From contig CAJQRU010000054.1 in NCBI GenBank assembly GCA_905612355.1, positions 1 through 36,816 on the forward strand: 36,816 bases of DNA, given 5' to 3'. Under the pieces are notes generated by a model, which worked only from the letters and a program-made list of their open reading frames with translations, was not told the DNA's origin and made no database searches. Below, in pieces: positions 1 through 36,816 of this stretch (positions are counted from its first letter, which is position 1; the number at the start of each line of letters is the position of its first letter). A program made the position numbers and the translations under genes. The DNA comes from an uncultured Gammaproteobacteria bacterium. Lineage in GTDB: Bacteria > Pseudomonadota > Gammaproteobacteria > Arenicellales > UBA868.

Positions 1-486
1 CCTCTGGAGACCACAGAGATCCACACGCCCCTTGAACTCATGAAGGCGCCCGTATTGTCGGGAAAAAAACTGTGTTTTGTTTCTATACTGCGAGCGGGTA
101 ACGGGTTACTGGAAGGCATGCTTGACCTTTTGCCCTCTGCCCGAGTAGGCCACGTCGGCATTTATCGCGACCCCGACACCCTCAACGCCATCGAGTATTA
201 CTACAAGGTTCCCCAGGACATTGAAGACCGACTCGTCATCGTAGTCGACCCCATGCTGGCGACAGCGCACTCCGGCATCGCCGCGGTTGACCGTCTAAAG
301 CAAGGCGGTGCCAAACAAATGAAGTTTGTTTGCCTACTGGCTGCCCCTGAAGGGGTATCCGCATTTACCACGGCCCACCCTGACGTACCGCTTTATACGG
401 CGGCCGTCGACCGTCAACTCAATGAGCATGGGTACATCCTGCCTGGACTCGGCGATGCGGGTGACCGCCTGTACGGTACTCGCTAA
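1..486 (+). CDS. upp: Uracil phosphoribosyltransferase, 3' part (5' end outside window)
   Basis: Converts uracil and PRPP to UMP in the cytoplasmic pyrimidine salvage pathway. The frame is open from base 1, so the first visible ATG (base 40) is internal and about 50 N-terminal residues lie outside the window. Family hallmarks are all present: the [14 protein letters not shown] segment, the PRPP-binding loop [12 protein letters not shown], the LAAPEG motif, and the C-terminal uracil-binding stretch [17 protein letters not shown] ending in GTR. Most Upp proteins have GG or GN where this one has AH in the PRPP loop, a mild variation. The stop codon overlaps the stop of the convergent argD by four bases (CTAA), so no room exists for a separate terminator. 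Identification is by family knowledge and is very secure. Confidence 0.96.
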
Positions 487-1700
487 TTAGACGCGACAAC
501 TGACTCGACGGCACGTGCGAAGCGCGCCAAGCCCTCGTCAATATCCTCGCTCGGGATAACGAGCGATGGCGCCATACGAATCACATCGGGACCCGCCACC
601 AATAGCAATAAACCTTCCGCTTGGGCCGCGTTCAGAAACTCCCGAGCGCGACCCGCCCACTGTTCGCGTAGAACGCATCCCATGAGTAGCCCGCGGCCTC
701 GGATTTCACCAAAAAGGCCCATACCTTGCCGCGCATCGATCTCTTCGAGTCCGGCAACAATGCGCTGCCGCCTCTCCTCGACACCATTAAGCACCTCAGG
801 AGTATTGATCAAGTCCAGTGCCGCACCTGCGACCGCACAGGCTAGCGCGTTTCCGCCATAAGTACTGCCATGGGTTCCAATACCCAGGGATTTTCCCACC
901 TCCGCGCGACACAGCATGGCGGCAACGGGAAAGCCCCCGCCTAGTGCCTTCGCCGTGGTCAAAATGTCCGGGATAACCTGGTAGGCCTGATACGCATATA
1001 GATACCCGGTCCGCCCAACACCCGTTTGGACCTCGTCCATGATCATCAATGCATCATGCGTATCGCAGAGCCGACGGATAGCCTCAAGAAACTCCGGGGT
1101 CGCATCGCGAACACCACCCTCTCCCTGAATCGCCTCGACCATCACCGCGCACGTACGCGAGGAGAACGCTGCTTCTAATGCGTCGACATCGTTAAATGGC
1201 AAATGGGTAATGGCGCCGGGTAACGGGCCAAACCCTTCACGATAGCTTGCCTGCCCCCCGACACTGACAGTAAATAATGTGCGTCCGTGAAATCCTTGTT
1301 CGAAGGCAATGATTTCGTCCTTCTCCGCACCATGGTGGTCATAAGCATAGCGCCGCCCCAGCTTCAGTGCGGCTTCGTTAGCCTCACCGCCTGAATTACA
1401 CAAGAACACCCGTTCTGCAAAAGTCGCCTCACACAACTTGCGTGCGAGTGAAATCGCCGGTTCATTAGCAAGCAGGTTGGACACATGCCATAGCTTGCCT
1501 GCCTGTTCGGTCAGCGCAGCCACCAGTGCCGGATGCACATGCCCAAGAGCGCTAACCGCGATACCCCCCGCAAAATCGACGTATTCCCGCCCCTCTTGAT
1601 CCCACAGTCGGGAACCCTCACCGCGCACAGGAATCTGTAGTCCGGGCGAATAATTGGGCACCATGAACTCGTCGAACATCTCGCGGCTGATTTTAGGCAT
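483..1700 (-). CDS. argD: Acetylornithine/succinylornithine aminotransferase (class III PLP)
   Basis: PLP-dependent aminotransferase of arginine metabolism, normally moving the amino group between glutamate and N-acetylglutamate semialdehyde; some members also act on succinylornithine. About 405 residues, the usual length. Visible motifs are [15 protein letters not shown] (PLP phosphate site, near residue 103), GFHGRT (near 137), EAIQGEGG (190), [11 protein letters not shown] (223) and the Schiff-base lysine in [10 protein letters not shown] (about K251). The ATG at 1700 is preferred over the GTG immediately upstream because GGAGAG lies five bases before the ATG but only two before the GTG. 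It converges on upp with overlapping stops. No other arginine gene is in view, so the biosynthetic versus catabolic role is undecided. Confidence 0.93.
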
Positions 1701-1801
1701 CACAACTCTCCGTTTGGGCCATTCGCAATACTCAAGAACTATTTTAACTTCACGCCTTTAAAGACACATAGCCAACTATGGCCACCACCCTCCCACTAGT
1801 C

Positions 1802-4468
1802 TCAAAAGTTAAGAGACACGTCTTTATGATGTGAGTGGCAAACAGCAACGTACTGTGCCTGTTCCGTCGTCATGTAACGCTGCAGACGAAGGCCAATTGA
1901 TTTTTTTAGAAGATCATCATAAACCTGCAGCTCCCCAAGCAGCTCAGTCTTAGCCCGTGATCGCCAGGCAACCTCCGTCTGCAACAACGCCAGTCCTTGG
2001 GACAAATTATTCAGCACCTTATCCATCTTGGGTGTCTTCTTCTTAAGCGCGCGTCGCGCTTTTGACAATTTTGATTTGACTTTACTGCTACCGGCGACCT
2101 TACCGAGTTTCTTCTCAGCAACCTTAATCGCAGCGATTGCCGTCTCCAGTGACGAATCCTGGACAATCTGGGTGAGGCTCGCAATTTCTTTATCCAAAGC
2201 AGCCAATGGTTCGGCATCTGCAATGAGTCCCTGTAGTCGCACTAGATCTGCGTAAGCAGTGTCAACGCTCTGGCGATAACGGAGTCGAGCCATCTTGACC
2301 GCATTTGAACGTTCGCTGAATCCGGCCCGTGCGGCTTTCCATGTTGCCGGCACCTGAGACATTAGGTTTTCACGTTTTTCGCTCAAAACAGCAGACTCTG
2401 ACTCTAACTTGACCTTTCCTGCTTCCGGGCCATCATAATCCGCAGACCAATTCGTAATTCGCCGTTCGAGTTCCACAAGTCGCTCATTCGTGCGCCGCGC
2501 TCGCCCCTCGACACCACGTACCTGACGATGAAGTGGCCGATAATTGGGAATGTAGGCATCCAAATCACTTCGCGCTTCAATAACATCATCGACCAACACC
2601 GACACGCCCCTCACCGCCTCAAATCCCGTGTGCAAAGATTTTTGTGCCGCTTCAGGTAGATAACTAATATCAAGGTCTTTAGCACGTGTCACACCTGCTA
2701 ACAACTCTCCACCTTCGCTGGCGTAATAGGCAAATACGAATTCCTCCAGACATTCCTGCAACTTGGGGTTCCTCGGAGGGGGCGCCATTTCCGATGTGAG
2801 GTGGATGCGATTGGGCAGGTAATTGACCAAACTCGGGTAATAACCGGCGATGGCTAGGCCAACGAGTTGGAGGAGGATAAACGGCACAGCACCCTTATAG
2901 ATGTCAATCGTACTAACCACTTTGGACGCTACGCCTCGAAGGTAAAACAGCGCAAAACCGAAGGGTGGTGTTAAAAAAGACGTCTGTATATTGATGCCGA
3001 TCATTACTCCCAACCAGACTGCCGTGATATTGGCTGACGGGTCAGCCAGAAGAATCGGCGCAATGATCGGCACAACCACCACCGCAATCTCGATGAAGTC
3101 GAGAAAGAATCCCAGCAGGAAAATCACGGCCATGACAACGATGAACTGTGTCCAAAACCCCCCCGGCAGCGAACCTAGAAAATCACGAACTAACTCTTCA
3201 CCACCAAACGCACGGAATGCCGAGGTCAACATGGCCGCGCCGATCAAGATGATAAACACCATCGAAGTGGTCTTCGCAGTCTCTACCATGACACCGTGCA
3301 TGGTGTTTTCGATCTTGAATGCGCGCCAACCGCTCCAGACCACACCAATCAGGAGAACCACCGTTGCTAACCCTGCAAGTACGAGGCCTATAACCTCCTC
3401 AGTACTTTTTATATTTTTTATGTTCAGGTCATAGATGCTTAATATGGCGACAATCGCCACGAACGCCACCACCGCCAGTATGGCCGGAACATAACTATTC
3501 TTCTGCCCCTCGGTAAGGCGATAACCCGCCATAATTGTGGCGCCAATAGCACCGATGGCACCTGCCTGATTCACTGTTGCGATGCCCGCAATAATTGAGC
3601 CCAAGACGGCAAAAATCAGAACCAATGGGGGCACCAGGGCAAGAAAAACCCGTTTAGCAAACTGCCGATCAAGCTCCCCTTCGTAAGGCACCGGTGGGGC
3701 AATATGCGGGCGCATTAATGCCGCGATTAGAATGTATCCCATATACAACGCGACGAGAATCAATCCAGGGATCAGCGCACCCATAAACATGTCACCGGCA
3801 CTGGCTGGCGTCACGTCATACTCACTTGGCATTGACAACTGGCCGGTACTGAGCTTGTAGTCAACAAAGCGTATCCCATTAGCGATGTCGCCCGCGCCCG
3901 ATAACTGGTCCGCCAGGATAATGAGCACGATGGACGGGGGAATAATCTGTCCCAGCGTACCGGATGCACACACTGTTCCAGCAGCAAGCGAGTGCGAATA
4001 CTTGTGCCGCAACATCGCCGGCAGTGAGATCAACCCCATTGCGATAACAGTGGCTCCGACAATACCCGTAGTCGCTGCCAGTAGCGCCCCGACAAATACG
4101 ACCGAGATACCAAGACCACCGGGAATCGGTCCAAACAACTGGGCCATTGTTACTAACAGGTCTTCAGCAATACGGGAGCGTTGCAACATGATTCCCATGA
4201 AGACAAACAACGGAATGGCAATCAGCGTGTCCCGCTCTACGTCCCAGTATAAACTTCGAAAATTGGTCACCCCTGCACTTAACCACTGAACGGGACCGCC
4301 CTGTGTGAAATAGGCATCCATATCACCTGCGAAGAGCCACCCACAAAGGGCAGCCAGTCCAATCGTTAAGATAGCGGCACCGGGTAGCGAAAACGCCACC
4401 GGGAATCCAGAACCCAGGGCCCCAACCATGAGCATAAAGAGCACTAACAGAAAGACGAGTTCCATCAT
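1802..4468 (-). CDS. dctM: TRAP transporter large permease, DctM type, with long C-terminal tail
   Basis: Inner-membrane subunit that carries substrate translocation in a Na+-coupled TRAP transporter. At 888 residues it is about twice the usual DctM length of roughly 430. Residues 1-550 are strongly hydrophobic and carry DctM signatures: TLIAIPLFVFMGIML (81-95), TLGQIIPPSIVLIILA (171-186), GFFLDFIEIAVVVVPI (453-468) and FLTPPFGFALFYLRG (498-512). Extra hydrophilic loops lie near 190-225 and 315-400. Residues 555-888 are soluble, charged and probably helical or coiled coil, rich in E, K, R and A with no obvious signal or membrane segment. The start ATG overlaps the dctQ stop by one base (TAATG), implying translational coupling. 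Long DctM forms are known to me from marine proteobacteria, but the function of the tail is not. Confidence 0.9.
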   Translation of the reverse strand: MMELVFLLVLFMLMVGALGSGFPVAFSLPGAAILTIGLAALCGWLFAGDMDAYFTQGGPVQWLSAGVTNFRSLYWDVERDTLIAIPLFVFMGIMLQRSRIAEDLLVTMAQLFGPIPGGLGISVVFVGALLAATTGIVGATVIAMGLISLPAMLRHKYSHSLAAGTVCASGTLGQIIPPSIVLIILADQLSGAGDIANGIRFVDYKLSTGQLSMPSEYDVTPASAGDMFMGALIPGLILVALYMGYILIAALMRPHIAPPVPYEGELDRQFAKRVFLALVPPLVLIFAVLGSIIAGIATVNQAGAIGAIGATIMAGYRLTEGQKNSYVPAILAVVAFVAIVAILSIYDLNIKNIKSTEEVIGLVLAGLATVVLLIGVVWSGWRAFKIENTMHGVMVETAKTTSMVFIILIGAAMLTSAFRAFGGEELVRDFLGSLPGGFWTQFIVVMAVIFLLGFFLDFIEIAVVVVPIIAPILLADPSANITAVWLGVMIGINIQTSFLTPPFGFALFYLRGVASKVVSTIDIYKGAVPFILLQLVGLAIAGYYPSLVNYLPNRIHLTSEMAPPPRNPKLQECLEEFVFAYYASEGGELLAGVTRAKDLDISYLPEAAQKSLHTGFEAVRGVSVLVDDVIEARSDLDAYIPNYRPLHRQVRGVEGRARRTNERLVELERRITNWSADYDGPEAGKVKLESESAVLSEKRENLMSQVPATWKAARAGFSERSNAVKMARLRYRQSVDTAYADLVRLQGLIADAEPLAALDKEIASLTQIVQDSSLETAIAAIKVAEKKLGKVAGSSKVKSKLSKARRALKKKTPKMDKVLNNLSQGLALLQTEVAWRSRAKTELLGELQVYDDLLKKSIGLRLQRYMTTEQAQYVAVCHSHHKDVSLNF

Positions 4469-5496
4469 TACACCCCAGAGGGCACAGTATCGTCGCGATC
4501 CTTGTCCAACTTCGCCTCACCCCTAAGTTCAGCGATGCTCTCAAGGAACGAACTCATAAACTGGATCGACATTGTTACCGAAAAAGTGACTAGAAATCCC
4601 ACCATCAGGTACTTCACATACATGCCGTAACCTTGCTGACTCACTTCAAAACTCAGCAAGGGATTGTTCAAGCTACTACCCTTCCCCCACATGCCGGTGG
4701 TCAATATGACCCAACATAAGGGAAGACCCATCACGATAGACCCCACACCATTGGCCCACGCTTTGCCGCGCGCGCTGAAATGAGTGTAAAGCACGTCGAC
4801 ACGAACATGGCCCTCGCTGATGAGGGCGTACGCGCTTCCAAAAAGGAAAAGCGCCGCGTACCAAAATCGAACCAGATCACCCATAAAGGCCTGTTCATAG
4901 GAGAAAATAAACCGCGTAATAACAATCGAAAATTGCGCCACGACGACCAGCAGGGCAAGCCAGACAAATCCCAACCCACGCATAAACAATGCGATCACAA
5001 ACCCCAATAGAACCATCGGATAGTGCACGTAAGTACCACGATAACTATTCCGACCAAGATCCAGTGTCATTTGTTTCCCGACGATGGGTATCAAGAGATC
5101 CTCTACACGAAGAAATGAAATTACCGCATCAACAATGCCCACCAACAAGACCGCCCAAAAAAGCGCCCGCACGAGATACGTCACGAGCGCAGTCAGTCGA
5201 GTGGCTTCCGTGCGCAGCCCAACGCCGCGAGTCAGCAACGGATAAATCACAGCAGCACCCAAACCAACCAGGCAGATGGCGATTTGAAACCAACCCAGGG
5301 TAATGGTCTCATCCATTAAAGGTTTAGGCAGCGGGTCCACTCCGAACCATCCTTGGTGGGCAAACAACGCCAGTATCCCAGGCCAGTCCATCCAAAAAAT
5401 CAAAAAATTGTTCAATAAAAATAACCAGACAATCGCCACCATGCCCCAAGCGCTCGAACGCAAGAACAACGTTACAGTCTGATTTTCCGCTGACAT
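4468..5496 (-). CDS. dctQ: TRAP transporter small permease, DctQ type, extended N-terminus
   Basis: Small membrane subunit that partners DctM. At 342 residues it is much longer than the common 160-220. The DctQ-like four-helix part lies in the C-terminal half: YEQAFMGDLVRFWYAALFLFGSA, then the EGHVRVDVLYTHFSARGKAW segment typical of the family around residues 225-250. The N-terminal half adds several further hydrophobic stretches (near 12-45, 65-90, 100-130 and 160-190). This extended form goes with the long dctM next to it, as in the transporters labelled 'mannitol/chloroaromatic compound' type. The ribosome-binding site is weak (GAGAGAA about ten bases upstream). A terminator-like hairpin separates it from dctP. 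Confidence 0.85.
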   Translation of the reverse strand: MSAENQTVTLFLRSSAWGMVAIVWLFLLNNFLIFWMDWPGILALFAHQGWFGVDPLPKPLMDETITLGWFQIAICLVGLGAAVIYPLLTRGVGLRTEATRLTALVTYLVRALFWAVLLVGIVDAVISFLRVEDLLIPIVGKQMTLDLGRNSYRGTYVHYPMVLLGFVIALFMRGLGFVWLALLVVVAQFSIVITRFIFSYEQAFMGDLVRFWYAALFLFGSAYALISEGHVRVDVLYTHFSARGKAWANGVGSIVMGLPLCWVILTTGMWGKGSSLNNPLLSFEVSQQGYGMYVKYLMVGFLVTFSVTMSIQFMSSFLESIAELRGEAKLDKDRDDTVPSGV

Positions 5497-5618
5497 CTAG
5501 TACTATTCTCTCTGATTCGAAAACCTGGGCACGATGCTCCCGTAATCAACATGTATCCAAGCATCGAGAGACACTGCGACACACGTCGCAATGTCCACCG
5601 CTATAGCTCAGATACTAG

Positions 5619-5650
5619 AAAAAAGGGCGGAGCCCTCAGACCCCGCCCTT
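5619..5650 (-). terminator. Intrinsic terminator or attenuator between dctP and dctQ
   Basis: Bases 5643-5650 (CCGCCCTT) and 5623-5630 (AAGGGCGG) form a perfect 8-bp stem with a 12-base loop. Read on the minus strand it is followed directly by a run of T (5622-5619, six T counting the stem end). It sits in the 200-base gap after dctP and before dctQ. This fits the common TRAP arrangement in which the abundant binding protein is made in excess of the permeases by partial termination or by a 3'-stabilising hairpin. Confidence 0.7.
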
Positions 5651-5696
5651 CAGTCAACTGCTTATCCTATCTAAATCCTTACATTCAGATAACGAA

Positions 5697-6809
5697 TCAG
5701 ATGCCAAGCACTCGGTTACGTTGTGCGATAAACGGTACTTCAGAAAGATTCATCCAGCTTCCAACCGACTTGCGCGCGGCAAGCATACTGTCTAGCACAC
5801 GGGCGGTCAGATTACTGTCTGCACGATATTCTTCAAAGACCTCGGCCGTCGCTTCGCCCGCTGCATCAAAGATATCGTCGCTGAACTCGCGCAGCTGAAC
5901 GCCATGCTCTTCAACCAACTTTTTCATTGAAGAGCCGTTGTTCCAACAGTACTCCGAATATAACAAGTTATTTTCAAGCGCAGCGGCCGCTTCGAACATC
6001 TTCTGATCGGCTTTTGACAACTTGTCCCAGAAGGCTTTGTTGATCCCGAATGACTCCATGGTGCCTGGCTCATGGAAACCTGGCCAGTAGTAATACTTGG
6101 CCGCTTCGTAGAACTTCATGAAGCTGTCGTTCCATGGACCCACCCATTCCGTGGCATCTATCGCGCCAGACACCAAGTTTTCGTAGATCTGACTACCCGG
6201 CAGGGAAACCGGCGAAGCACCCATCTTGGCCAACACGTCGCCACCCATACCTGGGATACGCATTTTGAGTCCCTTGAAGTCATCTGCAGAATTCATTTCC
6301 TTGCGAAACCAACCCCCCATCTGTACTCCGTTATTCCCGGCCTTGAAACACTTCACACCGAACTCTGCAGTGAGTTCATCCCAAAGTTCCTGACCACCAC
6401 CCCAATCGATCCAGGTGTTGACTTCATTGACAGTCAGTCCAAAAGGCACAGACCCAAAAAATGCAAAGGCTTTGTGTTTGCCTTTCCAGTAATAGTCCGC
6501 AGCATGATAGGCCTGCGCATTACCGGAAGCGACTTCATCAAACGAATCAAACGCTTTGACTCGTTCGTTAGCCGCATAATAGTCGACGTGGAAACGACCA
6601 CCGCTCATCAATTCAAGGTTCTTAGCCAAACGCTGTGCGCCAGTGCCAAGACCTGGAAAATCACGTCCCCACGTCGAGACCATCACCATTTCGATACGCT
6701 CTTTAGCGATCGCAGGGGCTGACAGCGTTGTTGCTGCAACCGCACCCAGCGTTGTTGCTGCAACCGCACCGCCCGCGCCAGCGCTCTTAATAAAATCACG
6801 TCTTTTCAT
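5697..6809 (-). CDS. dctP: TRAP transporter periplasmic solute-binding protein, DctP/TakP type
   Basis: Periplasmic ligand-binding subunit delivering substrate to DctQM. The ATG at 6809 is chosen because AGGAGG lies nine bases upstream; the GTG 27 bases earlier falls before that site. The 370-residue product begins with a Tat signal: twin arginine RRDFIK at 3-8, a hydrophobic stretch and a likely cleavage after APAIA near residue 35. The segment MRIPGMGGDVLAKMGASPVSLPG (from about 183) and GAIDATEWVGPWND (216-229) match the TakP subgroup, where the Glu-Trp pair helps bind 2-oxo acids with a cation. An alpha-keto acid or related monocarboxylate substrate is therefore likely but inferred. The signal peptide contains a 24-base tandem duplication. 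Confidence 0.88.
   Translation of the reverse strand: MKRRDFIKSAGAGGAVAATTLGAVAATTLSAPAIAKERIEMVMVSTWGRDFPGLGTGAQRLAKNLELMSGGRFHVDYYAANERVKAFDSFDEVASGNAQAYHAADYYWKGKHKAFAFFGSVPFGLTVNEVNTWIDWGGGQELWDELTAEFGVKCFKAGNNGVQMGGWFRKEMNSADDFKGLKMRIPGMGGDVLAKMGASPVSLPGSQIYENLVSGAIDATEWVGPWNDSFMKFYEAAKYYYWPGFHEPGTMESFGINKAFWDKLSKADQKMFEAAAALENNLLYSEYCWNNGSSMKKLVEEHGVQLREFSDDIFDAAGEATAEVFEEYRADSNLTARVLDSMLAARKSVGSWMNLSEVPFIAQRNRVLGI
6724..6771. repeat. 24-base tandem duplication in the dctP signal peptide
   Basis: Two adjacent copies, 6724-6747 and 6748-6771, differ only at the last base. Each adds eight residues, giving the repeated GAVAATTL-type sequence in the hydrophobic core of the Tat signal. The duplication keeps the reading frame. 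Confidence 0.9.
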
Positions 6810-7419
6810 ACCTCGGATCCTCCTAGTAAATGACACCTTTAGTTATTGTCACCGCGCAACGTAACAGATGCGATAGGCATTCCACAATACCCTAAATAAC
6901 TGCTACTTCCCTACTCCAGGAGCGGTTATATGGATTCCCCCCTCACTCGACTCAAGATCGCGAAAAACACGCTAGTTCAACCAATTATTCCGCCACATCA
7001 GAGGCTTAGGATCTCCATACCGCGAGCACACTGGAAAGAAACCTGGCTTTTCTGGTACCAGGCAGTCGGTCCGAGGTCATGATGCCGAGCGAGCGACCGC
7101 ATACTAGCGATCCCACTACTTCACCTAACCACCTGCCAAGTGCTTCCACATGACTTAAATCGCACATACCTGCGTGGACAAACTAACCGCGGTCCGAGTC
7201 ATTCCTATCCCTAGCCAATCATTCCGTGGATGAGCCCCGCTAGGGGGTGCACCCACTCGTGCTGCGCTCCCTCTTCAAACCCCCGGTCCTGCCAGACGTT
7301 GGCTTGCCGTGGGTCACTCCAATACACCCTGACTCATAAATACTCAATCAAACATGGCGTTCGACACAGACGGCACGATTACTTCAGCACCTCGCAACAA
7401 ACAGAGATGATTTCCAAAA
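6810..7419. promoter_or_regulatory. Divergent intergenic region between dctP and metC, no gene seen
   Basis: About 600 bases separate the two divergent genes. Open frames here have poor composition and no family resemblance. Two perfect 10-base palindromes are visible: CTGGTACCAG at 7052-7061 and GGGTGCACCC at 7245-7254; the second lies next to CCCCGCTAGGGG. They could be operator sites, but neither sits clearly at a promoter. The dctP ribosome-binding site AGGAGG is at about 6819-6824. I see no tRNA, terminator with a T run, or riboswitch that I can name. Confidence 0.35.
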
Positions 7420-8673
7420 ATGTTACCATCATGCCTCTTAAACAATAGATCAGGATTTCCGACACTGACCAAGCGGCAACCACCAAACTACGATATCGAA
7501 ACACTCGCCATCATCTCTGGTCGTGCCAGCGGCGAACATCATGGCGTCGTCAACACGCCCGTCTATCGGGCGTCGACCATCTTGCACTCAGATGCCAGGA
7601 CCTTCGAGACACGCCACGACATCTTTGATCGTTACAAAGTGGTCTACGGGCTACTCGGCACACCGACAACCTTTGCCCTTGAAGAGGCCATGATCGCATT
7701 GACCGGCGGACACGATGCAGTGCTGACGTCATCGGGACTATCGGCCGTTACCATCAGTTTGCTTTCGTTTATCAGTGCCGGAGATCACCTTCTAATTACC
7801 GATTCGGTGTATTGGCCAACCCGCGCTTTCTGTGACCAGACGTTGAGCCGCTTTGGTGTTGATGTCACCTATTATGATCCCACTATTGGTGCCGGCATCG
7901 AGTCTCTCATCAGACCCAATACACGTGTCATTTTCCTTGAATCCCCAGGGTCAATGACCTTTGAGATACAGGATATTCCTGCCATTACAAAAATTGCGAA
8001 GGAAAGGGAGATAACAACGCTACTCGATGCGACCTGGGCAACGCCTCTTTACTTCGATGCCTTTGGTCACGGTGTTGACGTTGCGATTCATGCGGCAACT
8101 AAGTATCTGGTCGGACACTCTGATGTGTTATTGGGCGTCATTGTGAGTAACAAACGGACCTGGGAGACGGTGCGACAAACCAAAACCCGGTTTGGAGAAG
8201 GTGCTGGCCCTGATGAGGTCTATCTGACCACGCGCGGCCTCCGTACTCTCCCCATGCGGTTAAAAAACCACCAGGAAAACGGCCTGACTCTGGCCCGTTG
8301 GCTGGAACAACGACCTGAAGTCGCATCCGTCCTTCATCCCGCCTTACCCGGCGCACCGGGCCACGAACTTTTCAAACGCGACTTCAGTGGAGCGTGTGGC
8401 CTTTTCGGTGTCATCCTGAATGATTATTCAACCGAGACGGTACGCAACATGTTAAACAGTCTTGAGTTATTCGGCATTGGAGCCAGTTGGGGCGGTTACG
8501 AAAGCCTGATCATCCCCACATTTCCAGACCGTTATCGCACGGCCACCCCATGGAATGCTCCGGGTCCATTATTGAGACTCCATGCAGGGCTCGAATCCCC
8601 GACAGATCTGATCGCGGACCTGGAACACGGCTTTAATCAGTTGGCCGATCAAGGAACGAATTCAATCACTTAA
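7420..8673 (+). CDS. metC: Cystathionine beta-lyase (MetC-type, Cys/Met PLP family)
   Basis: PLP enzyme of the Cys/Met metabolism family that splits cystathionine to homocysteine, pyruvate and ammonia in methionine synthesis. It aligns through its length with E. coli MetC: YGLLGTPTTFALEEAM (near 76), LTSSGLSAVTISLLSF (102), ESPGSMTFEIQDIPAI (174), the Schiff-base lysine in HAATKYLVGHSD (K228), YLTTRGLRTLPMRLKNH, and the C-terminal SWGGYESLI and RLHAGLE motifs. The start is uncertain: the ATG at 7420 lacks a good ribosome-binding site and adds residues not typical of the family. A CTG at 7465 has AGGA nine bases upstream and would give an N-terminus reading LTKRQPPNYDIETLA. The gene is followed in the same frame by the next gene after one stop codon and nine bases. 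Confidence 0.9.
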   Translation: MLPSCLLNNRSGFPTLTKRQPPNYDIETLAIISGRASGEHHGVVNTPVYRASTILHSDARTFETRHDIFDRYKVVYGLLGTPTTFALEEAMIALTGGHDAVLTSSGLSAVTISLLSFISAGDHLLITDSVYWPTRAFCDQTLSRFGVDVTYYDPTIGAGIESLIRPNTRVIFLESPGSMTFEIQDIPAITKIAKEREITTLLDATWATPLYFDAFGHGVDVAIHAATKYLVGHSDVLLGVIVSNKRTWETVRQTKTRFGEGAGPDEVYLTTRGLRTLPMRLKNHQENGLTLARWLEQRPEVASVLHPALPGAPGHELFKRDFSGACGLFGVILNDYSTETVRNMLNSLELFGIGASWGGYESLIIPTFPDRYRTATPWNAPGPLLRLHAGLESPTDLIADLEHGFNQLADQGTNSIT

Positions 8674-8682
8674 GCTGATGCG

Positions 8683-9195
8683 TTGACCACACCAACCATC
8701 GACCCCAACATCTGCAGGACATTTCTGCAGGGATTTTCTTCGCTGCTGCTTGCTTCAACCGACGATGCCGGAGCGCCTGAAATCAGCTACAGCCCATTTA
8801 TCCTGGCGCACGACGCTTTTTTTATACTGGTGAGCGAACTTTCTGGACACACGGCCAACCTACGCCATCAACAACAGGCGAGTGTGATGTTCATCGAGAA
8901 TGAATCTGACGCATCCAACATTTACACTCGCCGACGTCTGATCATTCAGTGCAGTGCCAGAGAACATAACCGAACACACACACGCTGGGCATCGTTGCTG
9001 CCCCTTTTTCGAGAACGATTTGGTGAAACCATCTCTGTAATCGAGACCTTAGCGGACTTTGTTCTGATGGAACTTCAACCGGTCAATGGACGGTGGATTA
9101 CTGGATTTGGCCAAGCATTCAGTTTTGATCACTTAGACTTTTTGAATGCCCACCATATGGGACCGAATCAGATTAAACGCCGACGCAAACCCTAA
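8683..9195 (+). CDS. PNPOx-fold protein of the HutZ/HugZ heme-utilisation type
   Basis: A 170-residue split-barrel protein resembling short HutZ/HugZ proteins, which bind heme and take part in heme use in some proteobacteria; related proteins bind FMN. The match rests on the N-terminal pattern LLLASTDDAGAPEISYSPFI (21-40), ANLRHQQQASVMFIENE, the RRRLIIQCSARE strand, and a C-terminal GRWITGFGQAFSFD followed by a His-rich end (H157, H158) near where HutZ places its heme ligand. The TTG start at 8683 is the only plausible one; no ATG occurs until residue 69. It follows metC by nine bases in the same frame and its stop overlaps that of rluB by four bases. A flavin-dependent oxidase role is an alternative. 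Confidence 0.7.
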   Translation: MTTPTIDPNICRTFLQGFSSLLLASTDDAGAPEISYSPFILAHDAFFILVSELSGHTANLRHQQQASVMFIENESDASNIYTRRRLIIQCSAREHNRTHTRWASLLPLFRERFGETISVIETLADFVLMELQPVNGRWITGFGQAFSFDHLDFLNAHHMGPNQIKRRRKP

Positions 9196-9935
9196 GATGG
9201 AGACACATTAGCAAGTTGGTAAAGTGTTCTCTGCAGCTCACGGTCGATGATTCGCGTCTGTGTCCGATCAAGATCACGCGGTAACCGAACGGGACCAAAA
9301 CGAACGCGGATGAGTCGACTGACAGTCCCACCTACGGCCTCCCACAGGCGCCTGACTTCACGATAGCGACCCTGCCGCAACACCACTGTGAACCAACGGT
9401 TGTAGCCGCCGCCCGGTCGCACCTCAACCGAATCGAATCGGCATACATGACCATCGACTTCGATTCCGCTGCACAACCGCTCGAGAGCACTCTCAGACAT
9501 GATGCCATTAACACGACAAAGGTATTCGCGTTCTATTTCATTTCGCGGATGCATCAGCCCGTTTGCAAGATTGCCATCCGAGCAAAACAACATCACCCCA
9601 GCAGTATTAATGTCAAGACGACCCACGGCTACCCAACGTCCATGCTTGTGAATGGGCAAATCATCGAACACCGTCGGCCGATGGTTGGGATCGCTACGGG
9701 TTACAATTTTTCCAACGGGTTTGTTGTAGATCAAAACTTCTGAATGACCGGCGTCAACAGCGCCATTAACAACAGGGATGCCATCAACCGCTACCTGGCT
9801 GGTGGAATCCACCTTGTCACCCAGCACAGCCCTCCTGCCATCGATGGTTACGCGCCCATCGCCGATCCACCGCTCCGCTTCGCGGCGGGATCCTCGCCCC
9901 ACCCGCGACAAATATTTGTGGACCCGCTCGGACAT
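9192..9935 (-). CDS. rluB: 23S rRNA pseudouridine(2605) synthase RluB
   Basis: Isomerises a uridine of 23S rRNA to pseudouridine. The 247-residue protein has an N-terminal S4 RNA-binding domain (about 1-50, ERVHKYLSRVGRGSRREAER), the motif LIYNKPVGKIVTRSDP near 68-83, and the catalytic-aspartate motif VGRLDINTAGVML (D108). Near the C-terminus is the RQGRYREVRRLWEAVGGTVSRL pattern of the RsuA/RluB/RluE group. Its place at the end of trpS-scpA-scpB supports RluB rather than RsuA or RluE. The start ATG is 16 bases after the scpB stop, with GGGGCT upstream as a ribosome-binding site. The stop overlaps that of the converging HutZ-like gene. Confidence 0.92.
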   Translation of the reverse strand: MSERVHKYLSRVGRGSRREAERWIGDGRVTIDGRRAVLGDKVDSTSQVAVDGIPVVNGAVDAGHSEVLIYNKPVGKIVTRSDPNHRPTVFDDLPIHKHGRWVAVGRLDINTAGVMLFCSDGNLANGLMHPRNEIEREYLCRVNGIMSESALERLCSGIEVDGHVCRFDSVEVRPGGGYNRWFTVVLRQGRYREVRRLWEAVGGTVSRLIRVRFGPVRLPRDLDRTQTRIIDRELQRTLYQLANVSPS

Positions 9936-9951
9936 CGACAGCCCCGGTTAA

Positions 9952-10722
9952 TCACCCAATGACAGACACCTTGGCCTCCAGCAACCTATCCGCATCATCC
10001 CCCTCAACATCAACCTCGGGCTCAGCCTCAATCGCCGGTGACGTCTCGCCTATCGATACATGACTGTGGTCAATTAGGTTGTCGCCTGCGACCGAAACTA
10101 TATCTTCGGGAATATTGTCTTCGGGAACAATGTTATCCGCGACAACATCACGCTCACCGGGCGGCAGAATGATTCCGAGCTCTCTCGCGATTTCATTGAG
10201 TTGACGTTGTTCTCCGAGCACTGGCAAATCTGCCAGTCTCATCAGGCCGAAATACTCAAGAAACTTAGAGGAGGTCACATACAGTGCCGGTCGACCTGGC
10301 ACCTCCCTCACACCTTTTTGGGAAACCCATTCCCGGTCCAGTAACGTACGCATAATGTCTGTCGTCACACTGACGCCACGAACCTCTTCGATATCCCCGC
10401 GAGTTACCGGTTGCCGATAAGCAATAATCGCCAGCGTTTCAAGCAGTGCCTTGGAATAGCGCGGAGATCGCGTTCCGTGCATTCGACGCAACCACGGTGC
10501 GTATTGCTCACGCGTCTGAAAGCGATAACCTTCAGCCACCTGCACTAATTCAATTCCCCGGTCTTTATATTCGTCGGTTAACGATGCGAGAACCGTATCG
10601 AGATCACTGCGAAGCTGGCCATCGCCACCATCAAATAAGTCGAGAAGCCGACGAATACTGAGCGGCATTTCAGCGGCAAACAAAGCCGCCTCGACCACAT
10701 TGCGAATCTCTTCTTGATCCAT
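9952..10722 (-). CDS. scpB: Segregation and condensation protein B
   Basis: Winged-helix partner of the SMC-ScpA (kleisin) complex that organises and segregates the chromosome. Recognised by EEIRNVVEAALFAAEMPLS at the N-terminus, VAEGYRFQTREQYAPWL, SKALLETLAIIAYRQPVTRGDIEEVRGV (about 90-118) and GRPALYVTSSKFLEYFGL. A low-complexity acidic tail (about 200-256, rich in D, E, V and I) follows the folded part. The ATG at 10722 lies two bases after the scpA stop and has CAGG six bases upstream; a TTG at 10728 would overlap the scpA stop by four bases and is the alternative. Confidence 0.93.
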   Translation of the reverse strand: MDQEEIRNVVEAALFAAEMPLSIRRLLDLFDGGDGQLRSDLDTVLASLTDEYKDRGIELVQVAEGYRFQTREQYAPWLRRMHGTRSPRYSKALLETLAIIAYRQPVTRGDIEEVRGVSVTTDIMRTLLDREWVSQKGVREVPGRPALYVTSSKFLEYFGLMRLADLPVLGEQRQLNEIARELGIILPPGERDVVADNIVPEDNIPEDIVSVAGDNLIDHSHVSIGETSPAIEAEPEVDVEGDDADRLLEAKVSVIG

Positions 10723-10724
10723 AC

Positions 10725-11537
10725 TCAACCTGTTAACTTAACGTGGATAGGGCTAAACGGCTCTGTCTGAACCACAACCAGCAATCGATCCCGAACGAGC
10801 TCCAATACCGCAAGAAAACTCACGATCAGCCCTGCCCGGCCTTCATCGGCAGAGAAAAATTCTTCAATGCGGACGTACTCTCCGCTACGGACCCTAGTCA
10901 ACACTTGATTCATACGATCGCGTACTGACAACGTCTCAGGTACAAGTCGTAGGCTCCGACGCTGATCAATTCTCAACATCGCGTTTCGCATTGCACTCAA
11001 CAACTGAGACAAATCAACAATTGTTTCATCTTGTACAGGCTCGGCATCTTCGATCCGCGCCTGTACAAGATACAATTCGCGCTCCAACCGAGGGCGCTCA
11101 TCCAGCTGCGTTGCTGCATCACGGAAGCGCTCATATTCCTGCAATCGCCGAACCAATACGGCTCTTGGATCTTCTTCTTCGTCTTGGTCTACCTCGTGTC
11201 GAGGGATCAACATACGAGACTTGATCTCCGCCAACATCGCCGCCATCACCAGATACTCAGCAGCCAGATCAAGATGCAGATGCTGCATTAACTCAACATA
11301 TTCCACATACTGACGAGTGATCTGTGCGATCGGTATATCCAGAATATCGACTTTTTGCTTGCGGATCAGATAAAGCAACAGATCTAAGGGGCCCTCGAAC
11401 GCTTCGATAACCACTTCGAGCGCATTAGCGGGGAGATACAGGTCCTGAGGCCAGCTATGCAACGCTTCGCCTGAGACCGTTGCATACGCTCGCGACGACT
11501 CATTATCCACAGTTGGTTGTGTTATTGGGTTATCCAC
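10725..11537 (-). CDS. scpA: Segregation and condensation protein A (kleisin)
   Basis: Kleisin subunit that bridges the SMC heads. The family signature FEGPLDLLLYLIRKQKVDILDIPIAQITRQY begins near residue 48, followed by LAAEYLVMAAMLAEIKSRMLIPR (about 89-111) and a C-terminal winged-helix part ending FLAVLELVRDRLLVVVQTEPFSPI. The first 40 or so residues are a variable leader. The GTG start shares its first G with the last base of the trpS stop (TAGTG), so translation is probably coupled to trpS. 270 residues is a normal length. Confidence 0.93.
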   Translation of the reverse strand: MDNPITQPTVDNESSRAYATVSGEALHSWPQDLYLPANALEVVIEAFEGPLDLLLYLIRKQKVDILDIPIAQITRQYVEYVELMQHLHLDLAAEYLVMAAMLAEIKSRMLIPRHEVDQDEEEDPRAVLVRRLQEYERFRDAATQLDERPRLERELYLVQARIEDAEPVQDETIVDLSQLLSAMRNAMLRIDQRRSLRLVPETLSVRDRMNQVLTRVRSGEYVRIEEFFSADEGRAGLIVSFLAVLELVRDRLLVVVQTEPFSPIHVKLTG

Positions 11538-12751
11538 TAACCGTAAACCGTTCCCACGACAGCACGTACCTCTTGCATGGTCTCTTCGGCCACGGCCATC
11601 GCTCGTTCACACCCCGCATCAATGGTACGCCGAACTTCACCTGGATCATCCTCGTAAGGTTTCGCACGCGCCCTAAGGTGAGCTTGTTCTTCCAACATCA
11701 CTTCGACCAATGGCTTCTTGCAATCAAGGCAGCCAATAGCTGCGCTGCGACAACCTTCTGCCAATTTCTGTTGCAATGCACTGTCGGTATAAACCTTGTG
11801 CAGGCTCCAAACCGGACACTTGTCCGGGTCTCCCGGATCGTTACGCCGCTGACGCGCCGGATCGGTCGGCATCGTACGCAATACGTTGGCCACTCGATCC
11901 GGATCATCGCGCATATTGATCTGATTATCGTATGATTTAGACATCTTTTGTCCATCAACACCCGGGTATTTGGAGGCAGGGGTTAAAAGAGCCTGAGGTT
12001 CCGGCAAAATAGAGCGCCCACCCCCTTCTGAATAACCACGAAGACGCTCGCGCTCTTCATCTCCTAAACCGGCCGCCTTATCAATGAGTGCCATCATCTG
12101 AGCCAAAGCATCGGCATCCCCCTCCTGTAGCCAGGCTCGTCGCTGCCGACGAAACTGACCCGCCGCCTTTTTCCCAAGTTTGACCACCGCCTGTTCCGCT
12201 TTCTCCTCGAAGATCGCGTCTTTTCCAAAAACACGGTTGAAACGGCGAGCAATTTCCCTTGTTAGCTCTATGTGTGGGACCTGATCTTCACCGACTGGCA
12301 CCTGGTTAGCCCTGTAGATCAGAATATCCGCACTTTGTAGAACTGGGTATCCCAGAAAACCATAGGTTGCAAGATCACGACCTTTGATCTTTTGTTGTTG
12401 ATCCTTAAAGCTGGGCACTCGCTCCAACCAACTGAGTGGCGTCACCATAGACAACAACAAGTGAAGCTCTGCATGCTGGGGAATTCTCGATTGTATAAAT
12501 AGCGTTGCCTTCGTCGGGTCCACACCAGACGCCAACCAATCGATCACCATTTCCCAGACATTGCGCTCCATCACGCCAGGTTCTTCGTAATGCGTCGTCA
12601 ACGCATGCCAGTCTGCGACAAAATAGAAACTGTCACACTCTTCCTGCAGCCTTACCCAGTTCTTCAAAACACCATGATAGTGCCCAAGATGCAGGCGCCC
12701 GGTTACGCGCATGCCCGATAGCACCCGATCACGGCTGACTGAATCGTTCAT
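11537..12751 (-). CDS. trpS: Tryptophanyl-tRNA synthetase, long form
   Basis: Charges tRNA-Trp. Class I signatures are clear: HLGHYHG (the HIGH motif, about 21-27) and QKMSKS (about 268-273). The region between roughly 185 and 250 is a charged insertion (EEKAEQAVVKLGKKAAGQ through GDEERERLRGYSEGGG) absent from short TrpRS; such longer forms occur in gammaproteobacteria. Family segments FVADWHALTTHY, LQSADILIYRANQVPVGEDQ and YPGVDG support the call. The ATG at 12751 gives an N-terminus like other TrpRS, but no strong ribosome-binding site precedes it. A TTG at 12766 with GGGG five bases upstream is possible. First gene of the trpS-scpA-scpB-rluB block. Confidence 0.94.
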   Translation of the reverse strand: MNDSVSRDRVLSGMRVTGRLHLGHYHGVLKNWVRLQEECDSFYFVADWHALTTHYEEPGVMERNVWEMVIDWLASGVDPTKATLFIQSRIPQHAELHLLLSMVTPLSWLERVPSFKDQQQKIKGRDLATYGFLGYPVLQSADILIYRANQVPVGEDQVPHIELTREIARRFNRVFGKDAIFEEKAEQAVVKLGKKAAGQFRRQRRAWLQEGDADALAQMMALIDKAAGLGDEERERLRGYSEGGGRSILPEPQALLTPASKYPGVDGQKMSKSYDNQINMRDDPDRVANVLRTMPTDPARQRRNDPGDPDKCPVWSLHKVYTDSALQQKLAEGCRSAAIGCLDCKKPLVEVMLEEQAHLRARAKPYEDDPGEVRRTIDAGCERAMAVAEETMQEVRAVVGTVYG

Positions 12752-12877
12752 ATCATTTAAACCCAAACTATCCCCGACCCGTCATGCTGAAGTAATTTTC
12801 CACAAACACTATGCCAGTGAACCCATCTTTTTCCTTATTTTACCCGATCCCTTGCACACTGCTTCGAGTTAAAGGCC

Positions 12878-13390
12878 TTAGTCAAGCAAAGTGCCCGGCA
12901 GCCGCTCAACCGCCTGCCCAGCACAGCCAACTAACCATTTGCTGGCAAGCCCCCGACCCGGTAATTCAATATCACCCTCAATCTCCAACAACGGTTCGAG
13001 TACAAAACGACGTTCATGCATACGCGGATGCGGCACGGTCAATGCCATTGTTTGTTGTTGAAATCCGTCGAATAACAACAAATCTAAGTCAATCCGCCGA
13101 GGTCCGTTTCGCATTGTTGAGCGCTGTCGCCGCCCCTTAAACTCGATGAACTGCAGACAGTGAAGCAATCTAACAGGGGACAACAACGTTGTGACACGAA
13201 CCACAGCATTGAGAAAATCGGGCTGCTCAAGAAAACCCACCGGAGCGCTTCGATAGCACGATGACACCGCCTCAATCGAGATCTGGGTGTTGCTCTGCAG
13301 AGCATGCAGTGCACCACGAATCCGATCGCGCGGAATATCCAGGTTAGCACCCAACCCAATCCATGCTTGAGTGCAACTCGCGTCGCTCAC
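12878..13390 (-). CDS. folK: 2-amino-4-hydroxy-6-hydroxymethyldihydropteridine pyrophosphokinase
   Basis: HPPK transfers pyrophosphate from ATP to the pterin in folate synthesis. The 170-residue protein shows AWIGLGANLDIP at the N-terminus, SSCYRSAPVGFLEQPDFLNAVV (about 43-64), the signature PRRIDLDLLLFDG (about 97-109) and VPHPRMHERRFVLEPLLEI. The GTG start overlaps the pcnB stop by four bases (GTGA). A pcnB-folK pair is common in beta- and gammaproteobacteria. The stop is 126 bases before trpS, so trpS may have its own promoter. Confidence 0.94.
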   Translation of the reverse strand: MSDASCTQAWIGLGANLDIPRDRIRGALHALQSNTQISIEAVSSCYRSAPVGFLEQPDFLNAVVRVTTLLSPVRLLHCLQFIEFKGRRQRSTMRNGPRRIDLDLLLFDGFQQQTMALTVPHPRMHERRFVLEPLLEIEGDIELPGRGLASKWLVGCAGQAVERLPGTLLD

Positions 13391-14700
13391 TTCACCGCTC
13401 GACGGCGACGCTTCCTGCGACGCCCGCTCCCGCCGCCTCCTGCCAGGTCATTTATCATCTGCACCCGACTTGAAACCGACACCTTTTGAACATCTGTCCA
13501 CCAATCTGAAACCGTTTGATCGGCACTACCCGATGCTGCACGCAGCAGGTAAAAATCATAAGCCGCCCGGAATCGACGATGCTCCAATAGCCGAGCTACC
13601 ATATTTTTTCGGCGTTTTTCCAAGTGGCGTTGCATATCCCAAATGTCGAACATCACTGCAGTCACCCGCCGCGGAATAGTAAGCCGCGACTGTGCCCCCG
13701 TCAGCACCACAGAAATCGCACGGTGTAGAGACTCCACGGGCGCTCCCCCTTCCTCAGTGAATCGAGATGCTTGATCGCACACCGCGCGCCAGAAAAATAC
13801 CGCATAGAGAAATGCCGCGTTGAGCGGCTTTCCCATTCGAACCCGATCATCGGTGCTACGCAAGGCCAGCATCACTAATCCGGTTTGGCTTTCGACATCC
13901 CCCGCAAGATGATGTCGCGTTATTTCAGGGAGCAATTCAGCGACAAAACCGTAACGAAGCATTAAACGAAATGTGGGTTCAGCGTATCCGTTCTGCAACA
14001 GTTTAAGACTCTCGTCGAACAAACGAGGTGGCGGAACCTTCTGTAGAAACAGCCGCGCATCTGGCATTGCCGCTTCGGTACCTGTATCCAGCATAAGACC
14101 CAGTCGCGAAGCAAATCGCACTGCACGCAATAAACGAACAGGATCTTCCCGGAATCGGCGCGCTGGGTTACCGATCATTCGCAAGATGCCTGCGTTCAAG
14201 TCCTCAAACCCACCAACGTAATCCAACAATACGCCTTCGACTGGGTCGTAATAAAGTGCATTAACAGAAAAATCGCGGCGCCGCGCATCACTATCACGAT
14301 CCCCAAACACGTTATCTCGCAAGATTCGGCCATCCCCTTCACTCACCTCATAACCATCGTCTCCGACATTCGGCAACGCACGATAAGTGGACACTTCCAC
14401 AACCTCGCGACCCATTCGAACATGCGCCAAGCGAAAGCGGCGACCGATCAAACGTGCTCGGCGAAATAAGTTTTGAATAGTCTCTGGCTCCGCTTCGGTG
14501 ACGACATCAAAATCCTTAGGACGATGCCCCAACAAGAGGTCTCTCACGCAACCACCTACCAACTCTGCTGAAAAGCCCGCCGCCTGAATGGTGTGGACAA
14601 TCTTGAGCGCCCCTGGACTAACATCGGAAGGCGATAACCCATGCTGACGCGCTTCAATCACGCGCGGCTCGGACAAGACTCGGTCGCGACTCTCTGTCAA
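13387..14700 (-). CDS. pcnB: Poly(A) polymerase I
   Basis: Adds poly(A) to RNA 3' ends and so promotes RNA decay. It belongs to the class II nucleotidyltransferases: AELVGGCVRDLLLG (45-58), the metal-binding pair in KDFDVVTEAEPE (D63, D65), RRRDFSVNALYYDP and RFREDPVRLLRAVRFASRLG. The PcnB subtype is preferred over CCA-adding enzyme because of the basic C-terminus (GRRRKRRRRAVK) and the overlapping folK. The start is a TTG at 14700 with GAGG eight bases upstream; no better in-frame start is visible nearby. 437 residues is typical. Confidence 0.93.
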   Translation of the reverse strand: MTESRDRVLSEPRVIEARQHGLSPSDVSPGALKIVHTIQAAGFSAELVGGCVRDLLLGHRPKDFDVVTEAEPETIQNLFRRARLIGRRFRLAHVRMGREVVEVSTYRALPNVGDDGYEVSEGDGRILRDNVFGDRDSDARRRDFSVNALYYDPVEGVLLDYVGGFEDLNAGILRMIGNPARRFREDPVRLLRAVRFASRLGLMLDTGTEAAMPDARLFLQKVPPPRLFDESLKLLQNGYAEPTFRLMLRYGFVAELLPEITRHHLAGDVESQTGLVMLALRSTDDRVRMGKPLNAAFLYAVFFWRAVCDQASRFTEEGGAPVESLHRAISVVLTGAQSRLTIPRRVTAVMFDIWDMQRHLEKRRKNMVARLLEHRRFRAAYDFYLLRAASGSADQTVSDWWTDVQKVSVSSRVQMINDLAGGGGSGRRRKRRRRAVK

Positions 14701-14820
14701 CGCAGTACCTCACCCAACCGACAGACCGGGCAACCTGAATGATGGCTCATCAGACTAAAAAGGCCATATTGCAACCAAATGGTTATGCTAGCATCACGAG
14801 AAGCTGTCACTTAATCTCTT
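14701..14820. promoter_or_regulatory. Divergent spacer between pcnB and tRNA-Glu
   Basis: This 120-base spacer must hold the pcnB promoter on one strand and the tRNA promoter on the other. TATGCT at 14784-14789 could be a -10 box for the tRNA, about 30 bases upstream of the mature end, but I find no matching -35 at proper spacing. Confidence 0.3.
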
Positions 14821-14895
14821 GCTCCCTTCGTCTAGCGGTTAGGACGCTGGCCTCTCACGCCGGAAACAGGGGTTCGATTCCCCTAGGGAGCGCCA
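14821..14895 (+). tRNA. tRNA-Glu (anticodon CTC)
   Basis: A full cloverleaf can be drawn. The acceptor stem pairs 14821-14827 with 14885-14891. The anticodon stem CTGGC/GCCGG (14847-14851 with 14859-14863) encloses the loop CTCTCAC, placing anticodon CTC at 14854-14856. The T arm reads CAGGGGTTCGATTCCCCTA. The CCA end is encoded at 14893-14895. The sequence is close to E. coli tRNA-Glu (TTC), and CTC reads the GAG codon. A CTC isoacceptor is additional to the usual TTC one. Confidence 0.95.
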
Positions 14896-14904
14896 CATGA
14901 TGCC

Positions 14905-14935
14905 ATTCCGTGCCGGCGGAATATAGCTCGCTATA
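14905..14935. other. Two abutting inverted repeats between tRNA-Glu and the AhpD-like gene
   Basis: ATTCCG (14905-14910) pairs with CGGAAT (14917-14922), and TATAGC (14922-14927) pairs with GCTATA (14930-14935). The second one covers the stop codon of the AhpD-like gene. They lie where tRNA transcription from the left meets the long minus-strand run from the right. They may end or protect transcripts from both directions, although neither has a T run. Confidence 0.4.
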
Positions 14936-15317
14936 CCGAATCAATTGGAATTTGATAACCGTGAACGAGTTTATTTGTTTCATTCGCCATCCCCACCACC
15001 GCCATTAATTCCCCGAACATCGCATCTGTCATGCCTTTTGAACTCGCTGATGCAGTGTGCGAGCGGATACAGTAAGCACAGTTATTGGTCGCACTCACCG
15101 CGATGTAAATCAACTCTTTGGTTAAAGGATCCAACGCACCTGGCCCCATGATCTCTTTCAAACTGTGCCAAGTTCTGCGCAGCGTGACTGGATCATTGGC
15201 CAGATATTTCCAGAAATTATTCACATCGTTAACCTCTCGCGCCTGTTTGATCTCATCATAGATTTTACGCACTTCGATTGAAGCATCACTGTATTCAATA
15301 GGATTAGGGCTCGTCAT
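14931..15317 (-). CDS. AhpD-like / carboxymuconolactone decarboxylase-family protein
   Basis: A small alpha-helical protein with the AhpD redox signature: E68 in DPLTKELIYIAVSA, then NNCAYCIRSHTASA with C80, C83 and H87. Such proteins act as disulfide reductants or peroxidase-like enzymes; the exact substrate cannot be read. The ATG at 15317 is chosen because GGAGA lies about seven bases upstream. It follows the MFS gene by 14 bases and is the last gene of the minus-strand run. CMD-domain proteins often sit in catabolic operons. Confidence 0.82.
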   Translation of the reverse strand: MTSPNPIEYSDASIEVRKIYDEIKQAREVNDVNNFWKYLANDPVTLRRTWHSLKEIMGPGALDPLTKELIYIAVSATNNCAYCIRSHTASASSKGMTDAMFGELMAVVGMANETNKLVHGYQIPIDSV

Positions 15318-15331
15318 CACTGATCTCCGGT

Positions 15332-16573
15332 TTACTCATCAAATGAATTTTTGTGCTCGGTCCCAAGCAGGGAAACCAAGACAAATAGCGCACAACCGAT
15401 TCCTGCAAACAAACCAAGGCCAACGCCGAAACCTTCCGTAACATCGTACAACACACCAAGCACCACGGGCCCTGCGACACCTCCGAACTCTGCAGCTGAG
15501 AAGAAAAGTCCAGTAGCTGTACCGGCGCGGCCTACACCAATATCCGGCAATTCAAGCATTGTGAGAATCAAAACCGTCATCATCGACGCGGAGGCAATGC
15601 CATGTAACACGAAAGCAGCCACTAACCCAGGGCCCGTTGACGTTATGGCATAAAAAACGCAACCAATGGCGACTGAGAGAAACAGGCCTCGCAACACGTG
15701 ATAACGATGTTGCGGCGTTGCCAATCTAGGTATAACCAAGGCACCAAGTATACCGATTACGACAGGAATCGCCGCCCAGTAACCCGCCTGATCGACCGAC
15801 ATTCCGCCAGCACGTAATAACTCAGGCAACCAGTTGCCCAGCCCATGAGTAATCATCAAAACACCGACCCCCATCATCATCAACAAACGAACATCGCGCA
15901 ACGCCAGCAATTCGATTAAATCGGTCATGCGAACACGTTGTGTGCTCACTTCAGCCCGCGGGCTACCGGAAATGGTGGCTAATACGATCCAAGCCCCAGT
16001 GGCTAACAGAGTAATCCATCCCCAAACGCGTAATACCAGACGCCAATCGTGATCAAACCAGGGCATAAACACAGAGTTCGTCAAAGCAAAACATACGACC
16101 ACTCCTAGACCTGGACCGGTAATATAAATGCCCATCGCAAGGCCTCGTTGGCGGCCCTGAAACCATTGGCCGACAACCTTTGGCGCTCCGGCTGACACAA
16201 TCGGCCCTCCCAATCCAAATAGCCCCACAGCAATGAATAATTCGGAGTAAGTCCCGGCGTAACTTCGCATCAAAGCGGAAACTGCCATCAGAACACCACC
16301 CAAAACCAACGCACGACGTGCGCCAATCCGATCCAGCAGCATTCCGCAGGGAATAGCAGCGCCAATAAAAACTAACTGCCAGGCGCCGAGAATGGTGCCC
16401 ATCTCGGTATGATGCATCCCAAAATCTGATTCAATCACTGCCACCAATGGTGCCAGGCTTGCCATGTTCAGACCAAACGCAAAGTACAAACACCACACAC
16501 CTGCAAGCGGCAACCATCTCCGGTGCGGCCGTTCGCCATACCCTAGCTGATCAGATATTCTCGAATCAGTCAT
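15332..16573 (-). CDS. Major facilitator superfamily transporter
   Basis: A 413-residue inner-membrane protein with about twelve hydrophobic segments. The motif A-like loop after the second helix is present (GMLLDRIGARRALVLGG, near 77-93), and a central cytoplasmic loop falls around 205-222. FGLNMASLAPLVAVIESDFGM at the N-terminus and the GLGGPIVSAGAPKVVGQWF segment resemble anion and cyanate/nitrate-type MFS members, but the substrate cannot be assigned. It starts 54 bases after the broken dehydrogenase gene and is followed closely by the AhpD-like gene. It could import or export a compound handled by the neighbouring catabolic genes. No clear ribosome-binding site is visible. Confidence 0.85.
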   Translation of the reverse strand: MTDSRISDQLGYGERPHRRWLPLAGVWCLYFAFGLNMASLAPLVAVIESDFGMHHTEMGTILGAWQLVFIGAAIPCGMLLDRIGARRALVLGGVLMAVSALMRSYAGTYSELFIAVGLFGLGGPIVSAGAPKVVGQWFQGRQRGLAMGIYITGPGLGVVVCFALTNSVFMPWFDHDWRLVLRVWGWITLLATGAWIVLATISGSPRAEVSTQRVRMTDLIELLALRDVRLLMMMGVGVLMITHGLGNWLPELLRAGGMSVDQAGYWAAIPVVIGILGALVIPRLATPQHRYHVLRGLFLSVAIGCVFYAITSTGPGLVAAFVLHGIASASMMTVLILTMLELPDIGVGRAGTATGLFFSAAEFGGVAGPVVLGVLYDVTEGFGVGLGLFAGIGCALFVLVSLLGTEHKNSFDE

Positions 16574-16627
16574 GAGTCAGTTAATGTGGCATCGCCATCC
16601 GATCACCAACGAGAACTAGTCCCTCAA

Positions 16628-17587
16628 TTAACCCAGGCCGACAACACGCACTTCATGACCCACACTTTCACGTTCGTTATCAACGATCTCAGATGGAAAA
16701 CCCGGTGCCCACAGCCTTTCCCCACAGGCTTCTTCCAAGGCCACAACAATGTTCGGTGACCAGGCCTTCTCTCCCAGGCGCGACTTTGCCTGCCTAAACA
16801 ATTGTAATACTTGGGGTGAAAGCTCTAGTGGTATTGCGGCCCGATCCGCTAAATCCTGAAAAAACCCCATGTCTTTTACTACCAGGTCCATCGTGAAATT
16901 AATATTGCGGCTACCATTCAGAATGACCTGGCTTTCCGTCTCATGAACAAACGAATTACCCGAAGAAATACGAATCCCTTCATAGGTCGTCGCAAGATCG
17001 AGCCCTGATTTCTTTGCGGTCATCATGGCTTCACCCAATTCAACCAGATGGACAGACGCCAAATAGTCAGTCACGACCTTGAGCACCGATGCAGAACCCA
17101 GAAGTCCTGTATGCAGTATCTGCCTTCCCATCGCAGTCAAAACGGGTAATGCCCGCTCAAATGTTTCGCGTTCACCTCCGGCGAAGATAGAAATATTGCC
17201 CGTCGCTGCACGGTGACATCCCGCGGATACGGGGCAATCCATCGGGGCCCCGCCCAATGCCCTGACCTTATCCCCCAAACGATGCACTTCGCTCTCATCG
17301 GCGACGCTCATTTCGACCCAGATGTTCCCTGCGGCAGTTCCACTAGCACACCATCGGCAGCCTCCATCACCCCCGCGCTGATGGCTGGGCTGGGCAAACA
17401 GGTAATGACCCTATCCACTTTCGCCGATAACAGCCGCCGGCGAGTCCGCCCACTTCGCCCCCAGCGAAAGAAGTGGTTGTGCCACGCCAACATCAAGATC
17501 ACGAACCGTGAGTTCAAAGCCATTTCGCAAAAGACTGCCTGCCAGTTTGCCGCCGACATTGCCCAAGCCAATAAACCCAACCCTCAT
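16628..17587 (-). pseudogene. 3-hydroxyisobutyrate dehydrogenase-type NAD(P) oxidoreductase, two frameshifts
   Basis: The intact ancestor would be a beta-hydroxyacid dehydrogenase. The ATG at 17587 has AGGAG seven bases upstream and starts MRVGFIGLGNVGGKLAGSLL, a Rossmann dinucleotide site. This frame hits TAG at 17413-17411. From there the family sequence continues one frame over as DRVITCLPSPAISAGVMEAADGVL to about 17322. It then returns to the first frame as NIWVEMSVADESEVHRLGDKV and runs to 16628, with the family's substrate and catalytic-lysine regions (PMDCPVSAG; GSASVLKVVTDY). One extra base near 17413 and one missing base near 17322 explain everything. A sequencing error at both sites cannot be excluded, but the broken gene just upstream favours true decay. 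Confidence 0.8.
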
Positions 17588-17641
17588 CGTCTTGCTCCTG
17601 CGGTTATTACCTAAACTACCGAATACAGCGGATCCCGGCAG

Positions 17642-18240
17642 CTATGAACTGCCCGTTATCCCGTGAACCCGAGTCATGACCTCGCTGCGTGCGACAACAC
17701 TGGCGCTCTGGTCAATCACGAATGCCGACCCATCTGGGCCAGGCACTGCAAATGCCAGTGGATTGGTGCCGATGACCGCTTGATGGCCGCCGTGCGGTGC
17801 GATCAATGCCGGTGCATTAGTAAACCCGAACGCTACCAAGCCCGCCTCAGCAAGGCGTTCGACATGGTAACCGAGCACACCCCAGTTATATGAATTCCTG
17901 ATAACGAGGCAAGCACAACCTTGTTGATGCGCCGCCGGAATCAGCGCTTCAAAACCAAGGTCGATCGCCGGATGTGCAAATCCCGTCCCGGCATCAACCA
18001 CAATAGCGCCGCCCATCTGGTGCCGTTGAACCGGCATCGCCTGCCCATCCACCTTTCCACACATTACGTGTTCGCAATAAACGGAACATAAATCAACCCG
18101 TGACTGCGAATACCATCACGCTCCGCCGCCATCACCGCCCTAGCCAACGACCGTGCCGCTGTTGGTGACGTTCCAACCTTCAGCAAAGCCGCTTCAGCCA
18201 ACTCCTGCACTTCATCCAGCAAAAGTTTTTGTTCAGTCAT
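17642..18240 (-). pseudogene. Malate/L-lactate dehydrogenase family (Ldh2), frameshifted and C-terminally truncated
   Basis: The family (YlbC/AllD/Ldh2 type) reduces 2-oxo acids or oxidises 2-hydroxy acids with NAD(P). The ATG at 18240 starts MTEQKLLLDEVQELAEAALL and runs through AERDGIRSHGLIYVP, then hits TAA at 18066-18064. One missing base near 18080 restores the family sequence VYCEHVMCGKVDGQA and joins it to the second frame, 18064-17642. That frame carries GGAIVVDAGTGFAHPAID, IRNSYNWGVLGYHVERLA, GTNPLAFAVPGPDG and DQSASVVARSEVM, then stops. Family members have roughly 330-360 residues; only about 200 remain, and the 54 bases before the next gene cannot hold the rest. The loss of the C-terminal part argues for a real pseudogene. 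Confidence 0.82.
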
Positions 18241-18264
18241 CTTGTTTTGTTGCTCCAGAAACCG

Positions 18265-18972
18265 TCAATCCGTGTCAATACGACCGGCACCGGCTCCCTT
18301 TTCCCGCGAAATATCGGAATCTGGAATCAGCGTTTTCGCGCCCCATTGATGAAGGAACAGTAAGTCGGCCCGCCCTATTTCTACACCATTTTGATAAACG
18401 CTCTTCTGGCGATGAACTAATGCGGCATCATTCCACAAGACCGATCCAGTGACCTCAGGCGGATTCCAATCACAGGTAAAACACAAGTCAAGAACCCCCG
18501 ATCGATGCAACGGGCGGTAACCTTCTCCTAAGAATGTACAGCCATCATTGTCCACCTGTAGCCCCTGTCGATTACCCGACGGATCGGGCCATGTGAGCTT
18601 CACCGAACCATCCCCTATCGCATGCGCCACCATTGCGAGCAACAACAAAGGTTCGTCCGGAGAGGCAACTGTCATCGGCGTTGGAACCAATGACCGATGA
18701 TCTATTACCACCGCACCAGCGTACAAGGCCGATACCATCTGATTTTCCATGACCGCGCACAGCTTCCTCTCCCCCGTCCACTTGACGCCCACAGATCGCC
18801 GTTCCAGCCAATGGGTCAAGGCCCGCACCACAAGTCTTGCTCCTGGCAAACCATACTGACATAACCAACGAGTTGCCCGTGCACTCAGGCTAGCCAAACC
18901 CGGCTCAAGACCAACCCCAACGGCTGCTTTCAATACTAGACTTTCCGCTTCCGCCAGAGACGCCTGCATCAT
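18265..18972 (-). CDS. DUF3726-like protein
   Basis: A 235-residue protein of unknown function. The N-terminal pattern EAESLVLKAAVGVGLEPGLASLSARATRWLCQYGLPGARL (within about 7-47) matches my recollection of DUF3726. The rest contains a segment TPMTVASPDEPLLLLAMVAHAIGDGSVKL and a Trp-rich C-terminal part. No signal peptide, membrane helix or catalytic motif is evident, so it is probably cytoplasmic. The ATG at 18972 overlaps the stop of the upstream 554-residue gene by four bases (ATGA), which indicates co-translation and probably a joint function. The two broken dehydrogenase genes follow 24 bases downstream. In intact relatives it may accompany such dehydrogenases; that is an inference. Confidence 0.65.
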   Translation of the reverse strand: MMQASLAEAESLVLKAAVGVGLEPGLASLSARATRWLCQYGLPGARLVVRALTHWLERRSVGVKWTGERKLCAVMENQMVSALYAGAVVIDHRSLVPTPMTVASPDEPLLLLAMVAHAIGDGSVKLTWPDPSGNRQGLQVDNDGCTFLGEGYRPLHRSGVLDLCFTCDWNPPEVTGSVLWNDAALVHRQKSVYQNGVEIGRADLLFLHQWGAKTLIPDSDISREKGAGAGRIDTD

Positions 18973-20633
18973 GCCACTCGAGGACGAACTGGAAAGCACC
19001 AGTCATCCGCATCGAGCTGGGGCAGGTCACAGGGGAATGGTGCGCCCTGGTACAGGGTAATACGCGTCCACAGATCCGATTTGGGATCAAACTTTGATGC
19101 ACCAAAAAACGCAAGCTTCCAACGCAACAGATCGATAGGTCGGCTCCCGGCAGCAATCAGATTGCCCTGCACCTCGCCGTAGGGGTATTGCGCAATAGTC
19201 TGCACACGGCCGACCGTGTGTCGATGCACCGGGTATTGCATCAGCAAGGTGGCTACCGGCGTAACCGCACTAAACGACGACAGGCACTGGTACAAACGCT
19301 GGACATCGCGCGCCACCGCGATCGGCATTTCGCGCTCGGTACCCGCTTCGTTATCACGCAATCCAAGACGCGGCTCCATTTTGTCTTCGGAGTAGTACCA
19401 AAAATAGGTATTGGCATCCCTATCGTTGAAATCACTCTCAAAGGTCCATGCATAGACTTGTTCGATGACATTTCTTAATGTTTCAATCTGCATGGAACCA
19501 TCCAACGGTGTTCGTACCTCTGTTGCCAGGCACTTCTCAAGTGGATCAATCTCGCCTGGATACAACTCAATCAGCAGACTGACGACCAGTTCCTGACATT
19601 CGATCGACGCTTCTGTCACGGTCCAGCAATAAACCGCATCCCACGGTGTCTCACGCTCAAGCGGTGATGTTTCACTATCCACCCATGCGCTCAGACGAAC
19701 CAGGTCTGAGGACAATTCGTCAATCCGTCGCCGCTGCACCTCATCTGCAACGCACCAATCAGCCACATGGCCCTTCACCCGTTGCAGAAGCTCGTAAAAG
19801 CGTTGTCGAACCGACCCTTGCGCCCACTGCATGGAACGCACTTTCTGTAACGCGATTTCTCGCGTGTTGGCCCAGTAATGAATCAGTTCTGGATGCGTGA
19901 TCAGGAAAGGCGCCATGCCCAAGCCTGTCGCGTTGCCAATGCCAAGGAATCGCTTGTTTTCACTGGCCATCGGCACAAAAGTGTCCGGCGACTGGCATCG
20001 TGCGACATGTTCAACATGATCGAGCGTAAAACAGCGAATCAGGTAGACAATCAGCATCTCGGCTTGGAATGGGCCAGCGAACTCCGGACGATCGGTCAGA
20101 CGACCCCTATCACAAGTGCCAAATTTTCCGTTGCCATAAACTGCGGTCGTCCGCATTAGATAGCCAACTTCCGCCAGACGTGCAATGTCTGGCTGCCTAC
20201 CCTCGGCTAATGCATCCCGCACATGTTCATAGAGCCTCACACTGCGGTTCGCCCTCGATAAGATCAGGTCAGATGGACAAAAGCGCCCTCCCTCCTGACG
20301 CGGCGCCTGGACTGCCAATCGCTTAACCTCCGCGCTGGTTGGTAGGCCGTCGAATAACACAAAACACGCATCCCACGATTCAGCGATCACTCGATCCGTT
20401 CGCTGATCGTCACGAAGCGGATTTGAAAATACCATCAGGCTATAGGTTCTATGCGGTCCACGAGCCGCATAAATCGCATGACCATAACCCTGGTCGTCTA
20501 GATCAAAGGCCGTCGACTCTATTTGCCATTGCTCCCGGTGCAAACGACGAACCAGTGAACGCATGAAACTCAGGCGGGTAGGAAAAGCGGCCCCCATACG
20601 CTCAGGACGCATCACCTCTGAGGGCAATCGCAT
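18969..20633 (-). CDS. Conserved-looking protein of unknown function, 554 residues
   Basis: I do not recognise this gene. The ATG at 20633 is preferred over the TTG at 20687, which would overlap the dipeptidase-like gene; the leading residues before it are atypical. The product is soluble and rich in Arg, Trp and aromatic residues, with no signal peptide or membrane helix. Possible conserved blocks by composition are FDLDDQGYGHAIYAARGP (about 43-60), YGNGKFGTCDRGRL, the central ENKRFLGIGNATGLGMAPFL and DANTYFWYYSEDKMEPRLGLR. Codon use and frame length argue for a real gene. Its stop overlaps the DUF3726-like start by four bases and it lies 25 bases after the M19-type gene, so it is part of the same operon. 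Confidence 0.7.
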   Translation of the reverse strand: MRLPSEVMRPERMGAAFPTRLSFMRSLVRRLHREQWQIESTAFDLDDQGYGHAIYAARGPHRTYSLMVFSNPLRDDQRTDRVIAESWDACFVLFDGLPTSAEVKRLAVQAPRQEGGRFCPSDLILSRANRSVRLYEHVRDALAEGRQPDIARLAEVGYLMRTTAVYGNGKFGTCDRGRLTDRPEFAGPFQAEMLIVYLIRCFTLDHVEHVARCQSPDTFVPMASENKRFLGIGNATGLGMAPFLITHPELIHYWANTREIALQKVRSMQWAQGSVRQRFYELLQRVKGHVADWCVADEVQRRRIDELSSDLVRLSAWVDSETSPLERETPWDAVYCWTVTEASIECQELVVSLLIELYPGEIDPLEKCLATEVRTPLDGSMQIETLRNVIEQVYAWTFESDFNDRDANTYFWYYSEDKMEPRLGLRDNEAGTEREMPIAVARDVQRLYQCLSSFSAVTPVATLLMQYPVHRHTVGRVQTIAQYPYGEVQGNLIAAGSRPIDLLRWKLAFFGASKFDPKSDLWTRITLYQGAPFPCDLPQLDADDWCFPVRPRVA

Positions 20634-20658
20634 TGGACTTAGGCTCAAAAGGCTTAAC

Positions 20659-21645
20659 TCACGCTTGCGCCGTAAAGGAGGCTTCAAAGAAACGCAGCCA
20701 GTTCTCCCCCATCAACTGCCCGACTTCACGTGCATCAAATCCTTCACTGAGCAACGCTTGACGCAGGCCGGGAAAACTGCGGTTATCCTGAAACCAGGTG
20801 GGTTGTTCAGGAAACCCGGCTTGTTTCGATGAGCCTTCTCCATAATCTGTCTCCTGCGTCCAGCGACCGTTACGCATCCAGTGCACTACGCTGTCTGGCT
20901 GGTCCTGACACAGATCGCTGCCAATACCAAGATGCTCTATTCCCAAACGATCTGCCATTGTCCGCACCATGTTCGCGAAACTGATCAACGTACAATCACT
21001 GCCACCCTTTAAATGATGTGGATAAAACGAAAATCCAATCATCCCACCGGAGTTAGCCAATTCACGCAAGACATCGTCGGATTTGTTGCGTAACGCCGGA
21101 TGCCAGTTCGCTGGGTTCGCGTGGGTGATTGCGATGGGTCGCTCGGAAATCTCGATCGCCTCTAAAGTAGAGCGCTCGGATGAATGGCTCATGTCGATCA
21201 CCATGCCAACCCGATTCATTTCTTTGATAACCTGACGCCCCATTCGAGTGATACCAGGATCTTCGCGCTCGTAACATCCTGTCGCTAAAAGACTCTGATT
21301 GTTATAGGACAACTGCATGAACCGAACACCCATCCGATGCCACACCTGGACCAGGCCCAGGTCATCTTCAATTGGCGAACAATTCTGAAAACCGAAAATA
21401 ATGGCCGTACGCTCTTGCTCACGAGCCGCCCGAACATCGGCCGCCGAACAGGCATGAACAATCAACTCTGGATATGCAGAAAAGCGTCGATTCCACTCTT
21501 CAATATTGGCAACCGTTTCTCGAAAGGTCTCATGATAGGCGATGGTGACGTGCACCGCGTCAACACCCCCCTGCCGCATCTGTCGAAATACTTTTTCAGA
21601 CCACGCCGCGTACTGCAGGCAATCGATAGTAATGGATTCTGTCAC
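20659..21645 (-). CDS. Membrane dipeptidase-like protein (M19), divergent metal site
   Basis: Related to renal dipeptidase, a zinc TIM-barrel hydrolase. Conserved family segments are LGLVQVWHRMGVRFMQLSYNNQSLL (near 95-120), VGMVIDMSHSSERSTLEAI with the metal-type His in MSHSS, RPIAITHANP with the second His, and HLGIGSDLCQD. The usual HxD pair at the N-terminus is replaced by TIDCLQYAAW, and the bridging Glu of the VEG segment is Gln in FGFQNCSPIEDD. The amidohydrolase chemistry may therefore differ. The GTG start at 21645 has GGAG eight bases upstream. It follows the GT2 gene by 64 bases and precedes the 554-residue gene. I recall similar divergent M19 proteins in proteobacterial catabolic loci, function unknown. 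Confidence 0.82.
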   Translation of the reverse strand: MTESITIDCLQYAAWSEKVFRQMRQGGVDAVHVTIAYHETFRETVANIEEWNRRFSAYPELIVHACSAADVRAAREQERTAIIFGFQNCSPIEDDLGLVQVWHRMGVRFMQLSYNNQSLLATGCYEREDPGITRMGRQVIKEMNRVGMVIDMSHSSERSTLEAIEISERPIAITHANPANWHPALRNKSDDVLRELANSGGMIGFSFYPHHLKGGSDCTLISFANMVRTMADRLGIEHLGIGSDLCQDQPDSVVHWMRNGRWTQETDYGEGSSKQAGFPEQPTWFQDNRSFPGLRQALLSEGFDAREVGQLMGENWLRFFEASFTAQA

Positions 21646-21709
21646 CTGTCAATCTCCAGCGCTGCTCGCCTTTTCATGGGTTGCGGGACGAGGCTTTAAG
21701 TATGGTGCT

Positions 21710-22723
21710 TTATTCTTTGCCGTGCTTATACGACGGCGTGCCAGATCGACGGATATGCGCCATCCTTCGAAGGTCAATACGGTATGAAACCCACCCCAGC
21801 GGCAACATCAACACCCACAGCAGGCGCGCCAAGGGGTTGGTCAGACGACTCGCCTGGGCTGCCACACCTTGGTGGCCGAGAAATGAAAAGCGTGTGTAAT
21901 GAACAGCAGAGCGAAAAAACGCGCCAGGAATCGCGCCGAACCAGTTAATCTCTTGATTGAGCGCACTTTCGTGCTGGAGTGCGTGACCCGCCGCCCGCTC
22001 ACCTGAGGGGATGCGACGGATCAACTGATCATCGCGACCCGTAGCACCAACAAAATAGATCCTGAGCATTTCGTTGACATAACGAGTTTGGTACTCACGG
22101 GCAATCGCGTTCCACACCACACCTTCAGGGATGTATAAACGCGGGCGCAGTGGAAACGGGAATTGCCGCAGAACATCGGTTCGATGAAATCCCCATTTTT
22201 CCCCTCGCACACGATAGCGATAGATTAATTCCAATGCATCTGAGTCGAGCGTGTCATTGGGAAAACGATCACCCACCAATTGCCCCTCAGGATTCATGCA
22301 CAGCGCCGTCACTGCGGAAAACTGTTCTCTCTGGTCTGGGGGGATCGACTCCCAGTGGAACACAAAACGCTCCAACGCATCGGGAACACAAGCATCGTCA
22401 GAGTCCAGCACCAGAAATAACTCACCTAATGCCTCTTCCACCGCCCAGTTATGGGCCAGATGTTTTCCCGAGTTCGCCTGGTGCAGGTAGCGAATAGGAA
22501 AGGTCGCGTCATCTTGCCAAGACGTTACCAGTTTTCTCGTTCCGTCCGTGGAACCATCGTCGATGACGAGCCATTCGAAATCATCAAAGGTCTGCACCGA
22601 CAGCGAGTCATACACTCGAGACAAAGTATCAGCCCGGTTAAATGTGGGGGTAAACACAGTAAAGCGGTAGCGATACGCCCCGCTCGTCCCAGCCCCACCA
22701 CGCCTGTCATGATTACTGTTCAT
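21710..22723 (-). CDS. Family 2 glycosyltransferase
   Basis: A GT-A fold nucleotide-sugar transferase. The N-terminal domain shows FTVFTPTFNRADTLSRVYDSL (21-41), the nucleotide-binding WLVIDDGSTDGT (51-62) and the DxD-type LDSDDACVPDALE (106-118). A C-terminal hydrophobic segment (LLWVLMLPLGWVSYRIDL, near 307-324) could associate with the membrane. Acceptor and sugar cannot be inferred. It sits between a DddP-like enzyme and an M19-like enzyme, with 60-70 base gaps on both sides, which is unusual for a cell-envelope enzyme. The ATG at 22723 has only a weak ribosome-binding site. Confidence 0.85.
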   Translation of the reverse strand: MNSNHDRRGGAGTSGAYRYRFTVFTPTFNRADTLSRVYDSLSVQTFDDFEWLVIDDGSTDGTRKLVTSWQDDATFPIRYLHQANSGKHLAHNWAVEEALGELFLVLDSDDACVPDALERFVFHWESIPPDQREQFSAVTALCMNPEGQLVGDRFPNDTLDSDALELIYRYRVRGEKWGFHRTDVLRQFPFPLRPRLYIPEGVVWNAIAREYQTRYVNEMLRIYFVGATGRDDQLIRRIPSGERAAGHALQHESALNQEINWFGAIPGAFFRSAVHYTRFSFLGHQGVAAQASRLTNPLARLLWVLMLPLGWVSYRIDLRRMAHIRRSGTPSYKHGKE

Positions 22724-22790
22724 CGGCTCGATATTAGGTGTTACTCAAGCCAAACAATCACATCATCAGTTGACAATGCATAACTCGCTT

Positions 22791-24020
22791 CTATAGCCAA
22801 TCAATTTCATAGGGGTAAGTCGACAGGCGCTCAACGCGGTCTTCTGTAACCAACACTTGCTCTTCCAGTTTGATGCCTTCACGACCCCCTTCACCGCCGA
22901 TAAACGACTCTACACAAAGCGTCATTCCCGCCTCAATCACCCCATCATAGCCACCGCCCTCGAAATCACACCAGTGCTTAATGCTGGGGTATTCATCAGC
23001 CAGGCCAACACCGTGGATGACAGAACTGTATCGATGCGCAAGAAATGCCTCCGGGATAGGCCAACAGGCCTGCGCCAGGTCACGGAAACTCATCCCCGCC
23101 CGCAGGACAGCGATATTGTGTTGAATCTGTTCATAAGCGATAGCATACAGTCGCCGTTGTTCATCGTTCGGTCGATCACCGCATACCCATGCCCGTGAGA
23201 TGTCTGAGCAATAGCCATAAGGGCCAACCAGGTCCGTATCGAAACTGACCACGTCATTCTGTTCTATCTGCCGCATCGAGCATTCCCGAAACCACGGATT
23301 GGTCCTGGGACCCGATGCAAGCAAGCGCGTCTCGATCCATTCCCCACCCTGGCGAATATTGGTTTCATGCAATCTCGCCCACAGCGCATTTTCTGTAATG
23401 CCCGGCTCCAGCGCTTCGCGCATGCTATCCATCCCCGCCTGGCACACCGCCACGGACGCCCGCATCAACGCTATTTCTTCACTCGACTTAATCGCCCGGG
23501 CGCGTTCGGTCACTTGCTGCCCCTCCACCAGCTCAAGCCCCTTGGTCCGTAGCGCGTCGGTTGCGGGAAATGACAATACATCGATGGCCAATCGCCGATT
23601 ACCGCCACCATGGCGGCGCATCAGATCATCAATCTCATCGGCAAAACGCAGAACGAACTCCGGCCCACGATCGCCACGCGCAAAGTAGTAAAACCCTGGC
23701 AATTTCCGATACTCATCAACGGTCGGCAAATCTTGTGCCAGATACGGATGGTTAGCGTAGTCAAACAAAACAACCGGCCCATCGAGTGCAACAAACACAC
23801 AGCGCGTTTCATAATGCGAGCACCACACCTGCATGTTGGTCGCATCAGTCGCGTAGCGGGTGTTGATCTGGTCAAACAGGAGCAACCCAGCTACGTCGTG
23901 ACGTAACATTTCCTGGCGCAATCGATCACACCGATAACGACGAACAACATCAAGGTTAACGGGTGGATTTGAAAATTCCATTGCCCCGTGTTGACGCGAC
24001 TGCTTTTCAGTTGACTTCAT
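22791..24020 (-). CDS. M24-family metalloenzyme resembling DMSP lyase DddP
   Basis: Creatinase/prolidase-fold protein of 409 residues. It matches my memory of DddP, which splits dimethylsulfoniopropionate into acrylate and dimethyl sulfide: NTRYATDATNMQVW (53-66), GGEWIETRLLASGPRTNPWF (225-244), FDTDLVGPYGYCSDISRAW (260-278), IHGVGLADEYP (335-345) and KLEEQVLVTED (384-394). The metal ligands of DddP are all present (D261, D263, D273, H336, E371, E386), as are the residues at the positions of its catalytic Asp (D342) and substrate Tyr (Y331). The ATG at 24020 has GGAG nine bases upstream. Neighbours handle methylated amines. Related M24 proteins with other substrates exist, so lyase activity is a hypothesis and I withhold the symbol. 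Confidence 0.82.
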   Translation of the reverse strand: MKSTEKQSRQHGAMEFSNPPVNLDVVRRYRCDRLRQEMLRHDVAGLLLFDQINTRYATDATNMQVWCSHYETRCVFVALDGPVVLFDYANHPYLAQDLPTVDEYRKLPGFYYFARGDRGPEFVLRFADEIDDLMRRHGGGNRRLAIDVLSFPATDALRTKGLELVEGQQVTERARAIKSSEEIALMRASVAVCQAGMDSMREALEPGITENALWARLHETNIRQGGEWIETRLLASGPRTNPWFRECSMRQIEQNDVVSFDTDLVGPYGYCSDISRAWVCGDRPNDEQRRLYAIAYEQIQHNIAVLRAGMSFRDLAQACWPIPEAFLAHRYSSVIHGVGLADEYPSIKHWCDFEGGGYDGVIEAGMTLCVESFIGGEGGREGIKLEEQVLVTEDRVERLSTYPYEIDWL

Positions 24021-24083
24021 GCGCTCACACTCCAGGCATGATTTCTGTCGTAGTGGTTCATATCTGTGACTCGATCAACTCAT

Positions 24084-25157
24084 TTATGGCTCTATAGGCG
24101 CATTCAACACAGCACCCGAAACGCGAATACCACCCCGAATCATGCCAGGTGTAATCGTTCCGTAGCGTTCTTGAAATGCCATCGGCAAAGGTCGACCATC
24201 TGCAGTCGAAAGCCATAACCGGAGCAGGTGACGCTGATGTTCTATCGCTGGCCAATCTTCGTAAGTCGTTCGCGAGTGCAGGATTTGATGATTGTGCAAC
24301 AACTGAATATCTCCAGGTTCAAACACCATGTCGAACCGCAAGCGGTCACTCGCAACCAACTTGTCGAGCAAATCCATAGCCTCAATCTGTTCGGGGAGCA
24401 ACCGCGGTACATCGTCAAAACGTTGCGCCGCTTCGATAAAATCCCTGGAATAAATACACGTGACATAACCCGCATGTCGATGAAACACAGCCAATTGATA
24501 CGTCGGCTCTTTACCCAGGGGTATCTCGTCTTTCCGATCTACATAGAAGGGCTGACACAAAACCTCGAGGAGGTCGGGTCGTTGCTCGGCCAACACGTTA
24601 AAGGCGCTTGTAGATGAAGCGATAGCACTTGCCCCACCCCGGCGCGCCGCTTTTACGCACAATAAACCGACAATATCGGTGGAGTCCGTGTGAAAGGGCT
24701 GTCGGTAGTTGGTTTGATAAACCCGCGTCACGGGATCAGAAGGGTCATTGCCAAGATCTTTGACATGACCCAGAAGATGACCCGACGCATTTTGCGAGAC
24801 GGCCTGACCTATATGACAACCCATCCCGTAGTAGACCCTCGCCGTTAAAGCCGGCGACCACTCACCGACAGGCAGTCCACGCAGCAACACAAATCCTCGC
24901 CCTTGGAGAATCTCTCGCCGAAGCTCGGCAAGCGTAACGGCCAACTCGTCGAGTGGAAAATCATCCGCCTGCAGCTCGGGGAGCGGCACTCTTGTGCTGT
25001 GCGCAGCCGCGCGCGTTAGTTCATTCAGCTCCGCGTGAGTAAAACGGTAAATCCAGTCGTCATTACCATCAAAATCTTGGGAAAACCAGGCGGCAGGATC
25101 ATCCGCACGCACCACGGATTGAGTGACCGCTTCAGGCAGCTGGTCGCCTTCACTCAT
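24084..25157 (-). CDS. TauD/TfdA-family Fe(II)/2-oxoglutarate dioxygenase
   Basis: Oxidative enzyme that hydroxylates a small substrate using Fe(II), 2-oxoglutarate and oxygen; family members act on taurine, 2,4-D and gamma-butyrobetaine. The iron triad is visible: H156 and D158 in RQPFHTDSTDIVGLLC, and H294 in LLHNHQILHSRTTYEDW. The 2-oxoglutarate-binding Arg is R313 in RHLLRLWLS. The 357-residue length is typical of gamma-butyrobetaine hydroxylase-like members. The ATG at 25157 has AGGA about eight bases upstream; the adjacent GTG is less well placed. It lies 74 bases after the DMGDH-like gene. Substrate is not predictable, though the neighbourhood suggests a betaine or related osmolyte. 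Confidence 0.88.
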   Translation of the reverse strand: MSEGDQLPEAVTQSVVRADDPAAWFSQDFDGNDDWIYRFTHAELNELTRAAAHSTRVPLPELQADDFPLDELAVTLAELRREILQGRGFVLLRGLPVGEWSPALTARVYYGMGCHIGQAVSQNASGHLLGHVKDLGNDPSDPVTRVYQTNYRQPFHTDSTDIVGLLCVKAARRGGASAIASSTSAFNVLAEQRPDLLEVLCQPFYVDRKDEIPLGKEPTYQLAVFHRHAGYVTCIYSRDFIEAAQRFDDVPRLLPEQIEAMDLLDKLVASDRLRFDMVFEPGDIQLLHNHQILHSRTTYEDWPAIEHQRHLLRLWLSTADGRPLPMAFQERYGTITPGMIRGGIRVSGAVLNAPIEP

Positions 25158-25231
25158 CACGTTAATCCTCTCTCACCGCGCCATGTCACCTGCCCCCAAT
25201 CGCGTCATATGGGGCTTTCACAGCACCTCGG

Positions 25232-27658
25232 CTAACCACGCATGCGCTCTGCTTTGGGATCGAACAAGGGCGTCACCTGTAATTTTGCACCCCGACGTTC
25301 GCCCAGAATCTCAATTTCCCAACCATCATCTTCGTTCGCGCAAGCCCACGGCACATAACCCATAGCAACCGATACAGACGAACCGTGCGCATAACCGCCA
25401 GAGGTTACCCAACCTCTCACCTCACCGTTTAACCAGATTGCTTCGTCGCCGATCACGTCCGCATCTTTTGCATCCACGACAAAAGTGCGTAACCGCATGG
25501 TACCGCCGTGTTCCTTTTCTGCCATTGCCGCTGACTTACCGATAAAATCAGCTTGTTTCTTCAGAGCGACAAAGCGACCCATACCGGCCTCATAAGGTCC
25601 ATAGATTGGTCGGTATTCCCGCGCCCATGAGCCAAAATTCTTTTCCAGACGCAGGGCATTGAGCGCCCGTGACCCAAACAGCCGTAGGCCATGCTCTGCG
25701 CCTGCTGCCAGCAACACTCCTAGCACATGCCGTTGATACTCCGGCTCCATCCAGATCTCATACCCCAGATCTCCGGTATAACTGACACGGCCCACCAGAC
25801 ACGGTGCCATGCCAACATCCATTTCTCGAATATCCATAAAGGTGAACGCGTTAGCCGAAACGTCTTCGGACGTCACTGAAGCCAAGACCTGACGAGACTT
25901 GGGACCCGCAATCGAAAGACCGACGATGCCAGCACCATGCGGCATGACCTCCACCGAGTCATCGTCAGGGAGATTCTGCAGAAACCACCGCATGTGATAC
26001 GCCTCGGCAACACCAGCGCCAGCAACAAAATATTCATTGTCCCCCAGATTAGCTAGGCTGAAATCACCAATCAGTTTTCCGTTCGAATTCAGCATGGGAG
26101 CCAGGGTCATTCGATCTTCTTCGGGCAAGCGACAGGCCAGTAATTCATCCAACCATGCTGGGGCACCGACGCCCGAGATGGAATACTTGGCAAAGCCCGA
26201 TATCTCCATTAGACCGACGCCCTCCCGTACCGCCCTTACTTCAGCCGCGACATGTTCGAAATCAGTTGAACGGCGCCAGGAAAATTCATCCTTCACTCCG
26301 TCAGGTGCGAACCATAACGGCTGCTCAAGCCCGTAGGCCTCGCCCATCTGAGCACCAGCGGCCAGCAATTGATCATAGACCGGTGTGGTGCGCAGAGGCC
26401 GACCCGCAGGCAGTTCTTCATTGGGAAAGCGGATGGAAAAACGACGAGAATAGTTTTCCTTCACCTTTGCATTCGTATACGGCAAACTGGTCCAGTCCCC
26501 AAATCGAGCGACGTCCATTGCCCAGACATCAAATCCGGGATCACCCTCGACTATCCAATTGGCCAGTGCCAAACCCACGCCACCGCCCTGACTGAAGCCC
26601 GCCATCACAGCACAGGCACACCAAAACCCAGGCAACCCCTTGATTGGTCCCACCAGAGGATTGCCATCAGGCGCAAACGTAAATGGGCCATTGATAATCT
26701 GCTTAATACCCGCCTGCTGAAAAGCCGGGAAATGCTGGAAGCCTATCTCGAGCGACGGTGCGATACGATCAAGGTCCGCTGGTAACAGATCCTGACCGAA
26801 ATCCCATGGCGTCTGGGTCGGTGACCAGGGGACACAGGCTTTCTCATAGGTGCCCATGAGCATGCCCTTTCGTTCCTGACGCAAATATATCTCGCCGTCA
26901 AAATCAACCGCGTGCATCATCTCCTTACCAGAGGCCTCATTAAACGCCGTGACTTCCGGCATGTCCTCAGTGATTAGATACATGTGCTCCATGGCAAGAA
27001 CAGGCAATTCCAAACCGACCATGCGACCCACCTCACGCGCCCAAAGCCCCCCCGCATTAACCACGTGTTCAGCGACTATCTCGCCCCCCTCAGTCATCAC
27101 ACGCCAACTGCCGTCGACCTGCTGATGAAGATCGGTCACTCGAGTCTGCGTATAAATGGTGGCTCCATTCTTTCGCGCCGCCTTGGCATACGCGTGAGTG
27201 ATACCACTCGGATCAAGATGGCCCTCCATCGGGTCGAACATGGCGCCTTCAAATTGACTAGGGTCAATCAACGGCATGATCTCAGCTGCTTCGCGAGCAC
27301 TGATGATTTCTGTCTCCATGCCCAAGTAGCGACCTTTCGCATGAATGCTCTTTAGCCAATCGAAGCGAGCCGGCGTCGCCGCCAGCATGATACCGCCAGT
27401 CATGTGCAGCCCAATTGACTGCTCTGAAATCTCTTCTATATCGCGGTAAAGCTCTATGGTGTACTGCTGCAATTTAGCAACGCTCGGGTCACCGTTAATG
27501 GTGTGCATTCCACCCGCCGCATGCCAGGTTGATCCCGAGGTAAGTTCTTTTCTCTCAAGCAATACCACGTCAGACCAACCTAGCTTGGTCAAGTGATACA
27601 ACACTGAGCAGCCCACCACACCACCGCCGACGACCACGACTTGTGCCTGAGTCTTCAT
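25232..27658 (-). CDS. Dimethylglycine/sarcosine dehydrogenase-like FAD and folate-domain oxidoreductase
   Basis: An 808-residue flavoprotein with two parts. The N-terminal DAO domain has the Rossmann motif VVVVGGGVVGCSVLYHLTKLG (7-27) and GSTWHAAGG, whose H46 matches the His that binds FAD covalently in dimethylglycine and sarcosine dehydrogenases. The C-terminal half (about 430-808) is a GcvT-like tetrahydrofolate domain: GVGLMEISGFAKYSISGVGA, SYTGDLGYEIWMEPEYQ, LNALRLEKNFGSWAREY and a GCV_T C-terminal barrel. Such enzymes oxidatively remove a methyl group from an N-methyl amino acid and pass formaldehyde to THF. It follows the MttB-family gene by 38 bases. The exact N-methyl substrate is not established. 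Confidence 0.9.
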   Translation of the reverse strand: MKTQAQVVVVGGGVVGCSVLYHLTKLGWSDVVLLERKELTSGSTWHAAGGMHTINGDPSVAKLQQYTIELYRDIEEISEQSIGLHMTGGIMLAATPARFDWLKSIHAKGRYLGMETEIISAREAAEIMPLIDPSQFEGAMFDPMEGHLDPSGITHAYAKAARKNGATIYTQTRVTDLHQQVDGSWRVMTEGGEIVAEHVVNAGGLWAREVGRMVGLELPVLAMEHMYLITEDMPEVTAFNEASGKEMMHAVDFDGEIYLRQERKGMLMGTYEKACVPWSPTQTPWDFGQDLLPADLDRIAPSLEIGFQHFPAFQQAGIKQIINGPFTFAPDGNPLVGPIKGLPGFWCACAVMAGFSQGGGVGLALANWIVEGDPGFDVWAMDVARFGDWTSLPYTNAKVKENYSRRFSIRFPNEELPAGRPLRTTPVYDQLLAAGAQMGEAYGLEQPLWFAPDGVKDEFSWRRSTDFEHVAAEVRAVREGVGLMEISGFAKYSISGVGAPAWLDELLACRLPEEDRMTLAPMLNSNGKLIGDFSLANLGDNEYFVAGAGVAEAYHMRWFLQNLPDDDSVEVMPHGAGIVGLSIAGPKSRQVLASVTSEDVSANAFTFMDIREMDVGMAPCLVGRVSYTGDLGYEIWMEPEYQRHVLGVLLAAGAEHGLRLFGSRALNALRLEKNFGSWAREYRPIYGPYEAGMGRFVALKKQADFIGKSAAMAEKEHGGTMRLRTFVVDAKDADVIGDEAIWLNGEVRGWVTSGGYAHGSSVSVAMGYVPWACANEDDGWEIEILGERRGAKLQVTPLFDPKAERMRG

Positions 27659-27696
27659 GTTACGCTCACTATCTCGGTTGATTAATATTTTTTTTA

Positions 27697-29241
27697 CTAG
27701 TCAAGATCATTATTGCCGATCTCGTTTTTTCGCTTCGCCACATAGTCATCGAGCGCCTCACCGCAGGCCAGATCTAACATCGGCAACTGGTAATTTGCAA
27801 GCACTGATTGCCAAAGTTGTGTCGCGCGCTGAGTCGTGTCTAGTGCGCCTGCGATCACCCAATTTTCATGATTCTGCCAATCACTGACCAGTGGTTGATA
27901 AAACGCATTTTCGTATCGTGTCATCGTGTGTTCAGCACCAAAGAAATGCCCTCCCGGTTCGACGCTAGCAATTGCAGACAACCCGAGTTCCTCTTCGTTT
28001 ACCTCTATGGGTGCAAAAACGGCAGCCATTGCGCCCAGCACTTCGGCGTCGATAACCACCTTTTCGAATGATGCAACCAACCCCCCCTCAAGCCATCCTG
28101 CCGCATGGTAAACAAGATTGCCATGACCTAGAACAGCACTCCACAACGACATCTGCGTCTCGTAAACGGCCTGTGCATCGACCACATTAGACGCGTTACA
28201 ACCGCTGGTGCGATAGGGTAGATCGTAACGCCGAGCCAATTGCCCCCCCGCCAAATTTGCCTTCGCATTCTCGGGCGTACCAAAGGCGGGAGCACCTGAA
28301 CGCATATCAACATTCGAAGTAAAACCACCATACACCACTGGTGCGCCGTTACATGCTAATTGAACGAGGCAAACACCAAACAGTGCTTCTGCATTCTGTT
28401 GCACTAAGGCTGCCGCCAACGTCACGGGCGCCATGGCGCCCATCAACGTGAACGGAGTCACGATCACTGGCTGCCCCAACATCGCCAACTCGATGGCCGC
28501 ATCCGCCATCGCCCCATCGAGCCGACGCGGTGAATTGATATTGATGTTGCCCACCAACACCGGTCGAACGCTAACCTCCTCCATAGTCAATCCGTGAGCC
28601 AATGCACACATCTGGACCGCATCTCTGACTCGAATCGCGCCAATGGGAACAGCAGAGAACACCTTGTCTGTTAACGTTAGATTAGCCCTGTAACAGTCGA
28701 GGTGACGGGTATTGACCGGAAGATCAGTCGGGGCCACCGTTTGGTTACCAAACAAACTAATGGCGTTCAAACTGTGTCCCAACTTGATCAGTTTTTGATA
28801 ATCGTCAAAATTACCCGCGCGACGCCCATTAATACAATCGTGTACGTTGGGCGGCCCGGAAACCATACCGAAGTAAATGCGATTACCCCCAAGGTGCATC
28901 GCTTTTTCCGGATTGCGTGGGGTGATCGTAAAAGACGATGGCGCCTTCGCAATTAATTCTAAAACCAACTCTCGATCAAGACATACGACATCGTTATTGA
29001 TCCGCGCCCCAGCCGCCTTGAAAAGATCACGCGCGCGGGCACCCATCACTTCGAGCCCCTGCTCTTCCAGTAAAGAGAGTGAGGCTTCGTGAATAGCCTC
29101 TAATTGATCAACCGACAGCAACTCAAGTGGTGGCGAATTATTCTCAAGCACCGACCACGGCGCCTGTTGCAATGCACTGCCGCCCTGGCGCGCCGTCACT
29201 CGCGCCGCCCGTGCCCGCGTTCTTTGCCCTCGCCGACTCAC
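27697..29241 (-). CDS. Trimethylamine/quaternary-amine methyltransferase, MttB family, non-pyrrolysine
   Basis: A 514-residue MttB superfamily member. Family features include the basic start MSRRGQRTRARAARVTARQ, SLLEEQGLEVMGARARDLFKAAGA (56-79), VGNININSPRRLDGAMADA (230-248) and the segment SGCNASNVVDAQAVYE (346-361) that aligns with the site carrying pyrrolysine in archaeal MttB. No in-frame amber codon occurs, so it belongs to the non-Pyl branch that demethylates glycine betaine, carnitine or similar quaternary amines in studied cases. Those enzymes hand the methyl group to a corrinoid protein; none is encoded in this window. The GTG start at 29241 has a poor ribosome-binding site. It lies between the amidase and the DMGDH-like gene. 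Confidence 0.88.
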   Translation of the reverse strand: MSRRGQRTRARAARVTARQGGSALQQAPWSVLENNSPPLELLSVDQLEAIHEASLSLLEEQGLEVMGARARDLFKAAGARINNDVVCLDRELVLELIAKAPSSFTITPRNPEKAMHLGGNRIYFGMVSGPPNVHDCINGRRAGNFDDYQKLIKLGHSLNAISLFGNQTVAPTDLPVNTRHLDCYRANLTLTDKVFSAVPIGAIRVRDAVQMCALAHGLTMEEVSVRPVLVGNININSPRRLDGAMADAAIELAMLGQPVIVTPFTLMGAMAPVTLAAALVQQNAEALFGVCLVQLACNGAPVVYGGFTSNVDMRSGAPAFGTPENAKANLAGGQLARRYDLPYRTSGCNASNVVDAQAVYETQMSLWSAVLGHGNLVYHAAGWLEGGLVASFEKVVIDAEVLGAMAAVFAPIEVNEEELGLSAIASVEPGGHFFGAEHTMTRYENAFYQPLVSDWQNHENWVIAGALDTTQRATQLWQSVLANYQLPMLDLACGEALDDYVAKRKNEIGNNDLD

Positions 29242-29320
29242 GCTGATTTGCCGGACTCACGCACCTGACTACTAGTCCACTCGTTCATCATTGTTTTTCC
29301 GGTAGTTCATTCATCTCTGT

Positions 29321-30745
29321 CTAACCGATACTCGGACGAACCGCTGCCCAGGGCTGCGCTGCTTCGAAACACGCCGCAGCGCGCAGAACCGTTGCCTCAT
29401 CACGCCAGCGACCGACGATCTGTAACCCCACCGGCAAACCATCAGATGTGAATCCAAAAGGCACGCTGGCCGCAGGCTGACCGGTCAGGTTGAACGGATA
29501 GGTGAACGGCAACCGGTCAAACATTGTCGGGGTCGGACGACCATCGATCTCCTGAGGTCCTTCGCGCGGACCCGGCACTTTCGACCAGGCCGCGACCGGC
29601 ATCTGGGGGGTGAGCAGAAGATCAAATTTAGAGAAAAAGCGCTGGGCCTCTCCTAGCAGCTGTGATCTCGCCAGCAACGCGCTAGCATGTTCTATGGCGC
29701 TCACCTGGGTCGCATTCTCTACCATCTGCATGAGCGTGTCCTCGATCCACTCCGGGTGCTCCGCCACTCGCTCTCGCTGACGCGCCGCGACCGCAACCTC
29801 GTAAATCACCTTATGAAAATCACGCGGATCCGTCCAAGGCGGATCACATTCCTCGATTTTACAACCAAAGTCGGAAAAGACTTGTGCGGCCCGAGTGGTG
29901 ATGGCTCGTATCTCAGGCTCGACGGCTGCGTAGCCCAAATCACTGCTCCAGGCGATACGAAGCCCAGTTAAATCACCCTCACATGCTGCTAACCAACCCG
30001 GTACCGATTCACCAAGCGAAAATATATCTCGTGGGTCGTGACCCGCCATTGCTTCCAGAAACATGGCTGCATCCCGAACCGTTCGCGTCATCGGTCCACT
30101 ATGTGAACGCGTGGCAAAAACATCATCTGTCGGTCCAGAGGGCACGCGGCCAAAATTCGGCTTCAGTCCAAAAATCCCACACAACGCGGCCGGGATGCGT
30201 ATGGACCCTGCACCATCTGACCCATGGGCCAGCGGCCCAAGCCCTGCAGCCACTGCCGCACCGGCACCACCTGAAGAAGCGCCAGAGGTTCGATCAAGTG
30301 ACCAAGGGTTACTGCACGGCGATCCAAGGAAATTGTCACACATGTCCTTGTAACCAAAGTTAGACGTATTGGTCTTACCGAGTAACACCGCCCCGGTTTT
30401 CTTCAGCCGACTCGGCAAATAACCATCGACAACTGGAACGTGATCGGCAAACCACTTCGAACCAAAAGTTGTTCTGATCCCAGCGGTGTGTTCGAGATCT
30501 TTGAGGGAATAGGGAATACCGTCGAGCGGCCCGATTGATTTCTTCTGACGAAATCTCAATTCCGCCGCTCTTGCCTCGTCCCGTGCCTGGTCGGGGGTAA
30601 TCGTCAAAAATGCGTTCAACACAGAATTCAACACGTCGGTACGCTCCAGAATCGCGTCAATCACTTCGACGGGCGACAAGGTGCCGGCCCGATATTCCCG
30701 CGCAAGATCCACCGCAGAGGTAAAACAAAGATCACTGCTATTCAT
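29321..30745 (-). CDS. Amidase-signature family hydrolase
   Basis: Hydrolyses amide bonds with a Ser-cisSer-Lys triad. The triad is readable: K82 in PYSLKDLE, S157 in TSGASSGGAGAAVAAG and S181 in GSDGAGSIRIPA. The 24-residue spacing between the two serines equals that of known members. The C-terminal part holds FNLTGQPAASVPFGFTSDGLPVGLQIVGR, a common end for the family. The ATG at 30745 has GGAG seven bases upstream. It is not the GatA subunit by context, since no gatB or gatC is near. As first gene of the long minus-strand run it may release an acid or amine from an amide substrate; this is an inference. Confidence 0.9.
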   Translation of the reverse strand: MNSSDLCFTSAVDLAREYRAGTLSPVEVIDAILERTDVLNSVLNAFLTITPDQARDEARAAELRFRQKKSIGPLDGIPYSLKDLEHTAGIRTTFGSKWFADHVPVVDGYLPSRLKKTGAVLLGKTNTSNFGYKDMCDNFLGSPCSNPWSLDRTSGASSGGAGAAVAAGLGPLAHGSDGAGSIRIPAALCGIFGLKPNFGRVPSGPTDDVFATRSHSGPMTRTVRDAAMFLEAMAGHDPRDIFSLGESVPGWLAACEGDLTGLRIAWSSDLGYAAVEPEIRAITTRAAQVFSDFGCKIEECDPPWTDPRDFHKVIYEVAVAARQRERVAEHPEWIEDTLMQMVENATQVSAIEHASALLARSQLLGEAQRFFSKFDLLLTPQMPVAAWSKVPGPREGPQEIDGRPTPTMFDRLPFTYPFNLTGQPAASVPFGFTSDGLPVGLQIVGRWRDEATVLRAAACFEAAQPWAAVRPSIG

Positions 30746-30922
30746 CGCTATGCTCCAGGCTGTTGTATTTTTGTCGGGCGAGGTGATTTAGACCCACACC
30801 AACAATAAAAGCTGACACTACCATCAATCTGGCGAAGTCTGTCGCACCCCCCCGAGAGACCATAGGGCACATCCAACGACCAGGCACTGTGCCAAGAACT
30901 TTCGATCCGCTACTATTGCGAC
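30746..30922. promoter_or_regulatory. Divergent intergenic region between the amidase and the DoeB-like gene
   Basis: 177 bases that must hold promoters for both strands. The palindrome GGCACTGTGCC (GGCAC, one base, GTGCC) at 30883-30893 lies about 30 bases upstream of the plus-strand start and could be an operator. TACTAT at 30911-30916 resembles a -10 box only seven bases before that ATG, which has no ribosome-binding site, so a leaderless transcript is possible. No regulator gene is next to it. Confidence 0.4.
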
Positions 30923-31933
30923 ATGCAGTTTGGCCGCTCAAAGATCACGCCGGACATTGACCTGACCGCACAAGGAAAGGAAATCGGTTGTCTGCGCATA
31001 CCCCATTCAGTCCATCGCTCGGCCTACGGCTGGCTGCCGATGCCGGCCGTATCCATACGCCATGGCGACGGGCCGCGTGTATTGATTACGGCAGGCAATC
31101 ACGGAGACGAGTACGAAGGTCAGATTGCCGTTTCTCGACTGGCCCGCGAACTGCAGCACGATGAGATTCATGGTCATCTTCTCTTGTTGCCGATGTCCAA
31201 CTTCCCCGCCGCTAAAGCCGGTCGCCGCACGTCACTCATTGACGAAGGAAACCTGAATCGAAGCTTCCCCGGTGATCCAGAAGGTACACCGACCTCCATG
31301 ATTGCGCATATGATCGAAGAAGAATTACTGCCGCATTTTGATTTGCTCATTGACCTCCATTCCGGCGGATCCTCGCTGTATTATCTTCACGCCACTCAGG
31401 TGCTTCTGCAGCCGGATGGCCGCATCAATCCAGTAGAAAAAATACTGGCAAACGCCTACGGTGCCCCATTTAATCATGTCATGCGTGAAGAAGGGTCGAA
31501 TCACTCAGCCGAAGCAGCACGCCGCCAAGGTGCGCTATTGTTGTGCTCTGAATTTGGCGGAGCCGGAACGGTAACGCCAGAAACGCTGCGTATCTGCGAA
31601 CATGGACTACGACGCGCATTACATGCATTCAACCTCATAGAACACCTGCCTGACTATATTGATGCACCAACATCACCCCGTTACCTTGAGATTAAAGGTC
31701 AAGCGCATTACGTGTATGCGCCAGAAGACGGCCTTTATGAACCCTTAGTAACGCTCGGGGATGAAGTCAGCGCCGGTGATGTAGCAGCCGCCATTCACTT
31801 TCCCGAGAGTCCGGCTCAAGAGCCGGTGCTCACATACTTTACCGGCGAGGGTGTTGTCGTTTGCAAACGAATCCCGACGCAATGTCAACGCGGCGATTGC
31901 TTGTTTCACCTCGCCAGCGAGTGGCCTGGTTAA
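30923..31933 (+). CDS. Succinylglutamate desuccinylase/aspartoacylase family deacylase, DoeB-like
   Basis: A zinc deacylase of the M14-like AstE/AspA family. It resembles DoeB, which removes the acetyl group from N-acetyl-2,4-diaminobutyrate in ectoine breakdown: LITAGNHGDEYEGQIAVSRLA with zinc ligands H60 and E63, GNLNRSFPGDPEGT (109-122) with R113, and DLLIDLHSGGSS with H146. A C-terminal small beta domain (about 250-330, VYAPEDGLYEPLVTLGDEVSAGD) is of the kind seen in longer members. No doeA, doeC or doeD is in view, so ectoine catabolism is not proved and other N-acyl amino compounds are possible. It has no ribosome-binding site and lies 22 bases before the creatininase-family gene. Confidence 0.83.
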   Translation: MQFGRSKITPDIDLTAQGKEIGCLRIPHSVHRSAYGWLPMPAVSIRHGDGPRVLITAGNHGDEYEGQIAVSRLARELQHDEIHGHLLLLPMSNFPAAKAGRRTSLIDEGNLNRSFPGDPEGTPTSMIAHMIEEELLPHFDLLIDLHSGGSSLYYLHATQVLLQPDGRINPVEKILANAYGAPFNHVMREEGSNHSAEAARRQGALLLCSEFGGAGTVTPETLRICEHGLRRALHAFNLIEHLPDYIDAPTSPRYLEIKGQAHYVYAPEDGLYEPLVTLGDEVSAGDVAAAIHFPESPAQEPVLTYFTGEGVVVCKRIPTQCQRGDCLFHLASEWPG

Positions 31934-31955
31934 GCACTAACGCGGGAGTCGACTC

Positions 31956-32714
31956 ATGCAAAAAGAAACCGCCTGGGGCAATCTCAAAGCATCAGAACTT
32001 CGCCAACTGGCGACTGAGAATGCCATTGTAGTGGTACCGATCGGCTCGATCGAACAACATGGCCCGCATTTACCAGTCCAAGTTGACGCCTTACTCGCCG
32101 GTGAGGTGTGCCGACGTGCCGCCGGGTACATGGCCGATTCCGTACCAGTGACAGTTACCCCGACCATATGGAGCGGACTCGCAGAACACCACATGTCCTT
32201 CGGCGGGACCTTGACGCTTGATTTCGACACTTTCCGATCGGTCATACGCTGTATATGCCGGTCGATTCAACAGCATGGCTTCCAGCGGATCGCGCTGATC
32301 AACGGCCATGGAGGGAATATCGCAGCACTCACTGTCATTAGCGCCGAACTCACGCTTGAATTCAACGCTACCGTTGCCTGCGCCACCTATTGGCACGTTG
32401 CGGAAAAGGAATTCAACAACATTCTAGAAGCGCAGCAGACGGTTCGCCATGCCGGTGAAGCGGAAACCTCCATGCTGCTTGCACTGCGCCCAGATCTAGT
32501 TGATCAACAAATCATCGCTACATTCGAACCACCAACCGATGGCCTTGGCACAGAAAACGGCGTCTATCGCTGGCGCCCCATCAAAGACTGGAGCGACAGC
32601 GGTGTTATCGGTGTGCCCGCGGCCGCCACTGCGGAAAAAGGTGTGCGGTTACTGGAGGCCGCTGGCAAAGCCCTGGCAACACAACTCGCGAACTCCACCA
32701 TCTGGCGAGACTGA
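31956..32714 (+). CDS. Creatininase-family amidohydrolase
   Basis: A 252-residue metal hydrolase. It carries the family motif GSIEQHGPHLPVQVDALLA (30-48) with E33, H35 and D44, then INGHGGNIAAL with H118, and RHAGEAETSMLLAL near 164-177. Pseudomonas creatininase has a Glu two residues after that His; here it is Gly, as in many family members that open other cyclic amides (for example the formamide hydrolase of flavin cofactor synthesis or MftE). Creatinine hydrolysis should therefore not be assumed. The ATG has GGAG eight bases upstream. It is co-transcribed with the DoeB-like deacylase and converges on the TIM-barrel gene with a 17-base gap. Confidence 0.85.
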   Translation: MQKETAWGNLKASELRQLATENAIVVVPIGSIEQHGPHLPVQVDALLAGEVCRRAAGYMADSVPVTVTPTIWSGLAEHHMSFGGTLTLDFDTFRSVIRCICRSIQQHGFQRIALINGHGGNIAALTVISAELTLEFNATVACATYWHVAEKEFNNILEAQQTVRHAGEAETSMLLALRPDLVDQQIIATFEPPTDGLGTENGVYRWRPIKDWSDSGVIGVPAAATAEKGVRLLEAAGKALATQLANSTIWRD

Positions 32715-32731
32715 AAAGATCAAATATTCCA

Positions 32732-33748
32732 TCATTTCGCATCGTTGCCCTCGGACGACTGACTCGAGATGATGCCGTTCCAGGTTTCACGCATCCAACT
32801 CGCACAGGCCACCCCCTGCTCGAACAACGAATAACGACAACCCTCACCGTAATCCAGACTGGGAATAAATTCAGTACTAATCTGTCCCAACGCGCTGTCA
32901 TCATGATGTGCGTGGTACGTCATCAACTGACGTACCACTTCTTTCCAAGATTCCAATTGAACGGGGTCCCAGGGCGAGTGATAAAGCCCTGGTGCGGGCG
33001 GTGCGAAGGGATACTGTATGCCGCGTCCATGTCGACCTTGTTCATCAACAGCATCGAGGTTTTTCGGATTGTTCGGTACCGTCGACCGCGCATGGCAATG
33101 TCCCACCCATCCTGCATCAATCCAACCCTTGCAGACACTGCCATCAGTAAAGGGATCAAGAATTAGCTTGCCTGATTCCACATCTCCGCGAATATCAAAA
33201 ATCTCCTGCTCTGCGGGATTCTCGATTTTAAAAATAACATGGCTATGATCCAGCGTTAGACAATAAGTTAATCTCCGAGCTTCGGCCAGCTTGCCCACAG
33301 TCTCGACCCGACGAAAATCTTCCGACCACATATTGCAATGAACTTCGAGACAGGGTCGCACCCCCAGTCGTTCACCGTGCTCAAGCGCCAATTCGTAAAA
33401 TTCGATGACCTCCTGGTCACTGACCAGTTGTCCATCTTCTTTGTACGCCATGATCTGAGTATTATGGTCGCGTGATCCGAGTCGCTTTGCTGTTTCGAGA
33501 TTCTTCTTGAGTAACAATTCGTCGCGACCGAATACGTAAAACCAACCCCCGCAGCGCACGGGGAGACCATATTTCTCACTGGCCTTTTCGAATTCGGCAA
33601 TCTCATCCGAGTCTGGCGTTTTGTCCACATAGTCAAACACGCCGGCTTCTCGAACCATCGCAAATCGAGTGTCGATTGATGGCATCGGATCCGCATGGGA
33701 GTGCTTTATCCCGTTGGTCTGAATCCCAATGGGTAACTGCTTAGTCAT
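32732..33748 (-). CDS. Sugar phosphate isomerase/epimerase-like TIM-barrel protein
   Basis: A 338-residue protein of the xylose isomerase-like/AP endonuclease 2 superfamily. Typical metal-binding strand ends are visible: CLEVHCNMWSED (133-144), YCLTLDHSHVIFKI (162-175), GWVGHCHARSTVP and the late LGQISTEFIPSLDYGEG. Members isomerise or cleave sugars and polyols; the substrate here is unknown. The start at 33748 has a strong AGGAG nine bases upstream. It is the last gene of the MaoC-ACAD-CoA-transferase run, 75 bases after the CoA-transferase. Confidence 0.78.
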   Translation of the reverse strand: MTKQLPIGIQTNGIKHSHADPMPSIDTRFAMVREAGVFDYVDKTPDSDEIAEFEKASEKYGLPVRCGGWFYVFGRDELLLKKNLETAKRLGSRDHNTQIMAYKEDGQLVSDQEVIEFYELALEHGERLGVRPCLEVHCNMWSEDFRRVETVGKLAEARRLTYCLTLDHSHVIFKIENPAEQEIFDIRGDVESGKLILDPFTDGSVCKGWIDAGWVGHCHARSTVPNNPKNLDAVDEQGRHGRGIQYPFAPPAPGLYHSPWDPVQLESWKEVVRQLMTYHAHHDDSALGQISTEFIPSLDYGEGCRYSLFEQGVACASWMRETWNGIISSQSSEGNDAK

Positions 33749-33823
33749 CCGGGCTATCTCCTTGCCTCTAATTGCGTGCCATTATTTCTATAACACCTAA
33801 TTCAGTTGTCAATTCAACACCAC

Positions 33824-35011
33824 TTACACGATCCCCGCCTCACGCAACGCCACAATCTTCTCGGGACTGTATCCCAACTCAGCGAGTATGGCATCGGTAT
33901 GCTCACCGAGGGCTGGGGCAGGCACTGCTGGAGTCTCCGCCCCAGCAGTGCGAATTGGATTTGCGATCAGTCGATACGCTCCATGCTGCGGGTGCTCCAG
34001 GGTTTGAAGGCGTCCGGTCTCCGTAACAAACGGACTCTCCAATGCCTGATCAATACTGTTCACCGGCGCTGCAGGCACGGTGCCGGCAAATCGATCCAGC
34101 CATTCAGCGGTTGTTCCAACCGACAGCGCTTCATCCAGCAAATCAGTAATAAGATCGCGGTGAACCAGTCGTTCTTTGAAGGTGGAAAAACGCGAATCGC
34201 GTTTCCACTCTGCCTTACCCAGCACATCGCACAATAGCGGCCAGAACTTTTCCTTGTTGCACATCAGAAAAATCCAGTCATCTTTTGTTTTATATAACTG
34301 ACAAGGCACGAGAGATGGATGGGCTGAGCGCGGCAATCGCGTTGGTTCTTGACCTGTATTGAGGTACCACGCCGCCAAATAATTGGTATTACTCAAAGCC
34401 ACATCGAACAAACTGACGTCCAACTCCTGTCCTATCCCGCTTGCCCTGGCTGCTGTTACTCCGGCAAGCACCGCATAAGCCAACGCCAGTCCGGTCATGA
34501 AATCAACCACGGAAAGCCCAAAACGTCCCGGTGGCCCGCCGGGTTCCCCGGTTAATGACAAATACCCGACCTCGGCCTGCATCAAGTAGTCGTAACCAGG
34601 CCAGTCAGCACGCGCTCCGGTACGGCCATACGCACTCAAGTGTGCGCAGACAATCGCCGGGTTGTGTTCTTTTAAGTGCTCGTAGGTAAGTCCTAACTTC
34701 CCAGGCACATCACCACGCAGGTTAGAACACAATACATCAGAGCGGGCAACGAGATCATGCAGTACTGCCTGCGCTGTGTCCTTAGATAAATCGAGTGTCA
34801 CACTCTTCTTGTTACGATTGAAGGCATGAAAAAAAAGACTCTCTCCATTGTCGAGATAGCCTGGCCCCACCGACCGCGCCATATCACCCCCATCATGAGG
34901 GTTTTCAATCTTGATAACCTCGGCACCCAGATCAGCCATAAACAACGTGCCAAAAGGACCCGCACCATATTGCTCGACAGCGATGACACGAAGCGACTCA
35001 AGCGGCAACAT
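33824..35011 (-). CDS. Family III CoA-transferase (CaiB/BaiF)
   Basis: Moves CoA between carboxylic acids by a ping-pong mechanism using an Asp. The 395-residue protein has the N-terminal LRVIAVEQYGAGPFGTLFMADLGAEVIKIE, NRNKKSVTLDL, the catalytic D141 in WPGYDYLMQAEVGYLSLTGEP, and the C-terminal APALGEHTDAILAELGYSPEKI. Substrate cannot be read. It follows the acyl-CoA dehydrogenase by 29 bases and probably activates an acid for it. Carnitine, mesaconate, oxalate and succinyl-CoA dependent members are all possible. The ATG at 35011 has GGAG about 12 bases upstream. Confidence 0.9.
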   Translation of the reverse strand: MLPLESLRVIAVEQYGAGPFGTLFMADLGAEVIKIENPHDGGDMARSVGPGYLDNGESLFFHAFNRNKKSVTLDLSKDTAQAVLHDLVARSDVLCSNLRGDVPGKLGLTYEHLKEHNPAIVCAHLSAYGRTGARADWPGYDYLMQAEVGYLSLTGEPGGPPGRFGLSVVDFMTGLALAYAVLAGVTAARASGIGQELDVSLFDVALSNTNYLAAWYLNTGQEPTRLPRSAHPSLVPCQLYKTKDDWIFLMCNKEKFWPLLCDVLGKAEWKRDSRFSTFKERLVHRDLITDLLDEALSVGTTAEWLDRFAGTVPAAPVNSIDQALESPFVTETGRLQTLEHPQHGAYRLIANPIRTAGAETPAVPAPALGEHTDAILAELGYSPEKIVALREAGIV

Positions 35012-35040
35012 GTTCTTGCGTGCTCCAGACCAGACAGGCG

Positions 35041-36204
35041 CTATACCCGATGCCGCTCGATCAATTGCTTCGCAATGATGATGCGTTGCAATTCATTGGT
35101 TCCCTCGCCAATAGCGAGTAACGGTGCATCGCGATAATAACGTTCAATATTGAATTCCTTGGAATAACCGTAAGCACCATGAATGCGCATCGCATCCATC
35201 GAGTTACTGATAGCCGCTTCCGAAGCAAACAACTTAGCCATTCCCGCCTCCATATCGCAGCGCTCACCGGTGTCGTACGCTTCTGCGGCAGATTCGGTGA
35301 GCAACCGCGCCGCCTCAACCCGCGTCGCCATATCGGCCAGCTTGATCTGAATCGCCTGATGTTCGCCAATGGCTTTGCCAAAGGTTTTACGAACCTGGGC
35401 ATAGGCGATAGATTCCTCCAGGCAGGCACGCGCGATACCCACGCCCCTGGCAGCCACATTAATGCGACCCAACTCGAGACCTCCAAGAATTTGCTGCAAC
35501 CCACGTCCCTCGGTACCGCCAATTAGGCGATCTGCTGGCACACGACAATCCTCGAAAATTAGTTCTCCTGTATCGATTCCCTTGTAACCCAGCTTTTTGA
35601 GACGTCGAGCTACCTGAAACCCAGGATCTCGCTCGACCAGCAATAGACTCATTCCCCGGTGACGAGGTTCCGCAGTGGAGTCTGTCTTAACCAGCACCGC
35701 AAGGATACCGCCTTCAACGCTGTTACTGATCCAACTCTTGGTGCCATTGATAACGTAATCATCGCCATCGCGCTGGGCGCGCGTTCGAATAGCCTGGAGA
35801 TCGGTGCCGCAATCCGGTTCCGTCAGGGCGATGCCCCCCCGAACTTCCCCTGCCGCGAACCGAGGCAAGTACATCCGCTTTTGCTCGTCAGTACCAAAGC
35901 GCTCGACTGCTGCTGCCATAATTAAGTGCGAGTTAAAGATTCCGCTAACGGACATCCAAACAGCAGACACCCGCTCCACAATTTTTGCATAAGTGCTGGC
36001 CGACAAACCCAGACCACCATACTCCTGAGAAATCGTCGCGCCGAAAAGACCCAGTTCACACATTTTGGATACGATGTCTTCGGGGTAGCGATCCTCCGAC
36101 TCCAGTTCATGCGCATACGGTCGAACGTCCCTCTCAAGGAAACGATCAATAGTATCGAGAATCAGTGTCTCTTCCTCATTCGACCGACTGGTCCTGTTAG
36201 TCAT
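35041..36204 (-). CDS. Acyl-CoA dehydrogenase
   Basis: FAD enzyme that introduces an alpha-beta double bond in an acyl-CoA. The ATG at 36204 (387 residues, the usual size) is chosen because a G-rich site sits five bases upstream and the family sequence begins soon after. Motifs are ISQEYGGLGLSASTYAKI (59-76), ALTEPDCGTDLQAI (126-139), INGTKSWISN (152-161), RKTFGKAIGEHQAIQ (272-286) and the catalytic Glu E367 in AIGEGTNELQR. Glutaryl-CoA and other specialised members share these features, so chain specificity is open. It sits between the MaoC gene (31 bases upstream) and the CoA-transferase. Confidence 0.92.
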   Translation of the reverse strand: MTNRTSRSNEEETLILDTIDRFLERDVRPYAHELESEDRYPEDIVSKMCELGLFGATISQEYGGLGLSASTYAKIVERVSAVWMSVSGIFNSHLIMAAAVERFGTDEQKRMYLPRFAAGEVRGGIALTEPDCGTDLQAIRTRAQRDGDDYVINGTKSWISNSVEGGILAVLVKTDSTAEPRHRGMSLLLVERDPGFQVARRLKKLGYKGIDTGELIFEDCRVPADRLIGGTEGRGLQQILGGLELGRINVAARGVGIARACLEESIAYAQVRKTFGKAIGEHQAIQIKLADMATRVEAARLLTESAAEAYDTGERCDMEAGMAKLFASEAAISNSMDAMRIHGAYGYSKEFNIERYYRDAPLLAIGEGTNELQRIIIAKQLIERHRV

Positions 36205-36235
36205 GGGACCCCCCCTATAAATCCATCTATTATTC

Positions 36236-36742
36236 TCACGCATCCATCTCCTGGCCCATTTTTGGCACGAGAAACGAGCGCTCACATGTCATCACGACTG
36301 TACCATCGGCTTTTTTCCCAATGGTTTTAGCGGTCACAATACCCTGGCCTGGTCGACTATTTGACTCGCGCTTAGCCAACACTTCAGATTCAGCATATAA
36401 GGTGTCACCGGGGAAAACAGGGGCTGTCAACTTGATATGGTCCCAGCCAAGGTTGGCTATCGCTTTCTGACTGAGATCGCTGACACTCATTCCCACGACA
36501 ACTGACAACGTCAAACAAGAGTTCACTAGGGTTCGTCCAAACTCACTGTCCGCTGCGTAATTTTGATCAAAATGCACTGGATGAGTGTTCATTGTCAGTA
36601 ACGTAAACCAGGTATTGTCAACCTCGCTTATGGTCCGACCAGGCCGATGCTCATAGACATCGCCAACCATAAAATCATCAAAGTAACGACCGAACGATTC
36701 ACGATAACGATTAGGCCCGATTTCTTTTGAAACAACAGTCAT
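36236..36742 (-). CDS. MaoC-family hydratase/dehydratase
   Basis: Hotdog-fold enzyme that hydrates or dehydrates an enoyl- or hydroxyacyl-CoA. The 168-residue protein carries FDDFMVGDVYEHRPGRTISEVDNTWF (about 20-45), then MNTHPVHFDQNYAADSEFGRTLVNSC, where D and H positions match the MaoC hydratase motif, and the later LGWDHIKLTAPVFPGDTLYAESEVL. This form resembles mesaconyl-CoA hydratase and methylthioacryloyl or other (R)-specific hydratases, but the substrate is undetermined. The ATG at 36742 has AGGA 8-10 bases upstream. First complete gene of the acyl-CoA run. Confidence 0.88.
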   Translation of the reverse strand: MTVVSKEIGPNRYRESFGRYFDDFMVGDVYEHRPGRTISEVDNTWFTLLTMNTHPVHFDQNYAADSEFGRTLVNSCLTLSVVVGMSVSDLSQKAIANLGWDHIKLTAPVFPGDTLYAESEVLAKRESNSRPGQGIVTAKTIGKKADGTVVMTCERSFLVPKMGQEMDA

Positions 36743-36749
36743 TAGTTTT

Positions 36750-36816
36750 TCATCCTGCGACTTGAGCAACCTTAAAACCATCCCCACTCAGTGGCCGTGT
36801 CAGACCCAGTAACTCC
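36750..36816 (-). CDS. C-terminal end of an upstream gene (partial, product unknown)
   Basis: An open frame from the window edge ends at TGA 36752-36750, seven bases before the MaoC start; its last codons contain the MaoC ribosome-binding site. The 21 residues, ELLGLTRPLSGDGFKVAQVAG, are too few to name a family. The position suggests it belongs to the same operon. Confidence 0.35.
   Translation of the reverse strand, partial: ELLGLTRPLSGDGFKVAQVAG

Follow-up and report, generated by a model that had tools for sequence, protein, structure and literature searches.

Two overlapping genes in an uncultured gammaproteobacterium raise the question of whether a 554-residue protein and its DUF3726-like partner form a new enzyme, as an initial annotation had proposed, and which pathway such an enzyme would serve. 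The genes lie in a stretch of 36,816 nucleotides (contig CAJQRU010000054.1, assembly GCA_905612355.1), here called the window, from a draft genome with 143 contigs and 62% completeness, whose nearest named relatives are marine gammaproteobacterial MAGs. The features discussed are listed in Table 1.

Table 1. Coordinates of the gene pair and its neighbors in the window.
Feature	Position	Strand
554-aa protein, core subunit, no known family	18969..20633	-
DUF3726 protein, 235 aa from overlapping ATG; Ldh_2-type fold (model) without catalytic His	18265..18972	-
Codons of conserved DUF3726 C-terminal tail GAGAG-x-x-D-x-D	18268..18297	-
M19 "membrane dipeptidase" homolog, upstream partner, without HxD metal motif	20659..21645	-
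M24 DddP-like protein, constant upstream neighbor in the window's family	22791..24020	-
Ldh_2 oxidoreductase pseudogene, 1-bp and 411-bp deletions; intact congener copies DpkA-like	17642..18240	-
3-hydroxyisobutyrate-dehydrogenase-like (HIBADH-like) gene, frame-broken (+1/-1)	16628..17587	-
MFS transporter, usual neighbor in the window's family	15332..16573	-
Carboxymuconolactone decarboxylase (CMD)/AhpD-like protein, neighbor in the genus	14931..15320	-

A linked gene pair and its distribution

Both minus-strand reading frames bear out the overlapping arrangement: the first (554 aa) reads from ATG at 20633 to TGA at 18971-18969, the second (235 aa) from ATG at 18972 to a stop at 18265, and the stop and start codons overlap as ATGA. 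The second protein is DUF3726-like, as proposed, with a score of 28.6 bits against PF12525 (cut-off 22.1). When compared with congeners, dN/dS was 0.13 for the 554 gene and 0.25 for the DUF3726 gene, and about 0.08 for the neighboring M19 gene. Both genes of the pair are intact in the window and under purifying selection.

To evaluate the linkage, gene neighborhoods were surveyed at 94 distinct loci carrying a 554 relative, mostly from Proteobacteria. DUF3726 lies directly downstream of the 554 gene in 90 loci and is fused to it in one; the remaining three are divergent and fall outside the profile, with an ORF visible in the DUF3726 place in two of them (L033 and L090). The fusion is annotated as one protein (WP_199201047.1) on a plasmid of Mesorhizobium sp. 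131-2-1 (L028, 9947-12391). Other apparent fusions, seen as long frames in L089, L091, L100/L130 and L108/L138, had no match to the neighboring proteins and were read as out-of-frame stretches. The pairing is far beyond chance, and the lack of co-occurrence that would have spoken against the initial proposal was not what the survey returned.

Relatives of 554 turned up in 61 of the 100 relatives sampled, in 16 of 369 members of the class and in 29 of 398 members of the phylum, counts that do not represent independent events since the genome samples consist partly of close relatives. They were also found on 168 plasmid records, chiefly from Sinorhizobium and Phaeobacter, and from Vibrio, Caballeronia, Roseateles, Pseudomonas and the haloarchaeon Natrinema; none were found in viral contigs. 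An M19 gene, which lies upstream of the pair in most loci, is present in 31 of the 37 loci whose flanks are complete. The two genes are real and form a closely linked module within an operon that is widespread. The co-conservation and the one fusion are as expected of an enzyme complex, and to this extent the proposal of a new enzyme or complex holds, but the pair does not stand isolated and belongs to a widespread catabolic operon.

Operon context and candidate substrate

The M19 gene lies 25 bp upstream of the 554 gene on the same strand, so the "divergent" of the initial annotation is wrong if orientation was meant; it is probably in one transcription unit with the pair. Its product matches Pfam M19 with 265 bits, and in operon copies H154, H175 and D244 are invariant, and E93 nearly so. 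With metal-ligand positions as in renal dipeptidase, we find D-x-L-Q in place of the N-terminal HxD ligands in 12 of 12 operon copies, with the other ligands kept. Operon copies therefore resemble M19 dipeptidases (renal dipeptidase, 1itq) in their Pfam match and remaining ligands, but do not have the full binuclear site with HxD, and their D-x-L-Q replacement is as in 2i5g-like amidohydrolases. Judged from this replacement, "dipeptidase" is probably a misnomer for the operon protein.

Further upstream, the M24 protein scores 436 bits against the NCBIfam model of the DMSP lyase DddP, below the equivalog cut-off of 600, and aligns with PDB 4rzy (E 1e-106), including the DxD, D, H, E, E positions; DddP-like genes are common beside M19-554-DUF3726 in the window's family. 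Between the DddP-like and M19 genes lies a gene for a family 2 glycosyltransferase (21710-22723, minus strand), which among the surveyed loci was seen only in the window's genus. The interval 24084-29241 (minus strand) contains an MttB-family methyltransferase gene, an adjoining DMGDH-like FAD/GcvT fusion and a TauD-type dioxygenase gene, an apparent methylated-amine demethylation block, and at 30923-31933 (plus strand) there is an AstE/AspA-family deacylase that resembles the ectoine-degradation protein DoeB (229 bits, cut-off 403).

Across the surveyed loci, type I operons comprise a LysR regulator gene (usually divergent), aldehyde dehydrogenase, M19, often a BCCT transporter, 554, DUF3726 and often Ldh_2, and some end with a glycine-betaine or branched-chain-type ABC transporter. 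Type II, that of the window's family, comprises DddP-like M24, M19, 554 and DUF3726, with variable Ldh_2 and HIBADH genes, an MFS transporter and sometimes CMD; in some of these loci MttB, DMGDH-like demethylase and TauD genes lie upstream. A third, divergent rhizobial type (about 31-33% identity) carries IclR, M19 and a spermidine-type ABC transporter, to which the S. meliloti version adds a class III aminotransferase and an aldehyde dehydrogenase. On pSymB of Sinorhizobium meliloti 1021 (L033, 9139-20327), the genes are IclR, 554-like (31%), DUF3726-like, M19, the spermidine-type ABC transporter, the class III aminotransferase and aldehyde dehydrogenase; this version, found in a model organism amenable to genetics, probably serves another substrate. 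The Ldh_2 proteins of the operon are closest to delta1-piperideine-2-carboxylate reductase (242 bits; next, 183), and its aldehyde dehydrogenases to 2,5-dioxovalerate/alpha-ketoglutaric semialdehyde dehydrogenases, below the cut-offs for these families.

A clue to the substrate came from Roseobacters. In Ruegeria TM1040 (TM1040_RS02320-RS02345) and Phaeobacter, the operon adjoins genes for a heterotetrameric enzyme of the sarcosine-oxidase type and for an AraC regulator; in Roseateles, a sarcosine-oxidase-type set and an AraC regulator also stand beside it, with purU-folD further along the locus. A tree built from 32 alpha subunits places those of TM1040 and Phaeobacter within a clade with 100/99 support, most other members of which lie 3-14 kb from glutamine-synthetase-like genes; copies of 45-50% identity group in another clade. 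The Roseateles alpha subunit branches outside the TM1040/Phaeobacter clade, and its gene set is therefore weaker evidence. The proximity of alpha-subunit and glutamine-synthetase-like genes resembles the methylamine cluster of R. pomeroyi (gmaS-mgs and mgd operons), where mgd is near gmaS. In the window, Mgd-type genes are not linked to the operon; a similar alpha subunit (54%) is encoded on another contig of its genome, and in the window's genus the Mgd-like alpha subunit had no glutamine-synthetase-like genes beside it.

According to PMC13390433, Mgd takes part in homarine catabolism (citing doi 10.1038/s41564-026-02313-7), and the tmaR-mgd linkage is kept in strains without the upstream TMA pathway. 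Homarine is drawn down by Ruegeria pomeroyi within hours (PMC12817926). Our literature search on homarine catabolism genes returned only a citation, that of Ferrer-Gonzalez et al. 2026 (doi 10.1038/s41564-026-02313-7) in PMC13390433. The operon described here is like those published genes, as far as the citing paper conveys them, in its Mgd-type linkage in Roseobacters and in enzyme types that would yield N-methylglutamate. The window operon differs from what is conveyed there by its absent aldehyde dehydrogenase and broken Ldh_2.

Because of the Mgd-type neighbors, the pathway would lead from a betaine to N-methylglutamate, and would most likely be that of homarine. As a lead, removal of the C6 carbon from homarine would leave the skeleton of N-methylglutamate, a compound that the operon activities could produce. 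The homarine operon reportedly consists of five genes and a regulator, homABCDER; presumably this number would fit aldehyde dehydrogenase, M19, 554, DUF3726, Ldh_2 and LysR, which is a lead and not a test. On balance, we favor the interpretation that 554 and DUF3726 are the subunits of one heteromeric enzyme, and that its operon breaks down a cyclic N-methyl betaine taken up by the cell, most likely homarine (N-methylpicolinate). According to the citing paper, this likely pathway is already the subject of a publication.

The substrate of the operon may also vary by sub-group. It is possible, if doubtful, that the same kind of operon acts on trigonelline, proline betaine, a lactam or a small peptide-like osmolyte, with the DddP-like M24 and the MFS transporter marking such a change in the window's family, where they occupy the places held by aldehyde dehydrogenase and BCCT elsewhere. 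Several 554 members have no nearby Ldh_2, and the divergent rhizobial and haloarchaeal groups have different neighbors (transporters of other kinds, IclR regulators or a class III aminotransferase), so that substrates may differ there; many 554 carriers are plant-associated soil bacteria. However, an N-methyl pyridine-2-carboxylate agrees well with the Mgd-type genes in Roseobacters and with the DpkA-like Ldh_2, and the operon would serve a betaine-like compound, probably homarine.

The window carries a reduced variant of the operon adjoining the DddP-like gene, since both downstream dehydrogenase genes are broken and aldehyde dehydrogenase is absent. The initial annotation was correct that a hydrolase gene and two dehydrogenase genes flank the pair, but the latter are broken copies: the HIBADH-like gene has a +1/-1 frameshift with an in-frame stop, and it and Ldh_2 are both intact in the three congeners that served as reference. 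Neither the genus nor the family of the window yielded a close aldehyde dehydrogenase orthologue (best, 36%), which lowers the homarine-operon claim for the window only. With the aldehyde dehydrogenase and Ldh_2 steps missing or broken, some other route would have to deal with the product, unless the operon is decaying locally. Decay of the whole module, with the pair as a possibly functionless remnant, is unlikely. The two Ldh_2 deletions and the frameshift pair, set against the intact congener copies, agree with it, but M19 and both genes of the pair are intact (dN/dS 0.08-0.25), other family members keep M24-M19-554-DUF3726-MFS without Ldh_2, and the downstream breaks may be assembly errors in a draft genome.

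Properties of the two proteins

The initial annotation could not place the large protein in any family, and neither could we: sequence and profile searches of Pfam (38 family members), NCBIfam (window member only) and PDB gave no clear match, the Pfam searches returning isolated weak matches of which none was significant. A profile comparison with Ldh_2 was also negative. About 40 residues, many of them polar or charged, are invariant across 38 relatives, down to 30% identity, and include R81, W87-D88, R127, N129, R133, R161, R200, H247, E348, W412-Y413, E420-P421-R422 and R476. The set contains many arginines, one histidine, few glutamates and a WYxS...EPRxG motif, and no cofactor or metal motif was recognizable in the protein.

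The AlphaFold2 model of 554, built from nine sequences, was poor (pLDDT 62), with a best Foldseek E of 0.2 and a best Z of 5.3 on a helical part; kinase-like and other fold matches were at noise level only, and a model this weak is no evidence of a new fold. For DUF3726 (pLDDT 63, pTM 0.68), the best 26 Foldseek matches were all Ldh_2 proteins, with VIA-align Z of 9.0-11.8, compared to 5.1 for the first unrelated chain. The modeled fold is thus common to Ldh_2/MDH2 reductases (PF02615; DpkA 1wtj, YiaK 1nxu, ureidoglycolate dehydrogenase 4fju). DUF3726 has weak N-terminal profile similarity to the operon Ldh_2 (E 5.5e-4, probability 30%, 39 columns), and a true Ldh_2 gene is often next in the same operon.

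DUF3726 differs from these reductases in being shorter and in matching PF12525 alone in Pfam, with no PF02615 match. A conserved His or SHG motif was absent from 56 DUF3726 sequences and from A3, while SHG is invariant in the operon's real Ldh_2 proteins. The strongest conservation is instead in the C-terminal tail, GAGAG-x-x-D-x-D. Because the model has an Ldh_2 (MDH2/LDH2) fold but the catalytic histidine is missing, DUF3726 looks like a reductase-derived accessory subunit that would not itself be a reductase. A literature search on DUF3726 found no paper in the collection searched.

Loss of this histidine, along with the want of a cofactor or metal motif in 554, would suit a pair that is non-catalytic on the main substrate and acts as regulator, chaperone or carrier for the operon's M19 or aldehyde dehydrogenase, but such a role is very improbable, given that the invariant, often polar or charged residues of 554 look like an active site and that the pair is also found where aldehyde dehydrogenase is absent and, at some loci, where M19 is not a neighbor. 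Tentatively, the heteromer of 554 and DUF3726 may be a new kind of ring-opening enzyme, with an unclassified large subunit and a small one, derived from an Ldh_2 imine reductase, that has lost its own catalysis and whose C-terminal tail completes the active site of the large subunit.

Proposed reaction sequence and implications

If the operon serves homarine, we infer the following order of steps. A betaine transporter would import the compound, and 554/DUF3726 would attack and open the pyridinium ring, with the active site in 554; DUF3726, lacking the catalytic His, may complete this site through its conserved C-terminal tail. The atypical M19 hydrolase would then remove the C6 carbon, probably as an N-formyl group, and the aldehyde dehydrogenase would oxidize the C5 semialdehyde. 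The DpkA-like Ldh_2 could reduce the N-methyl imine to N-methylglutamate, from which Mgd or a similar demethylase would release glutamate. No other part of the operon is as conserved or as poorly explained, which makes the pair the natural candidate for the first ring attack.

In trigonelline degradation (tgnABCDE), an N-methylpyridinium carboxylate is opened to an N-formyl-N-methyl semialdehyde, followed by the action of an aldehyde dehydrogenase and a hydrolase, and the ring is opened by a two-component flavin monooxygenase. The chemistry proposed for the operon would be alike in its ring opening and in the subsequent aldehyde dehydrogenase and hydrolase steps, but no gene for a two-component flavin monooxygenase was seen in the 554/DUF3726 operon. 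If the proposed sequence is true, it would represent a way to break down N-methylpyridinium compounds that dispenses with the flavin oxygenase of the known trigonelline route.

Homarine and related betaines are abundant marine nitrogenous osmolytes, and the part of this widespread operon that is conserved most has no assigned function in the protein-family libraries searched. The placement of the DUF3726 model in the Ldh_2 fold would give this domain of unknown function its first structural home and a testable role.
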